Below, piece by piece: positions 1 through 64,000 of a stretch of DNA of 64,000 nt. The stretch spans positions 407,466-471,465 of the forward strand of contig NZ_LELK01000001.1 of the NCBI RefSeq assembly GCF_001039475.1. Reading direction: 5' to 3'. The stretch is from Guptibacillus hwajinpoensis. Lineage in GTDB: Bacteria > Bacillota > Bacilli > Bacillales > Guptibacillaceae. A model generated the notes under the pieces. It saw only the letters and a list, made by a program, of their open reading frames with translations. It made no database searches and had not been told where the DNA came from. Position numbers and translations under genes: made by a program. Position 1 is the first letter of the stretch. Every line of letters begins with the position of its first letter.

Positions 1-527
1 GTGTGTCAAATGAAGAAGTTGCAAAATGGCTTGAAGATTACCCGCCACAAGATAAGATGCAAATTGTAGGAGTCTTTGTGAATCCTGAACTTGAAGAACT
101 AGCAGAAACCGTTAGCGAGGTTCCGTTGGATATTATACAGCTGCATGGAAAAGAAACGCCTGCATTTGCGGCAAAAATCAAGCAAATGACAGGAAAACAA
201 GTTTGGAAAGTGCTGCATCATGGAGATGGTGCTCTTTCAGACATGTCTCGGTACTCAGATATTGTAGACGGATATGTCGTCGACACGAAGCTTCCCGGGC
301 AATGGGGAGGAACTGGCAAACGATTTGATTGGAAGGCAATTCCTGATTATCAGAACAAAGCAGAGAAACAAAATGTTCCTTTGTTTATTGCCGGAGGTGT
401 TAATCCAGATAATGTTCGTGAGTTAATGGATTACATGACAGATGGAATTGATGTTTCAAGCGGAATCGAAATGGATGATAAGAAAGATACAAATATGATT
501 AATCGAATGAAGGAAAGGCTGGGATAA
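1..527 (+). CDS. trpF: Phosphoribosylanthranilate isomerase, 5' end cut by the window
   Basis: TrpF converts N-(5-phosphoribosyl)anthranilate to the carboxyphenylamino-deoxyribulose phosphate in tryptophan synthesis. The reading frame is already open at the first base, so about 35 N-terminal residues of this (beta/alpha)8 barrel lie outside the window. Visible family motifs are VGVFVN, DIIQLHG, the WKVLHHGD stretch, the [13 protein letters not shown] phosphate-binding loop, [11 protein letters not shown] and a final GIDVSSGIE. It ends 2 nt before trpB, as expected for the trp operon. The identity is supported by both motifs and neighbours. Confidence 0.95.
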
Positions 528-529
528 AG

Positions 530-1717
530 ATGTCAACAATGGTACCTGATCAGCGCGGTAGATTCGGAAAATACGGTGGCAAATACGTACCTGAAACAGC
601 GATGTATGCGCTGGAAGAATTAGAGAATTCATTAAATGAAGCAATGGCTGATGAACAGTTTCTGGCAAATTACCATGATGAATTGAAAAAGTACTCAGGC
701 CGACCAACACCTATTACGCATGCAGAGAATTTATCCAAACGCCTAGGTGGAGCACAAATTTATCTAAAACGAGAAGATCTTAATCATACAGGAGCACACA
801 AACTCAATAATGCGATCGGACAAGCACTCCTTGCTGTTCGAATGGGTAAAGAAAAAATAGTAGCAGAAACTGGGGCTGGACAACACGGTGTAGCTGCAGC
901 AACTGTTGCTGCACGATTTGGTCTTGAATGTAAGGTGTTCATGGGTGAAGAAGATATTAGACGACAGGAATTAAATGTATTCCGGATGAAGCTTCTAGGT
1001 GCTGAAGTTGTACCCGTATCTTCTGGTAGTAAGACACTCAAAGATGCTACAAATGAAGCCATTCGCTATTGGGTAGCAAATGTGGAGGATACGTTTTATT
1101 TAATTGGATCAGTTGTAGGACCACATCCCTACCCTAAAATGGTTCGCGACTTCCAAAGAGTAATCGGAGACGAATCAAGAGAACAAATGGAAGATCTTCC
1201 GAATAAAGTTATCGCTTGTGTAGGTGGCGGTAGTAACGCAATGGGAATGTTCTATCCTTTTCTACAGGATGATGTTCAGTTAGTAGGAGTAGAGGCTGCA
1301 GGTAAAGGCATCCATACTGGTGAACATGCAGCAACCCTTTCAGAAGGACGACTTGGGGTTATTCATGGGTCCATTACTTATTTACTCCAAAATGAGACTG
1401 GTCAAATTCAGGAACCTCATTCTATATCTGCTGGTTTGGATTATCCGGGTATCGGACCTGAGCATGCATACTTATCGGAAACTGGCAGAGTGACGTATAC
1501 TGGCATTACTGACATGGAAGCACTTGAAGCGTTAAAAGTTCTATCAAAAGAAGAGGGTATTATTCCAGCAATCGAGAGTGCGCATGCACTTTCAGAAGCA
1601 ATTAAGCAAGCACCAGACATGGGAGTAGATGAAACGATTCTCGTTTGTCTTTCAGGTAGAGGAGATAAAGACGTTCACACAATTATGGAACATCTCGGAG
1701 GTGAGGTTGATGAATAA
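530..1717 (+). CDS. trpB: Tryptophan synthase beta chain
   Basis: The beta subunit condenses indole with L-serine using PLP and forms an alpha2-beta2 complex with TrpA. The 395-residue protein has the normal family length. The PLP lysine lies in [10 protein letters not shown] (about K91), the substrate loop in [10 protein letters not shown], and the phosphate-binding glycine stretch in [10 protein letters not shown]. The start is ATG, 2 nt behind trpF, and the 3' end overlaps trpA by 8 nt, which suggests translational coupling of the two subunits. It lies inside the aromatic supraoperon. Confidence 0.97.
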
Positions 1718-2537
1718 ACGTTTTGAACAACATGTCGATGGACGAAGCGATCTATTCATTCCGTTTGTTGTAGCGGGAGATCCAACTGAAGAAGCAACAA
1801 TTAAGCTTGCTTTAATGCTACAAGAAGAAGGTGCCAATGCAATTGAACTGGGTATTCCTTATTCCGATCCTTTAGCAGATGGACCGGTTATACAACGGGC
1901 TTCTATTCGTGCACTTGAGCATGGAATGAGTTTAGAGAAAGCTATGAATATTGTTCCAAAAATGCGCGAACGCGGACTTGAAATTCCGATAATTGTATTT
2001 ACTTATTACAATCTTTTGTTACAATTAGGAGAAGAACGCTTCTTCGCTTTAGTGCGCGAAAATGATATAGATGGTCTTTTAGTTCCGGATCTTCCTTTTG
2101 AGGAAAGTGAGGAATGGAGAAAAAGCTGTAAAATGAATGGTATAGCTCTTATCTCACTAGTTGCGCCAACGACATCTGATAAGCGTCTTACTGAAATTGC
2201 AAATGAAGCAACAGGTTTCCTTTACTGCGTTTCATCATTAGGTGTTACAGGTACACGAACAGATTTTCATTCGTCTGTCTTCGAATTCGTCGATCGCGTA
2301 AAAGCTCAAAGTCCTATTCCTGTCGCTGTTGGTTTTGGGATTTCTGCTCCAGAACAAGTAGCGAAACTGAAGGAATATTGCGATGGGGTCATCGTTGGGA
2401 GTGCGATTGTTCGTCAAATCGAAGCGCAAGTTGATGGTTTAACAAATGAAGAAACACAAGTTGAAGCGATTAATCAAATTCGTTCTTATATCCGCGATTT
2501 GATTTCTCCATACGAGAAACTGAAAATTAATACGTGA
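1710..2537 (+). CDS. trpA: Tryptophan synthase alpha chain
   Basis: TrpA cleaves indole-3-glycerol phosphate to indole, which is channelled to TrpB. The ATG at 1710 is preferred because it follows a GGAGGTGA ribosome-binding site in the end of trpB and gives the normal length of 275 residues with the start [11 protein letters not shown]; an in-frame upstream start would add 27 unrelated residues. Family motifs are [17 protein letters not shown] (catalytic Glu and Asp), [11 protein letters not shown] and [11 protein letters not shown]. The C-terminus is followed after 9 nt by hisC. Confidence 0.97.
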
Positions 2538-2546
2538 GGTGCACGC

Positions 2547-3650
2547 ATGATTCCAAAACAACAATTGAAAGGTTTGACCCCTTACAAGCCAGGTAAACCA
2601 ATTGAGGAAGTAAAAAAAGAACTTGGGCTAAAAGAAGTTGTGAAATTAGCTTCGAACGAGAATCCTTATGGCTCTTCACAGGCCGTTAAAGAAGCCATTC
2701 AGAAAGAATTAACACAACTGCACATTTATCCAGATGGATATGCTACATCATTACGAACGGCTGTAGGTAAACATCTTAAGGTAAATGAAGACCAGCTTGT
2801 ATTTGGTAACGGATCTGATGAAGTAGTGCAGATGATTTGTAGAACGTATCTTGAAAAGGGAACGAATACGGTGATGGCAACCCCTACTTTTCCACAATAT
2901 CGTCATAATGCCGTCATTGAGAATGCTGAGATTCGTGAAGTTCCATTGCAAGATGGTAAGCATCAGCTCGATGAAATGTTAGCAGCTATTGACGAAAACA
3001 CTCGCATAATTTGGGTTTGCTCGCCGAACAATCCTTCTGGGGAGCACGTACCAGAGAATGAATTAATTTCATTTTTAGACAATGTTCCTAAACATGTTCT
3101 AATCGTAGTAGATGAAGCTTATAAAGAATATGTAACAGCTAAGGACTTTCCTGATACGTTGGCTAGACTAAATAACTATAAGAACCTTGTTGTACTACGA
3201 ACATTCTCAAAAGCATATGGCATTGCAGCTCTTCGCGTAGGATTTGGTGTAGCCAATGCTGAAGTGGTTGCAGCAATTGAACCATCAAGGGAACCATTTA
3301 ACACTTCTCGCGTCGCACAAGCAGCAGCAATTGCTGCCTTAGGTGATCAAGAATTTATTGATATGTGCCGTCTTGAGAATGAGAAAGGGCGTTCTCTTTA
3401 TTATAAATTTTGTGAGCAATATAATTTAGATGTATACCCATCTCAAGGTAATTTTGTATTGATAGATTTTGGTATTCCAGCTGATGATGTCTTTAATTAT
3501 CTGCTAAAAAATGGATACATTGTTCGATCAGGATCAGCTCTTGGATTCCCTACATCTGTAAGAATTACTGTAGGTTCACAGGAACAGAATAAAGAAATTA
3601 TTAAGTTCCTTATCCAACTATTAGTTGAACGTGGAATGGTCAAGTCATGA
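2547..3650 (+). CDS. hisC: Histidinol-phosphate aminotransferase
   Basis: This is a PLP-dependent fold-type I aminotransferase. In Bacillus the enzyme acts on histidinol phosphate and also in phenylalanine and tyrosine synthesis, which explains its place between trpA and tyrA. The 367 residues are of normal length. Visible motifs are [38 protein letters not shown] and [17 protein letters not shown], the last holding the PLP lysine. GAGGTG precedes the ATG. The stop overlaps the tyrA start as ATGA. Confidence 0.96.
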
Positions 3651-4753
3651 GTAAACAAGTTGCTGTGATTGGTCTTGGTTTAATTGGTGGTTCGATTGCG
3701 CTAGCAATCAAAAACCATCACGAGGATGCAAGAATTACTGGTTTTGATGTGAATCAAAACCAGCTTCAACTTGCAAAAGCTCTACGAGTCGTTGATGAGA
3801 CAGCTTCTTCCTTAGAAGAAGCTGTTCAATCAGCAGACTTTATCATGATTGCTGCGCCAGTTGTTCAAACTGAACATATTTTGGCACAATTGAGTGAGTA
3901 TTCATTAAAAAGCAACGTTATCATATCTGATGTTGGTAGCACGAAACATTCGATTGTGAAACACGCAAAGAGTATTTTGGATCCATCGATTACGTTTATT
4001 GGTGGGCATCCTATGGCTGGGTCGCATAAAACAGGCGTTTCTGCTGCAAAATCTCATTTATTTGAGAATGCGTTTTATATTCTGACCCCTGATCAAAATG
4101 TTGCTGAAAAGGATCTTAATAAGTTAATGGACCTGTTAAGGGGCACTAAAGCAACATTTGTAGAATTGGAAGCAGAAGAGCACGACTACCTAGTAGGGTT
4201 AATTAGTCATTTTCCACATATTCTTGCTGCAAGTCTTGTGAACTTTGTGAGTGAGAGTAACAACAATCAGCGTTTTAATGTAGCTAGATTTGCGGCAGGT
4301 GGGTTTCGAGACATTACCCGTATCGCATCTGCTAGTCCAGTGATGTGGCGAGATATTCTACTGCGCAATAAAGAAGTACTGCTACAAATGACGGATGATT
4401 TGAAACTAGAGCTTGACCGTATACGAAACTACATTGAACAAGAAGATGGCGACAAAATCTTTGATTACTTTACAGATGCAAAAGACTTTCGTGACGGGTT
4501 ACCAGTTCGTTCAAGAGGTGCTATTCCTGCGTTTTATGATTTGTTTCTGGACGTTCAAGATCAGCCAGGGGTAATTGCAGCTGTTACACAAAAACTTGCA
4601 GGTGAAGAAATATCCATTACCAATATTCGTATTATTGAAACGCGTGAAGATATCATGGGAGTTTTGCGGATTAGCTTCAGATCAGAACTTGATCGAGATA
4701 ATGCTAAAGCTGTCCTTGAGCGTGATTTCGATACGTATGTTGATGATAAATAA
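3647..4753 (+). CDS. tyrA: Prephenate dehydrogenase
   Basis: TyrA oxidatively decarboxylates prephenate to 4-hydroxyphenylpyruvate with NAD. The N-terminal dinucleotide-binding motif is [10 protein letters not shown] (about residues 9-18), the catalytic region includes [12 protein letters not shown], and the C-terminal 75 residues (from about 295, starting with the sequence [15 protein letters not shown]) form an ACT domain, which normally mediates feedback by tyrosine. Length is 368 residues, as in B. subtilis. It overlaps hisC by 4 nt and is 13 nt from aroA, so co-transcription is clear. Confidence 0.96.
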
Positions 4754-4766
4754 GGAGATCGTTAGT

Positions 4767-6053
4767 ATGGAAACGATAATGAAAGCAAATAGACTTCAAG
4801 GAAGTATCACAATTCCGGGCGATAAATCAATCTCTCACCGCGCCGTCATGTTTGGATCGATTGCGGAAGGAACAACTCACATTTCGAATTTTCTACCTGG
4901 TGCTGATTGTTTAAGTACAATTGATTGCTTTAAGCAGATGGGTGTAAAGATTGAACAGGATGGTGCTTCTGTCATCGTAGAAAGTACAGGGATAGATGGA
5001 TTACAAGAACCGTCACAGCTTCTTGATGTTGGTAACTCAGGTACAACATTCCGTCTTATGATGGGTTTACTAGCAGGGCGAGCATACCACTCAGTACTTG
5101 CTGGTGACGAGTCAATTGCCAAAAGACCAATGAACCGTGTATCTATTCCATTACTCAAAATGGGTGCTGCCATAGATGGCAGAAACAATGGTACATATGC
5201 ACCTATCTCAATAAGGGGTGGGAATCTAACTGGTATTACATATACATCTCCTGTAGCAAGTGCACAAGTAAAATCGGCTATTTTGTTAGCTGGCCTTCAA
5301 GCAAAAGGTGTTACAACAGTTCATGAACCACATTTGTCACGTAATCACACTGAGAATATGCTTGAAAGCTTTGGTGTCAAAGTAAATCGCAATGGTTGCT
5401 CTGTTAGCATAAAGGGCGGACAGAAGCTAGTGTCAACGAATGTGGAAGTACCTGGTGATATTTCATCAGCCGCTTTCTTCCTTGTAGCAGGTGCAATTGT
5501 ACCAGAGAGTACGATTACTCTATTAAATGTTGGAATAAATCAAACTCGATCAGGAATTTTAGATGTTCTAAAACAAATGGGGGCGTCACTATCTATTTTA
5601 AATAGGAGAATTGTTAATCAAGAAGAGGTAGCTGATTTAACAATCAAAACGAGTGAGCTTTCCGGATCAACTATTGAAGGAGAAATGATTCCTCGTTTAA
5701 TTGATGAACTTCCTATTATTGCCCTTCTAGCTACACAAGCACATGGGAGAACGGTGATTAAAGATGCTGAAGAACTGAAAGTGAAGGAAACCAATCGCAT
5801 TGATGCAGTAGTTGATGCGCTTCAAAAGCTTGGAGCTTCGATTACGGCAACAAGTGATGGAATGGTAATCGAGGGGCCTACTCCACTTCATGGGGCAGCT
5901 GTATCTAGCCTTGGCGACCATCGTATCGGAATGATGCTAGCAATAGCTGGTTGTATAACAGATGGCCAGGTGGATTTAGCTATGCCGGAAGCAATTAGAG
6001 TTTCATATCCAGACTTTTTTGAACATTTGAAGCAGTTGAGAGCAGGTTCTTAG
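4767..6053 (+). CDS. aroA: 3-phosphoshikimate 1-carboxyvinyltransferase (EPSP synthase)
   Basis: This enzyme transfers enolpyruvate from PEP to shikimate 3-phosphate in the shikimate pathway; the gene is called aroE in B. subtilis. The ATG at 4767 follows AAGGAGA and gives 428 residues; the frame remains open upstream inside tyrA but that part is not homologous. Signature motifs are [14 protein letters not shown] near the N-terminus, [13 protein letters not shown], and the shikimate-site LKVKETNRI. This is the last gene of the supraoperon and its 3' end contributes to the terminator stem. Confidence 0.97.
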
Positions 6054-6067
6054 GAATCTGCTCTTTT
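6039..6067 (+). terminator. Intrinsic terminator of the aromatic supraoperon
   Basis: The arms AGAGCAG and CTGCTCT (6039-6045 and 6058-6064) are followed by TTTT. The left arm lies inside the last codons of aroA and the stop codon falls in the loop. Confidence 0.75.
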
Positions 6068-6122
6068 CATCATAGGTTTTATAAAATACACAAAAAATAA
6101 TTACAATTTTCTAAACAATCTG

Positions 6123-6150
6123 TTGATTTTAGCGAATTACCTGTTATACT
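6123..6150 (+). promoter_or_regulatory. Candidate sigma-A promoter
   Basis: TTGATT at 6123-6128 and TATACT at 6145-6150 are separated by 16 bp. It reads into a short leader that meets the terminator-like hairpin at 6196-6246, so it may make a roughly 90-nt RNA or an attenuated transcript for the genes at 6535 onward. Confidence 0.55.
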
Positions 6151-6195
6151 AATAATAGTAATGGTTTCTCTCCACTCCTATCCATATTTACTTTG

Positions 6196-6246
6196 TCCCT
6201 GTGTTTTGAAAGCGCTAACATCGGCTTTCTACACAGGGAATTTTTT
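6196..6246 (+). terminator. Strong hairpin with T-tract (attenuator or sRNA terminator)
   Basis: A perfect 9-bp outer stem, TCCCTGTGT with ACACAGGGA, encloses an inner GAAAGC/GCTTTC stem and is followed by six T residues. It lies about 45 nt downstream of a promoter-like sequence and has no open reading frame before it, so it terminates either a small RNA or the leader of the downstream operon. The loop side holds a perfect cre match. Confidence 0.65.
6207..6220 (+). promoter_or_regulatory. Catabolite-responsive element (cre), CcpA site
   Basis: TGAAAGCGCTAACA matches the recalled consensus TGWAARCGYTWNCW at all 14 positions. It sits downstream of the promoter at 6123-6150 and inside the terminator hairpin, a roadblock-type position. 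CcpA control of the route toward qcrABC is known in B. subtilis; applying it here is inference. Confidence 0.6.
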
Positions 6247-6266
6247 CATTTTGATTCTTTTATGTA

Positions 6267-6461
6267 GGCTATGTTAGCTCATATTGTTGATTTCTCGATT
6301 TTTGGCTCATTCGAGTGAAACCTCAGTTTCACTCGCCTTTCAGCTTTGCTGAAAGGTCGCCCTGTGATGACCAACCGTCTGAGCAAATGAATTTGCTCGA
6401 AGCGATTGGTCATCACAGGGCGTAAATGAGCCAAAAATCAACACTGTTCATTAACATAGCC
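6267..6461. mobile_element. MITE-2 copy 1, 195 bp, with 8-bp target duplication
   Basis: The ends are inverted repeats (GGCTATGTTA at the left, TAACATAGCC at the right) that extend inward through TTGATTT and TTGGCTCATT blocks. The element is flanked by perfect direct repeats TTTATGTA at 6259-6266 and 6462-6469, the mark of transposition. It encodes nothing. The interior holds further palindromes, including one around GCCCTGTGATGACCAA and its complement. Related copies are at 42729 and 58714. Confidence 0.88.
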
Positions 6462-6534
6462 TTTATGTAAGACATAATTGACCTCCCGTACACATAGCTT
6501 GTCAATACAAAGGCAGGGATAGGGAGGGACTGTT

Positions 6535-7494
6535 ATGAAACAATTGTATGAAAATGTTTCTATTAATGGAACTCGTTATAAATTGGCTACTGAATCGAAA
6601 ATAACTTATAAAACAACTGAAGGGAGACTAGAGAAAGGAATTAGCTGCTCATTTGATCGGTTTTTAATGAAACCTGGTAAAGTCTTATTTGTAGAAGAGC
6701 TCTCTTTAAAACCTGAAGACGAATTTTTTGATTCAATGAAGAGGTACATTATGAATGGAGCGACGACGATTCTTACAATCACGACGATTCAAGACGAGCG
6801 AACTTTCGAGAAAGAACTAAATAGATCTATTAATGGACTAGCTAAGAGTCCAATTGATTACGTGATTGGAATCCGGACGGACGCTTCACAACTTACGCCA
6901 GAATTCATTAGAAAATGTGCTCGTTACCGTATTCCCTTGGTAATTGCTGAATTTAAAACGGAGGAAATCTGGAATGATAGTGTGTTTGAATGGACCATTC
7001 AAGCTAATTTTCCATATGGGGCTGCGCTGATACCCGACTTTTCGTTTCTTAAAACCTTCCAAGAAGATAAGATCGAGCAGGAGAGATTAAGACTGTTATC
7101 AGAAGCTCAAGTAAAAGGCCTTGATGCATGTTTTTATCAAGAACTAGTTAGTGAGAAAGAACTGTCATCTGATATGTTGAAGAGAACCGGTATTTATCCG
7201 ATGAAAGATTGTTTAGCTTCGGGAGCAGACTTTGATTACAATTTGTATTTACAGAATTCAAGCAATCAAGTTGAAGAAGATCAAATTCTTGATTATGATG
7301 GAGAGGACCCAATCATTTCAGGACTTCGTGGAAAATTACTTAAAGTAAACGACAAGATTGTGTTGAAAGTAGGATACGGTAAGCATCTCACTATCCATAA
7401 ACCATCGTTTTTTACTGCGAATGACCGAAATAATAAAAGAAGTGTTAGAAGGAGTTTTGGAGCGTGGAGCGTCTTAAACAAGCTGTCTCGTTAA
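6535..7494 (+). CDS. Conserved-looking protein of unknown function
   Basis: The 319-residue soluble protein has no signal peptide or membrane segment. I do not recognise it with confidence. A central stretch (GATTILTITT, about residues 76-85, then DYVIGIRTD and IPLVIAEF) has the alternating beta/alpha pattern of a TIM-barrel hydrolase, and the ends could be the small beta-domain of an amidohydrolase, but no metal-binding HxH motif is present, so any such relation would be to an inactive form. The ATG has GGGAGGG upstream. Its end overlaps the following TPR gene by 31 nt. B. subtilis, as I recall, has no equivalent gene between aroE and ypiA. Confidence 0.75.
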   Translation: MKQLYENVSINGTRYKLATESKITYKTTEGRLEKGISCSFDRFLMKPGKVLFVEELSLKPEDEFFDSMKRYIMNGATTILTITTIQDERTFEKELNRSINGLAKSPIDYVIGIRTDASQLTPEFIRKCARYRIPLVIAEFKTEEIWNDSVFEWTIQANFPYGAALIPDFSFLKTFQEDKIEQERLRLLSEAQVKGLDACFYQELVSEKELSSDMLKRTGIYPMKDCLASGADFDYNLYLQNSSNQVEEDQILDYDGEDPIISGLRGKLLKVNDKIVLKVGYGKHLTIHKPSFFTANDRNNKRSVRRSFGAWSVLNKLSR

Positions 7495-8738
7495 TTGAGT
7501 CAGGTAATTTTGAAAAAGGATTGGAAGAACTTAAAGAAGTTCGTAAAGAAGCTGATCACGAAGGCTTGTACGATCTATCCAACATTTATTACAGTCTTGG
7601 ATTGATAGAAGATTCGAGAGATGTAGTTGAAGAACTTTTGATTCATTATCCAAATGAAGGCGAATTGCTCGTGCAGGCGGCAGAATGCTATGTAGATCTT
7701 GAACAGGAGCAGGATGCGATCGCTGCTCTTAATAAAATAGATGCAAACGATGCTGCTTATCCCCCTGCTTTGCTGTTACTTGCTGATTTGTATCAAACAG
7801 AAGGCTTGGAAGAGGTAGCTGAACAAAAACTACTTGAGGCTAAGGGAATTTCACCTGATGAACCGATCATTGATTTTGGTCTTGGGGAGTTCTACTTAAC
7901 TCAGGGGCATCATCTTAAAGCTGTTCCTTATTACGAATCTGTTCTGGGTACCAAAGGTGAGTTAGCTAATGAGAATATCGAACTCAGACTTGCAGAAGCA
8001 CTGAGCGGAAGCGGTCAATTTGAAGAAGCTCTTACTTTTTATGAAAAAGGTTTAGAGAACGGGCGTGAAATTAATGCGTTATTTGGCTATGGATTCACTG
8101 CACTACAAATAGGTGAATATCGAAAAGCGATTAACGCATTCAATGAATTAAAAGATCTTGATCCACAATACAGTACCCTTTACCCTTATCTTGCTAGAGC
8201 TTATGAAGAAGAAGGGGCAACAGATGAAGCGATTCAAACGCTTGCTCAGGGTATTAAAGTAGATGAATTTAACGAAGAGCTATATTTACAAGCAAGCAGG
8301 TTAAGCTATAAAACACATGACAACACGAGTGGTGAGCAATACTTACGTGAGTTACTAGCCATTAATCCGACACACATTGAAGCAGCGAAAACTCTTGCCA
8401 CTTTCCTTAGAACAGAAGAACGTTATGAAGATATTATTGATTTACTCAATAATATTGAAGAAGGGGATCAAAATGATCCGTACCTTGACTGGTCAGCTGC
8501 AACAGCTTATGCACAGGTTGAAGAGTATAAAGATGCCATAAAACGTTATGAAAACGCATATACTTATTTCAAAAACGATCCTATTTTTCTTGAAGAGTAT
8601 GGTTTGTTCTTAATTGAGGAAGGCCGCCGCGAGGAAGCAATTAATGCATTTAAACTTGCTTTGAAGCTTGATCCGACGTTAGTACACCTTGAAGAAGAGA
8701 TTCTCCGATTCGGTGAAGAAAGATTTAACGAGGAATAA
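7464..8738 (+). CDS. ypiA: Tetratricopeptide-repeat protein, YpiA-like
   Basis: The 424-residue acidic protein is built almost wholly of helical TPR units; typical positions are seen in FEEALTFYEKGLENG, YRKAINAFNELKDLDP and REEAINAFKLALKLDP, spaced about 34 residues apart. TPR proteins act as protein-binding scaffolds; the partner of YpiA is not known to me. The GTG at 7464 follows GAAGGAG and lies inside the preceding gene, suggesting translational coupling. Position between aroA and ypiB matches B. subtilis ypiA. There is no signal peptide, so it is cytoplasmic. Confidence 0.85.
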   Translation: MERLKQAVSLIESGNFEKGLEELKEVRKEADHEGLYDLSNIYYSLGLIEDSRDVVEELLIHYPNEGELLVQAAECYVDLEQEQDAIAALNKIDANDAAYPPALLLLADLYQTEGLEEVAEQKLLEAKGISPDEPIIDFGLGEFYLTQGHHLKAVPYYESVLGTKGELANENIELRLAEALSGSGQFEEALTFYEKGLENGREINALFGYGFTALQIGEYRKAINAFNELKDLDPQYSTLYPYLARAYEEEGATDEAIQTLAQGIKVDEFNEELYLQASRLSYKTHDNTSGEQYLRELLAINPTHIEAAKTLATFLRTEERYEDIIDLLNNIEEGDQNDPYLDWSAATAYAQVEEYKDAIKRYENAYTYFKNDPIFLEEYGLFLIEEGRREEAINAFKLALKLDPTLVHLEEEILRFGEERFNEE

Positions 8739-8809
8739 AGACGGTGTGGAAGGAAATTTATCTTCAATGACGAATTCTTAAATTAGGAAAATCTCAGGGA
8801 GGAATCGCT

Positions 8810-9346
8810 ATGAGCAGCTCCGTTTCTGTCGTTGAAAAGAAGGACTTTCTTAAATGGTTTCTTAAAAATTATCAAGTAAAAAAACGTGAGTGTGTTTGGC
8901 TATTAAATTATTTAATTAGTGATGAAGTGCTAATGGGGAATGTTCACTTTGTTGAAAATGCTGAATTCTGTCCTAAAGCACTCGTTATCTCTACGCACTG
9001 CGTTGAAAATGCACCTTTCCGATTCTACAAACATAACATCATTACAACAGATCCAGAAAAGTCTTTTCATGACATTCGCCTGAATCAGGACGAGCCTATT
9101 TACATTCAGCTCAATTTTAAAAGTAAGAATGTATCACCACAATTCGTTGCTGTTCTGGAAGAGAATCCATTCTTGCCAGAAAACATGGCAGCAGATAAGA
9201 AATATTCCTTCCTGGCTGAAATGGTTCTTGATGAATCATTTACCCGCTTTAAACGGGATTCAATTCTTAAACAAATTGATGAAGCCCTAGATCAAAATGA
9301 TGAGGCAACATTTCAGAATTTAAGTAAACAGTTAAATAACCTCTAA
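8810..9346 (+). CDS. ypiB: YpiB family protein (UPF0302)
   Basis: The 178-residue protein matches the length and position of B. subtilis YpiB, a conserved Bacillaceae protein of unknown function encoded just before the qcr region. It begins with a strong GGAGG site 8 nt before the ATG. The sequence has a globular N-terminal part (FLKWFLKNYQVKKRECVWLLNYL) and an acidic helical C-terminal tail ending QNLSKQLNNL. An intrinsic terminator follows directly. Confidence 0.85.
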   Translation: MSSSVSVVEKKDFLKWFLKNYQVKKRECVWLLNYLISDEVLMGNVHFVENAEFCPKALVISTHCVENAPFRFYKHNIITTDPEKSFHDIRLNQDEPIYIQLNFKSKNVSPQFVAVLEENPFLPENMAADKKYSFLAEMVLDESFTRFKRDSILKQIDEALDQNDEATFQNLSKQLNNL

Positions 9347-9373
9347 CCCTTGAATCTTTTCAAGGGTTTTTCT
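9347..9373 (+). terminator. Intrinsic terminator after ypiB
   Basis: The stem ACCCTTGA with TCAAGGGT is followed by TTTTTC. It separates ypiB from the acetyltransferase gene. Confidence 0.75.
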
Positions 9374-9417
9374 ATACTTTAAATTGGTTCAGATACGTGT
9401 AAGAGGGGGAGACGAAC

Positions 9418-10242
9418 TTGATCCGTAAGTTGACTGCAGCTGATTGTAAAGATGTAATTGCAATGGAAACGGGTATCGAAGACGATTACGTCATTCGTAT
9501 TTTTCCTAAGTTAATTGAACAACACGACATGCTGGGGTATTTTGAAGGACCTACACTCGTTGGTATAGCAGGAATGACTATTTATGAAGGAGAAATTGCA
9601 GTATTAGGTCGACTTCGTACTCATTCGAATTATCGTGGTAGAGGAATTGCTTCTGCGTTAATGAACGAACTTAAGGAAGAAGCCTTTCATTCCTTAAACC
9701 TGAACTGGGCCTGTTATGCGACAGAAGAGAATAATATACCTGGTAACCGAATGGCACGCCATTTACAGATGAACCTTGAAGCTATTGTAGTATCGTCACG
9801 TATAAGCCCTGGAACTGTAGAAGGTACTCTCGATACTCAACCCTATCGATCTGACTACTCTAGGGAAAGTAAGAAAAAATATTTGGAAGAGTATAGTGTG
9901 AATGAGGATCTGGATTTCTTCCCTCATTCAATCTATTACCCGCTTCCTTATGTTCCTAACTTAACAGATGGCTATTTAGACTCAATTGAAATGTTTCAGA
10001 ATAACTCGGGAAGCTTTATAATAATGAAAGAGGAAAAAGGAGCAACGTATCTCCATGTCAAAGTTTGGAACGAGAGAACGTTACATAGTAAAGAGTTGTG
10101 GCAGATTGTGAACGCTGAGGCTGAAAAGGAAGCGAGGTCAATCTGGATTGACCTACCAACAGAACAAGCGAAATGGCTTGAAGCACATTCACATCAGACC
10201 ATATGGCACTTATACGGTAAAAAGAAGGAGCTAGTAAAATGA
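9418..10242 (+). CDS. GNAT family N-acetyltransferase
   Basis: The N-terminal half (residues 1-120) has the GNAT fold; the acetyl-CoA loop is visible as RGRGIASALMNEL (about 77-89) after the beta-4 strand AVLGRLRTHSNY. The C-terminal half (about 150-274) is a second, diverged domain without a clear acetyl-CoA motif. The substrate is unknown. The start is TTG, preceded by GAGGGGGAG. The 3' end overlaps ypiF by 4 nt. B. subtilis has ypiB and ypiF close together here, so this gene is probably a lineage-specific addition. Confidence 0.85.
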   Translation: MIRKLTAADCKDVIAMETGIEDDYVIRIFPKLIEQHDMLGYFEGPTLVGIAGMTIYEGEIAVLGRLRTHSNYRGRGIASALMNELKEEAFHSLNLNWACYATEENNIPGNRMARHLQMNLEAIVVSSRISPGTVEGTLDTQPYRSDYSRESKKKYLEEYSVNEDLDFFPHSIYYPLPYVPNLTDGYLDSIEMFQNNSGSFIIMKEEKGATYLHVKVWNERTLHSKELWQIVNAEAEKEARSIWIDLPTEQAKWLEAHSHQTIWHLYGKKKELVK

Positions 10243-10709
10243 GATGGACCGAATCAGATATTGCGATTTATGAAAAAGAGAGAGAATACGTGGATACAGC
10301 TGTCCTTCCACTTCTACCTATTTCAATGACATCAAGTGTTAAAACGATCGTATCAATGGGAGAATACATAACAATCATTTCTGGTGAATTGGAAAGACAG
10401 CTTAAAGGAAGACTCTTATTAATGCCTGCGTTCACTTATCTCCAGTCAGAAGATAGCGAAACGCGTGTTGAGAGACTTAAGCAAGTAGAGGAAGAGCTTT
10501 ACAAAGGTGGTATTAAACACATCATCACGTTATCGGCTGATGTTGATTGGAAACAGTCTGAGAGCAAGTTATCAAGTGCGCTATTATGGATGCCTGCTAT
10601 CCCTTTAGAACACATGGATGAGCAATATAAAATGGAAACGATATCAGCGCAAGTTAAACAAGTTCTACAATTTGTCACAAATACATGGCAAAGTAATACA
10701 AATAGTTGA
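10239..10709 (+). CDS. ypiF: YpiF family protein (DUF2487)
   Basis: This 156-residue protein corresponds in length, sequence pattern (RWTESDIAIYEKEREYVDTAVLPLLPI at the N-terminus) and position to B. subtilis YpiF, which lies directly upstream of qcrA. Function is not established. It overlaps the GNAT gene by 4 nt (ATGA), so the two are translated together. No signal peptide or membrane segment is present. A qcr promoter follows 30 nt later. Confidence 0.8.
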   Translation: MRWTESDIAIYEKEREYVDTAVLPLLPISMTSSVKTIVSMGEYITIISGELERQLKGRLLLMPAFTYLQSEDSETRVERLKQVEEELYKGGIKHIITLSADVDWKQSESKLSSALLWMPAIPLEHMDEQYKMETISAQVKQVLQFVTNTWQSNTNS

Positions 10710-10739
10710 TTTAGCGCATACTAATAACCAATCCGAATA

Positions 10740-10769
10740 TTGACAGAGCGAGAGTGACTACGCTATCAT
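10740..10769 (+). promoter_or_regulatory. Promoter of qcrABC
   Basis: A perfect -35 box TTGACA (10740-10745) and a TATCAT -10 box (10764-10769) are 18 bp apart, about 75 nt before the qcrA start codon. Confidence 0.7.
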
Positions 10770-10843
10770 AGGAATGTCCTAGTTATATGTGTTTACTATT
10801 TTATGTCCGGCTGGACTGACTTCATAGGATAGGGGGGAAACCA

Positions 10844-11341
10844 ATGGCGAAGAAAAATGAAGTAACAAGACGCCAATTTCTAAACTACAGCCTGACTGGT
10901 GTAGGCGGGTTTATGGCAGCGGGAATGCTAATGCCAATGGTCCGTTTTGCAATTGATCCATTGTTAAAAGAAGGAGCCAAACAGGATTTTGTACCTGTTA
11001 TGGACACAAGTGAGATTACGAATAAACCAGTTCGTAAGGAATTTAAAATTGACCAGGTAGATGGTTGGTACGAGTCTGAAGTAACGCAATCCGCCTGGGT
11101 TTACAAGGATGAAAAAGACGAAATTGTCGCACTTTCACCTGTGTGTAAACACCTCGGATGTACAGTTGACTGGGCTTCTAATCCTGCATATCCTGAACAG
11201 TTTTTCTGCCCATGTCACGCGGGCCGTTACACGAAAGATGGTATGAACGTTCCAGGCACACCGCCACTTGCACCACTTGATGTTTACAACAAGAAAGTCC
11301 AAGATGGTAAACTTTACCTCGGAAAACCTGAACCACGTTAG
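10844..11341 (+). CDS. qcrA: Menaquinol:cytochrome c reductase, Rieske iron-sulfur subunit
   Basis: QcrA carries the 2Fe-2S cluster of the b6c1-type complex that passes electrons from menaquinol to cytochrome c. The cluster motif is complete: C101-x-H103 with C106, and C122-P-C124-H125; C106 and C124 form the usual disulfide. The N-terminus has a twin-arginine motif (TRRQFL) before a hydrophobic segment (about 17-36), consistent with Tat-dependent, membrane-anchored export. Length of 165 is typical. GGGGGGA precedes the ATG. Confidence 0.97.
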   Translation: MAKKNEVTRRQFLNYSLTGVGGFMAAGMLMPMVRFAIDPLLKEGAKQDFVPVMDTSEITNKPVRKEFKIDQVDGWYESEVTQSAWVYKDEKDEIVALSPVCKHLGCTVDWASNPAYPEQFFCPCHAGRYTKDGMNVPGTPPLAPLDVYNKKVQDGKLYLGKPEPR

Positions 11342-11353
11342 GGGGCGTAATCT

Positions 11354-12025
11354 ATGTTAAATAAAATCTATGATTGGGTAGATGAACGCTTAGATATTAC
11401 GCCGATGTGGCGCGATATTGCGGATCACGAAGTGCCTGAGCACGTTAACCCTGCTCATCACTTTTCAGCGTTTGTTTATTGTTTTGGAGGATTAACGTTT
11501 TTTATTACCGTTATCCAAATCTTATCCGGAATGTTCCTTACAATGTATTATGTACCTGACATTGTAAACGCTTGGGAGTCTGTTTACTATCTTCAAAATG
11601 AAGTAGCATTCGGACAAATTGTAAGAGGAATGCACCATTGGGGAGCCAGTCTCGTTATCGTTATGATGTTTCTACATACCCTTCGCGTATTCTTTACCGG
11701 CTCTTACAAAAAACCTCGTGAACTAAACTGGGTTGTTGGTGTATTGATTTTCTTCGTAATGCTTGGTCTTGGGTTCACTGGATACCTATTACCATGGGAT
11801 ATGAAAGCGCTATTCGCAACAAAAGTTGGTCTTGAAATTGCGGTAACTGTCCCAATTATTGGAGAGTGGGCGAAAACCCTTCTTGCAGGAGGAGAAATCA
11901 TCGGTGCTCAAACACTTGCTCGTTTCTTCGCGATTCATGTATTCTTCTTGCCAGCAGCTCTTTTAGGATTGTTAGCTGCTCACTTTATCATGATTCGTAA
12001 ACAGGGTATATCTGGCCCGTTGTAA
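11354..12025 (+). CDS. qcrB: Menaquinol:cytochrome c reductase, cytochrome b subunit
   Basis: This 223-residue, four-helix cytochrome b6-like protein binds the b hemes through paired histidines in helices 2 and 4 and takes part in menaquinol oxidation. C43 in FVYCFGG lies at the position of the cysteine that binds an extra covalent heme in B. subtilis QcrB and in cytochrome b6. It corresponds to the N-terminal half of mitochondrial cytochrome b; the second half is carried by QcrC. It follows qcrA by 12 nt. Confidence 0.97.
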   Translation: MLNKIYDWVDERLDITPMWRDIADHEVPEHVNPAHHFSAFVYCFGGLTFFITVIQILSGMFLTMYYVPDIVNAWESVYYLQNEVAFGQIVRGMHHWGASLVIVMMFLHTLRVFFTGSYKKPRELNWVVGVLIFFVMLGLGFTGYLLPWDMKALFATKVGLEIAVTVPIIGEWAKTLLAGGEIIGAQTLARFFAIHVFFLPAALLGLLAAHFIMIRKQGISGPL

Positions 12026-12087
12026 AATTCGTTTAAGAACTTATTACTAATTAACAACACAATTTTTTATACGAAGGAGGGGGACAG

Positions 12088-12855
12088 ATGCATCGCGGAA
12101 AAGGAATGAAGTTTGTAGGCGACTCGCGTATCCCTGCGCAGAGAAAGCCTAACATTCCAAAAGATTATTCAGAGTACCCCGGCAAAACTGAAGCGTTTTG
12201 GCCGAACTTCTTATTAAAAGAGTGGATGGTTGGTGCCGTATTCCTTATCGGTTATCTAGCACTAACAATTGCCCATCCATCTCCACTTGAGCGTGTAGCC
12301 GATCCTACTGATGCAACTTATACACCGCTTCCTGACTGGTACTTCCTGTTTCTATACCAGCTCTTGAAGTATAAATTTGCTGCCGGTGACTATACTTTAG
12401 TCGGTACGGTTATTATGCCAGGAATTGCTTTCGGTGCACTTCTTCTCGCTCCATGGCTTGATCCTGGACCAGAAAGAAGACCTGCTAAGCGTCCAGTTGC
12501 AACAGCTCTTATGCTTCTTGGATTGATTTCAACAGTTTATCTTACATGGGAATCTGTTGTAACTCATGACTGGGAAAAAGCAGCGAAGCAAGGTGAGATC
12601 GTTGAAGCAGAAGTAGACAAAGAATCAGAAGGTTATGCCATTTATGCTGAACAATCCTGTATAGGATGTCACGGTGACAGCCTTCAAGGTGGATCTGGTC
12701 CATCTCTTCTTGAATCACAGCAAACGAAAGAGTCTATTATGGACATTGCTGTAAACGGAATTGGTGGTATGCCAGCTAACGCTTTCAAAGGTTCTGATGA
12801 AGAGCTTGATAAGTTAGCCGAATTTATTGCTGAAACTGCTAAAGCAAATCAATAA
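12088..12855 (+). CDS. qcrC: Menaquinol:cytochrome c reductase, subunit IV-cytochrome c fusion
   Basis: QcrC joins a three-helix subunit IV-like part (PDWYFLFLYQLLKYKF, residues about 80-95, is the conserved quinol-site PDWY region) to a C-terminal monoheme cytochrome c domain with the heme motif C191-I-G-C194-H195 and the likely axial Met in GGMPA. This fusion is the normal arrangement in Bacillus. The 255 residues match the family. A strong AAGGAGG site precedes the ATG, and a 62-nt gap separates it from qcrB without a terminator. Confidence 0.97.
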   Translation: MHRGKGMKFVGDSRIPAQRKPNIPKDYSEYPGKTEAFWPNFLLKEWMVGAVFLIGYLALTIAHPSPLERVADPTDATYTPLPDWYFLFLYQLLKYKFAAGDYTLVGTVIMPGIAFGALLLAPWLDPGPERRPAKRPVATALMLLGLISTVYLTWESVVTHDWEKAAKQGEIVEAEVDKESEGYAIYAEQSCIGCHGDSLQGGSGPSLLESQQTKESIMDIAVNGIGGMPANAFKGSDEELDKLAEFIAETAKANQ

Positions 12856-12862
12856 AATGTTG

Positions 12863-12893
12863 AAAAAGCTGACTGCTTAGTCAGCTTTTTTTT
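12863..12893 (+). terminator. Intrinsic terminator of qcrABC
   Basis: AAAGCTGACT and AGTCAGCTTT flank a GCTT loop and run into eight T residues, 8 nt after the qcrC stop. Confidence 0.9.
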
Positions 12894-12941
12894 CACTTCT
12901 ACATAAAATGCCAAAATTAAGCAGATGAAAAGGAGATAACG

Positions 12942-13538
12942 ATGATATCTCAATTTTTTTATTTATTGAAATCAAGGCCGTTTCTATGGTTCTTGCTGAT
13001 CATTAATGTACCTGGCACTATATACGGTTATTATTGGTATGGCTGGCAGCTAGCAGATACAAACCCTATTTTTCTGCTGTTTGTCCCAGATAGTCCAACA
13101 GCAAGTCTTTTCTTCTGTTTTGTCCTAATCGCATTCTTATTAGGAAAGAACTGGCCACTCATGGAAAGTTTAGCTGCAGTAACATTGTTTAAATACGGGA
13201 TATGGGCTGTTGTAATGAATATGATGGTCATGGTTGTCGAAGGTGAATTGTCCCTTATCGCGTTAATGCTTATCTTTTCTCACCTTGGTATGGCGATTGA
13301 GGGGTTATTGTTTGCGCCATTTTACAAAATTAAGCCATGGCACCTTATCGCGGTAGCGATATGGACATTCCATAACGATGTAATCGACTATGTATTTGGT
13401 CAGATGCCTCGCTATTCCATGCTTAGTGAGTATACATCTGCGATTGGTTATTTCACATTTTGGCTTTCGATCGTTTCACTCGCCCTTGTTTATTTACTAT
13501 CCGTTCGAAAAGGGCACTTTAAGCTATCTATTCGGTAA
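12942..13538 (+). CDS. ypjA: YpjA family membrane protein (DUF1405)
   Basis: The 198-residue protein has about five to six hydrophobic helices and few charged residues outside short loops, so it is an integral membrane protein. The conserved stretch NVPGTIYGYYWYGWQLA near residues 22-38 and position between qcrC and ypjB match B. subtilis YpjA, a DUF1405 protein of unknown function. The ATG has AAAGGAG upstream. It is 64 nt from ypjB with no obvious terminator between. Confidence 0.88.
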   Translation: MISQFFYLLKSRPFLWFLLIINVPGTIYGYYWYGWQLADTNPIFLLFVPDSPTASLFFCFVLIAFLLGKNWPLMESLAAVTLFKYGIWAVVMNMMVMVVEGELSLIALMLIFSHLGMAIEGLLFAPFYKIKPWHLIAVAIWTFHNDVIDYVFGQMPRYSMLSEYTSAIGYFTFWLSIVSLALVYLLSVRKGHFKLSIR

Positions 13539-13602
13539 AAGGAAGTGGTCTACTCTTGTCCCTATCTTCATACATTGAAGTAGAATGAAGGAGGGACAAG
13601 GG

Positions 13603-14370
13603 ATGGGTAGACGATGGCTCCTTTTGGTAATTATACTAATGATGCTCCCCGTTAATGTGCATGCTTCTGAAACTGACACAAAACAAGCTTGGAATGATAT
13701 AGCTGCGAATGTACTTGAATTTGGGAAACAGGAAGAGTTTGATCGAGCAAAGGTAATGCTCGAAGAATTCGCACAGACATTTCCTGGTGAGGCAGGAGAT
13801 GAACTAACGACAACAGAATTGAGAATTGTCTTAAACGCTCACGATCGAGCGATGCAATCGATCACTGCAGTGGACAAAGCTTCTGAACAACGGATTCAAG
13901 CGTTAACAGAATTTCGACTTGCTGTTGATGCCTTGGTTTCAACAGACCAACCAATGTGGCGTCAAATGGATGATAAACTTCTTCAGTTAATTAATGAAAT
14001 GAGTACAGCCATTGAGCATAGTGATATAGACGTATATGAATCGAGTAAATCGCGATTTATCGGAACGTACAGCATCATTAAGCCGGCAATGGCAATTGAT
14101 TTGTCTGCTGAAACGCAACAGCGATTAGATTCTCACATTGCTTTCATAGAAAGGTACGCTTCTGCTAAAGATAAGCAACTTGTCGGTCAGCTAAAGACAA
14201 TGCATAATGACTTTGAGAACGCGTTTAATAAGAGCAAAGAAAAAGATGATGCCTCCATACTGTGGATGATCGTGTCAATCGGTGGAATCATCACGTTAAC
14301 ATTAATTTATGTAGCTTTTCGTAAATACCAAGGTGAAAAGGAATCACAAAAAAGGAAACAAGTTGATTAA
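13603..14370 (+). CDS. ypjB: Sporulation protein YpjB
   Basis: The ATG at 13603 is chosen because GAAGGAGGG lies just before it; an upstream in-frame ATG at 13585 would place that site inside the gene. The 255-residue product has a signal peptide (about residues 1-22, ending VHASETD), a helical extracytoplasmic domain, one membrane helix near the C-terminus (about 221-242) and a basic tail. This layout matches YpjB, assigned to sporulation in Bacillus. The exact role is not known. Confidence 0.85.
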   Translation: MGRRWLLLVIILMMLPVNVHASETDTKQAWNDIAANVLEFGKQEEFDRAKVMLEEFAQTFPGEAGDELTTTELRIVLNAHDRAMQSITAVDKASEQRIQALTEFRLAVDALVSTDQPMWRQMDDKLLQLINEMSTAIEHSDIDVYESSKSRFIGTYSIIKPAMAIDLSAETQQRLDSHIAFIERYASAKDKQLVGQLKTMHNDFENAFNKSKEKDDASILWMIVSIGGIITLTLIYVAFRKYQGEKESQKRKQVD

Positions 14371-14485
14371 ATTCGAAGATCTTGTGAACCTGAAACTGTG
14401 TAATTGACTTTTTATCGGAATTTGACTAAAATTGACTTTAATAACATAGTCATGAAGTAATTACACATGTGATGGAGGAATGGAA

Positions 14486-15163
14486 ATGGCTAGTTTTCTA
14501 ATTTATTTTGCACTACTTTTAATCATTCCGTTATGGGCACAAAGTAGAGTGAAAAGCGCGTATAAAAAATATTCTAAAGTACCAAATTCATCAGGAATGA
14601 CAGGTGCACAAGTTGCTCGTAAAATTCTTGATGAGAATGGATTATATTCTGTAAACGTAGAAGAAGTTCGTGGACATCTTTCCGACCATTATGATCCACG
14701 ATCTAAGACTGTAAGATTATCGTCTGGGAATTACCATGGGCACTCTGTAGCTGGCGCAGCTATCGCAGCACATGAAGTTGGTCATGCGATTCAGGATGAA
14801 GAAAGTTATGCTCCACTTCGCTTCCGACATACACTTGTACCGGTTGCGAATCTAGGTTCAAACTTTAGTTATTTCATTATTTTAGCAGGTATTCTCATGT
14901 CTTCTGCTAACTTCATTTTACTTGGGATCATATTTATGAGTGCAGCTGTTCTCTTCCAGATGGTAACATTGCCTGTTGAGTTTAATGCATCAAACCGAGC
15001 AATGGAACAGATTGTATCAACTGGAGTAATTCGAAATGATGAAGAAAGAGAAACGAAAAAGGTTCTAAACGCAGCGGCGTTAACTTATGTTGCAGCAGCA
15101 GTCGTTGCTCTTCTCGAATTAGCACGCTTTGTGTTTATCTTTATTGGAATGAACGAAGATTAA
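14486..15163 (+). CDS. YugP-like membrane zinc metallopeptidase
   Basis: The catalytic zinc motif HEVGH lies in AAHEVGHAIQDEESYAPLR, and an N-terminal membrane helix plus three C-terminal hydrophobic segments surround it. This is the neutral zinc metallopeptidase family (Zn_peptidase_2) that includes B. subtilis YugP; substrates are unknown. Starts at 14480 and 14486 are both possible; GGAGGA spacing favours 14486. It is followed by an intrinsic terminator and faces the convergent YitT-type gene. The length of 225 residues is normal. Confidence 0.88.
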   Translation: MASFLIYFALLLIIPLWAQSRVKSAYKKYSKVPNSSGMTGAQVARKILDENGLYSVNVEEVRGHLSDHYDPRSKTVRLSSGNYHGHSVAGAAIAAHEVGHAIQDEESYAPLRFRHTLVPVANLGSNFSYFIILAGILMSSANFILLGIIFMSAAVLFQMVTLPVEFNASNRAMEQIVSTGVIRNDEERETKKVLNAAALTYVAAAVVALLELARFVFIFIGMNED

Positions 15164-15169
15164 TGAAAG

Positions 15170-15197
15170 AATCTCGCCTTTTAGGCGAGATTTTTTT
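15170..15197. terminator. Bidirectional intrinsic terminator
   Basis: AATCTCGCC and GGCGAGATT with a TTTTA loop are followed by TTTTTTT on the plus strand and preceded by A-rich sequence. It serves two convergent genes. Confidence 0.85.
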
Positions 15198-16065
15198 ATT
15201 GCTCTATAGGATTTTTATTCTCATCTAGAGTAAAGCCTTCACCAAGAACATCATGAACATCATTTACGGCAACGAAAGCGTGTGGGTCAACTTCACGAAT
15301 AATGTTTTTAAGTCTCACAATTTCATTGCGTGCAACTACGCAGTATAGAACTTCTTTTTGTAAACCAGAGAAGCTACCCTTACCGTTTAAAACGGTCGCA
15401 CCTCGATCCATTTGGCTCATAATCGTCTCAGCAATTTCTTTGTTGCTTTCAGAAATAATCATCGTCGCTTTTGCTGCATATGCGCCCTGCTGGATGAAAT
15501 CAATGACTCGTGCAGCTACAAAAACAGCAAGAAGCGTATACATCGCTTCTTTATAATTTAAATAAACAAGAGAAAGTGCGATAACACAAAAGTCAAACGC
15601 AAACATTGTTCTTCCCATGCTCCATCCAATATATTTAGAGCCAAGTCTCGCAATAATGTCGACACCACCTGTTGTGCCTCCATAACGAAAGATAATTCCT
15701 AGTCCGACTCCTACGAAAACTCCTGCAAAAAGTGCGGCTAGCGTTAAATCATCTTGTAACGGGATAGAAAGAACTGAGTAACGCTGGAAGATCCATAGAA
15801 AAATAGATAATGAAACAGTACCAATAATGGTGTAGATAAACGATTTTCGACCGAGTAACCGCCAGCCTATTAGAAAAAGAGGTATATTAAGAACTAAATT
15901 TGAGATGGCAGGGTCGATATCAAATAGAAAATATAATAACAGTGTAATACCTGTAAATCCACCTTCAGCTAAATTATTTTCCATATTAAAATGAACAAGT
16001 CCAAAAGCGAATATTGCAGAGCCTAGTAGAATGAAGAATGTGTTCTTACTTCGAATTCCTTCCAT
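15196..16065 (-). CDS. ypjC: YitT family membrane protein, YpjC-like (DUF2179 C-terminus)
   Basis: The start at 16065 follows AAAGGAGT and gives 289 residues; upstream in-frame codons look unrelated. Five to six membrane helices occupy residues 1-200 (for example GLVHFNMENNLAEGGFTGITLLLYFLF, with the family GG(F/V)TG motif), followed by a cytoplasmic DUF2179 domain with ATMIISES, GATVLNGKGSFSG and the terminal AFVAVNDVHDVLGEGF. YitT proteins are proposed transporters with no proven substrate. The position beside ypjB and mazG matches B. subtilis ypjC. Confidence 0.88.
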   Translation of the reverse strand: MEGIRSKNTFFILLGSAIFAFGLVHFNMENNLAEGGFTGITLLLYFLFDIDPAISNLVLNIPLFLIGWRLLGRKSFIYTIIGTVSLSIFLWIFQRYSVLSIPLQDDLTLAALFAGVFVGVGLGIIFRYGGTTGGVDIIARLGSKYIGWSMGRTMFAFDFCVIALSLVYLNYKEAMYTLLAVFVAARVIDFIQQGAYAAKATMIISESNKEIAETIMSQMDRGATVLNGKGSFSGLQKEVLYCVVARNEIVRLKNIIREVDPHAFVAVNDVHDVLGEGFTLDENKNPIEQ

Positions 16066-16246
16066 ATGTAGTACTCCTTTCGTTAAATGACAACCAACAG
16101 ATTTCATTATAATCAAATACCGAGCAGACAGCAATTTCATTCTGTTATACTCTGTATAGGTTAATGACTACATAAGCTGGTTAAATATTTGTCATCCGAA
16201 TTTTTTTTAGCTAACATAATAACAGATACGAAAGGTGGACTGGCAC

Positions 16247-16585
16247 ATGTCTAATAAGACAATTAAAGAGATGCAGAATGAAGTAGATCAATACATAAGT
16301 CAGTTTAAAGAAGGATATTTTAGTCCGCTTGCCATGCTTGCTAGGATGACTGAAGAACTTGGAGAACTCGCTCGTGAAGTGAATCATTATCATGGTGAGA
16401 AACCCAAAAAAACTTCTGAAGAAGAGCGTACAATTGAGGAAGAAATGGGCGATCTTTTATTTGTACTAACGTGTTTTGCGAATTCAATGGATATTGATTT
16501 AGATGAGGCATTCACCCGAGTAATGACAAAGTTTAATACGAGAGATAAAGACCGTTGGACAAAAATCGAAGAGGAGAGTGACTAA
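16247..16585 (+). CDS. ypjD: MazG-like nucleotide pyrophosphohydrolase (YpjD)
   Basis: This small MazG-fold enzyme hydrolyses nucleoside triphosphates or damaged nucleotides to monophosphates. The magnesium-binding motifs are visible as [12 protein letters not shown] and [16 protein letters not shown] (ExxE...ExxD). The ATG at 16247 follows AAGGTGG by 8 nt and gives 112 residues, matching YpjD; an ATG four codons upstream is less well placed. It starts the operon that continues 2 nt later with dapB. Confidence 0.9.
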
Positions 16586-16587
16586 AA

Positions 16588-17388
16588 ATGAATGAAGTAA
16601 AGATTGTTATTGCAGGACCTAGAGGGAATATGGGAAAAGAAGCAGTGAAGCTCGTAGATCGGACAGAACATTTTAGTTTAACAGCTGTCCTAGATAGCAA
16701 GAGTTCAGGACAAACTGTAAAAGACATTGATGGACTCCCTTCAATGGATGCTCCAGTTTATACAGATCTAGATCTTTGTCTTTCTGAAGTAGAATGTGAT
16801 GTACTTATTGATTTAACAACTCCTGAATATGGTAAGAAGCACATGGAAATTGCATTTTCTCATGGTGTTCGACCTGTGGTTGGAACAACTGGATTCTCTA
16901 ATGAAGATGTTCAAGAACTATCGAAAACAGCTGAACAAAAAGGGATAGGAGCTATTATTGCTCCAAACTTTGCAATTGGTGCTGTCTTAATGATGAAATT
17001 TGCTGCAATGGCAGCGAAGTACTTCCCAGATGTTGAGATAATGGAGCAACATCACGATCGCAAGCTTGATGCCCCTTCAGGAACAGCTGTTAAAACAGCG
17101 AAAATGATTTCAGAAGTTCGTGAAGCAAAAGTGCAAGGGCATGAAGATGAGAGAGAAGATATGGACGGAGCAAGAGGAGCAGACTATGAAGGTATGAGAA
17201 TTCATAGCATTCGCTTACCAGGTCTAGTCGCACACCAAGAAGTATTGTTTGGTGGAGAAGGACAGACATTGAAAATCCGTCATGATTCAATGAATAGAGG
17301 ATCGTTTATGCCAGGTGTTCAATTGGCGGTTGAAACTGTATTGAAGATTGATCAGCTAGTTTATGGACTTGAAAATATTATGGAGTAG
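16588..17388 (+). CDS. dapB: 4-hydroxy-tetrahydrodipicolinate reductase
   Basis: DapB reduces hydroxy-tetrahydrodipicolinate with NAD(P)H on the path to meso-diaminopimelate and lysine. The N-terminal nucleotide-binding motif is [14 protein letters not shown], the active-site motif is [15 protein letters not shown] (about residues 152-166, with the catalytic His pair and Lys), and the C-terminus has [18 protein letters not shown]. Length of 266 is normal. It is followed after 11 nt by mgsA, the same order as in B. subtilis. Confidence 0.97.
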
Positions 17389-17399
17389 GGGATGATTAA

Positions 17400-17813
17400 A
17401 TGAAAATCGCTTTAATCGCTCATGATAAGAAAAAAGACGACTTAGTCCGTTTTGCTCTTGCTTATAAGTTGATTCTCGATCCTCACGAGCTATATGCTAC
17501 TGGCACAACTGGTAAACGCGTCATCGATGAGACGGGGTTACAAGTCCATCGTTTTCAATCAGGACCACTTGGTGGAGATCAACAAATCGGAGCTATGATT
17601 GCAGAGAACGATATGGACGCAGTGATTTTCTTTCGAGATCCCCTTACAGCACAGCCGCATGAGCCTGATATAACTGCGCTTATTCGATTATGTGACGTAT
17701 ATAATATTCCACTTGCAACAAATATGGGCAGTGCAGAAATACTTGTACATGCTCTTGGAAGAGGAGAACTGGATTGGAGAGACATCGTTCATGGAAGAAA
17801 TAACACCACTTGA
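17400..17813 (+). CDS. mgsA: Methylglyoxal synthase
   Basis: MgsA converts dihydroxyacetone phosphate to methylglyoxal, a bypass of lower glycolysis under phosphate shortage. Motifs are [13 protein letters not shown] at the N-terminus, the phosphate-binding [20 protein letters not shown] with the catalytic Asp, and [14 protein letters not shown]. The 137 residues match the B. subtilis enzyme. Its 3' end overlaps bshB1 by 23 nt. Linkage of mgsA with bacillithiol genes fits the detoxification of methylglyoxal by bacillithiol. Confidence 0.96.
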
Positions 17814-18507
17814 TATACTTGCTTTTGGCGCTCATGCTGATGATGTTGAAATTGGTATGGCCGGCACATTAAAGAAACTGTCTGAAGAAGGGAAGCGTAC
17901 AGGAATTTGCGATTTAACACGAGCTGAGCTGTCTTCAAATGGAACGGTTTTCGTTAGGCAACATGAAGCTCAAACAGCATCAGATATTCTATCAGTTGAG
18001 AGCCGTTTTAATCTCGGGTTCCCTGATCGCGGTTTGTCTACTTCGGACGATATGATTCAAGAAGTGGTCAAATTAATTCGAAGGACACAGCCTTCCGCAG
18101 TTTTTGTACCATACTATGAAGATAGGCATCCAGACCATGGGCATGCTGCAACTTTGGTAGAGGAAGCTGTTTTCTCTGCGGGAATTCGTAAATATCATCC
18201 AGAACTAGGATCTGCTCATAAAGTGAATCAAGTTTATTATTATTTTATTAACGGTTTTCATAAACCTGATTTCACGATTAATATTTCAAACCAAATTGAA
18301 GCAAAGAGACAGGCGCTTGAAGCATATGAAAGTCAGTTCACATTAACAACTGGGAGTGTCTCTACTCCATTAACGAATGGTTACGTTGATAAAGTTATTT
18401 ATCGTGAATACTTATACGGAAAAGAATCTGGAGTAGACTACGCAGAAGGATTTATTGCAAAGAATCTAATATGTATGGAAGAACTCCCGTTAGGAGAAAG
18501 AAAATGA
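17791..18507 (+). CDS. bshB1: Bacillithiol deacetylase BshB1
   Basis: BshB1 removes the acetyl group from N-acetylglucosaminyl-malate, step two of bacillithiol synthesis. Zinc ligands of this LmbE-like fold are visible in [12 protein letters not shown] and in [11 protein letters not shown]. The ATG at 17791, inside mgsA, gives 238 residues with the expected N-terminus [15 protein letters not shown]; in-frame codons before it are non-homologous. The stop overlaps the bshA start. Name in B. subtilis is ypjG. Confidence 0.94.
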
Positions 18508-19640
18508 CACTAAAAATTGGTATAACGTGCTATCCAACTGTTGGAGGTTCTGGCGTTATTGCAACAGAGTTAGGGAAAATGCTTGCAGAAAAAGGACATG
18601 AAGTTCATTTTATAACGAGTAGCGTTCCTTTTCGTTTGGATACATTTCACCCCAATATTTATTTTCATGAAGTTGAAGTTAATCAATACGCTGTATTTCG
18701 CTATCCGCCTTATGATTTAACACTTGCGAGTAAGATGGCAGAAGTCATTCAACGTGAGAATCTTGATTTGCTTCATGTCCATTATGCAGTTCCACACGCC
18801 GTTTGTGCTTTTCTAGCAAAAGAAATGGTAGGCGGAAACATTAAAATCGTTACAACACTACATGGTACAGATATTACTGTTCTAGGTTACGATCCATCTT
18901 TAACAGAATTGATTCGATTCGGTATCGAGAAGTCAGATCGTGTGACAGCTGTATCTGATGATTTAGTAGAGCAGACGCATCGTTTGCTAGAAACAGATAA
19001 GGAAATTGACACCGTTTATAACTTTGTAGATGAGCGAATTTATTATCCAAAAGCAGAAGCTGATTTAAGAAAGGGATATGACATTAAAGAGAATGAGAAA
19101 GTAATCGTACACATATCGAATTTTAGAGCGGTTAAGCGGGTTCCTGATGTGATTGAAGTCTTTAATAGAATTCAAAAAGAGATGCCTGCTAAGCTTTTGT
19201 TAATTGGAGATGGACCAGAAATACAGGTAGCTTGTCGCCTAGTCAATGATCTTGGGATAAGAGATCGAGTGAAATTCCTTGGGAAACAGGAGAATGTAGC
19301 TGAAATTCTTTCTATATGTGATTTAAAATTATTGCTTTCAGAGAAAGAGAGCTTTGGTCTCGTTGCCTTAGAAGCGATGGCATGCGGTGTTCCAGCTATT
19401 GGAACGAACATCGGTGGTATACCTGAAGTAATCGAACATGGCGTCAATGGATTTATAGCAGAAGTAGGTGACATTGAATCGATTGCATCTTATGCAATGC
19501 AATTGCTTTCTAATGCTGAACTGCATAAGAACATGAGCGCAAGGGCTGTGGAGGCCGTCCAAACGAAATTCGCTTCCAATTTCATTCTTGAACAATATGA
19601 AGCATTGTATTACAAGACGCTTCAAGGAGCACTTACTTGA
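18504..19640 (+). CDS. bshA: L-malate glucosaminyltransferase BshA
   Basis: BshA is a GT4 retaining glycosyltransferase that joins UDP-N-acetylglucosamine to L-malate in the first step of bacillithiol synthesis. Features are the glycine-rich loop [13 protein letters not shown] near the N-terminus and the nucleotide-sugar motif [21 protein letters not shown] near residues 285-305. The ATG at 18504 overlaps the bshB1 stop (ATGA) and follows TTAGGAGA. Length of 378 residues is as expected. It is coupled 4 nt to cca. Confidence 0.96.
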
Positions 19641-20824
19641 TTTGTTTAAAAGGAGAAGCTTTTAAACCTTGTCTGGAAGTGCTCGAAGTTCTGACGAATG
19701 CAGGATACGATGCATTTCTTGTTGGAGGAGCCGTCAGAAATACGTTACTAGGTTTACCTGTATCGGATTTTGATCTTGCCACATCTGCTAAGCCTGAAGA
19801 AGTTGTTCAACTATTTGATAAAGTGATTCCAACTGGGTTGCAGCATGGAACGGTTACCGTAATGTACCTCGGCGAGGCCTTTGAAGTGACTACTTTTCGA
19901 GAAGATAAAAAGTACACCGATTTTAGACATCCATCAGGTGTTTCCTATTTAGGATCCATTGAAGGTGATCTTGCAAGAAGAGATTTTACGATCAACAGCA
20001 TGGCCCTTTCTAAAGAGGGGAAATTAATTGATCTCCATGGAGGTCAGAAAGACTTAAGTTGCAAACTTATTCGTACTGTAGGCAATCCTGCAGACCGTTT
20101 TCAAGAAGACGCGTTAAGAATGCTTCGTGCCATACGGTTTCTAAGCAAGTTGGGTTTTGCTTTGGATACAAAAACGGAAGAATCTCTTACTGAGAATGCC
20201 CATCTCCTTAAACATGTTGCAATTGAGCGCCTCCAAACAGAGTTTTCCAAACTTATGGGAGGTAAGGCGGTCAATTTAGCTCTAAAACAGCTTGTGTTTT
20301 GTCGTGTGCATCATTACTTACCTGGGTTGAGTCAGATGGCATCTACACTTACTAAAGACGTAGATTTGTCTTTACTTGAAACGGATTTTGAAAGATGGGC
20401 ATGGCTTTCTAGTCATGCAGATCACCCTGTTTCATTCTTAAAAGAGTGGCGGTTATCAAACAATAGTATTAAACAAGTCGAACGTTTAATAACGTTTTCT
20501 TTGGAAGTTCAACGTGAAGGATGGAATAATCGTACAGTTTATGATGCGCTTCCAAATGCTAAAGGTTGTGAACGACTACTTTCAGTCATAGAACAACGTG
20601 ATCCTAATTTGAGAGAAATAGACCGTATCACTTCTGAACTTCCCATGACATCTCGAGAGATGCTCGTAGTAACTGGAAATGATTTAATCAGCTGGACACA
20701 ATCAGAGCCAGGCCCTTGGGTAGGTGAGGCAATAAGAGAAATTGAGCTTGCTGTTATTACAGAAAAGATAAAGAATGAGAAATCTAGCATTAGAAGGTGG
20801 CTTAAACAGTGGCGGACTCAATAA
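19637..20824 (+). CDS. cca: CCA-adding tRNA nucleotidyltransferase
   Basis: This class II nucleotidyltransferase builds or repairs the 3' CCA of tRNAs, relevant here because the tRNA-Arg at 48798 lacks an encoded CCA. The catalytic head has [22 protein letters not shown] with the DxD metal ligands, then [11 protein letters not shown] and the basic [18 protein letters not shown]. The start is TTG, overlapping the bshA stop and preceded by AAGGAGC. The 395-residue form without an HD domain is the Bacillus type. It overlaps birA by 16 nt. Confidence 0.95.
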
Positions 20825-21786
20825 GGCAGCAGCTGCTGCAAATGCTTGAAGACCATGCAGAAAATTATGTTTCTGGTCAAATGATTAGTGAAACATTAAA
20901 TGTTTCAAGAACGGCCATTTGGAAGCACGTTTCAGAGCTTCGAAAGAACGGTTATGAAGTGGAAGCTGTTCAAAAGAAAGGATACCGAATTGTGTCTAGG
21001 CCAGATATGCTTAGTAAAGAAGAGATTGGATTAAAATTAACTACTGAATTTCTAGGTAGGAAGATTTTTACGTATCCTTCTGTTGAATCCACACAATTTA
21101 TAGCACATGACCTTGCGCATCGAGGTGCTGTTGATGGTACGATCGTAGTGGCTGATGAACAAACAGCAGGGAAAGGTCGGCTCGGTCGATCGTGGCATTC
21201 TCCGTCCGGAAGTGGAATTTGGACAAGTCTTATACTCCGTCCCAAACTTCCCCCGCAACGAGCGCCACAATTCACACTTATTGCAGCTGTAAGCGTTGTT
21301 CATGCCATACGCAAGCAGACAGGTGTTGAGGCGGAAATTAAATGGCCCAATGACATCTTGGTAAATGGCAAAAAAGTAGTAGGAATTCTAACTGAGCTAC
21401 AGGCTGAAGCTGACCAAATAAAATCAATAATTATTGGAATGGGTATTAATGTAAATGCAGGAACAGAAGATTTTCCAGAAGAATTACATACAGCAACTTC
21501 ACTCAAAATAGAAAGTGGACGAGATGTGAATCGATCTGCCTTACTTGCAGCAATTCTAAATGAACTTGAAACACTTTATGAAGAATACTTAACGAACGGA
21601 TTCCGGATGATTAAGCTTCTTTGGGAGAGTTATGCCGTTAGTCTCGGAAGAAGAATTAAAGCAAGAACGCTAAATGGCGTGATTGAAGGACTCGCAAAAG
21701 GTATTACTGAAGAAGGGGTGCTCCTGCTTGAAGATGAGAGTGGGAAGCTTCATCATATCTATTCTGCAGATATTGAAATCTGTTAA
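20809..21786 (+). CDS. birA: Bifunctional biotin ligase / biotin operon repressor
   Basis: BirA attaches biotin to acetyl-CoA carboxylase and pyruvate carboxylase and represses biotin genes. An N-terminal winged helix (residues about 1-60, SETLNVSRTAIWKHVSELRKNGYEV) precedes the catalytic domain with the biotin/ATP loop GKGRLGRSWHSPSGSGIW and WPNDILVNGKKVVGIL. The start is GTG within cca. It is the last gene of the seven-gene unit; no clear intrinsic terminator is seen before the pan leader. Confidence 0.95.
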   Translation: MADSIRQQLLQMLEDHAENYVSGQMISETLNVSRTAIWKHVSELRKNGYEVEAVQKKGYRIVSRPDMLSKEEIGLKLTTEFLGRKIFTYPSVESTQFIAHDLAHRGAVDGTIVVADEQTAGKGRLGRSWHSPSGSGIWTSLILRPKLPPQRAPQFTLIAAVSVVHAIRKQTGVEAEIKWPNDILVNGKKVVGILTELQAEADQIKSIIIGMGINVNAGTEDFPEELHTATSLKIESGRDVNRSALLAAILNELETLYEEYLTNGFRMIKLLWESYAVSLGRRIKARTLNGVIEGLAKGITEEGVLLLEDESGKLHHIYSADIEIC

Positions 21787-21812
21787 TTAATGACCACTTT
21801 TGTAGAAAGATC

Positions 21813-21821
21813 TGCTATACT
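21813..21821 (+). promoter_or_regulatory. Extended -10 promoter of panBCD
   Basis: TGCTATACT is an extended -10 box (TGn plus TATACT). No good -35 box lies 16-18 bp upstream, which is common for extended -10 promoters. Transcription would begin around 21828 and run through the structured leader. Confidence 0.5.
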
Positions 21822-21824
21822 ACA

Positions 21825-22020
21825 AGTGTAAGGGCGGTATCTGTTTAGAACCGCACCACTCGTTTTTTTGAACAAAATAGTCTGCCTTGATCCAAAATGG
21901 ACTGGGACAGAGGGATGAAACCGTTATGCAACCTCCTATAGGGACGTTGTGGCGAGTCTGTGTACACAGACTGATAAGGTAACCCCTGTCAGCCGCAATC
22001 CCATATTAGGAGGTTTTTGT
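21825..22020 (+). ncRNA. Structured 5' leader of panBCD, candidate pan RNA motif
   Basis: Roughly 230 nt separate the promoter from panB and fold readily. An early hairpin (GCGGT/ACCGC) is followed by seven T residues near 21865. Then come a GCAAC...GTTGT hairpin, a perfect AGTCTGTG/CACAGACT hairpin around 21955-21972, an outer GACAG/CTGTC pairing, and a CCGCA/TGCGG stem (about 21992-22024) that encloses an AGGAGG sequence. Conserved RNAs upstream of panB (the pan motif) are known in Firmicutes; I infer but cannot confirm membership. The terminator-like and site-masking stems suggest regulation. Confidence 0.5.
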
Positions 22021-22057
22021 GCGGTTCGATGTTCCTCTGATTAAGGAGGAGAATAAC

Positions 22058-22897
22058 ATGAAAACAACTGCAGATTTTAAGAAAATGAAAGAGAGTCGGG
22101 AAACAATTGCAATGCTTACTGCTTATGATTACCCTTCAGCAAAGATCTCTGAAGGAGCGGGGATTGATCTCATATTAGTAGGAGATTCTGTAGGAATGGT
22201 TGCTTTAGGGTATGATTCTACAGTCCCTGTAACAATGGATGACATGGTTATCCATACGAAGGCAGTGAAACGTGGCGCGCCAAATACGTTTATTGTGACT
22301 GATCTACCTTTCTTAACTTATCATAGCAGTTTCAATGAAACGCTATCTCATGCAGGTAGACTGCTTCAGGAAGCTGGGGCGCATGCTGTGAAGCTTGAAG
22401 GTGGAGCTGATGTCATCATGCATATTCAAAAGCTTACCGCTGCAGGAATACCCGTTATGGGGCACCTTGGACTAACACCACAATCGGTTGGTGTGCTTGG
22501 AGGGTATAAAGTACAAGCAAGAGAATCTGAAAGTGCGAATCTCCTTCTGAAAGAAGCAAAAGCAATCGAACTGGCTGGCGCTTTTTCTCTAGTTCTAGAA
22601 TGCGTGCCTCAACAATTAACAGAGATTGTTTCAAAAGAATTATCTATTCCAGTTATCGGTATCGGAGCGGGTGGATCTGCTGATGGCCAGGTTCTTGTAT
22701 ACCATGATGTGATTGGTTATGGTTCAGAACACGTTCCGAAGTTTGTTAAACAATATGCGAACATTGGCGAAACAATAAATGAAGCGATTCAAACCTATGT
22801 TGCTGATGTGAAAGGTCAACAATTTCCTGAACAAAAACATTCATTTAATATGAAAGAAGAACAGTTAGCAGGGATGTACGGAGGAAGTCGATCATGA
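22058..22897 (+). CDS. panB: 3-methyl-2-oxobutanoate hydroxymethyltransferase
   Basis: PanB makes ketopantoate from 2-oxoisovalerate using methylene-tetrahydrofolate, the first step of pantothenate synthesis. Motifs include [32 protein letters not shown] and VKLEGGA, with [17 protein letters not shown] near the C-terminus. The ATG at 22058, 10 nt after AAGGAGG, gives 279 residues, the family length. A GTG at 22019, itself preceded by AGGAGG, is in frame and would add 13 residues; it may be a decoy or an alternative start. It overlaps panC by 4 nt. Confidence 0.96.
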
Positions 22898-23754
22898 GGA
22901 TTATTAGAACTATTAAAGAGATGCAGAACACATCAAAATTTATGATGAGGCAAGGAAAATCAATCGGGTTTGTTCCAACAATGGGATTTCTACATGAAGG
23001 CCATATTAGTCTTGTTCAAGAAGCAAGGCAACAAAATGATTGCGTTATCATGAGTATTTTTGTTAATCCTTTACAGTTTGGTCCAAATGAAGATTTTGAT
23101 CGCTATCCTAGAGATTTAAAGCGTGATGAAGAACTTGCCATTCAATCAGGAGTGGATATCTTGTTTTATCCTCATGTAGATGAAATGTACCCAAAAGAAC
23201 GCACCACCAAGCTCAGTGTAAAGGAACGGGTCGACACATTATGTGGTAGATCAAGACCGGGACATTTTGATGGAGTAGCAACAGTTGTTCTTAAATTGCT
23301 TCAGATTGTACTTCCCGACAGAGCCTATTTCGGTATGAAGGATGCCCAGCAGGTAGCTGTCATCCAGGGACTTATTGACGATTTTAACGTACCAGTTGAA
23401 CTTGTGCCTTGTCCGATTGTAAGGGAACAGGATGGCCTTGCAAAGAGTTCGCGTAATGTGTATTTGACACCGACAGAGCGGAAAGAAGCCATTGAACTCT
23501 CAAGCGGTTTAAATGCAGCAGCAAAAGCAATTGCTGATGGAGAGAAAGAATCGATTACCATAAAAACTATAATAAAGAATTATTTGGACCAAACTTCAGG
23601 AGTGATTGATTATATTGAAGTGCTATCCTATCCTGAATTACAACCAGTAAATTTGATAGAAAACCAAGTAATTGTTGCCGTAGCAGTACAGTTCTCTGCT
23701 GCCCGACTTATTGATAATACAATTGCTACTAGTGATATAGCGATAGGAGTGTAA
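22894..23754 (+). CDS. panC: Pantothenate synthetase
   Basis: PanC condenses pantoate with beta-alanine using ATP. The nucleotidyl-transferase HIGH-type motif is seen in [16 protein letters not shown], the KMSKS-like counterpart in [14 protein letters not shown], and pantoate-binding [18 protein letters not shown] and [12 protein letters not shown] between them. Length of 286 is typical. The ATG overlaps the panB stop (ATGA) and panD follows 2 nt after the stop, so translation of all three is coupled. Confidence 0.97.
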
Positions 23755-23756
23755 CC

Positions 23757-24140
23757 ATGTTTGTTACAATGATGAAGGGTAAAATTCATAGAGCACGAGT
23801 AACAGAAGCCAATTTAAATTATGTAGGTAGCATTACAATCGACGAAGATATTATTGATGCAGTCGGCATGTTACCGAATGAGAAAGTTCAAATTGTTAAT
23901 AATAACAATGGAGCACGACTTGAAACGTACATTATTCCAGGTGAGCGGGGATCAGGTGTAGTTTGTTTAAATGGAGCTGCTGCACGCCTTGTACAACAGG
24001 GGGATGTTATTATTATTGTCGCTTATGGAATAATGAGTGAGGAAGAAGCTAGACAATTCACTTCACGAGTGGCAATTATGAATGAACACAATCATATCAT
24101 CGATATGATTGGTGCTGAACCTGCTGGAACAATTTTATAG
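23757..24140 (+). CDS. panD: Aspartate 1-decarboxylase
   Basis: PanD makes beta-alanine for pantothenate synthesis. It is made as a pro-enzyme cleaved before the serine of the Gly-Ser pair, but the expected motif here reads NYVGSITID (about residues 21-29), with the self-processing site G24-S25 intact and giving the pyruvoyl group. [27 protein letters not shown] is the other conserved block. The 127 residues match the family and the operon ends with a strong terminator. Confidence 0.96.
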
Positions 24141-24143
24141 CGT

Positions 24144-24175
24144 AAAAGCTCTGGACTCTGTCCAGAGCTTTTTTA
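24144..24175 (+). terminator. Intrinsic terminator of panBCD
   Basis: AAAAGCTCTGGAC and GTCCAGAGCTTTT flank a TCT loop and are followed by a T-run, directly after panD. Confidence 0.92.
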
Positions 24176-24280
24176 ATAAGAAAAGTATACTGGTATTAGA
24201 AATTATTTTCCGTTCTACACAAAAAATGATAAAGTTATAAAAGTGAATATGATGGGTTGAAGTAACTGAGGTGAAAATGA

Positions 24281-27076
24281 ATGAATCGATATACAATAAT
24301 AGATTTTGAAACAACAGGAAATTCTCCTAAGAACGGAGATCGTATTATCCAAATCGGAATGGCTATTGTTGAAGGAGGGACCATTGTTGACCGCTATTCC
24401 TCTTTTGTGAACCCTGAACAGCCAATACCGCTTTTTATTCAACAGCTTACAGGGATAACAGATGATGATCTTAAGGATGCGCCACTGTTTGAAGAAGTAG
24501 CACCAGAACTTCTCAAACGGCTTGATGGAGCCTATTTTGTTGCACATAATGTGCGTTTTGACCTTAATTTCATGAATGCTCAACTAGACGCAAGCGGTTA
24601 TGAGCCTTTTTCAGGGCCGATCATCGATACAGTTGAGTTAGCAAGAATCTTGCTACCAACAGCTGAAGCGTATAAGTTATCATGGCTTGCTGAATTTTTA
24701 AACTTTCAACATGATAATCCACATCAAGCCGATAGTGATGCAGAAGTAACAGCTGAGCTACTACTATACTTATTTGATAAGCTTGAATCACTTCCAATTG
24801 TTACACTACAGCAGCTAACAGAACTAGCTTCGAGGTTATACAGTGATATCGAAGTCGTGCTGAATGACACACTCACGGAAAAACAGCGGACAATTGAACC
24901 CGAAGGTAACCATGAAGTGTATCGAGAAATTGCTATTAAACGCCAGGAAGAACTAGGTGATTCTACACCTATGAAAGAAGCGATTCCTTTTCAGTCAGCT
25001 CAAGCTGAGTTCGAAAAAAAGATGGCGGAAATCATTCCAGGTTTTGAAGTAAGAGAAGGACAAAGCGATATGATGAAGCAGGTAGCCCTTGCGTTCGATA
25101 CTAACCAGCACGCCTTGATTGAGGCGGGAACAGGGATTGGGAAATCACTTGGATATTTACTTCCTGGTGTGGTCCATGCAAAGAACAAAGGAAAGCCTGT
25201 AGTAGTAAGTACGCATACCATTCAGTTACAAGAGCAGTTGCTACAGAGAGATATCCCTTTTCTCCGAGACATTTTACCTTTTGACTTCGGTGCAACGATT
25301 ATTAAGGGGCGAAGTAATTACCTTGACTTAACAAGATTTGAGCAACAACTTTTCCGAGTTGAAGAAGATAATTACGATACCATTTTGACGAAAGCGCAAA
25401 TTCTCGTTTGGCTACTTGAAACAGATTACGGTGATGTTGAAGAATTAAATTTGTCGAGCGGAGGAAAGATTTTCTGGCAACAGGTGAAAAGCGATGCTGC
25501 TGTCTCTGCTAATCATCGCTCACCATGGTTCTCTCGAGATTTCTATCATAGAAGAAAAAGGTTTGCATTGAATGCCGATCTCATTATTACAAACCATGCT
25601 CTCCTATTTAGTGACGTAATTAATGAACATCAACTCCTACCTGCCTATCAGCAAGCAGTTATTGATGAAGCACACCACATAGAGGATATCGCTACAGAGT
25701 TCTTTGGTGTGAAAACGGACTATTTTTCGATTCTACAGGGGTTTGTTCGAATGGGATTGAAAGATGGAGATGGCATCTATGGTAAGGTAAACAGTATTTT
25801 GAAAGACCTTGAAGTAGAAATTGAAGACCATAAAGCGGAAATTGACGCATATGTGAAAACGATTCTTGGTGATTTAGATGAGCTTTTTCGAATGCTTCAT
25901 CGGTATGTGTTGAAAAACATGAATCGTTCTAATGAAATCGGTCGATTGAGCTATCGCTTATCTGATGAGAGCGGAGCGGCTTGGGAAGCGATACAGGAAG
26001 CTGCACATAGACTTGTCTTTTATTTAAAAGATGTTGATAAAGCGTTGAAGAAGTTAGAAAAAGAACTTGATCTAAAAGAAGATGAGTTAACTCGAGAACA
26101 ACTTAATGCTGTTGCTGATTTTAAGGGCATTCATTCTTCTGTTCTAGAGGAACTCGCAAAAGTTGACTATTTACTTCTTAACGAAAATGAGAACGATGTT
26201 AAATGGGTAGAAATTGATCCTAAAGGTGCCTTGAATTCAGCTTTTCTATATAGTCGGCCAGTTGAAGTAGGGAATGTCCTTTCAAGTGAATACTTCGGTA
26301 AGAAAAAGAGTGTTTTGCTCACTTCGGCTACATTGACGGTTAGAAATTCATTTGATTATATTATTAACCGTCTTGGTTTAGAAGAATTTGGTCCTCTTGT
26401 ACACTATTATGAGTCACCTTTTGATTATAGTGAACAAGCGCGCCTAATGATTCCAACCGATCTTCCGATGATTAAAGACGTATCTGATAGTCAATTTGTC
26501 GAACATATTACGGATGCTATTCTACAAATAGCTCGCGTAACTCGTGGAAGGATGTTGGTTCTATTCACTTCTTATGACATGCTTCGAAAAGCACATCACC
26601 GAATGAAGGAATTGATCGAACATGATGAACTGACATTGATAAGTCAAGGAGTAGACAGTGGAAGCCGAGTAAGACTTACGAAGAACTTTAAAGAAAGTGA
26701 AGATGCGATTCTTTTTGGAACAAGTAGCTTCTGGGAAGGTGTCGATATACCAGGCGAGGATTTAAGTTGCTTAATTATCGTTCGTTTACCTTTCTCACCA
26801 CCAGATAATCCTGTTTTTCAGGCAAGATCAGAACGATTAAAAGAATCTGGGGGAAATCCATTTATGGAGCTCTCTCTTCCTGAAGCAATTATTAGGTTTA
26901 AACAAGGATTTGGTCGGCTTGTCCGTTCACAACGAGATCGTGGAGCTGTTTTTGTTTTCGATCGAAGGATTATTTCCACTCGTTATGGTCGCTCTTTCGT
27001 GAAATCTTTACCCGATGTGCCTCTTCTCAAAGGAAGCGTTGAAGAATTAGTAAATGAGCTAGATCTTTGGTTATAA
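24281..27076 (+). CDS. dinG: DinG family ATP-dependent helicase with N-terminal DnaQ-like exonuclease
   Basis: The 931-residue protein has two parts. Residues about 1-165 form a DEDD 3'-5' exonuclease (DFETTGNSP with D8 and E10, later AHNVRFDLNFM). The rest is an XPD/DinG-type superfamily 2 helicase with Walker A GTGIGKS near 283-289, a DEAH box near 461-464, and the C-terminal motifs GTSSFWEGVDIPGEDL and RFKQGFGRLVRSQRDRG. No Fe-S cysteine cluster is apparent, as in other Firmicute DinG proteins. Likely role is DNA repair. The ATG has a weak GAGGTG site. Confidence 0.94.
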   Translation: MNRYTIIDFETTGNSPKNGDRIIQIGMAIVEGGTIVDRYSSFVNPEQPIPLFIQQLTGITDDDLKDAPLFEEVAPELLKRLDGAYFVAHNVRFDLNFMNAQLDASGYEPFSGPIIDTVELARILLPTAEAYKLSWLAEFLNFQHDNPHQADSDAEVTAELLLYLFDKLESLPIVTLQQLTELASRLYSDIEVVLNDTLTEKQRTIEPEGNHEVYREIAIKRQEELGDSTPMKEAIPFQSAQAEFEKKMAEIIPGFEVREGQSDMMKQVALAFDTNQHALIEAGTGIGKSLGYLLPGVVHAKNKGKPVVVSTHTIQLQEQLLQRDIPFLRDILPFDFGATIIKGRSNYLDLTRFEQQLFRVEEDNYDTILTKAQILVWLLETDYGDVEELNLSSGGKIFWQQVKSDAAVSANHRSPWFSRDFYHRRKRFALNADLIITNHALLFSDVINEHQLLPAYQQAVIDEAHHIEDIATEFFGVKTDYFSILQGFVRMGLKDGDGIYGKVNSILKDLEVEIEDHKAEIDAYVKTILGDLDELFRMLHRYVLKNMNRSNEIGRLSYRLSDESGAAWEAIQEAAHRLVFYLKDVDKALKKLEKELDLKEDELTREQLNAVADFKGIHSSVLEELAKVDYLLLNENENDVKWVEIDPKGALNSAFLYSRPVEVGNVLSSEYFGKKKSVLLTSATLTVRNSFDYIINRLGLEEFGPLVHYYESPFDYSEQARLMIPTDLPMIKDVSDSQFVEHITDAILQIARVTRGRMLVLFTSYDMLRKAHHRMKELIEHDELTLISQGVDSGSRVRLTKNFKESEDAILFGTSSFWEGVDIPGEDLSCLIIVRLPFSPPDNPVFQARSERLKESGGNPFMELSLPEAIIRFKQGFGRLVRSQRDRGAVFVFDRRIISTRYGRSFVKSLPDVPLLKGSVEELVNELDLWL

Positions 27077-27119
27077 AGCATTCATTCGTCACAAACTAAT
27101 CCTAAGGGGAGGTATTGTG

Positions 27120-27941
27120 ATGAAGAGATTCGTTCTGGTTAGTTTTTTGATCGTTTTGTGTTTTAGTAGTAACAGTGCAGAAGCCTCTATTGAATCGGTT
27201 GATTTGAATTTAGAAAATCATGAAGTTGCGATCACATTTCTTGATTTATCTGTTGGTGAAGCGATCTTGCTCCAACGATCAGAAGGTGGAGCTGTGTTAA
27301 TTAATACAGGCAGTTCAGCTTCTGAAGAAGAGCTTATCGATCGCCTTCGAATATTAAATGTTAAAGAAATTAGTAAGGTATTCCTAACCAACGCAGATGA
27401 GGTTTATACAGGTAATATCAACACGTTACTCCGGTACTTTAATGTAAATGAGTTGTTAATATCTGATCAGCTCCAAAAGTCACTCATTTCACCAATACCT
27501 TCTCAAGTAGTTAAAACGGTAGTGAGAGATAAACAAAAGTTAGAACTATTAGAAGATGTTAATGCCGAAATAATAAACATTTCTAAGGCCGGAGAAGTCA
27601 CATATATGCTATCCTTAGGAAGCCAACATTTATTAATGATGGGTGAAGTAGATGTGGAATTAGAAGAATCGATTGCCTCTTCAGGACGAACGGTAGAAGT
27701 GCTGAAAGTTGCGAACTTCGGGGACGGTAATGGTACATCAGCTGAATTTCTTAGCTCAATCGATCCTCAAATGGCTGTTATTTTTCGACATAAAAACATC
27801 GATGTTAGTGAATCTGTACTTGAACGTCTTAGTGAAACCTGGACGGACGTTTATTATCCTTATCGGATTGGAAGTGTTACACTACGGTTTCAGAATGATC
27901 GATACGATGTTATTACGCTTCCAACTAAGGAAACAAGATAA
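27120..27941 (+). CDS. Exported metallo-beta-lactamase-fold protein, ComEC-like, ligands lost
   Basis: A signal peptide (about residues 1-22, ending AEAS) precedes a fold that follows the C-terminal domain of ComEC: VAITFLDLSVGEAILLQ, then GGAVLINTGSS, then VFLTNADEVYTGN. In active relatives that last motif is THxHxDHIGG; here the four ligands are replaced by N91, D93, V95 and Y96. It is therefore probably a non-catalytic relative. Starts at GTG 27117 and ATG 27120 are equally supported by GGGGAGG. It lies 43 nt behind dinG; B. subtilis has no such gene here that I recall. Confidence 0.7.
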   Translation: MKRFVLVSFLIVLCFSSNSAEASIESVDLNLENHEVAITFLDLSVGEAILLQRSEGGAVLINTGSSASEEELIDRLRILNVKEISKVFLTNADEVYTGNINTLLRYFNVNELLISDQLQKSLISPIPSQVVKTVVRDKQKLELLEDVNAEIINISKAGEVTYMLSLGSQHLLMMGEVDVELEESIASSGRTVEVLKVANFGDGNGTSAEFLSSIDPQMAVIFRHKNIDVSESVLERLSETWTDVYYPYRIGSVTLRFQNDRYDVITLPTKETR

Positions 27942-27988
27942 ACTTTCTTATGGTTATATGTTGCAAAATACCGAAACTTATTGAAAAA

Positions 27989-28250
27989 TAGTGGTAGAAA
28001 ACAGTGACTAATCGCTTGTTTTTCCTGGGATCTTTTTCGTAGAAATTGTTGTTGCTATAGCGGGTTAATTTCCGCTTCAGGATGCTCGCTTTCCGCGGGG
28101 CGGGACACTTGAGCCTCCTTCCGCTCCAATCAGCTAAGTGTGGTTCTTCTCAATAATTGCTTTAAAAGCAACAATCTTTTAGATAAGAGACTTTTCCTAA
28201 CAGGAGCGTTTTCCTACCACTTTCTTAACTAGCGCTAACGTAAAAGAGCC
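27989..28250. repeat. Older interrupted inverted-repeat element surrounding MITE-1 copy A
   Basis: AGTGGTAGAAAAC at 27989-28001 and GTTTTCCTACCACT near 28209-28222 are inverted repeats on either side of MITE-1 copy A. Reading the right side on the minus strand gives GGCTCTTTT (from 28250) about 25 nt before AGTGGTAG. That layout resembles an insertion-sequence terminal repeat. No matching outer end is clear on the left, so the element looks decayed. Confidence 0.4.
28028..28191 (-). mobile_element. MITE-1 copy A, about 164 bp, internally shortened
   Basis: This is the reverse complement of the element at 48969, with the same end blocks (TTTAAAAGCAACAAT at the right, AATTGTTGTTGCT at the left) and the GC-rich core piece GGATGCTCGCTTTCCGC and CTTCCGCTCCAATCA. 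About 60 bp of the core is missing. The flanks share TTTTCCT (28020-28026 and 28192-28198), a likely remnant of an 8-bp target duplication. Confidence 0.75.
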
Positions 28251-28347
28251 CGCGCAGTGCGCAGGCAATGTTGGAAGTGGGGCACTTTTATAGTGCACCG
28301 CTTTTAGCGGTACTTATAGTTTGTCACTTACCATTTCAACTATAAGT
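28248..28347. other. Run of four back-to-back hairpins, possible structured RNA
   Basis: Four perfect or near-perfect stems follow each other: GCC-GCGC/GCGC-GGC (28248-28266), GCACT/AGTGC (28282-28296), ACCGCT/AGCGGT (28297-28311) and ACTTATAGTT/AACTATAAGT (28312-28347, with a 16-nt loop). There is no open reading frame. It lies about 80 nt before ypmA and could be a leader RNA or the remains of a mobile element. Confidence 0.45.
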
Positions 28348-28425
28348 AGTAAATATAGGGGGAAGCATGATTTAGCGAAAGCTTACTAATTGGTAAATTA
28401 CATATTAAACAGGGAGTTGGCAGAT

Positions 28426-28596
28426 GTGGAAAGTAATATTGAAGTATTGTCGACTGTAAAAGTCAGCAAGTCACTTGATATTTATAAAATTGTAGACTCA
28501 TTAAATCGAACGTTAAAAGAAAAAGATCTAATGTTCGGTCTAGCACTTGATGAAAACGACCCGGAACAAATGATCTTTACGATTTATCGTACATAA
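28426..28596 (+). CDS. ypmA: YpmA family protein (DUF4264)
   Basis: This 56-residue protein reads VESNIEVLSTVKVSKSLDIY and ends MIFTIYRT, a close match to what I recall of B. subtilis YpmA, encoded between dinG and ypmB-aspB. The GTG at 28426 has AGGGAG upstream; an in-frame ATG 12 codons earlier has no good ribosome-binding site. Function is unknown. It is 4 nt from ypmB. Confidence 0.88.
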   Translation: MESNIEVLSTVKVSKSLDIYKIVDSLNRTLKEKDLMFGLALDENDPEQMIFTIYRT

Positions 28597-28600
28597 TCGG

Positions 28601-29107
28601 ATGAACGTAATGAAAGTTATCGGTATAATTTCTAGTGTTATTTTCATTGTATTGATTTGGCAAGGTATTTCATTTTATCAATCAGTTCTAGACTACCCAG
28701 ACAAGCTTGAAGAGAAAGCCATGCAAAGGGCAAAATCAGAGGCGGTTATTTCTACCGTTGATGAAACGATCCAATACCATGGAACAGACGATGCCTATGT
28801 TGTATTAAAAGGACCAAATAATGATGGTGAAGAAGTATACGTGTTTGTACCTGAAGAGAAAGCACCTCTTGTAACGAAGAAAACCGAAGAGGGCGTTACC
28901 TCTGAAGCGATAAAAAACAAAATATCGGAACAATATTCTCCAATGGAGATTATTGATATTAAACCAGGTATCGAAACAAATAAAGAAGATCAGCAAGTTC
29001 TTGTTTGGGAAGCAACGTTTATTGATACTGATAATCGCTACACATTTGCTTATTATTATTACAGCAATGGAGAATACTGGCGGTCGAGAACAATTAGACA
29101 AAGTTAA
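28601..29107 (+). CDS. ypmB: YpmB family membrane-anchored protein
   Basis: The 168-residue protein has an N-terminal hydrophobic segment (about residues 4-25, VMKVIGIISSVIFIVLIWQGI) that anchors an outward domain with two PepSY-like (DUF5590) halves. The conserved end reads RYTFAYYYYSNGEYWRSRTI. It is located between ypmA and aspB as in B. subtilis. Starts at 28601 and at the Met 3 codons later are possible. Function is unknown. Confidence 0.86.
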   Translation: MNVMKVIGIISSVIFIVLIWQGISFYQSVLDYPDKLEEKAMQRAKSEAVISTVDETIQYHGTDDAYVVLKGPNNDGEEVYVFVPEEKAPLVTKKTEEGVTSEAIKNKISEQYSPMEIIDIKPGIETNKEDQQVLVWEATFIDTDNRYTFAYYYYSNGEYWRSRTIRQS

Positions 29108-29127
29108 GAACAATGGGAGGAATCGAT

Positions 29128-30315
29128 ATGAATTTATCAAAGCGAGTTGCGGCTCTTACGCCATCTGCCACACTTGAAATAACAGCGAAAGCGAAAGCAT
29201 TGAAAGCAGAAGGACACGATGTCATTGCACTTGGTGCAGGAGAGCCTGACTTTAATACACCGCTGCACATTTTGGAAGCAGCTAAGAATGCGATGGATGA
29301 AGGATTAACAAAGTATACACCTGCTGGTGGAATTCTTCCCTTAAAAGAAAGTATCATATCAAAGTTCGAGGAGGATCAAAACATATCCTATAATCCGGAT
29401 GAAATTATCGTATGCACAGGAGCGAAACATGCTCTTTATACGTTATTTCAAGTGATTCTTGATGAAGGTGATGAAGTTATCATCCCAACGCCATATTGGG
29501 TTAGTTATCCTGAACAGGTGAAGCTTGCAGGTGGCCATCCGGTTTATGTAGAGGGGAAAGAAGAACAAGCTTTTAAAGTGACCGTTGATCAACTCGAAGA
29601 AGTTGTTTCATCACGAACAAAAGCAGTCATTATTAATTCTCCTTCAAACCCTACTGGGTCTATCTATACACCAGATGAATTGGAGCAAATTGGTGCATTT
29701 TGCTTGAAGCACGACATTTTGATTGTTTCAGACGAAATTTATGAGAAGCTTGTCTATGATGGAGCAGAGCATACGTCAATTGCTCAGCTTTCTGATAAGT
29801 TAAAGCAACAAACGATTATCATTAATGGGGTTTCAAAATCCCATTCTATGACCGGTTGGAGAATTGGCTACGCTGCAGGGAGAAAAGAAATTATTAAAGC
29901 TATGACGAACCTTGCAAGCCATTCAACATCAAACCCAACTTCTATTTCTCAATACGCAGCACTTGCAGCATATGAAGGCTCCCAGGAACCTGTTGCAGAG
30001 ATGAAACAAGCTTTTGAAGAAAGACTAAATACTGTCTACGACAAATTGAATCGCATTCCAGGATTCACTTGTGTAAAGCCGGAAGGTGCTTTCTATCTTT
30101 TCCCTAATGCAAAAGAAGCAGCAGAGAAGACGGGATTCAACTCTGTTGATGATTTTGTTAAAGGTCTACTTGAAGAAGAGAAGGTTGCCCTCGTACCCGG
30201 ATCTGGTTTTGGATCGCCTGAGAATGTAAGACTCTCATATGCGACTTCATTAGATGTGATCTTAGAAGCTATTCATCGTATTGAGCGATTTGTTAAGGCA
30301 AAACAAGCTGTCTAA
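29128..30315 (+). CDS. aspB: Aspartate aminotransferase
   Basis: AspB is a class I PLP aminotransferase that interconverts aspartate and 2-oxoglutarate with oxaloacetate and glutamate. Motifs are GAGEPDFNTP, VIINSPSNPTGSIYTP, and SKSHSMTGWRIGYAAG, which holds the PLP lysine. The ATG at 29128 follows GGGAGGA and yields 395 residues with the usual start MNLSKRVAALTPSATLEI. It precedes asnS, so aspartate production and asparaginyl-tRNA synthesis are adjacent, as in B. subtilis. Confidence 0.95.
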   Translation: MNLSKRVAALTPSATLEITAKAKALKAEGHDVIALGAGEPDFNTPLHILEAAKNAMDEGLTKYTPAGGILPLKESIISKFEEDQNISYNPDEIIVCTGAKHALYTLFQVILDEGDEVIIPTPYWVSYPEQVKLAGGHPVYVEGKEEQAFKVTVDQLEEVVSSRTKAVIINSPSNPTGSIYTPDELEQIGAFCLKHDILIVSDEIYEKLVYDGAEHTSIAQLSDKLKQQTIIINGVSKSHSMTGWRIGYAAGRKEIIKAMTNLASHSTSNPTSISQYAALAAYEGSQEPVAEMKQAFEERLNTVYDKLNRIPGFTCVKPEGAFYLFPNAKEAAEKTGFNSVDDFVKGLLEEEKVALVPGSGFGSPENVRLSYATSLDVILEAIHRIERFVKAKQAV

Positions 30316-30320
30316 TCAAG

Positions 30321-30349
30321 TTGTTGTATAATGAAATAATCGGTATAAT
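30321..30349 (+). promoter_or_regulatory. Promoter of asnS
   Basis: TTGTTG (30321-30326) and a perfect TATAAT (30344-30349) are 17 bp apart, just after the aspB stop. Confidence 0.6.
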
Positions 30350-30389
30350 ATAGATTGAACAATTGGGTTTAGTAACCTAAATAATATAA

Positions 30390-30446
30390 AGCGGTCATAT
30401 GCAAGCTTTCTTTAGATCATATTGATTGGTGCGATCGCTTTTCTTA
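30390..30446 (+). promoter_or_regulatory. Leader hairpin with T-tract before asnS
   Basis: AAGCG (30391-30395) pairs with CGCTT at 30436-30440, with partial inner pairing, and TTTTC follows. It could be a weak attenuator. No T-box signature such as the AGGGTGGNACCGCG block is seen, so I do not call a T-box. Confidence 0.35.
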
Positions 30447-30468
30447 ATTAGTTGGAGGGAAATTAGCA

Positions 30469-31761
30469 GTGAAAACAACGATTTCAAATGTAGATAAACA
30501 GGTTGAACAGTCTGTCACAATTGGTGCATGGCTACATAATAAGCGTTCTAGCGGTAAGATTCAGTTTCTACAACTTCGTGATGGTACAGGATTTATTCAA
30601 GGCGTAATGGTGAAAAAAGAAGTTACTGAGGAAGCGTGGGAAGCTGCGAAGAACCTTACTCAGGAATCTTCAGTATGGGTAACAGGGATTGTGCGTGAAG
30701 ATGATCGTTCACAATCAGGTTATGAACTGACGGTTACAAATGTAGAATTAATTCACGAAGCAGTGGATTACCCAATTACTCCAAAAGAGCACGGCACAGA
30801 ATTTTTAATGGACAATCGCCATCTTTGGATCCGTTCACGTCGTCAGAATGCTATTCTGCGTATCCGTAACGAAATTATTCGTGCAACGTACCAATTCTTT
30901 AATGAGAATGATTTCGTGAAAATCGATCCACCAATTTTAACAGGAAGTTCCGCTGAAGGAACAACTGATTTGTTCCATACAAAGTACTTTGAAGAAGATG
31001 CTTACCTTTCACAAAGTGGTCAGCTTTATATGGAAGCAGCTGCGATGGCATTTGGTAGAGTATTTTCGTTTGGTCCAACATTCCGAGCAGAAAAGTCCAA
31101 AACACGTCGTCATTTAATCGAGTTCTGGATGATTGAACCCGAGATGGCGTTTATGAATCATGATGAAAGTCTTGAAGTACAAGAACAGTATGTAAGCTTC
31201 CTTGTTCAGTCTGTCTTAGATAACTGTCAATTGGAGCTTAAAACTCTTGATCGTGATTTATCAAAACTTGAAGCAATCAAAGCACCATTCCCTCGTATTT
31301 CATACGATGATGCGATTACCCTATTGAAGGATAAAGGGTTTACAGACATCGAGTGGGGAGAAGACTTTGGTGCCCCACATGAAACGGCGATTGCAGAAAG
31401 CTTTGAAAAACCAGTATTCATTACGAATTATCCTAAAGATATTAAAGCTTTCTATATGAAGCCAGATCCTGAGCGTGAGGATGTTGTCCTATGTGCCGAT
31501 TTAATTGCACCTGAAGGATATGGTGAGATTATTGGAGGAAGTCAACGAATTGATGACCTTGCACTGCTTGAGCAGCGTTACGAGGAACATGGTCTAACGG
31601 ATGATGCTTACAAATGGTACCTTGAACTTCGTCGTTATGGTTCCGTTCCACATTCAGGTTTCGGCCTTGGATTAGAACGAACAGTAGCATGGCTTTCTGG
31701 TGTGGAACATGTTCGTGAAACAATTCCATTCCCGCGCCTTTTAAATCGTCTATATCCATGA
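30469..31761 (+). CDS. asnS: Asparaginyl-tRNA synthetase
   Basis: This class IIb aminoacyl-tRNA synthetase has an N-terminal OB-fold (residues about 1-105) for the anticodon and a catalytic core. Class II motif 2 is seen as [25 protein letters not shown] and motif 3 as [15 protein letters not shown]. The start is GTG, preceded by GGAGGGA. At 430 residues it matches B. subtilis AsnS. A terminator follows. Confidence 0.95.
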
Positions 31762-31776
31762 TAGAATAACAAAGCT

Positions 31777-31809
31777 GACGCTTCTTTCTTAATGAAAGAG
31801 GCGTCTTTA
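31777..31809 (+). terminator. Intrinsic terminator after asnS
   Basis: GACGC and GCGTC enclose an inner CTTTC/GAAAG stem and are followed by TTTAT. Confidence 0.7.
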
Positions 31810-31951
31810 TCTGAGAGAGTTTATAAAATGAAATCATACAGGTAGAAACGAACAGAGGATATAGGAATTCAAGGCATCTATTGTGCTCTAAATTTTTATA
31901 CTCCCTTCACGAATTGCCCGCATGCTATAATGAAAGGTAGAGGTGGATGGG

Positions 31952-32671
31952 ATGAAGAAGGAACACATGATTCACATATTGAATGAAGGTCATTTCTCAG
32001 TACCGAGACTGCTTCTTACTTACTACGCTAGAATTGGTCTACATGAGGAAGATACTTTCTTTCTAATTAAACTACACAGCTTCATTGAAAAGGGGAATTC
32101 ATTTCCTACTCCAGAAGAACTTGCATCGACTATGACCTATTCACCCCAAGCGTGTTTAGATAAAATTCAACAGTTAATGCAGAAGGGTGTACTCACTATA
32201 GAAGAACACCGAAATGAAGACAAAAACTATTATTCAGAAGCTTATTCGCTTCTTCCACTGTGGGATCGCATCTTTGTTGCAATTGAACAAGAAGAGGCAG
32301 AAAAGTCTGCAGCCAAAAACGTAGAAAACGAGGAAAGCCTTTATACGCTTTTTGAACGTGAATTTGCTAGACCTCTCTCACCGATTGAATGTGAAACGCT
32401 AGCGATGTGGATTGATGGAGATAAACATGACGCTGAACTGATTAAGGCAGCGCTAAAAGAGTCTGTCCTTGCTAGTAAGCTTAACTTCCGCTATATTGAT
32501 CGCATTTTATTTGAATGGAAGCGAAATGGTATCAAAACAGTCGATCAAGCGAGGTCTTATGGTGAGAAATTTAGAAGACATCAGTATGACAAAAAAACAC
32601 CGGCTTCTAAATCTGATTCCAAAAATGATCCAGGTCAAAGTGCACCTATTTATAACTGGCTAGGTCGATAG
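31952..32671 (+). CDS. dnaD: DNA replication protein DnaD
   Basis: DnaD acts with DnaB and DnaI in loading the replicative helicase at oriC and at restart sites. The 239-residue protein has the N-terminal winged-helix domain (PRLLLTYYARIGLHEEDTFFLIKL) and the C-terminal DDBH2 domain (FEREFARPLSPIECETLAMWI to RYIDRILFEWKRNGI). The terminal YNWLGR matches the family. The ATG at 31952 follows AGAGGTGG. It precedes nth as in B. subtilis. Confidence 0.95.
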   Translation: MKKEHMIHILNEGHFSVPRLLLTYYARIGLHEEDTFFLIKLHSFIEKGNSFPTPEELASTMTYSPQACLDKIQQLMQKGVLTIEEHRNEDKNYYSEAYSLLPLWDRIFVAIEQEEAEKSAAKNVENEESLYTLFEREFARPLSPIECETLAMWIDGDKHDAELIKAALKESVLASKLNFRYIDRILFEWKRNGIKTVDQARSYGEKFRRHQYDKKTPASKSDSKNDPGQSAPIYNWLGR

Positions 32672-32681
32672 AAAATAGCGT

Positions 32682-32712
32682 AAAAGCGGAAGCTCAACTT
32701 CCGCTTTTTTTT
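32682..32712 (+). terminator. Intrinsic terminator after dnaD
   Basis: AAAGCGGAAG and CTTCCGCTTT flank a short loop and end in eight T residues, 10 nt after dnaD. Confidence 0.88.
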
Positions 32713-32732
32713 ATAAGAAAGGAATGCTGAAA

Positions 32733-33395
32733 TTGCTTACAAAGGTCCAAATTAGACGTGTTCTAGACACAATGGGTGAGATGTTTCCTGATGCGCATTG
32801 TGAGTTAAACCATTCTACGCCATTTGAACTTGCTATCGCAGTTGTTTTGTCTGCACAGTGTACAGATGCCCTTGTAAATAAAGTAACCCCTGGCCTGTTT
32901 GCTAAATACAATGGACCAGAAGACTTCCTTGAGGTGCCTATCGAGGAACTAGAGAATGACATTAGACGAATCGGTCTTTTTAGGAATAAGGCTAAGAATA
33001 TTAAAAAGCTAGCTCGAACAGTCGTTGAGCAGTATCAAGGTTCATTGCCTGAGTCTAGAGAAGAGCTAATGGAGCTTTCAGGAGTAGGGCGTAAGACCGC
33101 TAATGTTATCGCATCTGTAGCTTTTGATGTTCCTGCTATTGCAGTAGATACACATGTCGAGAGAGTTAGCAAACGGCTTGGTATCTGTCGATGGAAGGAT
33201 TCTGTATTAGAAGTTGAGAAGACTTTAATGAGGAAAATACCAGAAGATGAATGGTCCGTTTCTCACCACCGTTTTATTTTCTTTGGACGCTACCATTGTA
33301 AAGCTCAGTCACCGCAGTGTGAGCAATGTCCATTGCTTGAAATTTGTCGTGAAGGGCAAAAGCGGATGAAGCAGCGTGTGCGAAATGGACGATAA
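32733..33395 (+). CDS. nth: Endonuclease III
   Basis: Nth is a base-excision-repair glycosylase/AP lyase for oxidised pyrimidines. The catalytic Lys lies in the helix-hairpin-helix ELSGVGRKTANVI, the catalytic Asp in AVDTHVERVSKRLG, and the 4Fe-4S ligands in CKAQSPQCEQCPLLEIC near the C-terminus. I prefer the TTG at 32733, which has AAAGG 9 nt upstream and gives the N-terminus LLTKVQI equivalent to B. subtilis; an ATG at 32724 overlaps the ribosome-binding site. Length is 220. It overlaps ypoC. Confidence 0.95.
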   Translation: MLTKVQIRRVLDTMGEMFPDAHCELNHSTPFELAIAVVLSAQCTDALVNKVTPGLFAKYNGPEDFLEVPIEELENDIRRIGLFRNKAKNIKKLARTVVEQYQGSLPESREELMELSGVGRKTANVIASVAFDVPAIAVDTHVERVSKRLGICRWKDSVLEVEKTLMRKIPEDEWSVSHHRFIFFGRYHCKAQSPQCEQCPLLEICREGQKRMKQRVRNGR

Positions 33396-33882
33396 ACGTA
33401 TCCTGTTTAATGATCTACAAAACTCATTTTTCTTTGAAGGGTCTGATTGGCTAGATATTCTGAAGAGAAGAGAGGGGCGACTTCCTTTCTTGTTTGAAGT
33501 TATGCATCTCCAAGGGGATTACACAGAAAGACCATGGGATGACCCAGAAGCGTATCTTAATGCATACTTTATGGAATGGAAAATATGCAAACCCCAACTT
33601 GCTAAACTGTTTGCTGAACGAAATAAATGTTATGCAACAACTGAAATGACCGCTCAAATTGGGTATTTTTTTGAAGCTCTCTTTTGGATGAATGGTCTAC
33701 CTGCGTGTCCTGGTATATGGGACGAAATTTTCAATACACTTTCTATAAAACCTTTAAATGGAAAAGAACGTATTCAATATCTTTTAAATCAACCAGATCT
33801 TTTTGTATCATTTATCCAGCTTGGTGAACTAATAGAGGAGATGCATAAGAAGTGGAAAGTAAAGAGTGTTGAACGACTATAG
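33385..33882 (+). CDS. ypoC: YpoC family protein
   Basis: The 165-residue soluble protein lies between nth and ponA exactly as B. subtilis ypoC and shares the motif pattern WDDPEAYLNAYFMEWK and KPLNGKERIQYLL as I recall it. Function is unknown. The ATG at 33385 is inside the end of nth; a GTG three codons earlier is also possible. It converges on ponA, with a shared terminator between. Confidence 0.78.
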   Translation: MDDKRILFNDLQNSFFFEGSDWLDILKRREGRLPFLFEVMHLQGDYTERPWDDPEAYLNAYFMEWKICKPQLAKLFAERNKCYATTEMTAQIGYFFEALFWMNGLPACPGIWDEIFNTLSIKPLNGKERIQYLLNQPDLFVSFIQLGELIEEMHKKWKVKSVERL

Positions 33883-33913
33883 AGCAAAGCCTAAGTAAGA
33901 AAATCACCATAAG

Positions 33914-33946
33914 AAAAGCCAAACCTGATTAGGTTTGGCTTTTCTT
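33914..33946. terminator. Bidirectional terminator between ypoC and ponA
   Basis: AAAAGCCAAACCT and AGGTTTGGCTTTT flank a GATT loop; the A-run and T-run on either side let it work for both converging genes. Confidence 0.9.
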
Positions 33947-33960
33947 TCGTTTTGAAGCAA

Positions 33961-36684
33961 CTAGTCGTTTTGATTGTTAGGTGTTGTACTGTCTGCAGCT
34001 GGTGCATTAGATTGGGTGTCTGAATTGGTTTCGTCGTTTCCTGTATTGGAACCTGAGTTACCATTTTCATTTCCAGACCCAGCATCTGAATCATTACCAA
34101 TACCATTTTCAGCTCCGGTGTTACCCTCGCCATCATTTTGGCCTTCATTGTTACCATCTTCATTTGGTGTTCCACCGTTATCTTCAGCGGGAGGTTCTTC
34201 TTCTCCTTGGTTGCCATCACCATTTTGGTCACCATTACCAGAAGTGTCGCCTTCTTCATTACCATCTTCAGAAGGAGTTTCTTCTTCTTGTTCTTCTTGT
34301 TCTTCTTCAGGATCTTCTTCAGGTTCCGGCTCAGGCTCAGCAGGAACGGAGACAGTTGTTTCAGATGGTTTAGTAGAGACTCCAGCTTCAGTAACAGCTG
34401 TTACTTTAAATTTATATTCGCTACCTTTTTCTACATTTTCAATAGTAAAGCTTGTTTCTCCTGTTTCGGTTAAGGATTGATAACCACCACCATTGACGCT
34501 CATCTCAACTTTATAAGTGAATTTCTTATCTTCACCTGGCTGCCATGATAGTGTTATGCTATTTGAGTCTACATTGTATTGACCTGATAAACCAGTGACT
34601 CCATCAGGTTGTTGGTATTTAGTAGATGTTTTCTCTGGCGTATTTCCTTTAACAAATAGTTCATACACTATTTTATCTTTCGGCGTGTAATCACTAGGAA
34701 GTAAGCCTGTACTTTCCTCAACTCCAACCTCAATAACGGAATCGGGTTTCTGGAAATCTGCTGTATTGATTCCTTCTGAAACCCTACTCATAATCTCTTT
34801 GAACAGGAGTTTTGAAGTATCGTCTTCGCCTTTACTGGAGTCAAGATAATGAGCATTTGGTTTATTATAACCAGTCCATACGGCCATTGAATACTCAGTG
34901 GTATACCCTGCGAACCAGGCATCCTTAACAATTCCAGAGGTAGGAAAACCTTGTTCTTGTATTACGGCAGCGTCATGGTTCGTCGTTCCTGTTTTACCAG
35001 CAACAGGAAGTCCAGGTATTTTAGCGTCTGTTCCTGTTCCACTATCAACGACTGATTTCAACATGTCACTAATCATGTAAGCTGTGTAGTCATTCATTGC
35101 TTTCGCAGATTCTGGCTCAAGGTTAATCTCTTGCCCATTTGGGAAAACAACTTTTCGTACTGAGTGTGGTTCGTTATAAGTTCCTCCATTACCGAAAGCA
35201 GCATATGCTCCCGACATTTGGAGTGGTGACGTACTAAATGTACCGATTGCTGCAGTAGGTACCATTTGATCATCCTCAAGATTCATACCAAGCTTATTAG
35301 CGAATTCCTGAGCAGGTTTTTCTCCAACATCAAGAAATGTGTTAACAGCAGGGACGTTATAGGACATTTCAAGTGCTCTTCTCATGGAAACCTGTCCACG
35401 ATAGTTCCGGTCCCAGTTTCGAATGTTAGCTTCACCAATTTTAAGAGGTTCATCTTTAAGGGATCTTCCTGTCGACCACTGCATATTCTCAATAGCTGGA
35501 CCGTAAGCAATGATTGGCTTTGCTGTAGATCCAGGTTGGAATCCACCTGTTGTAGCATATGTTATTACGTTTTCATCTTTACGTGTTTCGCCAATCGCGC
35601 GAATGGAGCCTGTTTTCGTATCAAGTAGCACAAGACCAGATCGAATATCTTCGTTCGAATAAGGATAGTTTGCAACCACTTCTGTAGTAATATCTTGTGC
35701 TCGTGTATCTAGAGTTGTATAGATTTTAAGACCACCAGAGTAGATATCTTTTTCCGTGATATCATCACGCTCTCTTAATTCTTTTACAACCTGATCCATA
35801 AAGACCTTATACTGATCGCTTTCTGTGTCTTCCGTTTTGGAAACAATCATATTTTCTACTTTTTCAGCCTGGAATTTATCAGCTTCTTCAGCAGTAATAA
35901 CGCCTTCTTTTTCCATTAGGCTTAACACAATGTTTTTGCGTTTTGTAGCTGCGTCAGGGTTTTCAAACGGATCATAGTAACTAGGTCGTTGCGGAAGTCC
36001 AGCAAGCATTGCAGCTTCACCTGCGGTTAATTCTTCTTCAATAAGGTTCTTGCCAAAATAAGTATCTGCCGCAGCAACGACTCCCCAAGCACCATTACCG
36101 AAATAGATTTTATTCAAATACATTTCAAGTATTTGATCTTTTGAATATTCCTGTTCAAGTTTGACAGATAGGTAAGCTTCCTGAACCTTACGTTCTAACG
36201 ATTTCTCAGATGTAAGCAACGAGTTTTTAATGACTTGCTGTGTAATTGTACTCGCGCCTTCAGCACCGAACCCTTGTGTGATGTTTGCTAAGACGGCACC
36301 ACCAATTCGTTTAGGATCAATTCCAAAGTGCTCATAGAAACGAGTGTCTTCTACAGAAACAAATGCTTGTTTCACTACGTCTGGAATTTCTTCAAACTTC
36401 GCTATCTCTCTAGCATCAGTACCGGCTAGGGTTTGAACTTCCTCATCATTTCTATCAAGTATGACAGAAGATTGTGGGTTAGCGAGCTTGTCAGGATCGA
36501 GCTCTGGTGCATTATTAATATAGGCTATTGCTGTAATTCCTCCAGCTGCAATACCAACTAGAAATAGTATGACTAATGTAAGTAAGATTTTCTTAAATAG
36601 ACCACTTTTACCTCGTTTTTTGGAAGGAGGTTTTTTCTTGCTGTTTGATTTACGTCGTTCTTGCCGAGATTGATAATCACTCAT
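33961..36684 (-). CDS. ponA: Penicillin-binding protein 1A/1B, bifunctional, with long acidic tail
   Basis: This class A PBP makes and cross-links peptidoglycan. From the N-terminus: a basic cytoplasmic part; one membrane helix (about 31-54); a GT51 transglycosylase (about 75-255, catalytic E112 in VEDTRFYEHFG); a transpeptidase with S386-T-A-K389, S441-Y-N443 and K564-T-G566; a fibronectin type III domain (about 692-782); and a 125-residue tail rich in Glu, Gly, Asn and Asp. The tail is low-complexity and probably runs in or through the wall. The gene forms an operon with recU upstream, as in B. subtilis. Confidence 0.96.
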   Translation of the reverse strand: MSDYQSRQERRKSNSKKKPPSKKRGKSGLFKKILLTLVILFLVGIAAGGITAIAYINNAPELDPDKLANPQSSVILDRNDEEVQTLAGTDAREIAKFEEIPDVVKQAFVSVEDTRFYEHFGIDPKRIGGAVLANITQGFGAEGASTITQQVIKNSLLTSEKSLERKVQEAYLSVKLEQEYSKDQILEMYLNKIYFGNGAWGVVAAADTYFGKNLIEEELTAGEAAMLAGLPQRPSYYDPFENPDAATKRKNIVLSLMEKEGVITAEEADKFQAEKVENMIVSKTEDTESDQYKVFMDQVVKELRERDDITEKDIYSGGLKIYTTLDTRAQDITTEVVANYPYSNEDIRSGLVLLDTKTGSIRAIGETRKDENVITYATTGGFQPGSTAKPIIAYGPAIENMQWSTGRSLKDEPLKIGEANIRNWDRNYRGQVSMRRALEMSYNVPAVNTFLDVGEKPAQEFANKLGMNLEDDQMVPTAAIGTFSTSPLQMSGAYAAFGNGGTYNEPHSVRKVVFPNGQEINLEPESAKAMNDYTAYMISDMLKSVVDSGTGTDAKIPGLPVAGKTGTTNHDAAVIQEQGFPTSGIVKDAWFAGYTTEYSMAVWTGYNKPNAHYLDSSKGEDDTSKLLFKEIMSRVSEGINTADFQKPDSVIEVGVEESTGLLPSDYTPKDKIVYELFVKGNTPEKTSTKYQQPDGVTGLSGQYNVDSNSITLSWQPGEDKKFTYKVEMSVNGGGYQSLTETGETSFTIENVEKGSEYKFKVTAVTEAGVSTKPSETTVSVPAEPEPEPEEDPEEEQEEQEEETPSEDGNEEGDTSGNGDQNGDGNQGEEEPPAEDNGGTPNEDGNNEGQNDGEGNTGAENGIGNDSDAGSGNENGNSGSNTGNDETNSDTQSNAPAADSTTPNNQND

Positions 36685-36764
36685 TAATATTCCTGCCTTT
36701 CAAGCCTGTACTCTTTATAGGATTCGAAACAATCCTTTTTTTTATGAATAGAAACCTAACTTCT

Positions 36765-37367
36765 TTAATTGAAATACATTCTATCAATAATCTTTATATA
36801 GTCAATACGTGGTTGAAAAGTATATGGAATCAATATACCTTGTTTCTCTATGTCTTCTTTCTTAATTGATTTTCTACCACCATCCTTCATCGTGTTCCAA
36901 TATGTAAAGAGATGACTTGCATCCAAATAATAGACCTGGTCTGTGATAGAAAAGCGAAGCAAAACGAAGCAAATGCCATTTTGTTCATGGATTTGCTGCA
37001 TATGCGTGATTTGATGCTCATGAAAGTTACTTAAGGGAAAAGAAGTTTTATTGCGAGTCTCTTTCGCTTCAAAATCGATGTACCTTCCGTTATAAACACC
37101 ATTGTAATCCGTCGTTGAAGCTTGTTTGAAGTAGGCTTCTTTAATGACGGCAGCACTTCTTTTTGGATAGTCGACGTTCACAATTTGAACAGGAGTCGGC
37201 TTTTTGTGAATAACGGCTTTACCTGTTGAGAGATAATACGTATTACTCTGGTTTATATCTTCTTCAAGCGTCATCCCTCGATTGCTGTAAGATTTCTGTT
37301 TCTGGCTTGCGAGCTGATTCTTGGCCGAAGGGACGTACGGCTTTCCATTCGGATATCGAATCGGCAT
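36765..37367 (-). CDS. recU: Holliday junction resolvase RecU
   Basis: RecU cleaves four-way junctions in recombination and chromosome segregation. The start at 37367 ([11 protein letters not shown]) follows AAAGGATG; this gives 200 residues. Conserved blocks are [23 protein letters not shown], the catalytic [20 protein letters not shown] (Asp, Glu and Lys of the PD-(D/E)xK fold) and [10 protein letters not shown]. It is divergent from yppC, with the promoters in 37368-37466, and co-directional with ponA. Confidence 0.96.
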
Positions 37368-37466
37368 GATAATCATCCTTTCTAAATATAAAAGGTGCAC
37401 TGAATCTATTCTACTTTAATTATAACGAGTTGTACGACAAAAATGTTTCAAGCAGGTGAAAAATAA

Positions 37467-38432
37467 ATGGAGAATGAGAAATCGATTCACTTAATAGAAG
37501 AAATCAAAGCGATCACAGCAACTTGGAATCGTGATAATATTTCACGTACCGTATTTTACTACAAGTTTTATAACAAGCATCCTGAAATCAAGTGGGCATT
37601 TCTTGCGTCTATGGTTTCTCGTAATGCAGGTTGGAGCATGAGTGATTTAAGTGGGGAGTGGTTTCCTAGGATATTAGAAGAGGATCAATTGCGACATCTC
37701 TTTCTAGCATACGAACGTGCAAATTGGACGATTTTTAATGACGCAGCACCTCAGCTTCTTCTTTATGCAAAAAGCAAAGAGTGCAATACGTCTATGATTC
37801 ATGGCTGCAGAGCATTTGGGGTGTCAGAGTTCATGGTGGAGGAATGGGAATCTTTCTTTTTAACACGTGATGAGAAACGATTGATGGTTGCGCTCATTAT
37901 AAATGAACAGCATGTGATAGAAGTACCTGTACTGAAACACCATTTTTATGCAAAAAAGGTGTTTCGTTCTATGATCTTCAACGTTCAAGACTGGTTTCAC
38001 TTCAGTACAGTGTTATTTCCTACCGTGAAAGGAAGGTTGTATGGACTGTCAGTAAGCGGCTTTAAGCATACGAAAAACCGCATCGAGTTAGGTAAAAAAC
38101 TAAGTGCACTGTTATTTCATCCCCTTTATCATCGAGAGTTTCTACATTTTTCAGCTTCGGTTTATCCTACAGGATCACGATATGATTATGAACGCTTTAT
38201 GGGGAAAAGAAGAGATGGTCCAATGGTAAGGATGGTTTATCCAATTATTCAGCATCATCAAAATGAAAAGGTCGACTGGTATATGGGACAGCGTTACGTC
38301 CAAAAAATTCTTAATGCTGAAGTAACGCTGCCCGATATGGTTGAGGTTACAGATTGGTACGAAGGGAAAAGAAGTCAAATCAAATTTGGTATTGAATTTG
38401 AGAACTTATTAAAGCAGAAGCGAAGAGAATAG
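37467..38432 (+). CDS. yppC: YppC family protein (DUF2515)
   Basis: The 321-residue protein lies divergently from recU, the same place as B. subtilis yppC. Conserved stretches include MVSRNAGWSMSDLSGEWFP and SVYPTGSRYDYERFMG. It appears soluble and basic, with no signal peptide or recognised catalytic motif. Function is unknown. The ATG follows GCAGGTGA. Its terminator lies inside the antisense end of sspM. Confidence 0.85.
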   Translation: MENEKSIHLIEEIKAITATWNRDNISRTVFYYKFYNKHPEIKWAFLASMVSRNAGWSMSDLSGEWFPRILEEDQLRHLFLAYERANWTIFNDAAPQLLLYAKSKECNTSMIHGCRAFGVSEFMVEEWESFFLTRDEKRLMVALIINEQHVIEVPVLKHHFYAKKVFRSMIFNVQDWFHFSTVLFPTVKGRLYGLSVSGFKHTKNRIELGKKLSALLFHPLYHREFLHFSASVYPTGSRYDYERFMGKRRDGPMVRMVYPIIQHHQNEKVDWYMGQRYVQKILNAEVTLPDMVEVTDWYEGKRSQIKFGIEFENLLKQKRRE

Positions 38433-38441
38433 CTCCTGCGT

Positions 38442-38558
38442 CTATGTTGAAGGACGATCTGGGCCTTCAATTTTTTTATTGCCATATCCAGTTCTTGTTT
38501 CTTCTTGATTAGGTTGTCTTTTTCGAGCCGTTTTTTCTACTTTCTGCTTTTTGGTCAT
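38442..38558 (-). CDS. sspM: Small acid-soluble spore protein M
   Basis: This 38-residue basic protein starts MTKKQKVEKTARKRQ and ends IEGPDRPST. The C-terminal GP(N/D)RPST and the basic N-terminal half match what I recall of B. subtilis SspM, a minor forespore protein encoded in the same ypp neighbourhood. A near-perfect AGGAGGTGA site is 6 nt before the ATG. It would be expected to depend on sigma-G, but I did not identify a convincing promoter. The yppC terminator overlaps its last codons on the opposite strand. Confidence 0.8.
   Translation of the reverse strand: MTKKQKVEKTARKRQPNQEETRTGYGNKKIEGPDRPST
38447..38477 (+). terminator. Intrinsic terminator of yppC, antisense to sspM codons
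   Basis: TTGAAGG (38447-38453) and CCTTCAA (38464-38470) are followed by seven T residues. The same bases encode the KKIEGPDRPST end of sspM on the other strand. Confidence 0.8.
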
Positions 38559-38768
38559 TACATGTCACCTCCTCTTATTAGTGTGAGCAGATGTTACAAA
38601 ATCATTCTTTCAACGTGTCGAATTCATCTTCCTTTAGCGGTAAACCACTACCTTTGCCGAAACGGTTCTAGTTTTGTCAGAGAAGAAGGCAATGGATAAG
38701 AAAGGGCGAATATATCCAATACAATAAAACAGGCTACGGCCTGAGATTGACAGAAGGGATGGGATTGC

Positions 38769-39266
38769 ATGTTATTAAAAACAAAACAGGTTTCAGATGA
38801 ACTTGGTGTAAACCCTACTACTGTTCAGCGCTGGGTAAAGTATTTTGAGTTATCGTGTGAGAAAAATGAAAAAGGCCACTTTCTATTTACTAATGATACG
38901 TTAGAGGAGTTGAAATCAATCAAAAATGATTTGCGAAAGGGTTATTCAATGGAGAAGATTAAAGGGGGAACAAATGAAAAATCTTCTCCCATAAAAGTCA
39001 TCTCACAGGAATCTTTTGAACAAAGACTTGATCGTTTTACTGTAAGATTAGAACAACTTGAGCGTCAGTTAGAAGAAAAAGCGAATGAAGTGATTACAGT
39101 GCAAGTTCTTCAGCATCGATCTGAACTAGATGAACTTGTAAAGAAAGTAACTTCTTTGGAAGAGAAGTTAGTTGAACTTGAAGATCATACGTCTATTCAG
39201 GAGGCAGTAGGTCAGTCGTCGGGCAAAGTAAAGCGTCCATGGATCATGAGTCTATTCAGTTTCTAA
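38769..39266 (+). CDS. RacA-like protein: MerR-type HTH plus coiled coil
   Basis: The first 65 residues are a MerR-type helix-turn-helix (TKQVSDELGVNPTTVQRWVKYF), with a following helical hairpin region. Residues about 80-145 have heptads typical of a coiled coil (LDRFTVRLEQLERQLEEKANEV). The N-terminus resembles B. subtilis RacA, which anchors the chromosome at the cell pole in sporulation, but in B. subtilis racA lies elsewhere. The C-terminus KRPWIMSLFSF is hydrophobic and could touch a membrane or a partner. The assignment to RacA itself is uncertain. Confidence 0.65.
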   Translation: MLLKTKQVSDELGVNPTTVQRWVKYFELSCEKNEKGHFLFTNDTLEELKSIKNDLRKGYSMEKIKGGTNEKSSPIKVISQESFEQRLDRFTVRLEQLERQLEEKANEVITVQVLQHRSELDELVKKVTSLEEKLVELEDHTSIQEAVGQSSGKVKRPWIMSLFSF

Positions 39267-39394
39267 CATCCTAATGGTTCACTTCTGGCCTTATGTCCGA
39301 TATGGATATAAGGTTTTTTGTTTGTCATCAAGGTCACTCTTTATGAAAATCGATAAGATTCTATGTTAGGATTAATATGATAGGAGTGACTGGT

Positions 39395-39754
39395 ATGAAA
39401 CAAGATAAGCTACTACACTTAACGAAAGAGTTATTAGAACTTAATGAAGAAGCGCGAAATCAATATGCCACTAGGACGCATCTTGATGAATATAAAGTTA
39501 ACTTCTACGAGGAAGTTAAACCCTTTGCTGATCGGACGCTTGAACTGTTGAAGGAGTGGGAGCCACTCGCACGTGAATGGGTAATGGAGAATAAGCCTAA
39601 GTATTTGTATCCTATACAGATTAAAAATACGTATGAGAATCTAGAAATGGTGTCAGTAGTTGCTTGGCAAAAAGATACTGGACCAAAGAAGTTTAACGAG
39701 CGAGTGCAATCGATTGAGTTTGTTCTTGAAAAGTTACTCGAACAGGCAGAATAA
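39395..39754 (+). CDS. yppE: YppE family protein (DUF1798)
   Basis: The 119-residue all-helical protein has the DUF1798 pattern YLYPIQIKNTYENLEMVSVVAW followed by KKFNERVQSIEFVLEKLL. It occupies the place of yppE in the B. subtilis order. The ATG at 39395 follows AGGAGTG; an upstream in-frame start at 39377 would place this site inside the gene. Function is unknown. A terminator follows directly. Confidence 0.75.
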   Translation: MKQDKLLHLTKELLELNEEARNQYATRTHLDEYKVNFYEEVKPFADRTLELLKEWEPLAREWVMENKPKYLYPIQIKNTYENLEMVSVVAWQKDTGPKKFNERVQSIEFVLEKLLEQAE

Positions 39755-39779
39755 ACGAGCATTGCGCTGCTCGTTTATC
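39753..39779 (+). terminator. Intrinsic terminator after yppE
   Basis: ATAAACGAGCA and TGCTCGTTTAT form an 11-bp stem. Only a short T-rich sequence follows, so efficiency is uncertain. Confidence 0.6.
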
Positions 39780-39863
39780 GACTTAATTCTAATTTCACTT
39801 ACCGTATTGAATGTATAATAATTCCCATTCTAGAGAAACACTATAGAAAAAGGGAGTGACACA

Positions 39864-40118
39864 ATGACTGCTTACTTATGTCCAAGATGTAAAACAAATC
39901 GAATGAGATTTAATAAAATTGAACAACGAGCAACATCAGTAAAGCTGGATCCTGAAACTGGAGAAGTTGTATCAGTAATGGAAGAAGGTGCGACGGATCC
40001 CTTTCATCTAGCCTATAAAGGACCTGAAATGCGCATTCAGTGTGCAGCTTGTGGAGAAATAGGCGACGAAGAAACATTTGTTCAATTTGCACGTTCTCAT
40101 CCTCGGTCCAGTTCTTAA
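39864..40118 (+). CDS. Small zinc-ribbon protein of unknown function
   Basis: The 84-residue product has two CxxC knuckles, C7-PR-C10 near the N-terminus and C54-AA-C57 ([12 protein letters not shown]), the spacing of a zinc ribbon with a beta-hairpin insertion between. AAAGGGAG precedes the ATG by 9 nt. I know similar short proteins from Bacillaceae annotated only as hypothetical. It stands alone between a terminator and the next gene, 50 nt away. Confidence 0.72.
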
Positions 40119-40169
40119 CCCATAGTCCTCCTAATATCGTGGTATAGTGGAATAGCAGGAGGGGATTGA

Positions 40170-40667
40170 ATGTTTGATCCAACGATTTATGAGAACGTGA
40201 AAGTCGTTCTTGAAGGGGAATTGTATGATCGGGATCTTGAAGGAGAGATCTCGATTATTAATCGAAAGGATCTTGTTGATCTTGCATCGTTATCACGTAT
40301 GTACGAAGTACAGTTCAATGAGAATCCTCAAGTTAGAGTAACCATTGGACTGTTTGCTGATCTGGCAAACTTCAGTGCTGAACAGCTTCAAATCGAAAAT
40401 AGTAATCCAGGCTGTGAAATTAACATAAGTTTTGACGTGTTGATTTCAGATACAGAGGAATGTGCAAAAATTGAGGAAGACATTAGAAGCATTTGGGGTT
40501 ACAGGCCTTCAATTCAGCAGAAGGTTTCTTTTGTTTATAATCAAGAGGAAGAGCTAACTAGTCACATCCAACTAGAATTCAACCGACGTATTAATGAGGA
40601 TCAAATCAGTGACCTTTCAGAACTTATTGAATATGCAGTGCAAACATCGCAGTTACTTGATGAATAA
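40170..40667 (+). CDS. Uncharacterised acidic protein
   Basis: The 165-residue protein is acidic and seems soluble, with alternating strand-like segments (VRVTIGLFADL, CEINISFDVLIS, QKVSFVYNQEEEL, SHIQLEFNRRI) and a C-terminal helix. I do not recognise a family. GCAGGAGGGG precedes the ATG, so expression is likely. A terminator shared with the convergent SASP gene follows. Confidence 0.72.
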   Translation: MFDPTIYENVKVVLEGELYDRDLEGEISIINRKDLVDLASLSRMYEVQFNENPQVRVTIGLFADLANFSAEQLQIENSNPGCEINISFDVLISDTEECAKIEEDIRSIWGYRPSIQQKVSFVYNQEEELTSHIQLEFNRRINEDQISDLSELIEYAVQTSQLLDE

Positions 40668-40670
40668 AGA

Positions 40671-40695
40671 AGAAGGCGGATTTCTCCGCCTTCTA
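40671..40695. terminator. Bidirectional terminator between the 40170 gene and the SASP gene
   Basis: GAAGGCGGA and TCCGCCTTC with a TTTC loop; the A- and T-rich flanks are modest. Confidence 0.65.
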
Positions 40696-40718
40696 TATCC
40701 ATACTATTCGGTTAATAA

Positions 40719-40922
40719 TTAGTTACTTCCGCCGCCCATTTGCTGTTCAGCCATTTGGACAAGGCGCTTTGTAATTTCTCCTCCAACAGATCCGTTAGAG
40801 CGAGCTGTGGAGTCTGGACCAAGTTGTACGCCAAATTCGCTAGCAATTTCGTACTTCATTTGATCTAAAGCTTGTTGTACACCAGGGACTACCAGATTGT
40901 TTGAGCTATTATTGTTTGCCAT
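40719..40922 (-). CDS. Alpha/beta-type small acid-soluble spore protein
   Basis: These proteins coat and protect spore DNA and are later degraded by the GPR protease. The 67-residue protein has the GPR cleavage region [14 protein letters not shown], the [23 protein letters not shown]-binding block and a Gly-rich end. A strong AGGAGG site precedes the ATG. The exact paralogue (sspA, B, C or D) cannot be told from sequence alone. Confidence 0.95.
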
Positions 40923-41096
40923 GTTGTGTACACCTCCTTGACTAATATGATGCTCAAAACCATAAATTCATATACGACGATTAAAGAGGAACATAATGGT
41001 AGAATAATACTTATATAGTTCAGAATATTTAAAGGATTTAGTCATTTTATATCGAATTGTTTACATAATGATTTGTGTATTGGAGGAGATGACAAG

Positions 41097-41261
41097 GTGG
41101 AACGTTTTGTGAAGAAGTCTGGTTTGTATCAAAATCCTGAAAAGAGAAGGTGGGAGTACTGGATGGTATCACAAGGAGGGAACAAAGTCCTTGTTTCTTG
41201 GCTATGTTGGAGTGCACCAAAGGATGTAGTGGAGAAGTGGAAAGTTTCCAATGCTTGTTAA
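41097..41261 (+). CDS. Small protein of unknown function
   Basis: The GTG at 41097 lies 8 nt after GGAGGAG and gives 54 residues; an in-frame TTG at 41073 would place the ribosome-binding site inside the gene. The protein is basic with many Trp (RRWEYWMVSQGGNKVLVSWLCW). I do not recognise it. Good translation signals and a terminator 2 nt after the stop support it as a real gene. Confidence 0.62.
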   Translation: MERFVKKSGLYQNPEKRRWEYWMVSQGGNKVLVSWLCWSAPKDVVEKWKVSNAC

Positions 41262-41263
41262 TT

Positions 41264-41290
41264 AATAACCGCTCTCGGCGGTTATTTTAT
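41264..41290 (+). terminator. Intrinsic terminator
   Basis: AATAACCGC and GCGGTTATT flank TCTCG and are followed by TTATTTT. Confidence 0.8.
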
Positions 41291-41468
41291 TTTGTTAGGA
41301 TTATAAATGGTGATTAAATTAGAAAACGGTTATCGCGACTATAAAATATAGGTATTAAATTTACTCCTCATTCGCTATAATAGGGTTCGAATCAGGTCCT
41401 TTGTACTAGACATCCCAAAAGAAAGTAATACGAACAATCTAAATAGCATGAAAGAAAGAGGAGCATCC

Positions 41469-42677
41469 ATGATTCAAAAAAAGAACTGGCTAATTACATT
41501 TGTTGTCATTATGACAGCTACTTTATTTCCTGAAACGCTATTTGCTCAACAATCACCAGATATTAAAAGTGAAACCGCTATTCTAATTGATGGAAAAACA
41601 GGTCAAGTACTCTTTGAGAAGAGTAGTGAAGAAGTAATGTACCCTGCAAGCATTACAAAAATTGTTACTGCATTGATGGCAGTAGAATCAGGGAAAATGA
41701 ATGATATGACAAAAGTGAGCAAGAAAGCAAGAGAAGTAGATGGGACGAGAGTATATCTTGAAGAGGGAGAAATGGTCCCATTAGATAAGTTAGTGAAGGG
41801 TATGCTAGTTAATTCAGGGAACGATGCTGCTATTGCAATTGCTGAACATTTAAGTGGAAGCGTTGATTCTTTTGCAGATGACATGACTACGTTTGTAGAA
41901 GAGGAAGTAGGAGTGAAAAGTAGTCATTTTACAAACCCTCATGGACTCTTTGATGAAATGCATGTGACGACAGCAAAAGATATGGCGAAAATTACGCAGT
42001 ATGCGATGAAGAATGAGCAGTTCAAGTCCATTTTTGGTATTAATGAATTTGAATGGAGCGGCGATAATTGGGATACAACGTTAATTAATCATCATCGTTT
42101 ATTGCTGGATTATGATTTTGTGACAGGTGGAAAGAATGGATTTGTTTCAAAATCAGGATTTACACTTGTTACTACAGCTACTAAAGATAATCAGGAATTA
42201 ATTGCTGTTACGATGAAAGCAAACGATGACCAAATTGCTTATCAAGATACGCTAGCTCTAATGAACTATGGTTTCGAAGCTTTTTCTCCAGTCCTATTTG
42301 AAAAAGGGACTGAGCTTGCAGAACGAGATAATGAAACATATTCTTTAGCAGAAGAACTAACGCTTTTTCAACAAGATAATCAAACGGTACAGATTAACGT
42401 AAATGATTCCGGAAAGCTAGTGAGTGATACAGGAACTATTGAATCAGTCCTTGATTCTGAATGGTTATCTAGATCTAATGTAGAAGCAGAAGCAGCTCCT
42501 TCTTCAAAAGATGTGACAGAAGTTGCCGTCACTACTAATGAAGAAAACAATACTTTTACATTATCTAGCGAGTTGATCTTTTATATTGGCATCAGTATTT
42601 TTACTGTTATCATGGTTGCTTTATTTATTGGAAGGGCAAAACCACCTAAAAGAAGGTCAAGAACTTTTCCTTACTAA
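41469..42677 (+). CDS. D-alanyl-D-alanine carboxypeptidase, DacF-like
   Basis: This low-molecular-weight PBP trims the terminal D-Ala of peptidoglycan stems. The ATG at 41469 follows GAGGAG. The 402-residue product has a signal peptide (about 1-27), the active-site S61-I-T-K64, S116-G-N118, and K222-N-G224 in place of the usual KTG, then a beta-rich C-terminal domain and a membrane helix near 375-395 with a basic tail. The membrane-anchored tail is unlike the amphipathic anchor of DacA. It is followed by a strong terminator and MITE-2 copy 2. Confidence 0.88.
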   Translation: MIQKKNWLITFVVIMTATLFPETLFAQQSPDIKSETAILIDGKTGQVLFEKSSEEVMYPASITKIVTALMAVESGKMNDMTKVSKKAREVDGTRVYLEEGEMVPLDKLVKGMLVNSGNDAAIAIAEHLSGSVDSFADDMTTFVEEEVGVKSSHFTNPHGLFDEMHVTTAKDMAKITQYAMKNEQFKSIFGINEFEWSGDNWDTTLINHHRLLLDYDFVTGGKNGFVSKSGFTLVTTATKDNQELIAVTMKANDDQIAYQDTLALMNYGFEAFSPVLFEKGTELAERDNETYSLAEELTLFQQDNQTVQINVNDSGKLVSDTGTIESVLDSEWLSRSNVEAEAAPSSKDVTEVAVTTNEENNTFTLSSELIFYIGISIFTVIMVALFIGRAKPPKRRSRTFPY

Positions 42678-42689
42678 TAAATTCACACA

Positions 42690-42719
42690 AAAAAAGGACC
42701 CCACTGGGTCCTTTTTTTC
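42690..42719. terminator. Bidirectional terminator after the DacF-like gene
   Basis: AAAAAGGACCC and GGGTCCTTTTT flank CACT; runs of A and T on both sides. MITE-2 copy 2 is inserted directly after the T-run. Confidence 0.9.
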
Positions 42720-42728
42720 TAATCATTT

Positions 42729-42812
42729 AGCTAAGTTAATGAATAGTGTTGATTTTTGGCTCATTCGAATGAGCCGAAAATCCAGAAATCAACAATATGA
42801 GCTAACATAGCT
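42729..42812. mobile_element. MITE-2 copy 2, 84 bp
   Basis: The ends (AGCTAAGTTAATGAA and its counterpart AGCTAACATAGCT at the right) and the internal GTTGATTTTTGGCTCATT and GAAATCAACAATATGAGC blocks match the copies at 6267 and 58714. The flanks AATCATTT (42721-42728) and AATTATTT (42813-42820) agree at 7 of 8 positions. The right end overlaps the stop codon of the flavoprotein gene. Confidence 0.82.
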
Positions 42813-43731
42813 AATTATTTAAATAAAATGATAAACATTTAACTGCTGTCATGCCCTGACCTACAGAAGAGGCGATGCTTGATAAGAGGGGCCGAGTGCA
42901 AACATCTCCGGCTGCATAGACATAAGGGAGTGACGTTTCTCCAACAGACGTACAGGTTATATATCCTTCATCGTCAAGTGAAATGCCATCCTTAAATGCG
43001 TATGTATTTGGTTCAACTCCAATTCGAATGAAGACGGCGTCTACTGTAACTGTTGAGGTGCTCTCTAGAGTCGCCAGGGTTAATTGTTTTCTATTTCCAC
43101 CTTGGATGTTTGTGACAACCGTATTTGTAATGACATTAATATTGGCGTGTTGTATAACTGGATCTGTAAATTCTTTTCTAGCCTTAAATTGTTCGGATCG
43201 ATGAATTAATGTGACGTTAGATCCTGCTTCTGCAAGTAGAAGAGCCCCCTCAAAAGCGCGATCTCCTCCTCCAATGACAGCCACTTCTTTTCCTTTAAAT
43301 TTATCTTTGTCTCTCGTAGCAGAGTACACTTCGTTCCTGTCAATCATTTCTTGTTCACCAGGAACTCGCAATTTTCTAGGAGAAGAACCAGTGGTGACTA
43401 GAATTGAACGAAACTCATAAATAGCATTCTTATTAGAGGAAATCCTTTTTTTATCCCAATCAACCCAATCAACCTTACATTCAGTTTCAACGTTAAAGGC
43501 AATTTTTTGAGCGTGCTGTTTAAAATGTTCTTGTAGCTCAACGCCGTTTTGGACAATCCTACCTGGGTAATCAATGATCTTGTTATGAATGTCAGTTAAT
43601 TGTCCGCCAATTTCTGATCTTGCTTCAAGTAAGAGATGGTTAACACCCAAACGCTTAGCCCATATTGCAGCTGAAATACCAGCGGGTCCACCGCCAATAA
43701 TGAGTAGATCGATTTTAATTGGTTCAATCAC
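42811..43731 (-). CDS. Thioredoxin-reductase-like FAD/NAD(P) oxidoreductase without the CxxC
   Basis: The 306-residue flavoprotein has the FAD motif IIGGGPAGISAAIWA at the N-terminus, the NAD(P) motif VAVIGGGDRAFEGALLLAEAG in the middle and YVYAAGDV at the C-terminus, the plan of low-molecular-weight thioredoxin reductases. The redox-active CATC sequence is absent; that region reads YSATRDKDKFKG. This suggests a ferredoxin-NADP-reductase-like role or a bacilliredoxin-reductase-like (YpdA) role. I prefer the GTG at 43731, which has ATGAGGGGG upstream; other starts up to 43764 would overlap the upstream gene. Confidence 0.82.
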   Translation of the reverse strand: MIEPIKIDLLIIGGGPAGISAAIWAKRLGVNHLLLEARSEIGGQLTDIHNKIIDYPGRIVQNGVELQEHFKQHAQKIAFNVETECKVDWVDWDKKRISSNKNAIYEFRSILVTTGSSPRKLRVPGEQEMIDRNEVYSATRDKDKFKGKEVAVIGGGDRAFEGALLLAEAGSNVTLIHRSEQFKARKEFTDPVIQHANINVITNTVVTNIQGGNRKQLTLATLESTSTVTVDAVFIRIGVEPNTYAFKDGISLDDEGYITCTSVGETSLPYVYAAGDVCTRPLLSSIASSVGQGMTAVKCLSFYLNN

Positions 43732-43742
43732 AGATTTCCCCC

Positions 43743-44276
43743 TCATTTCCATGTTGAAAGCCACTTCTCGAATTCTAGCCAGTTACTCACACGAGGCACA
43801 TCGACTTGTTGATTATATTCATAGCTCATTGCCACAGCAGTTCTACCTGTTTTATTAAATGCAACCAAGTTATGTGGGGCATCATCAAAAAGTAAGTCTC
43901 CTCGAATCATTTCTTTACGATGAGAGAAGATTAAATTTCTTTTCCCAATGAAAGGGAGGTGCTTTTCCACCCACAATTCCTTTTCAGTATATGCGTATGT
44001 ACGACTACTTGTAACGATTAGTACATCGTAGTGGTTGCAGAGTCGTTTGAGTACGTCGATTGCATAGGGGAGAGGTTCTAAATGTAGAAATAAACCAGGC
44101 TCATCTAGGTAATCGTATATTTTCTCTCCACATTCAGCTTTCACATAATCCTCTGATCGCCAGCACAGCAGCTTGTCTACAGATAAATCGTCATTATAGT
44201 CTTCGTTGTATCGCTTATGCCATTCTGACATTAGATTACAAATAACCGAGTCCATATCAATTAGTAATGTTTTCAT
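43743..44276 (-). CDS. 5'(3')-deoxyribonucleotidase-like HAD phosphatase (YqfW-like)
   Basis: The HAD nucleophile motif is D7-M-D9-S-V near the N-terminus (LLIDMDSVICNL), motif 2 is VTSS, and motif 4 is LLFDDAPHN. The 177 residues and the WHKRYNEDYNDDLS cap segment match the NT5C nucleotidase family, to which B. subtilis YqfW belongs. It presumably dephosphorylates deoxynucleoside monophosphates in the cytoplasm. It lies 11 nt upstream of the flavoprotein gene and is likely co-transcribed with it. Confidence 0.82.
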   Translation of the reverse strand: MKTLLIDMDSVICNLMSEWHKRYNEDYNDDLSVDKLLCWRSEDYVKAECGEKIYDYLDEPGLFLHLEPLPYAIDVLKRLCNHYDVLIVTSSRTYAYTEKELWVEKHLPFIGKRNLIFSHRKEMIRGDLLFDDAPHNLVAFNKTGRTAVAMSYEYNQQVDVPRVSNWLEFEKWLSTWK

Positions 44277-44348
44277 TAGCTCACTTCTTTCCTATCACAT
44301 TCCACTTTACTATAACAGTGAACAGTATTCTCGACAATTCTTCACAAA

Positions 44349-44377
44349 GAAAGCAAGAACCTAATGGTCCTTGCTTC
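44349..44377 (-). terminator. Intrinsic terminator of the yjcZ-like gene
   Basis: On the minus strand AGCAAGGACC and GGTTCTTGCT form a stem with one mismatch, followed by TTCTTTG. Confidence 0.65.
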
Positions 44378-44382
44378 TGTTA

Positions 44383-44544
44383 CTAGCATTTAACGAATGC
44401 TGTTCCTACAATAATAAGTAGGATAAAAAGAACAACAATGAGCGCAAACCCATTTCCTGCAGGGCGGCATGGCATGCCATACCCAGCTCCAGCTACAGGC
44501 TGGTAAGGTTCATTTCCGTAAGGTGCATTGTTTGCATGATGCAT
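44383..44544 (-). CDS. YjcZ family small membrane protein
   Basis: This 53-residue protein has a short Gly/Pro/Tyr-rich N-terminus and one membrane helix with the hallmark GNGFALIVVLFILLIIVG, ending FVKC. That is the YjcZ/sporulation family, found in many copies in Bacillaceae and often linked to spore formation. AAGGGGG lies 7 nt before the ATG. It is a single-gene unit. Confidence 0.88.
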   Translation of the reverse strand: MHHANNAPYGNEPYQPVAGAGYGMPCRPAGNGFALIVVLFILLIIVGTAFVKC

Positions 44545-44660
44545 GTAAGGTCCCCCTTTAATTTCTCTTTCTTTACCACTGTATGTATTCGTCTATAAAA
44601 GATATAGGCAAGAGCGGAGACGAAAGAGAAATTAGGTGAAAAACTAGAAAAAACCTCCTA

Positions 44661-46040
44661 TTAAGAACTGATTCCCTTGTCTTTTACTTGTTGTTTTAAG
44701 AAGTTAAATCGATAGTCATCTGTCAGTTCTTTCACTTCCTTACTCAAGAACAAGATTGCGATTACGTTAGGTACTACGAACAATGCTAAAGTAATATCGA
44801 CTAGCTCCCAAATAAATTGAAGGCCACCGATTGCACCTACAAAAATAGAAAGGATATAAACAAATCTCATTACTCTTGAAAAAGGGAGCCCAAATAAATA
44901 TTCAGCTTGTTTCTCTCCGTAAAAAACAAGAACGCCAATCGTGCTAATAACAAATATTAATAGTAAAGAGGAAACAAAAATAGGTCCCCACGTTGGTCCC
45001 ATCAATCCTGAGAAAGCATCTGACACCATGTCGGCTGCATTAGCTGGTTTAACATCCTTCCATGCTCCTGACAGGAGTACAGTGAAAGCTGTGATTGTAC
45101 AAAGCACAATCGTATCAATAAAAACGCTGAAAATACCCCATAATCCTTGCCTGCACGGATGTGGTGTATGTGCGGCAGAGTGAGCAATGGATGCTGTACC
45201 CATACCGGCTTCATTTGAATAAAGTCCTCTAGCTAGTCCCCAACGTACAGCGGCTGCAAATCCAGCACCTGCAAACCCACCAGCTGCAGAAATAGGCTGA
45301 AATGCATGAACGAAAATCAATTTCATTACCTCTGGGAATTGATCAATATTAATTGCCATTACACCGATAGCCCCTGCGATATATGTAAGAACCATAAAAG
45401 GAACAATCTTTTCTGCAACCGCACCAATCCTTTTAATTCCCCCGAATACAACGATGGAGATCAAGACAATTAATATGGCTCCAGTGACCCAAGTAGGAAG
45501 GCCAAATGAGCTTTCGGTAAGTGTTGAAATGGAGTTCGTTTGCACCATTACACCAGGAATAATTTCAATCATTAGTCCAAATGCGAAAAGTGATGAAGCA
45601 AACTTCCATCCAAGTCCTTTTTTTATGTAGTACATTGGTCCGCCGACGTATTCGCCATCCTTTTTTTCTTCTCTGTATTTGATACCAAGAACGATTTCAG
45701 AGAATTTTGTTGACATACCAATAATGGAAACAACCCACATCCAGAAAATAGCGCCAGGTCCACCAAATGCAATCGCAACGGGTACTCCGACTATATTTGT
45801 GGCACCAGCAGTAGATGCGAGAGCGGAAGCAAAAGCTTGAAATGGAGAGATCGTTCCATCGCCTTTTTCCTTCTCAAATATTTTACCGATGGTATGTTTT
45901 AGTGCATGTGGGAAGAACAAGATCTGAAAAAAACCTAGGCGAATCGTTAAAAACAAACCACCTCCCAGTAGTAATATCATCATAGGATAGCCCCAGATGA
46001 AAGCTGAAAATTCAGTTACAGCATTTAAAATACTATCCAT
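44661..46040 (-). CDS. Alanine/glycine:cation symporter (AGCS family)
   Basis: The 459-residue protein has about ten to eleven membrane helices and the AGCS hallmarks TNIVGVPVAIAFGGPGAIFWMW and ARGLYSNEAGMGTASIAHSAAHTPHP, with the usual internal GG(I/L)KRIG motif. These carriers import alanine or glycine with sodium or protons. The first motif has ATNIVGVP where most members have GTGNIVGVA. Close relatives include B. subtilis AlsT, but the substrate here is not decided. An intrinsic terminator is not obvious downstream. Confidence 0.92.
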   Translation of the reverse strand: MDSILNAVTEFSAFIWGYPMMILLLGGGLFLTIRLGFFQILFFPHALKHTIGKIFEKEKGDGTISPFQAFASALASTAGATNIVGVPVAIAFGGPGAIFWMWVVSIIGMSTKFSEIVLGIKYREEKKDGEYVGGPMYYIKKGLGWKFASSLFAFGLMIEIIPGVMVQTNSISTLTESSFGLPTWVTGAILIVLISIVVFGGIKRIGAVAEKIVPFMVLTYIAGAIGVMAINIDQFPEVMKLIFVHAFQPISAAGGFAGAGFAAAVRWGLARGLYSNEAGMGTASIAHSAAHTPHPCRQGLWGIFSVFIDTIVLCTITAFTVLLSGAWKDVKPANAADMVSDAFSGLMGPTWGPIFVSSLLLIFVISTIGVLVFYGEKQAEYLFGLPFSRVMRFVYILSIFVGAIGGLQFIWELVDITLALFVVPNVIAILFLSKEVKELTDDYRFNFLKQQVKDKGISS

Positions 46041-46163
46041 TCAACATCTCTCCCTATTTTTGGTTATATAGTAAATATCCACAATAAGGGAGCGCGAAAC
46101 GTTTTTTCCATTATCCTACAAATATGAGCACAAAGACTTAGGGTTAATTTAGGACTTGGACAA

Positions 46164-46191
46164 AAAGAAACAGCCGGAGTATCCGGCTGTG
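46164..46191 (-). terminator. Intrinsic terminator of the coat-protein pair
   Basis: On the minus strand ACAGCCGGA and TCCGGCTGT flank a short TAC loop and run into TTTCTTTTTG. Confidence 0.88.
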
Positions 46192-46193
46192 TG

Positions 46194-46475
46194 TTAGTGA
46201 ACTTGTGGAGGTTGGTTATCTTGAGGTGGCGGTGCACTAAGTTGGCTTCTAACTTGTTGAATTTCGTTTGGTTGGGCAGCAGCAGCGGGTTGGTAATAAC
46301 CTTTTTGTTTCGCGTATTGATAAAGATTGTATTGTCTTTGCTCATCTGTGTTTCGAATTTGTTGCAAAGCTTGACGAAGTTGCTGATTATCAGCTTGTGA
46401 AATGACGTTGCCATAGCTGCTTAAGCTACTGTTTAGTACGGATAGATAGTCATTAACCATATCTTTCTCATTCAT
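46194..46475 (-). CDS. CotF-like spore coat protein
   Basis: The 93-residue protein matches the coat F domain: MVNDYLSVLNSSLSSYGNVIS, QALQQIRNTDEQRQYNLYQYAKQKGYYQPA, then a Pro/Gln-rich tail. Proteins of this type are in the inner coat of Bacillus spores. AAGGAGGG precedes the ATG. It follows the related small gene at 46487 by 11 nt, and the two look like the two halves of a helical CotF unit. Confidence 0.88.
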   Translation of the reverse strand: MNEKDMVNDYLSVLNSSLSSYGNVISQADNQQLRQALQQIRNTDEQRQYNLYQYAKQKGYYQPAAAAQPNEIQQVRSQLSAPPPQDNQPPQVH

Positions 46476-46486
46476 AAGACCCCTCC

Positions 46487-46672
46487 TTAACTTAAAAAGC
46501 CCATTAATTGTTGTTTCGTATTTCGTGCATCCTGTGCGTCATTTTGTAGCATTTGCTTCAATTGTGGACACGTACAGGATTGAGCGTAAGAATCCAATTT
46601 GTTGGCGAGCGTATCGTGTCCACCAATCATATGACGAAGATTTTGAAGTTCAAGTTCGTTTAATTGCGCCAT
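46487..46672 (-). CDS. Small CotF-associated spore coat protein
   Basis: The ATG at 46672 lies 8 nt after AAGGAGG and gives 61 residues: MAQLNELELQNLRHMIGGHD, then a helix with CTCPQLKQMLQNDAQDARNT. The ELQNLRHLIG motif and Cys-x-Cys-Pro are typical of short proteins encoded before cotF-like genes and of the N-terminal half of coat F proteins. Upstream in-frame residues are not homologous. It is translated with the 46194 gene. Confidence 0.82.
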   Translation of the reverse strand: MAQLNELELQNLRHMIGGHDTLANKLDSYAQSCTCPQLKQMLQNDAQDARNTKQQLMGFLS

Positions 46673-46735
46673 ATTGCTTCCCTCCTTAAATTCAATCATT
46701 TTTATTATGAAGAAAAGGGAGGATTCTATACACCA

Positions 46736-48013
46736 TTAGGCAATTACATTTCGCTCATTTGAATAGTCTTTATACTTTTGATTGCTCATGATATCCTGGA
46801 GGATTTGAATAACGTTCCACACATCTTCATAAGAAGAATATAGTGCTATCGGAGCAAGTCGAATAACATTTGGAGAACGAAAGTCAGGTACAACTCCATT
46901 TGCTTTTAATGCTTTACAAATTCTAGCGGCTTCGCTGTGTTCAAGGCATATGTGCCCACCACGTTGTGGATCCTTAGTTGGATTTGCAATCGAGAACCCG
47001 AAAGGTTGTAACGTCTCTTTTGTTAGATCCATAAGGTATCGAGTGAGAGATAACGACTTGCGACGGATAGCATCAATTCCTGCTTGTTGAAAGAGCTCTA
47101 ATGATCCAATCAATGGCGCCATACTAAAGATATGAGGTGTACCGATTTGATAAGCACTAGCGGATGTCGCGTGATCCAGGTCATGACTCATATCAAACTG
47201 CACCTCTTTTTTTGAACTAAACCAACCAGCAAGACCAGGTCGCTTTCCAAGATGCTTGTCATGGACAAAAAGTCCACCAACACCACCAGGGCCGCTATTT
47301 AAATACTTGTATGTACACCAAACGGCAAAATCAATTCCCCAATCGTGTAATTCATGCGGGACTACACCTATTGAATGAGCAAGATCAAACCCAATGATAA
47401 TGTTTTTGTCGTGTGCAGCTTTCGTTAATGCTTTCATATCCAAAAGCTGTCCACTACGATAAAGAACAGAAGGGAGTAGGATAAGAGCAACTTCATCATC
47501 CATCGCAGCAATGATATCTGCTTCCTTGATTGTTCTCCCATCATCGCTCTTAACTTGTATCAAATGGAGCTCTGGTGATAAGCCATGAAGAGAAAGCTGA
47601 CTTTTAATAGCATAAACATCCGATGGGAATGTAAGAGAATCAGCAAGAATTTTTGTTTTTCTTCCTTCAGGTTTGTAGAAAGTGGACAACATTTGATGTA
47701 GATTCGTTGTGATGGATCCCGTTGTGATGGTTTCTTCAGATCGTGCCCCAATTAGTGAGGAAGTCATGCTTCCGATTTTTTCTGCCATATAGAACCATGG
47801 TTCATTACCTTTTGTCCAACCGTCTATACCATTTACTTTCCAATCGTTTAAGGATTGAAGGAGAGACGATTCTGCTTTTTTAGAAAGTAAGCCTAAGGAA
47901 TTACCGTCCATATAAATGTTGTTTGGTTGTAAGTAGAATTCTTCTCTGAAATGTGAAAGAGGGTCTTGATCATCTAATTCTTTCGCATATTGAATGCTTT
48001 GTGATAAACTCAT
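46736..48013 (-). CDS. kynU: Kynureninase
   Basis: KynU is a PLP enzyme that splits kynurenine into anthranilate and alanine. The 425-residue protein has the family N-terminal [55 protein letters not shown] with the PLP lysine in the YKYLNSGPG motif, and RGGHICLEH near the C-terminus. In many Bacillus it forms an operon with kynA and kynB; neither is next to it here. AAAGGAGC precedes the ATG. Confidence 0.95.
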
Positions 48014-48135
48014 AGTACTCAGCTCCTTTCACTAATCGTATGCAAGGGTTGTGCTGCTGTCAACGCTTTCAACCCGTGCTTCACGCATTTTGTGGAAGTG
48101 AAAAATAAAATCAATAAGTTTTTTTAGAATAACGA

Positions 48136-48165
48136 TTGACTTTATCGGACGTTCAATGATATTAT
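48136..48165 (+). promoter_or_regulatory. Promoter of the tRNA cluster
   Basis: TTGACT (48136-48141) and TATTAT (48160-48165) are 18 bp apart, about 33 bp before the first tRNA. Confidence 0.65.
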
Positions 48166-48197
48166 ATAAAACGTCGCTGATACACAACAAAGCACAT

Positions 48198-48282
48198 GCG
48201 GGTGTGGCGGAATTGGCAGACGCGCTAGACTTAGGATCTAGTGTCTTACGACGTGGGGGTTCAAGTCCCTTCACCCGCACCA
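48198..48282 (+). tRNA. tRNA-Leu (anticodon TAG)
   Basis: The 85-nt class II tRNA has a GCGGGTG acceptor stem, a long variable arm, the GTTCAAG T-arm, anticodon loop CTTAGGA and an encoded CCA. Confidence 0.96.
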
Positions 48283-48290
48283 AATAATTT

Positions 48291-48367
<77 letters not shown>

Positions 48368-48381
48368 TACATAATGTAAGT

Positions 48382-48458
48382 GGCGGTGTAGCTCAGCTGG
48401 CTAGAGCGTACGGTTCATACCCGTGAGGTCGGGGGTTCGATCCCCTCCGCCGCTACCA
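48382..48458 (+). tRNA. tRNA-Met (anticodon CAT), elongator type
   Basis: GGCGGTG...CGCCGCTACCA with anticodon loop TTCATAC. The first base pair and lack of the three consecutive G-C pairs of initiators in the anticodon stem favour the elongator form. Confidence 0.92.
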
Positions 48459-48475
48459 ATTTACAATTATATCAT

Positions 48476-48560
48476 GGAGGGGTAGCGAAGTGGCTAAACG
48501 CGGCGGACTGTAAATCCGCTCCCTCAGGGTTCGGCGGTTCGAATCCGTCCCCCTCCACCA
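48476..48560 (+). tRNA. tRNA-Tyr (anticodon GTA)
   Basis: The 85-nt class II tRNA has GGAGGGG/CCCCTCC acceptor arms, anticodon loop CTGTAAA, a long variable arm and encoded CCA. Confidence 0.95.
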
Positions 48561-48564
48561 TTAT

Positions 48565-48639
48565 TGGGCTATAGCCAAGCGGTAAGGCAACGGATTTTGA
48601 TTCCGTCATGCGCCGGTTCGAATCCAGCTAGCCCAGCCA
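48565..48639 (+). tRNA. tRNA-Gln (anticodon TTG)
   Basis: TGGGCTA pairs with TAGCCCA; anticodon loop TTTTGAT; GCCA end with encoded CCA. It begins 4 nt after tRNA-Tyr. Confidence 0.95.
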
Positions 48640-48643
48640 TTTT

Positions 48644-48717
48644 GCGGGTGTAGTTTAGTGGTAAAACCTCAGCCTTCCAAGCTGATGTCGTGGGTTCGAT
48701 CCCCATCACCCGCTCCA
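48644..48717 (+). tRNA. tRNA-Gly (anticodon TCC)
   Basis: GCGGGTG pairs with CACCCGC; anticodon loop CTTCCAA; CCA is encoded. It begins 4 nt after tRNA-Gln. Confidence 0.95.
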
Positions 48718-48743
48718 TATTTTTTACGGATTTCAAAAGTGAC

Positions 48744-48772
48744 TTCCTGTAGAAAACAATACGTGGTATACT
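48744..48772 (+). promoter_or_regulatory. Second promoter inside the tRNA cluster
   Basis: An extended -10 box TGGTATACT (48764-48772) follows a weak TTCCTG -35 box at 17 bp. It would let the last tRNA-Arg be made on its own. Confidence 0.5.
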
Positions 48773-48797
48773 AGCAATTAGTTGCCAATCATATCAT

Positions 48798-48871
48798 GCG
48801 CCTTTAGCTCAGCAGGATAGAGCAACAGCCTTCTAAGCTGTGGGTCAGAGGTTCGAATCCTCTAAGGCGCA
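48798..48871 (+). tRNA. tRNA-Arg (anticodon TCT), CCA not encoded
   Basis: GCGCCTT pairs with AAGGCGC; anticodon loop CTTCTAA; the discriminator A is followed by TACT, so the CCA must be added by the Cca enzyme encoded at 19637. It reads AGA and AGG. Confidence 0.95.
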
Positions 48872-48883
48872 TACTAATTAGTT

Positions 48884-48914
48884 CCCCCTGAGTAAACAAT
48901 ACTCAGGGGGATTT
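48884..48914 (+). terminator. Terminator of the tRNA cluster
   Basis: CCCCCTGAGTA and TACTCAGGGGG (with an AACAA loop) are followed by ATTTTG. Confidence 0.85.
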
Positions 48915-48968
48915 TGATTTACGAGAATTCATACTTGCATACGTTATTATGAAAAGCTCTTTTTAAAA

Positions 48969-49190
48969 GGCTCTTTTCTAAAAGATTGTTGCTTTTGAAA
49001 CAAATATTGAAGAACCACACTCAGTGATTGGAGCGGAAGGATGCTCGACTCCTGCGGGACTAGCGGGACAGGTGAGACCCCACAGGAGCGTTAGCGACGA
49101 GGAGGCTCATCGCCCGCCACGCGGAAAGCGAGCATCCTGGAGCGGAAATTCACCACTTATCTAAAAGCAACAATGTCTACGAAAAGAGGT
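48969..49190 (+). mobile_element. MITE-1 copy B, about 222 bp, full length
   Basis: Terminal inverted repeats of 26-28 bp are visible (CTCTTTTC...ATTGTTGCTTTT at the left; its complement AAAAGCAACAAT...GAAAAGAG at the right) around a GC-rich imperfect palindrome with GGAGCGGAAGGATGCTCG and CGAGCATCCTGGAGCGGAA arms. It encodes nothing. The core resembles a repeat I recall from many Bacillus genomes. Flanks TTTTAAAA and TTGCAAAA agree at 6 of 8 bases. Confidence 0.82.
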
Positions 49191-49264
49191 TTGCAAAAAG
49201 ACGAACAATAAAAGGGCGTTAATATAAATTCATTAACTTCTGGTAGTGTTTTGATTGAAAATAT

Positions 49265-49292
49265 TTGATTATTAGTTGATTTGTGCTACTAT
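49265..49292 (+). promoter_or_regulatory. Candidate promoter of folD
   Basis: TTGATT (49265-49270) and TACTAT (49287-49292) are 16 bp apart, about 20 bp before the riboswitch. Confidence 0.5.
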
Positions 49293-49312
49293 ATCCGTAG
49301 AAACCATACATT

Positions 49313-49384
49313 GCAGTAACTGACGACAAATTGTGGAACTAACCACAGGGGAGCTGCTTTGTACATAGCCGGTCGTCTGGGCGA
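49313..49384 (+). ncRNA. ZTP riboswitch (pfl motif) upstream of folD
   Basis: The conserved 5' part GTAACTGACG...TGGAA...TAACCACAGGGGAGC and the 3' signature CCGGTCGTCTGGGC are both present with the expected spacer. GCAG (49313-49316) pairs with CTGC at the end of the first domain. Such RNAs bind ZTP or ZMP, the signs of low 10-formyl-tetrahydrofolate, and raise expression of folate and purine genes; a place before folD is typical. A short hairpin (AGAATAGAG/CTCTCATTCT) at 49384-49406 follows. Confidence 0.93.
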
Positions 49385-49430
49385 AGAATAGAGTGCTCTC
49401 ATTCTTTACCAATGTTCAGGAGGAATTAAT

Positions 49431-50276
49431 ATGATTAATGATGAAAAATTGTTAGACGGTAGAGCGGTAGCGAATGGCATAAAGGAAAAATTAAAATCAA
49501 GAGTTAGCGTGCTAAAAGAGCGTGGCATTACGCCAAGTTTAGTCACTATCCTTGTAGGAAATGATCCTTCATCAGAAACTTACGTTAGAATGAAAGGAAA
49601 TGCCTGCGAACGAGTTGGTATTTCATCAAAGAAAATTCATCTTGCTGAAGATACGACAACAGAAGAATTGGTAAAAACGATAACGAATTTGAATGAAGAT
49701 GACTCTGTTCATGGTATTTTACTTCAGCATCCTGTTCCTTCTCAAATTGATGAACGATTAGCTTTTGAAACGATCTCCATTGAAAAGGACGTTGACGGAG
49801 TTACCAGTGCAGGGTACGGTCAAACAGCACTTGGATTTGGAACGTACCCTTCATGTACACCTGCAGCGATTATGAGAATCATGGAAGATTATGATATTCA
49901 AGCTGAAGGGAAGCATGCGGTGGTGATCGGCCGAAGTCCTATTCTTGGTAAACCAGTATCGGCTTTACTTTTAAATCAGAATGCGACTGTGACAACTTGT
50001 CATTCTAGAACAAGAAATCTTGCATCACACGTTCGTCAGGCGGATATTGTGGTTGCTGCTGTTGGGAGACCGGAGTTTATTAAAGGGGAATGGATCAAGG
50101 AAGGTGCTGTAGTTCTTGATGCAGGATACAACAAAGGCAATGTCGGTGATGTTGAATATGAACAGGCAGCCGAAAGAGCTTCTTACATTACTCCTGTTCC
50201 TGGTGGCGTAGGTCCTGTAACGATAGCTATGCTACTAAATCATACAGTGGATGCAGCAGAGAAAACTCTTAACTAA
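49431..50276 (+). CDS. folD: Methylene-tetrahydrofolate dehydrogenase / cyclohydrolase
   Basis: FolD interconverts 5,10-methylene-, methenyl- and 10-formyl-tetrahydrofolate with NADP. Visible motifs are the active-site YVRMKGNACERVGI with the catalytic Lys, VHGILLQHPVPSQI, DVDGVTSAGYGQTALG, and the NADP-binding VVIGRSPILGKPVSALLLNQNATVTTCHSRT, with PGGVGPVTIAMLL at the end. Length of 281 is normal. AGGAGGAA precedes the ATG. Control by the ZTP riboswitch is the likely main regulation. Confidence 0.97.
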   Translation: MINDEKLLDGRAVANGIKEKLKSRVSVLKERGITPSLVTILVGNDPSSETYVRMKGNACERVGISSKKIHLAEDTTTEELVKTITNLNEDDSVHGILLQHPVPSQIDERLAFETISIEKDVDGVTSAGYGQTALGFGTYPSCTPAAIMRIMEDYDIQAEGKHAVVIGRSPILGKPVSALLLNQNATVTTCHSRTRNLASHVRQADIVVAAVGRPEFIKGEWIKEGAVVLDAGYNKGNVGDVEYEQAAERASYITPVPGGVGPVTIAMLLNHTVDAAEKTLN

Positions 50277-50300
50277 ATAAAATATAGTTAGAAAACGAGT

Positions 50301-50326
50301 AAAAAGCCAGCTAAAGCTGGCTTTTT
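50301..50326 (+). terminator. Intrinsic terminator of folD
   Basis: AAAAAGCCAGC and GCTGGCTTTTT flank TAAA. Confidence 0.92.
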
Positions 50327-50414
50327 ATTATGAAATGATTCAAAGTGTAAAGAGAGTAAAATACGCATATTTCACGTACAATAGAGATCAGCACGTAATG
50401 TTGGGGGAACAGAA

Positions 50415-51368
50415 ATGAATTGTTTTATTGTTATGCAAGGTGATACATATCAAGAAGAAAAAGATGCATGTGTTATTTGGTCGCCAAAAGAAGATAAAAG
50501 TGGTAATGAACCTCACTCGTGGAAACGATTAAAAGAAGTACATGCGGGTGATCAATTATTTCATTATGTTAGAGGAAATATAGTTGCCGTTAGTATTGCA
50601 AAGAAAGACTGCAAAGAGGCGCATAAGCCTTCTACACTACTAAATCATCACAAAACTACTAACGGGTATCTAGTGCAGTTAGAGTACTATGAATTGGACA
50701 TACCGGTTAATGTGAAAGAGCAATTCCAAGAAATTTATCCTTTATTACCTCTAAAGTATGCACCGTTTCAAAATGATGCCAATGGGAATCCAGGCTATTT
50801 GTATCCTTGTAATGAGGAATTAGCTATTAAATTACTTGAGCTCATTAGTGAATCGAATTTTTACCGAGTAGATGAAGAACAGTTGGAATTAACCATAGAT
50901 GAAGTCAGAAAAATTGAACGGAACACATTAGTACCTTTCATTACCGAAATAGAATCTGAAGCGAAAACGAAAATTCGGTGGGGCGAGCAAAAATTCAGGA
51001 AAGATCTAATGCCACTTTGGGAAGACAAGTGTGCGATATGTGCAATTAATTTACCTGTATTATTAAAAGCAAGTCGATCAAAGCCTTGGAAAGATAGTAC
51101 AAACCAAGAACGATTGGATCCATATAACGGATTGCTTCTTTGTAGTAATCATGATGCGCTTTACAATGAAGGATTAATAGCATTTGATGGACAAGGACGT
51201 TTGCATATTTCTTCAGTCATCTCTGAAGAGGATCATGAAATGTATAGATTAATGCCTCGTGCAAAAATAAGAATTCATCCAGAAAATAAAGTGTATTTCA
51301 AGTGGCATAAACGGAATGTTTTTGCTAGCGATATAGTAAATGAGTTACACTCATATGATTCCGAATAG
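50415..51368 (+). CDS. EVE (PUA-like) domain-HNH endonuclease, candidate type IV restriction enzyme
   Basis: The first 140 or so of 317 residues look like an EVE/PUA-like domain (CFIVMQGD, then HSWKRLKEVHAGDQLFHYVRGNIVAVSIA), a fold that can bind modified bases. The C-terminus is an HNH_2-type nuclease: C206-AI-C209, then ASRSKPWKDSTNQERLDPYN and GLLLCSNHDALYNEGLIAF (H246). Most relatives I recall have ASHIKPW where this has ASRSKPW. EVE-HNH fusions such as VcaM4I cut DNA with modified cytosines, so a one-gene defence role is a fair inference. GGGGGAA precedes the ATG. Confidence 0.75.
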   Translation: MNCFIVMQGDTYQEEKDACVIWSPKEDKSGNEPHSWKRLKEVHAGDQLFHYVRGNIVAVSIAKKDCKEAHKPSTLLNHHKTTNGYLVQLEYYELDIPVNVKEQFQEIYPLLPLKYAPFQNDANGNPGYLYPCNEELAIKLLELISESNFYRVDEEQLELTIDEVRKIERNTLVPFITEIESEAKTKIRWGEQKFRKDLMPLWEDKCAICAINLPVLLKASRSKPWKDSTNQERLDPYNGLLLCSNHDALYNEGLIAFDGQGRLHISSVISEEDHEMYRLMPRAKIRIHPENKVYFKWHKRNVFASDIVNELHSYDSE

Positions 51369-51396
51369 AAAAAGCACCCATTGGGTGCTTTTTCTA
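51368..51396. terminator. Bidirectional terminator
   Basis: AAAAAGCACCC and GGGTGCTTTTT flank ATT, between the convergent EVE-HNH and DUF3900-like genes. Confidence 0.88.
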
Positions 51397-51420
51397 TTGG
51401 AATAGGTATCGTTTTGCCCT

Positions 51421-52491
51421 TTACTCATTCTCATTCTTCTTATAAATCCGCTCAACGACTTCCTGAAGCGTATCAGGCTTATGAAACTCGACAGGAGAAA
51501 AGCCTTTTTCAAATGTAATGGAATCGGCTTCGATCGCAAGCACGTACTTTCCATTCACCTTCGCAAGATGAATCGATTCGCCGAAGTCAGACAGCATCGC
51601 TTTCACGGACACATGGTCAAGCTTCAGCTTCCACTCAACGTCAGGGGAGTGCTCGACAATTTGCGAAGTAGCTTCGACGACTTGTTCCGTCGTAAACCGC
51701 TCCTGTAGCTCACGCTTAGGGCTCTGAGACCATTCTTCTATCGCCTGTTCGAACTCTTCTTTTTCTTCACTTTCTTCCTGGTACGTTTCCTGAATATGCT
51801 CCTGGACCATGCCCATCGTTTGCGTCTTCACAATTTCAGGTATCGACTTTTCATATTCGACCCATTTTAAGAAGTCTTCGAAGTAGCGAGCGTGAGAGGA
51901 TTGGTGAACTTTCACCTCAGCACTGTCGATCATGCCTTCTTCTGGCATGTAAGGGTATTGGACGGATTTCATGCTTTTTGTTGTAATCGCCATTTCTACA
52001 TTCTGAATTAACGTTTCTTCATCGGTAATTGTTGCTACTTTTTGTTCGAAATCACATTTCATTATAAATAGAAATGGATCATCAAACAGTTTGGTTAATT
52101 TGGCTGCAGCCACAATGAGGACTCCGCCTCGGATTGCGCTTGTGTCAAGATACATTTGTACAATTTGGTCAGCAGATGCTTCAAAATCGTCGGCTGATTC
52201 TGCATAGCGAGTTCGATCAAATAGATTGTAATTTGGATTAGATGTTAACTCGTGACCTGGTTCAACAACGAATCGACCGATTTTGGTAGGAGCGCCATCT
52301 GATTTAGCATGACGATCGACTTTTCGTTTCATGATTTTGGTTAGTTCCCCGTTTAGGAACGTTTTCAGTGAACTATCTTCATAACTGTTCTCATCAAGGG
52401 TTTGATAATGTTTGTACCGTGTTTCCTCACTCTCGCCGCTACCTTCTACTTGGATTAAATAAAAGGAGAGGTATTGCATTTTGAATTCCAT
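51421..52491 (-). CDS. DUF3900-like conserved Bacillaceae protein
   Basis: The start at 52491 (MEFKMQYLSFYLIQVEGSG) follows ACAGGTGA and gives 356 residues. The first half (up to about 180) includes ADQIVQMYLDTSAIRGGVLIVAAAK; the second half has a Glu-rich helical linker (about 225-250) and a compact C-terminal domain with FEKGFSPVEFHKPDTLQEVVERIYKK. I believe this is the family named DUF3900, also broadly like nucleoid-associated NdpA in layout, but neither is certain. The 3' part has somewhat higher GC than the 5' part. Confidence 0.6.
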   Translation of the reverse strand: MEFKMQYLSFYLIQVEGSGESEETRYKHYQTLDENSYEDSSLKTFLNGELTKIMKRKVDRHAKSDGAPTKIGRFVVEPGHELTSNPNYNLFDRTRYAESADDFEASADQIVQMYLDTSAIRGGVLIVAAAKLTKLFDDPFLFIMKCDFEQKVATITDEETLIQNVEMAITTKSMKSVQYPYMPEEGMIDSAEVKVHQSSHARYFEDFLKWVEYEKSIPEIVKTQTMGMVQEHIQETYQEESEEKEEFEQAIEEWSQSPKRELQERFTTEQVVEATSQIVEHSPDVEWKLKLDHVSVKAMLSDFGESIHLAKVNGKYVLAIEADSITFEKGFSPVEFHKPDTLQEVVERIYKKNENE

Positions 52492-52586
52492 TTCATCACC
52501 TGTCTTTATGTTTGCGTTCATTTAGTATAGGCAAGGCTGATTCATTCGTCAAACACAAAAATGAATTGAAGTCGTTTTTATGAATT

Positions 52587-52632
52587 GACTATTTTAATGA
52601 ACAGTGGTGATGTTTCACTCGAATGAGCTAAA
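52587..52632. repeat. MITE-2 fragment
   Basis: GACTATTTTAATGAACAGTG, then GTGATGTTTCACTCGAATGAGC, matches one end plus the central palindrome of MITE-2, with several mismatches. The other end is missing. Confidence 0.6.
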
Positions 52633-52724
52633 CTTCGCCAATAAATAAAACCGCTTTATTTTTTACATCGTTCGACATAACTCTTATAATGAAAGAAGGA
52701 AAAATTGTGAAAAGGGGAGAGGTA

Positions 52725-54029
52725 ATGGAAGCGAAGCAAACAGTTTATGTGAACGAGTTCACTAACGGTGTTTTAGATCCTTCTGAAGAAATGGTTGGGC
52801 CACTAAAAGATGGTGGGCATATTGTTGCAAATACGTCTCCTGGCTGCTGGGGTCCAATGATTACACCATCTTTGCGAGGCGGACATGAAGTAACAAAGCC
52901 AGTATTTGTGGAAGGTGCTGAAGTGGGGGATGCAATCGCCATTCGCATTAAGTCTATTCAAGTCACATCGATGGCAACTTCCTCTGGTAATGATCGTTCT
53001 TTAGATGGAAGGTTTGTTGGCGATCCTTATATCGCTGTTAAGTGTCCAGGGTGCGGGGAGTTATATCCAGAAACAAAGATCGAAGGCACGGGGTCTGAAG
53101 CTATTCGCTGTGCAAGTTGCGGAGAGGATGTAACGCCATTTGAGTTTACAAATGGTTATACAATGGCCTTTGATTCTAATCGAACAATTGGGGTAACAGT
53201 TGATGAGGCTGCTGCTAAATATATCGCAGGTGAAGGTAGAGAATTTATGGCTACGCCGGAGAACTCGGTACAAAATCCAATAGTTACGTTTGCGCCAAGT
53301 GATCTTGTTGGAACAATGGCAAGGGTTCGACCATTTCTTGGACAACTTGGTACAACGCCGTCACGACCATTCCCTGATTCGCATAATGCAGGTGATTTTG
53401 GACAATTTCTTATCGATGCGGCACATGATTATGGGATGACAAAGGATCAATTAGAAGAACGGACAGATGGTCATATGGATATTAATCGTGTTCGAGAAGG
53501 TGCTGTATTAATTTGTCCAGTTAAAGTTCCGGGTGGAGGAATCTATATTGGAGATATGCATGCGATGCAAGGAGATGGGGAAATTGCCGGGCATACTGCT
53601 GATGTATCTGGTATAGTAAATCTTCAAGCGAAAATTATTAAGGGACTTACGATAGATGGTCCAATGCTTCTTCCTGTAGCAGATGATCTTCCGTATCTTG
53701 CAAAGCCTTTTACTGCGAAAGAAAAGCAGGCAGCTGAGCGCTTAGCTGGTCTTTATGGTGTCGCGAAACTTGAACAGTCTCTTCCTGTATCTTTTATTGG
53801 AACAGGTGCTGATCTTAATGAAGCGACAGATAATGGTTTAGAGAGAGCAGCAGATACACTAGGACTAACCGTTCCAGAAGTGAAGAACCGGGCAACTATA
53901 ACTGGCTCAATTGAGATCGGTCGAAACCCAGGTGTAATAACTGTGACATTTCTTGTTCCAACACATCTTCTAGATGAATTAAATTTAACTGATTTAATTA
54001 CTAATCATTATGAAGCGAGTGGCGAGTAA
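52725..54029 (+). CDS. Acetamidase/formamidase family protein with zinc-ribbon insert
   Basis: The ATG at 52725 follows GGGGAGAGG and gives 434 residues. The family motifs are NTSPGCWGPMITPSLRGGHEVTKPV near the N-terminus, and GIYIGDMHAMQGDGEIAGHTADVSG in the second half. A four-cysteine insert (CPGCGELYPE and CASCGED, about residues 107-140) forms a zinc ribbon, which is not part of the basic formamidase fold. The family hydrolyses short amides to ammonia and acid; the substrate is unknown. A hairpin terminator follows. Confidence 0.85.
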   Translation: MEAKQTVYVNEFTNGVLDPSEEMVGPLKDGGHIVANTSPGCWGPMITPSLRGGHEVTKPVFVEGAEVGDAIAIRIKSIQVTSMATSSGNDRSLDGRFVGDPYIAVKCPGCGELYPETKIEGTGSEAIRCASCGEDVTPFEFTNGYTMAFDSNRTIGVTVDEAAAKYIAGEGREFMATPENSVQNPIVTFAPSDLVGTMARVRPFLGQLGTTPSRPFPDSHNAGDFGQFLIDAAHDYGMTKDQLEERTDGHMDINRVREGAVLICPVKVPGGGIYIGDMHAMQGDGEIAGHTADVSGIVNLQAKIIKGLTIDGPMLLPVADDLPYLAKPFTAKEKQAAERLAGLYGVAKLEQSLPVSFIGTGADLNEATDNGLERAADTLGLTVPEVKNRATITGSIEIGRNPGVITVTFLVPTHLLDELNLTDLITNHYEASGE

Positions 54030-54034
54030 TGATT

Positions 54035-54076
54035 CAACAGACAGCTAGCATTCTTTGCTGTCTGTTGATCTTTTTC
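54035..54076 (+). terminator. Intrinsic terminator after the formamidase gene
   Basis: CAACAGACAGC (54035-54045) and GCTGTCTGTTG (54057-54067) are followed by ATCTTTTTC. MITE-1 copy C begins in this T-run. Confidence 0.85.
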
Positions 54077-54079
54077 AAA

Positions 54080-54190
54080 GGCTCTTTTCTAAAAGGTTCT
54101 TGCTTTTGAAACAATTATTGAATAAAAACCACACTAAGCATCCTGGAGCGGGAATTAACCTGCTATAGCAACCTTTTCTAAGGAAGAGAC
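54080..54190 (+). mobile_element. MITE-1 copy C, 111 bp, core deleted, with 8-bp target duplication
   Basis: The left end GGCTCTTTTCTAAAAGG, the AAACCACACTAAGC block, the arm GCATCCTGGAGCGG and the right-end TGCTATAGCAACC match copies A and B, but most of the GC-rich palindrome is lost. It is flanked by perfect direct repeats TTTTCAAA at 54072-54079 and 54191-54198. The remaining sequence up to the MurE-like gene holds only the inverted repeat below. Confidence 0.8.
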
Positions 54191-54278
54191 TTTTCAAATA
54201 ATCCTTATACAAATTGCACACTCTATAAATAGATGTTTTAAGTAAAGTGATAGATAAGACGAATGGTAGTAATGAAAA

Positions 54279-54323
54279 ATTGTTTACTTTCGTTTTAAAA
54301 ATTTCCCAATAAAAGTAAACAAT
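54279..54323. promoter_or_regulatory. Inverted repeat before the MurE-like gene
   Basis: ATTGTTTACTTT and AAAGTAAACAAT are perfect 12-bp inverted repeats with a 21-nt AT-rich spacer, ending 23 nt before the start codon. It may be a two-site operator or an mRNA stem close to the ribosome-binding site GTGAGG. Confidence 0.5.
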
Positions 54324-54346
54324 ACGAATAAAGTGAGGATATCATC

Positions 54347-55834
54347 ATGATCATCAATTTTAATCAAATTCAATACAACAACGTGCGTTCTTTAAAGGGT
54401 CCAGCGACACAAACAGTAAACCAATTAACCTTCAATTCAAATCTAGCTGGGCCTGACTCTGTTTTCTTTGCAATTAAAGGGGAGAACCATGATGGCCATA
54501 TGTATATAGAAGATGCAATTCAAAAAGGTGCAATCGCAATTTTTGCAGAGAATGAAGACGTTGTTCAAACTCTTGCACATGCGTATCCTTTTTGTACTTT
54601 TCTTCTAGTCGATGATGTACGAAAGTCAATGGCTTATTTCTCGAAACAATATTATGACTCACCTGACGAAAAAATCAAAACTGTTGGTGTAACTGGAACA
54701 AATGGGAAGACAACCGTAGCTGCGTATGTTCGTTCTTTACTCTCGTTACTTGGAATGTCGTCAGGTTCAATTGGAACAACGGGCATTTGGTCTTCTACTA
54801 AAAGAATTCCTTATAAAAAAAGCACACCTACTACTCCGGAAGCTCTTGATCTTCATCGTATTTTTAAGGATTTATATGACTTAGGTGATCAAGCAGTTGC
54901 AATGGAAGTTTCGTCGATTGCACTTGATCAAAAACGTGTAGAAGGAATCGAGTTTGATGTTGCGATACATACGAATATATCTCCTGAACATCTTGAGTAT
55001 CATCATACATTTGAGAATTATAGAATGTGTAAAGAGAAGCTCTTTCAACAAGCAAAGAACGCTGTAATTAATGTAGATGATGAGATGGGACGTAAACTCG
55101 TCAACACATACAAACATCGAAAAGTAACATATAGTTTGGATGCTAATGCTGAGGCGGATTTAATTGCAACTAATTTGCAATATGCAGGAAACGGAACATC
55201 ATTTAAATTACATTCGCATGGTGAAATACACGATGTATTTGTTCCAGTATTCGGTGATTATAACGTGGCTAATGTTCTTTCAGCTATTGGGACATCCCTT
55301 TTACTTGGATATACCATGCCTTTCATTATAAAATCATTAACGAAACTAGAGAGTCCAGAGGGCCGCTTTCAGGTCATTGATGGCCCATCACGTGAAACGA
55401 TTATTCTTGATTATGCTCATACACCTGTTGCGTTAACTCGGCTAGTTGATGAAGTAAAAAAGATGGAACACAATCGTCTTATTGTGATGGTAGCAGGCAT
55501 TGGCATTCGTGATTTTGAGAAAATGCCTAAGATGGCAAAAGCAATTGAAGGTAGAGCAGATGAAATTATCGTTACGGTAGATCATCCTGGTTTTCATGAA
55601 CCTTCAATAATTGTCGATAAGGTTATGTCAGGCTTTGCGAACCCTGATGCACCTCATATTCATCGAACCAATACAAGAAGAGAAGGAGTGTTGAAATCAC
55701 TTCATCTTGGTGGTGAGCATGATATTATTCTACTAACGAGTGGGTGCATTAACGGTGCACAAATTGTAAAGGGTACTGAGATTCCACATTCGGATGAGGA
55801 CATCATTCAAATGTATTACCATCTCTCATCATGA
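54347..55834 (+). CDS. MurE-like Mur ligase paralogue without the DNPR motif
   Basis: The 495-residue protein has the full Mur ligase plan: N-terminal domain with NQLTFNSNLAGPDSVFFAIKG, ATP loop GTNGKTT (near 116-122), HTNISPEHLEYHHTFENYRMCKEKLF (the carbamylated Lys region), and C-terminal LDYAHTPVALTRLV. Where meso-diaminopimelate-adding MurE enzymes have DNPR, it has D412-H-P-G415. The true murE is normally in the division cluster, so this is an extra copy with probably a different amino-acid substrate. The start has AAGTGAGG upstream. Confidence 0.85.
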   Translation: MIINFNQIQYNNVRSLKGPATQTVNQLTFNSNLAGPDSVFFAIKGENHDGHMYIEDAIQKGAIAIFAENEDVVQTLAHAYPFCTFLLVDDVRKSMAYFSKQYYDSPDEKIKTVGVTGTNGKTTVAAYVRSLLSLLGMSSGSIGTTGIWSSTKRIPYKKSTPTTPEALDLHRIFKDLYDLGDQAVAMEVSSIALDQKRVEGIEFDVAIHTNISPEHLEYHHTFENYRMCKEKLFQQAKNAVINVDDEMGRKLVNTYKHRKVTYSLDANAEADLIATNLQYAGNGTSFKLHSHGEIHDVFVPVFGDYNVANVLSAIGTSLLLGYTMPFIIKSLTKLESPEGRFQVIDGPSRETIILDYAHTPVALTRLVDEVKKMEHNRLIVMVAGIGIRDFEKMPKMAKAIEGRADEIIVTVDHPGFHEPSIIVDKVMSGFANPDAPHIHRTNTRREGVLKSLHLGGEHDIILLTSGCINGAQIVKGTEIPHSDEDIIQMYYHLSS

Positions 55835-55857
55835 GCCTCTCTTTAGAGGCTTTTTGT
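55834..55857 (+). terminator. Intrinsic terminator of the MurE-like gene
   Basis: AGCCTCT and AGAGGCT flank CTTT and are followed by TTTTGTTATT. Confidence 0.8.
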
Positions 55858-55938
55858 TATTCTTTCAAAAAAGGCTTGATTAGAGTAAATGCCTCACGTA
55901 AACTTTAACTTTCAAGTGCAATAGAAAGGGCGAGGATC

Positions 55939-56541
55939 GTGACCTGGGAAATTCTTAATATCATCGGTACCATAGCATTTGCAGCCAGTGGAGCACTAGT
56001 TGCATTAGAAGAGGAATTCGATTTCCTCGGTGTAATTGTGCTTGGGCTTGCAACCGCTTTTGGTGGGGGAATTATACGTAATTTATTAATTGGTGTACCC
56101 GTTGATTCGATTTGGGAACAGGATGTTCTTATTATGATTGCAATAGGTACAATTCTACTTATTTTCCTGTTTCCTGCAAGCTGGATTAATTATTATTGGG
56201 AGAAATGGGGTAGCTTTTTTGATGCCATTGGTTTGTCAGCTTTTGCGATACAGGGGGCATTGTTTGCTGAGCAAATGGGGCATCCATTTATTGCAGCCAT
56301 GGTTGCTGCTGCCATGACTGGTACGGGAGGCGGAATTATACGTGATATGTTGGCTAGACGAAAGCCAACCGTCCTTCAAAAAGAAGTGTATGCCGTATGG
56401 GCAATGATGGCAGGCCTATTGATAGGACTTGGTTATCCACAGAAACTACCTGCATTAATGTTATTATTTGTGACAATCGTTTTCCTTCGAATGCTATCGC
56501 TTCGCTACGGATGGAAACTCTCATATAGGAAGATACATTAG
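55939..56541 (+). CDS. TRIC-type cation channel family protein (UPF0126)
   Basis: The 200-residue membrane protein has seven predicted helices arranged as two similar three-helix halves: FAASGALVALEEEFDFLGVIVLGLATAFGGGIIRNLLIG and its repeat FAIQGALFAEQMGHPFIAAMVAAAMTGTGGGIIRDMLARR. The GGG(I/T)(I/L)R(D/N) motifs are the mark of the family, which includes bacterial TRIC potassium-permeable channels and B. subtilis YvgT. The start is GTG, with GGGCGAGG upstream. Confidence 0.9.
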   Translation: MTWEILNIIGTIAFAASGALVALEEEFDFLGVIVLGLATAFGGGIIRNLLIGVPVDSIWEQDVLIMIAIGTILLIFLFPASWINYYWEKWGSFFDAIGLSAFAIQGALFAEQMGHPFIAAMVAAAMTGTGGGIIRDMLARRKPTVLQKEVYAVWAMMAGLLIGLGYPQKLPALMLLFVTIVFLRMLSLRYGWKLSYRKIH

Positions 56542-56554
56542 ATCAATGGAATTG

Positions 56555-56593
56555 AACGAAACAGCAGCTTACATTGTAAGCTGCTGTTTCGTT
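56555..56593. terminator. Perfect 18-bp palindromic hairpin
   Basis: AACGAAACAGCAGCTTAC and its exact complement flank an ATT loop, 14 nt after the TRIC gene. No T-run follows on the plus strand, so termination is uncertain; it may be an mRNA end-protecting stem. Confidence 0.55.
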
Positions 56594-56812
56594 CGGGAAT
56601 GTTATTTGTGTTTTAATTGGCAACGAGGATAAAGCTAACAATATTAACCATTCACTAAATGCTAATGTTATGAAAATCATGTTTGGAACCAAACATGAAA
56701 TGGCTTGTAAGTATCCAAATTGGCATAATCTTTTGATATGCTTCTTAGACAACAGCTTTGTAGAAAATCTAAGGTAAGTATTTGACCATTTAACCCGAGA
56801 GGAGATACTACA

Positions 56813-56929
56813 ATGAGTGAAAAAAACAAACGGGATCGAGATTTACCAAGCAGATTAAATGTTTTACTTGTACTCACCTTTTTGCTGTTCATGATTCTAA
56901 TCATCCGTCTTGCGTTTATACAGTTATAG
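56813..56929 (+). CDS. 38-residue single-pass membrane protein, PBP2-N-terminus-like
   Basis: The protein begins with a charged stretch (MSEKNKRDRDLPSRLN) and continues with a hydrophobic helix (VLLVLTFLLFMILIIRLAFIQ). GAGAGGAGA lies 9 nt before the ATG, so translation is likely. The pattern RLN-helix-RL(A/G)xxQ is the same as the N-terminal anchor of class B PBPs (PBP2b type), but the frame stops directly after it. It may be a free-standing small membrane protein or a remnant. The gap of 56594-56812 holds nothing else that I can support. Confidence 0.62.
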   Translation: MSEKNKRDRDLPSRLNVLLVLTFLLFMILIIRLAFIQL

Positions 56930-56935
56930 CAACTG

Positions 56936-57355
56936 TTAAACCAAGTCTGGGTAATCACAATATTCAATAATAGTACCTTCTGTATCAGCCGGATTAAGGT
57001 AAATAAGACGTCTACCATGTTTGTTAACACGACGTGTTTCTTCCATAACTCTAATATTTTGTGTTTGTAACTCTTCTAATGCTTCATCCAGGTTGTCAAC
57101 TACATAGGCAATATGATGGACGCCTTTTCCTTTTTGCTTCATAAATCGTGCAATGGGGGACGTTGAATTATTTGTCGGCATTAATAATTCAATACGGCTG
57201 TTATTAAGATCTATTACAGCGATTTCACTTTCTACACCTTTTGCTTCACTTCGATAGCGGTCGAATAGTTTACCACCTAATACTTCAGTGTAGAATTGAA
57301 TACTCTCATCCAGGTGTCTGACAGCAATTCCGATATGATCTAATGTTTTATTCAT
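56936..57355 (-). CDS. Methylmalonyl-CoA epimerase-like VOC protein
   Basis: The vicinal-oxygen-chelate enzyme interconverts 2R- and 2S-methylmalonyl-CoA. The metal ligands lie in LDHIGIAV, GVHHIAYVV and EGTIIEYC; catalytic Glu is in the region of YLNPADTEGTIIEY. The start at 57355 follows AAAGGAGC and gives 139 residues, close to B. subtilis YqjC. No mutase or carboxylase genes are next to it. Other VOC activities cannot be excluded. Confidence 0.82.
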   Translation of the reverse strand: MNKTLDHIGIAVRHLDESIQFYTEVLGGKLFDRYRSEAKGVESEIAVIDLNNSRIELLMPTNNSTSPIARFMKQKGKGVHHIAYVVDNLDEALEELQTQNIRVMEETRRVNKHGRRLIYLNPADTEGTIIEYCDYPDLV

Positions 57356-57503
57356 GATGCTGTGCTCCTTTTGTATGTAATGGCACCATTTTAGCATAGA
57401 TTTTGTTTTCATAAATAGGAAACGGTACTAATACAATTTGAGCGTTGCAATGAACTTCTGTAGAATAGTGAAAGAAACGAATTCAATGAAATAGGTGTTG
57501 GAA

Positions 57504-58622
57504 ATGAAATCAATTATTATTGGGTCAGGTATACTGGGGGCGTCAACCGCCTATCACCTTGCGAAAGAAGGTGCAGATGTCACCATTATCGATCGACAAG
57601 AACCTGGTCAAGCAACAGATGCAGCTGCGGGGATTGTTTGTCCATGGCTTTCACAGCGTAGAAACAAAGTTTGGTATAGACTCGCGAAAGGTGGAGCGAA
57701 ATATTATCCTGAGTTAATCCATCAATTAATGAAAGATGGCGAAACGGAAACAGGATATAAACAGGTTGGTGCAATTAGTCTACACACTGACGAAGCAAAG
57801 CTTGATAAAATGATAGAGCGAGCAATAAAGCGCAGAGAAGACGCTCCAGAAATAGGAGAAATTAAAAAATTGTCAGCTGAAGAGACGAAAAAACTTTTCC
57901 CGCCTATTGATCCTGATTATCAATCTGTTTTTGTAAGTGGTGCAGCGAGAGTAAATGGTTCAGCACTTCGTAAATCGTTGCTCCAGGCAGCGGAAAAGTA
58001 TGGGGCAAAAATACGAATAGGAGACGCAAAGCTTATCCATTCAGGAAAAAGAGTAACAGGAGTAACAATTGGTAACGATCGAATTGAAGCGGATCAAGTT
58101 ATCATGACAGCTGGAGTATGGGCGCAAGAATTAGTAGCACCGCTAGGTATGCATTTCAATGTCACATCACAAAAGGCACAAATCGTTCATCTCGAAATAG
58201 CTAATCAAGTAACGGATGAGTGGCCCGTTGTGATGCCACCAAATGATCAGTATTTGCTAAGCTTTGATAATGGACGAGTAGTTGTTGGCGCAACTCATGA
58301 AAATGCTGTCGGATTTGATTATCGAGTGACAGCTGGTGGGCTTGCTGAAATTTTCTCAAAAGCACTTGCTGTTGCGCCAGGTCTTGCTAATTCTACGGTA
58401 CTTGATACAAAAGTTGGCTTCCGACCATTTACACCAGGATTTCTTCCCGTGTTTGGGCATGTGCCAGAAGTCGAGGGACTACTAGCTGCCAACGGTCTTG
58501 GAGCATCTGGTCTTACCGTTGGTCCTTATCTTGGACTTGAGATGGCAAGACTTGCCCTTGGAAAAGAAACTGATTTAGATCCTGCTGATTATGATATAAG
58601 TGCTGCACTCAACATAAATTAA
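57504..58622 (+). CDS. DadA/DAO-type FAD-dependent amino-acid oxidoreductase
   Basis: The 372-residue protein starts with the FAD motif SIIIGSGILGASTAYHLAKEGADVTIIDR, then AAAGIVCPW, and ends with the second FAD block FRPFTPGFLPVFGHVPEVEGLLAANGLGASGLTVGP. The family comprises D-amino-acid and glycine oxidases and dehydrogenases; B. subtilis YurR is a similar uncharacterised member. The ATG at 57504 follows AGGTG; a GTG three codons upstream is possible. The substrate is unknown. A strong terminator follows. Confidence 0.88.
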   Translation: MKSIIIGSGILGASTAYHLAKEGADVTIIDRQEPGQATDAAAGIVCPWLSQRRNKVWYRLAKGGAKYYPELIHQLMKDGETETGYKQVGAISLHTDEAKLDKMIERAIKRREDAPEIGEIKKLSAEETKKLFPPIDPDYQSVFVSGAARVNGSALRKSLLQAAEKYGAKIRIGDAKLIHSGKRVTGVTIGNDRIEADQVIMTAGVWAQELVAPLGMHFNVTSQKAQIVHLEIANQVTDEWPVVMPPNDQYLLSFDNGRVVVGATHENAVGFDYRVTAGGLAEIFSKALAVAPGLANSTVLDTKVGFRPFTPGFLPVFGHVPEVEGLLAANGLGASGLTVGPYLGLEMARLALGKETDLDPADYDISAALNIN

Positions 58623-58667
58623 AGAGCGGACAGTTTGATAACAGTGTGCGCAAACAGAACGCAAACT

Positions 58668-58708
58668 AAAAGAGCAACGAAATGTAAATCTATTCGTTGC
58701 TCTTTTTT
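58668..58708 (+). terminator. Intrinsic terminator after the oxidoreductase gene
   Basis: AAAGAGCAACGAA and TTCGTTGCTCTTT (13-bp stem) are followed by a T-run; MITE-2 copy 3 is inserted in it. Confidence 0.88.
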
Positions 58709-58713
58709 ACTTT

Positions 58714-58844
58714 GGCTATGTTAATGAACAGTGTTGATTTTTGGCTCAGTTACGCCCTATGGTGACCAATTGCTTCGAGCAAATTCATTTGCTCATTCGA
58801 ATGAGCCAAAAATCGAGAAATCAACAATATGAACTAACATAGCC
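58714..58844. mobile_element. MITE-2 copy 3, 131 bp, with 8-bp target duplication
   Basis: The ends GGCTATGTTAATGAACAG and AACTAACATAGCC (right) match copy 1 in the opposite orientation. Perfect direct repeats TTTACTTT flank it at 58706-58713 and 58845-58852. The interior keeps TTGATTTTTGGCTCA and CGAATGAGCCAAAAATC but part of the long central palindrome is missing compared with copy 1. Confidence 0.88.
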
Positions 58845-58862
58845 TTTACTTTAAATTAAATT

Positions 58863-59624
58863 TTATTTTTTATATTGATCAATCTTTTGCTGTAGCTTAC
58901 GCGCTACAACATCTAATGGACCATTTAGCTCCTCATTTGACAGAGTAACTTTCGCATGGCTTTCATCCATTTCTAACGCTTCCGCGAATAATCCTCCGAT
59001 ACCACGTGCACGTCGATCGACTTCAAGCATAACATCAACATCGTTATCATGTAATACGAAAACTACTTCAAGTTCGTCTAAGTATGCGCGATATTCTCCA
59101 CTAGGCGTCAATTCAAATTCTTGAACATAACCGTAACGCTTTGAAAGCTCCATCTCAACTTTCTTAACATGAAAGCCAAGGTAGCTTTCTAATGCTTCGA
59201 GTACTTTTTTAGCGTGAGGATGTGGTGAAACTTGGATCAGGTCTCGATCTGTCGGATCGAGAGCCATTGGGATGTCTAAGCCGGTCTCAAACCAAACTGG
59301 CACTCTTCCAAGGGATGCAGGTGTATGATATGGAAGTTGAATAGAGAAGGGGATTTCTTTTGTTTCACCTTCTTTAATCGTTTCTTGATGCGCAATTGGA
59401 TACTTATGCAAGCAGACTTTCTCTTTCACTTTCCGGTCATCAACTTCACGAATAGCTTCTGTCATAAGGAATATATGAATAGAATCGATTGATTGTTCGA
59501 CGTCTCCACCCTTAATAACTACTTTTCCATGAACGTCTTCACCTGGAACAAATCGATCTTTCTCTAACTGGGTATCTACCTTTGCAGCTCCAACGCCAAC
59601 ACTCGCTAGAAGTTTTTTTAACAT
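58863..59624 (-). CDS. spo0M: Sporulation-control protein Spo0M
   Basis: Spo0M is an arrestin-like protein that affects early sporulation and cell division. The N-terminus (LLASVGVGAAKVDTQLEKDRFVPGEDVHGKVVIKGG) and the middle YEF-like IPFSIQLPYHTPASLGRVPVWFETGLDIPMALDPTDRD are the family signature. The start at 59624 has GAAGGGATGG upstream and gives 253 residues; the ATG at 59633 is too close to that site. It diverges from the giant gene. Confidence 0.94.
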   Translation of the reverse strand: MLKKLLASVGVGAAKVDTQLEKDRFVPGEDVHGKVVIKGGDVEQSIDSIHIFLMTEAIREVDDRKVKEKVCLHKYPIAHQETIKEGETKEIPFSIQLPYHTPASLGRVPVWFETGLDIPMALDPTDRDLIQVSPHPHAKKVLEALESYLGFHVKKVEMELSKRYGYVQEFELTPSGEYRAYLDELEVVFVLHDNDVDVMLEVDRRARGIGGLFAEALEMDESHAKVTLSNEELNGPLDVVARKLQQKIDQYKK

Positions 59625-59746
59625 ATTTTCCATCCCTTCTTCATGACCTCTCCCTTGAGTATACGAAAAGAGAGAAACAAAGGATTCACTTTTCTTGGTT
59701 TTTTATCCGAACTTTCTTTTCAAAATCCAATTTAATTATTACTTAA

Positions 59747-59781
59747 AAAGAAGCTTTTCCAAACTGGAAGAGCTTCTTTAT
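59747..59781. terminator. Terminator-like hairpin in the spo0M/giant-gene gap
   Basis: AAAGAAGCTTTTCC and GGAAGAGCTTCTTT (one mismatch) flank AAACT; T-rich sequence follows on the plus strand. The place between two divergent genes is odd and may mark a leader attenuator or a short RNA. Confidence 0.5.
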
Positions 59782-59923
59782 ATTGGAAAAAATCTTGTCA
59801 TGGAATTTTATTTAAGTAATATCTATAATACGTAGAAGTATAACTTTTTCTAGAATTTTACTTTCTTATTGGGCATTTCTGCGTATAGTGAATGGATTGA
59901 TTTAACTCATTGGAGGTGTTCGC

Positions 59924-62900
59924 GTGCCGTTTCCTAATAACAATCAGTTTACGCCTATTCTGGTAGGTGGAAAGGTGTATGCAGATGTAGTAAAAGATAT
60001 TAATCCTTCTTGGACGGATATTGTAGGGGATGAGAACTTTCCATCGTTTTATTATGCGTACGATACGATCAACGTTTATTTTCGTATGCGTGTAAGAGCA
60101 GACCCTCGTAACCGAGCTAAGACATCTTTTAAAAGAAATGCGTGGGGAGTACTACTTAATACAAAAGGTGTAGCTGGAACATATGATTGGATGCTAGCGA
60201 TTAATGGTTTGAAGAATCGCGTGAATTTAATTCAAAACGTCGATAAAGAGTTTAACTCCTGGAATGATAAAGCAGAGGGTACGAATGGCAAGGGAGAGCC
60301 AAATTTTGAACGTCAAATTATAAACTTTGACGTGGCTCGTGTCGTTCAGGCGGATAGTTCTCTCGGTAATTCACAGAACTATTTTATTGATTTTCTTTTC
60401 CCTGCTTCAACGTTCTTCTCGTATTTGGATATCACGCCGAATGAACCAATCCAGATGGTTGCATTTACGGCGACGAACAACAACAACTATAACAAAGACT
60501 CCCTTCGAACCTCTGAAGACTATGAATTTAAGGATGCGCTTTCGGATCCTACCACAGTAAATACAGGAAACGTGAAAGCGAATTTGGAGATTTCCAAAAC
60601 GATCTTAACAGGTCCTACTGATCCTATGGCAGGACAGCACTACGAGTGGACAGGAAGAATTACGCTAACAAATATCGGAAAAAGTCAGGCTACGATCCTC
60701 AATGTGGTCGATGTCGTAGCATTAGACGTTGTCTCTGTATTTGAAGCGACTTCTGTATCGCAAGGATCTACGGCATACAACGAGGGAAATAAAACACTTA
60801 CATGGACGGTCGGTGACCTTGAAGCTGGAGAGAGCGCAACCTTAGATTTTATAGAAAATGGCTTTTTTTATACTTCAGGAGAACAGGTTTTAAACGCAGC
60901 CACAGGAATTGGATTCGACTTATTCACTGGAAGAGAGCTAGTGCCTGTCAGGTCAGCTGTTACAGTTAATGTTCAGGCTACAGGTGGGGTAGCAGGTAAC
61001 GTGCTCAATCAGGTGAACGGTTTACCTGAAGAAAATGTGACGGTTCGCTTATTGGATGGTGGTACGGAAATCGCCACGACACAAACGGACGTTTTTGGAG
61101 ATTACAATTTTACTGGGGTCACTCCAGATACGTACACCGTTGAATTTTCAAAGACAGACTTTACTGATGTGACCCGTATCGTTGAGGTTACGTCAGATAA
61201 AGTCACGATCGTTAATCTTTATATCGCGCCTGCATTAGGAAATTTAGCAGGAACTATTACCTCTGGTGGTTCTCCAATTGCCGGAGCGAAAGTAGCGATT
61301 TCCAATAACATCGGTCAAGAAATTCTTGCGACGACAACGAATGCAGCTGGTGAGTACACGATTAACAATATACAGCCGGGTCACTATGCCTTGACGGTTA
61401 CTGCTGATGGTTATCAATCGCAGTCGATTGGTAAAGACGTGATTTCGAACAATACATCTGTCGAGAACTTTGTTCTTGCTCCTAATCCTGGAACTGTTGA
61501 AGGGACTGTTACAAGTGATGGGGCACCTATTGCAAATGCAACGGTTGATATTATAGGATCAACGGGACTTGTCGTTGCTTCAGCCACTACGGACGCAGCG
61601 GGTAAATGCGTAATCAACCGATTAACTCCAGGCTCTTATCGTTTCAGGGCAAAAGCAAACTCGTATCAGACCTTTAACGTTGGATTTTCAGTCCTCGCCG
61701 GTCAAACTGCTGATGTAGATGTTGAGCTTCTTCCTAACCCAGGTTCAGTTGAAGGTCGTGTAAAAGATCAAGACGATGATAGTGATCTAGCAGGATGTAA
61801 TATTAAAATAACCAATTCGTTTGGGTTAACGATCGCGAACGCCATCACCGATGCGAATGGCCGTTTTGACGTTGGCTCTCTTGCACCTGGAAATTACGTA
61901 TGTACGTTTGCTTCAGATGGACACGGAGCAAAGAACTATGGGTTTTATGTGCGGCCTGATCAATCTACAGTTGCCGATTGTTTTCTTAGAAGGCGAACGG
62001 GCGTACTCGAAGGAACTGTAGAATCGGATGGCAGTCCAGTAAGTGGAGCTAAGATTGATGTTGTCTCTAACAACGTCGTCGTTGCAAAAACGGTTGCAAA
62101 CGACGATGGGACGTATAAGATTAGGGGCCTCTCGCCAGGGAGATATACTTGTATTTTTACGGCGGATGGTTACTCAACCACTACCTTGGGAGCACTTATC
62201 AGAAATAATCGAACGTTCGAATTGAATGCCGAGCTCAAACAGATCTTTGGTTCTGTAACCGGTACGGTTACAACTGATTCGGGTGATCCGCTAGTAGGAG
62301 CAGTAATTCTCGTGGATAATTCGGACTCTGATGTTCTTGTATCTAGAAGAGTAACAGATTCGAATGGGGAGTATACGGTAAGTGAACTCAAGCCTGGTAG
62401 CTACTCCATCACGGCGTCATTCCCTAATTACCAATCCTTATTAGGCGGAGCGATCGTCACTTCAGGAAATGTGTCAGAGCTTGATTTCTCACTTACTGCA
62501 GATCCTTCAACAATCGTAGGTACGATTATTAATGAAGAGACGGGAGAGCAGATTACAGGAGAATCGATCCAGATGCAGCTGATCGATTCGAATGGGGTTT
62601 TATTAGCCACTACCTTCTCGACCAATGAAGGTGAATTTACGTTCGAGAATGTTCTGGATAATACGTACACGATCAACGCCAATACGGATGCATACCGAAG
62701 CTCGTACGCAAGTGTGAAAACAGAACCAGGTCAAGTGGTAACTACGAGGGTGGGCCTTGTCCCATTACCAGGATTTATTACAGGTACGTTAAGAGACGCA
62801 GATACGAGAGTTCCGATCGCGGGAGCAACAATCAATATTAGTAATGCGCTTGGGTTCCAGGTAGATTCATTGATTACGAGTACAGATGGTGAGTTCTTAA

Positions 62901-64000
62901 CTGTTGGGCTTCCTGCTGGAATTTACACAATGGCTGTCGTCGCGGAAGGATATGAAACGAGTCTAATCGGAGAAATCGTTCCTTGGGGCTTTACAAAAAG
63001 CATCGATATTGAGTTAAAAGCAAATCCTGGTTCGATTAGTGGAATCGTCACACCTCCAGCAGAAAATTTAATCGTTCAACTCTACTCGTTGGATAACCAA
63101 TTAGTGAATGCAACTGCCGCTGATCCATCTGGTGCTTATCAATTCGAAAACTTGGCACCTGGAAACTATATTTTAAAAGCAGCAGCTCCGAATTATTCGG
63201 TTGCTTGCACAGGAGCAACCGTAAAGTCGAATAGCGTTGCAACGATCCCGATGACGATCAAACCGAATCCTGGTTCAATCAGTGGGAACATTGTGAATGA
63301 CCTTGGAGTTACCTTATCGAACGTTACGATTTCTCTTCTTGATGTTAATGAGACACCGATCGCATACGGAAATACGGACGTTGATGGGAACTACTTTATC
63401 AGTAATGTGCCTCCTGGTAGCTATGCACTTGTTGCCAAACTGATGATGCATACGACAACAACGGGTACAGTGGCGGTTGAAGCGGGCCAAGAAGTTCAAG
63501 ATATTGATTTTGTTATGGCGAGATTGTTAGGAACCATTTCTGGTGGGGTATCAGACTTTCAAACAGGCGAGGTTATTACTGGAGCTTCCGTTCTTCTTAG
63601 AAATAGTCTCGGTATTCTTATCAAATACACGACGAGTGACCAGTTCGGTAAGTTTCTGTATCGAAATGTTGGACCTGACTCTTATACAGTTACATGCTCA
63701 GCTCCGAATTATTCTACTGAAATTACAGGGGTCATTGTCCCTGCTGGAGAAACGGCTGGAGCGAATGTAAGGCTGAAAACAACGGTTGGTGACATTGAAG
63801 GTCAGGTTGTAGATGAAAACGGGGATCCAATCAGTGGAGATAACATCCAACTGAAGTTACTAGGGGCAAATAAAGAATTACTTCAAGCCTTTTTAGCGAA
63901 TCCAGACGGTTCTTTCGTCGTTCCGAGCTTGTCGGAAGGAACGTATTTCGTTACGGCAACACTCGAAGGGTATACCGCTAACCTTGTTTCTTCGATTATT
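59924..64000 (+). CDS. Giant repeat protein, carboxypeptidase-regulatory-like domains; 3' end outside the window
   Basis: The frame is open for 1359 codons to the last base. GTG at 59924 lies 5 nt after GGAGGTG. There is no signal peptide (N-terminus MPFPNNNQFTPILVGGK). Residues 1 to about 210 are a unique domain rich in Asn and aromatics; about 215-345 is DUF11-like (LEISKTILTGP, ITLTNIGKSQATI, LTWTVGDLEAGES). From residue 354, eleven full and one partial repeats of 80-88 residues follow, each with PG(S/T)(V/I)xGxV at the start and a central (D/N)xxGxYxxxxLxPGxYxxxxxAxxY. These are transthyretin-like beta-sandwich repeats. Place and composition suggest a spore- or cell-surface fibre, but this is inference. 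Confidence 0.85.
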   Translation, partial: MPFPNNNQFTPILVGGKVYADVVKDINPSWTDIVGDENFPSFYYAYDTINVYFRMRVRADPRNRAKTSFKRNAWGVLLNTKGVAGTYDWMLAINGLKNRVNLIQNVDKEFNSWNDKAEGTNGKGEPNFERQIINFDVARVVQADSSLGNSQNYFIDFLFPASTFFSYLDITPNEPIQMVAFTATNNNNYNKDSLRTSEDYEFKDALSDPTTVNTGNVKANLEISKTILTGPTDPMAGQHYEWTGRITLTNIGKSQATILNVVDVVALDVVSVFEATSVSQGSTAYNEGNKTLTWTVGDLEAGESATLDFIENGFFYTSGEQVLNAATGIGFDLFTGRELVPVRSAVTVNVQATGGVAGNVLNQVNGLPEENVTVRLLDGGTEIATTQTDVFGDYNFTGVTPDTYTVEFSKTDFTDVTRIVEVTSDKVTIVNLYIAPALGNLAGTITSGGSPIAGAKVAISNNIGQEILATTTNAAGEYTINNIQPGHYALTVTADGYQSQSIGKDVISNNTSVENFVLAPNPGTVEGTVTSDGAPIANATVDIIGSTGLVVASATTDAAGKCVINRLTPGSYRFRAKANSYQTFNVGFSVLAGQTADVDVELLPNPGSVEGRVKDQDDDSDLAGCNIKITNSFGLTIANAITDANGRFDVGSLAPGNYVCTFASDGHGAKNYGFYVRPDQSTVADCFLRRRTGVLEGTVESDGSPVSGAKIDVVSNNVVVAKTVANDDGTYKIRGLSPGRYTCIFTADGYSTTTLGALIRNNRTFELNAELKQIFGSVTGTVTTDSGDPLVGAVILVDNSDSDVLVSRRVTDSNGEYTVSELKPGSYSITASFPNYQSLLGGAIVTSGNVSELDFSLTADPSTIVGTIINEETGEQITGESIQMQLIDSNGVLLATTFSTNEGEFTFENVLDNTYTINANTDAYRSSYASVKTEPGQVVTTRVGLVPLPGFITGTLRDADTRVPIAGATINISNALGFQVDSLITSTDGEFLTVGLPAGIYTMAVVAEGYETSLIGEIVPWGFTKSIDIELKANPGSISGIVTPPAENLIVQLYSLDNQLVNATAADPSGAYQFENLAPGNYILKAAAPNYSVACTGATVKSNSVATIPMTIKPNPGSISGNIVNDLGVTLSNVTISLLDVNETPIAYGNTDVDGNYFISNVPPGSYALVAKLMMHTTTTGTVAVEAGQEVQDIDFVMARLLGTISGGVSDFQTGEVITGASVLLRNSLGILIKYTTSDQFGKFLYRNVGPDSYTVTCSAPNYSTEITGVIVPAGETAGANVRLKTTVGDIEGQVVDENGDPISGDNIQLKLLGANKELLQAFLANPDGSFVVPSLSEGTYFVTATLEGYTANLVSSII

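Follow-up and report, generated by a model that had tools for sequence, protein, structure and literature searches.

Adhesion, clustering and dispersal are governed by spore surfaces and, to our knowledge, the nap and appendage proteins described to date come largely from the B. cereus group and are, for the most part, either collagen-like or ENA pilins. B. thuringiensis reportedly also makes Sporesilk, auto-crosslinking spore fibres, which resemble the stalk proposed here in being fibres of the spore, a comparison that draws on the title of that work and leaves room for overlap. CotZ, CotY and ExsY (PF10612) are short, Cys-rich lattice proteins of the crust or exosporium, and assemble by themselves into disulfide-linked arrays. 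In B. megaterium a BMQ_0737-GFP fusion is reported to be among the outermost proteins of the spore, where it binds antibody (PMC4656864). BclA-type nap filaments are likewise located on the spore surface with one end fixed to the exosporium, and F-Anchor-3 of Clostridium aceticum is reported to combine DUF4183 domains that dock pilins, four DUF11 domains (homologues have between zero and four) and a domain resembling CsxA that is predicted to join the CsxA lattice (PMC11952670 for both). DUF11 is also found in the spore-surface proteins CrdA/B/C and in the appendage proteins of C. taeniosporum, where it is reported to lie within the repeats (PMC5749712).

The window analysed here, a stretch of 64,000 nucleotides from Guptibacillus hwajinpoensis, ends inside an open reading frame that starts with GTG at 59924 on the plus strand, immediately downstream of a ribosome-binding site (GGAGGTG, 59912..59918, +), and continues beyond the edge at 64000. 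The giant repeat protein that an earlier note on this DNA had seen running out of the window is real: when the frame was followed in the parent contig the stop was reached 6.2 kb past the window end, giving a protein of 3,425 residues that comprises an N-terminal domain (1-212), a DUF11 domain (221-326), 35 repeats (355-3354) and a C-terminal domain of ~60 residues. The DUF11-like domain, also claimed previously, exceeds the cut-off of PF01345 (33.3 bits against 24.6, E 6.5e-8; codons 221-326, 60584..60901, +). The full protein is strongly acidic (net charge -228) and contains 2.4% lysine, the residue that would take part in possible isopeptide cross-links of the repeats. A search for a phage origin gave no match. 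A second giant, detected with the C-domain profile described below, is present in the same genome.

Repeats 1-12, which are of the prealbumin/CarboxypepD_reg type, run from codon 355 to the window end (60986..64000, +); 12 begin within the window and 11 of these are complete there. In the full protein an HMM built from the array's own repeats identified 35 units, each with an E value of 4e-13 or better, and PF13620 (CarboxypepD_reg) also matched 35 stretches, which bears out the prediction of at least 12 tandem transthyretin-like repeats. The tandem arrangement stands, but the suggested unit length of 80-88 residues does not (the spacing is 81-92), and the proposed PGSxxG start occurs only in some units. 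Mean identity between repeats of the array is 27.5% (maximum 44.3%), while each of the 35 pairs with the repeat of the same number in two sister species, at 91% and 84% identity. Thus, because identity within the array is low and every repeat matches its positional counterpart in both sisters, the repeats are old and not recently amplified, as had been surmised. Across homologues the number ranges from 17 to 37 or more repeats, in proteins of about 1,900 to 7,159 residues, the longest being from Priestia. Within a lineage both the order and the number of repeats are fixed, unusually for a tandem array, which points to some importance of length or position.

The C-terminus, which lies beyond the window (contig C14:477481-477663, +) and was reached by reading past 64000 as the earlier note had proposed, consists of a CotZ-like domain without a sorting signal. 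A profile built from giant tails and stand-alone proteins found three strong places in the genome, two of which are the giants, themselves members of the profile; the third encodes a Cys-rich stand-alone protein of 115 residues that was outside the profile (E 7.3e-13). Giant tails and stand-alone proteins match each other with a profile-profile probability of 97.4, and the merged family (28 sequences) aligns with 30 CotZ-family proteins collinearly over 95 columns (hhalign probability 94.2, E 1.2e-7), compared with at most 1.4 for 60 column-shuffled controls and 0.1 for the reversed control. When unmerged, both sets gave weak scores against CotZ (giant tails 30.7, stand-alone proteins 41.0), and kinship with CotZ, as judged from these alignments, is therefore convincing for the merged family only. 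The Pfam model did not place these proteins in PF10612: it matched neither the C-domain, nor three stand-alone proteins, nor the host genome. The stand-alone relatives, like CotZ/CotY/ExsY, are short and Cys-rich and retain an N-terminal part with a CVCDVL-type motif, whereas in the giants a CotZ-like protein is represented by its C-terminal beta half alone, without that motif and fused to a stalk of ~3,300 residues. One genome (G176) contains a giant with such a C-domain in which a stand-alone partner was not detected. Identity of the C-domain to the two sister species is 48% and 42%. A fold comparison using a model of the A. algicola orthologue returned nothing significant, the nearest structures being small barrels of the Sm/SH3 type (E 0.18 or worse; best Gemin6, TM 0.65), and a sequence search with one CotZ protein found no solved structure.

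The stand-alone CotZ-like gene (C14:1,244,241-1,244,588) is located among polysaccharide genes, two of which share 74% and 70% identity with genes adjoining the 7,159-residue Priestia homologue. Few of the other giants have these polysaccharide genes nearby: in a search of 54 giant stretches, L107 gave two weak matches and L124 gave one. A BMQ_0737-family coat gene, separate from the giant, lies 13 kb from the stand-alone gene.

Tails could be classified in 44 complete homologues among the 53 named loci, excluding those that run off their contig (L106, L111, L128, L131 and L133) and short fragments (L114, L147, L149 and L150). With the C-domain profile applied to all 44 tails, 11 are CotZ-like, 15 are of the BMQ_0737 spore-coat type, three contain a HYR domain and 15 have no recognised anchor, such that coat-type tails total 26/44. 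The model NF052457 (BMQ_0737 family morphogenetic spore coat protein) matched 15 of the 16 Cys-rich tails of other giants that were scanned, two of the 15 above its curated cut-off, and the giants concerned are from Rossellomorea, Priestia, Halobacillus and Bacillus. It is not among the 12 NCBIfam matches of the window's full-length giant; a family that supplies the tail domain of homologues in other genera is represented in this genome by a separate gene, whereas the giant itself ends in a CotZ-like domain. The anchorless class derives from Paenibacillus, Brevibacillus, Cohnella, Marininema, one Halobacillus and B. horikoshii; 11 of these 15 tails were scanned in NCBIfam (all except L141, L142, L143 and L145, from Paenibacillus), and in two of four Brevibacillus loci the 240 bases past the stop show no continuation into a C-domain.

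No Pfam family matched the N-terminal 212 residues (codons 1-212, 59924..60559, +) at E values up to 1, and the single NCBIfam match was at chance level, in keeping with the view that this domain is unique. Prediction of its structure, which had been called for, gave an AlphaFold2 model (mean pLDDT 87.9, 50-row alignment) of a predicted beta-sandwich that weakly resembles carbohydrate-binding modules, with CBM74 and CBM9 as the top Foldseek matches (E 0.004-0.03, TM <0.5); a sequence search of solved structures with the domain returned none. The N-domain is present at 53 named loci, 52 from spore-forming Bacilli, and one from a metagenome-assembled genome (L111) that is probably contaminated. 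The named hosts represent at least 14 genera, all of which form spores, although the domain is absent from 11 of 14 members of the host genus; its identity to the two sister species is 94% and 89%. Alignment of the named loci (A4) comprised all but L111 and the truncated L147, L149 and L150. A ribosome-binding-site-like motif lies immediately 5' of the assigned start at 45 of the 53.

No signal-peptide start was found for the giant, upstream starts included, and the most hydrophobic 12-residue stretch in its first 45 residues scores 1.45, upholding the original claim that it has no signal sequence. Starts that appear leaderless were observed in 52/52 homologues (hydrophobicity and promoter counts omit L147). 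Signal-peptide-like starts do occur in seven distant homologues of the N-domain that have other architectures, with scores of 2.34-3.07 in six and 1.71 in the seventh, the last of which falls within the range of the giants (up to 2.09); a further distant homologue, in G456, is leaderless yet has no repeat array. The giant contains neither a hydrophobic C-terminal segment or membrane helix nor an LPxTG motif, a feature that had been named beforehand as incompatible with a spore role and was looked for in the complete protein, and the motif is likewise missing from the last 80 residues of 44/44 complete homologues. Neither hallmark of a sortase-anchored adhesin (signal peptide, C-terminal LPxTG) is thus present.

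The divergent neighbour is indeed spo0M (58863..59633, -; PF07070, E 5.8e-73), as reported previously, but the use of this adjacency as an argument for a spore role gained no support. With a threshold of E 1e-8, no spo0M was detected in 62 stretches around relatives, both sister species included, which represent 56 distinct places (six repeat the same gene) and mainly the upstream side, reaching 10 kb upstream for most of the 53 named loci (five have <1.3 kb), the downstream side being largely filled by the giant gene itself. Guilt by association was therefore set aside as unsupported, and spo0M is probably not part of the giant's system. Between the two genes is an inverted repeat followed by a T run (59750..59779), judged by eye to be terminator-like, which also occurs upstream of the giant in the two sister species. 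A conserved promoter-like element, GCGTATAGTGAA (59881..59892, +), is a putative -10; similar elements are located at about the same position in L098-L103, from Alkalihalobacillus and Fictibacillus, and are absent upstream of L104 and L105. The sigma-K consensus was not matched upstream of the giant, GCGTATAGTGAA included. CATA at -38 to -41 was found in 4/4 giants of the paralogue group, 4/10 giants overall, 0/14 stand-alone genes and 20/105 controls. In the named set, where the loci are not independent, CATA occurred in 20/52 against 32/207 controls and CATANNNTA in 8/52 (four of them Brevibacillus) against 3/207, and other A/T-rich words were as strongly enriched; AC-N14-18-CATA was not enriched (1/52 against 7/207). 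SpoIVA was present in 288/299 genomes, and its co-occurrence consequently does not discriminate: none of the 24 N-domain genomes was among the 11 that lack it, where under one was expected.

The absence of an export signal, together with a C-domain resembling building blocks of the spore coat, indicates that the giant is most likely a long stalk on the spore. We place at roughly 0.8 the probability that, as its sequence suggests, it is a stalk protein of the outermost spore layer, anchored through its C-domain in the crust or exosporium lattice; the spore-surface role put forward in the earlier note is thus favoured by the CotZ-type kinship, the BMQ_0737 tails of homologues, the leaderless starts and the spore-forming hosts. 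The protein would be translated in the sporulating mother cell and, as the spore surface is built from the same cytoplasm, an export signal would be unnecessary. The C-terminal beta-domain would fix it into a lattice whose likely builder is the small Cys-rich CotZ-like protein, and the 35 beta-sandwich repeats would form a stalk that, when extended, would measure some 100-150 nm (as estimated from the usual size of such domains). DUF11 and a sugar-binding-like tip would cap the stalk, the tip possibly touching surfaces, glycans or other spores.

Prealbumin-type repeats and DUF11 domains typically occur in stalks on the cell surface. It could be argued from this, and from the signal-peptide-like starts of distant N-domain homologues, that the giant is a vegetative adhesin, exported without a signal along a pathway yet to be recognised, that binds the cell wall through its C-domain. 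Such a proposal is very unlikely given the leaderless starts of all homologues measured, the missing LPxTG motifs, the coat-type tails of 26/44 homologues and the restriction of named hosts, bar the one metagenome-assembled genome, to spore-formers. CotZ-type proteins and BMQ_0737 build layers, and the outward orientation of the repeats is part of the stalk proposal only; the giant might, therefore, be an internal scaffold linking coat layers. This is unlikely, as its length, its charge and the conserved N-domain, with its weak likeness to sugar-binding modules, fit an exposed stalk, and BMQ_0737-GFP is accessible to antibody on spores in the work cited above.

F-Anchor-3 shares with the giant the logic of a DUF11-containing spore protein held by a lattice-protein-like domain, which raises the possibility that the giant tethers a separate ENA-type endospore appendage. 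This is quite unlikely: DUF4183 and DUF3992 are neither among the matches listed for the full protein (25 of 29 Pfam families) nor in the Pfam matches of its N- and C-terminal pieces. The giant also differs from F-Anchor-3 in its 35 prealbumin-type repeats. The favoured stalk also differs from BclA-type filaments, which are collagen-like and dock on ExsF through an N-terminal leader, whereas the giant is a beta-sandwich chain with a proposed C-terminal anchor and collagen is not among the same listed matches, its repeats being of the CarboxypepD_reg type instead. In contrast with the Crd and C. taeniosporum proteins, it has a single DUF11, between tip and array.

The giant is most likely one of a family of such proteins that has received little notice in spore-forming bacteria. 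The family spans at least 14 named genera and includes one protein above 7,000 residues; a literature search outside bioRxiv preprints recognised no paper describing it. On balance we lean towards an undescribed class of spore appendage, consisting of single-chain, leaderless beta-sandwich stalks of lineage-fixed length with one tip domain, in which exchanged anchors (CotZ-like, BMQ_0737-type or other) may plug into the lattice of each spore-former, the same kind of tip being used with a signal peptide elsewhere. The N-domain thus allows delivery with and without a signal peptide to be compared for a single kind of domain. The exchangeable C-domains would be natural anchors that hint at the type of lattice built by each species, and may be usable for protein display on harmless spores.

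The giant gene has a GTG start at 59924, preceded by GGAGGTG, and remains open at the end of the window (G000:C14:407466-471465); in the parent contig its stop is reached at L002:12202 (L002 being the stretch that holds the whole gene), giving a product of 3,425 residues. Pfam places CarboxypepD_reg and related prealbumin-like domains along the whole protein and DUF11 at residues 221-326; residues 1-212, the N-domain, match no Pfam family, and their single NCBIfam match is at chance level. A profile trained on the repeats themselves locates 35 of them between residues 355 and 3354, spaced at 81-92 residues, 12 of which begin inside the window, in agreement with the twelve or more tandem transthyretin-like repeats of the earlier note. 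The C-terminus, which that note had suggested seeking past position 64000, was found to carry neither LPxTG nor a membrane helix and to consist of a domain of ~60 residues (C-domain). In line with the note, the start of the full-length protein is not signal-like.

Homologues of the giant are leaderless as a rule. Nearly all begin M-x-[FY]-P, and a ribosome-binding-site-like motif lies directly 5' of the assigned start in 45 of the 53 loci at which a scan with exact peptide patterns, and thus giving a lower bound, found the N-domain. When signal peptides were judged by eye and by the hydrophobicity of a 12-residue stretch, the top score among 52 homologue starts was 2.09. Eight distant N-domain homologues of other architectures were also inspected. 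Six (G047, G055, G518, G595, G637 and G029) score 2.34-3.07 and have, by eye, classical signal peptides; the seventh, at a second place in G176, has a basic-then-hydrophobic start scoring only 1.71; and the eighth (L152, G456:C208) is leaderless, a 380-residue frame that has, besides the N-domain, roughly one repeat and a tail containing Cys. This mini-form comes from another branch of the phylum, and is perhaps an ancestral layout. Genome G176 holds both forms, since it encodes a giant without a leader and also a distant N-domain protein whose start looks signal-like (L172 and L081).

The N-domain is carried by 24 of 299 genomes of the order, across which SpoIVA is nearly universal, and by 5 of 398 genomes of the phylum, the window genome included. 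On C12 the latter also encodes a paralogous giant of 2,745 residues, and two further genus members have both giants; the same search found the N-domain missing from 11 of 14. All but one of the 53 named loci lie in Alkalihalobacillus, Fictibacillus, Ectobacillus, Halobacillus, Rossellomorea, Metabacillus, Priestia, Pseudalkalibacillus, Thalassobacillus, Sediminibacillus, Brevibacillus, Marininema, Paenibacillus, Cohnella and several Bacillus, which are spore-formers at the level of the genus. The exception, a giant fragment on a 6.9-kb contig of a cyanobacterial Moorena MAG (L111, WTKN01000305.1), is probably a contaminant of the bin. One homologue is encoded by a 140-kb plasmid of Priestia megaterium (NZ_CP085418.1, 16859-38338; L157/L168) and has, from its coordinates, 7,159 residues; it is annotated solely as a carboxypeptidase regulatory-like domain protein, and by eye its tail is unlike either coat domain described below.

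The last ~60 residues of the giant have counterparts in the paralogue and in Fictibacillus and Pseudalkalibacillus giants; they also occur as Cys-rich proteins that stand alone and are mostly ~105-130 residues long. A C-domain profile matched 11 of 44 complete named homologues (E 5e-14 or better), four of them being genes that went into the profile, and left 33 unmatched (E 1.4 or worse). The C-domain occurs in 16 of 299 genomes of the order, and a stand-alone copy is present in six of the seven order genomes with a giant of this type, G176 being the exception. Giant tails and stand-alone proteins matched each other with a probability of 97.4. Against 30 CotZ-family proteins they reached 30.7 and 41.0, respectively, and their merged alignment 94.2 (local; E 1.2e-7, 95 collinear columns) or 92.6 (global), with controls at 1.4 or below (60 shuffled) and 0.1 (reversed). 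Pfam's own CotZ-family model does not reach the C-domain family. As we read these alignments, the kinship of the two families is real but remote. The C-domain of an orthologue is confidently predicted to adopt a five-stranded beta fold (pLDDT 89.2), which had no significant match in the PDB.

A second type of tail is found at the same end of the family. Of 16 Cys-rich tails picked for scanning, 15 matched NF052457 (BMQ_0737 family; E 5e-13 to 1e-24), two above the curated cut-off of 71 bits and the others below it. PMC4656864 places BMQ_0737-GFP in the outer spore layers of B. megaterium, where it binds antibody. The 44 complete homologues thus comprise 11 with CotZ-like tails, 15 with BMQ_0737 tails, three ending in a HYR domain and 15 with other or no tails; the 11 of these 15 that were scanned in NCBIfam gave no coat-family match. 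We take the presence of two different coat-type modules at one and the same end of the family as the strongest argument, by homology, that these proteins may belong to the spore and be anchored C-terminally, and it lends support to the spore role proposed earlier. The neighbouring spo0M, noted earlier, lends no such support, as this adjacency was not seen around relatives (62 stretches, 56 distinct places, mainly on the upstream side).

The stand-alone CotZ-like gene of the window genome (C14:1,244,241-1,244,588) is surrounded by wecB-like, polysaccharide-synthesis, nucleotide-sugar dehydrogenase, epimerase and glycosyltransferase genes, which resemble ytdA-ytcABC gene by gene. That set is described in PMC7439481 as affecting the B. 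subtilis crust. At 13 kb from the stand-alone gene is a member of the BMQ_0737 family, so that G000:C14:1230500-1249500 brings both coat-type genes and the polysaccharide genes within 20 kb, and is a probable spore-surface island. Behind the 7,159-residue Priestia giant come wecB-like and polysaccharide genes that share 70% and 74% identity with those of this cluster; among the 54 giant stretches searched, the matches were confined to weaker ones (two in Halobacillus hunanensis L107, one in L124). The stand-alone genes of G059 and G005 adjoin a putative fabI, assigned by eye; in B. subtilis, cotZ is located near fabI. Divergent from each stand-alone gene inspected (4/4) is a gene for a protein of 73-80 residues, alike by eye (L085:4253-4477, minus strand; L014:2058-2300, L016:2290-2511 and L021:2056-2280, plus strand), without a family match (one scanned in Pfam, two in NCBIfam), and perhaps a further spore-surface component. 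By eye, a leader hairpin, CCTGA...TCAGG, precedes the start of about 8 of 14 stand-alone genes (L055, L057, L058, L059, L062 and L073-L075).

The repeats had been described as diverged and hence old. Within the giant they share a mean identity of 27.5% (maximum 44.3%), and for every one of the 35 the best match in each of the two sister species, A. algicola AmN0-13 and Alkalihalobacillus sp. CinArs1, is the repeat with the same number (mean identity 91% and 84%); in a Fictibacillus giant of 36 repeats (L101) 29 of 35 positions, counted from printed indices, are kept at 53% mean identity. Judged by these comparisons the array is old and fixed, bearing out that description. Repeat number varies little inside a lineage. 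Alkalihalobacillus orthologues have 35, four Fictibacillus giants 35-36 and the remaining two 27, which is also the number in Alkalihalobacillus paralogues and Pseudalkalibacillus. Every complete Rossellomorea has 23, as do one Metabacillus, Thalassobacillus and Sediminibacillus; all four Brevibacillus have 21, the seven complete Paenibacillus 18, and Cohnella 17. The two complete Halobacillus do not agree with each other, having 35 and 30, and three open frames each already hold 37. The last two repeats of the giant are 50-59% conserved between the sister species, against 75-99% for the other 33; this weakly conserved end (residues 3183-3425, L002:11471-12199) looks as if it were evolving or recombining separately.

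Measured against A. algicola and CinArs1, the N-domain is the most conserved part of the giant (94 and 89%), and the C-domain is conserved least (48 and 42%), as would be predicted for a protein whose tip is the working part and whose base adjusts to the lattice. Structure prediction for the N-domain, as the earlier note had suggested, gave a beta-sandwich (50 sequences, pLDDT 87.9). In the PDB this model comes closest to the sugar-binding modules CBM74 and CBM9 and to a subunit of ethylbenzene dehydrogenase (E 0.004-0.03, TM <0.5); the likeness to sugar-binding modules is a hint rather than proof.

A search of the available literature returned no recognised description of the giant family; work on sporesilk is possibly related. 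According to PMC8546674, ExsY and CotY assemble by themselves and are orthologous to CotZ and CotY of B. subtilis. PMC4674009 reports that the B. megaterium exosporium needs plasmid-encoded genes and, in the part consulted, names no protein of the giant's kind. Parallels are offered by F-Anchor-3 and BclA-type filaments (PMC11952670) and by DUF11 spore proteins (PMC5749712). We therefore rate the giant family as putative spore-surface filaments of unusual architecture.
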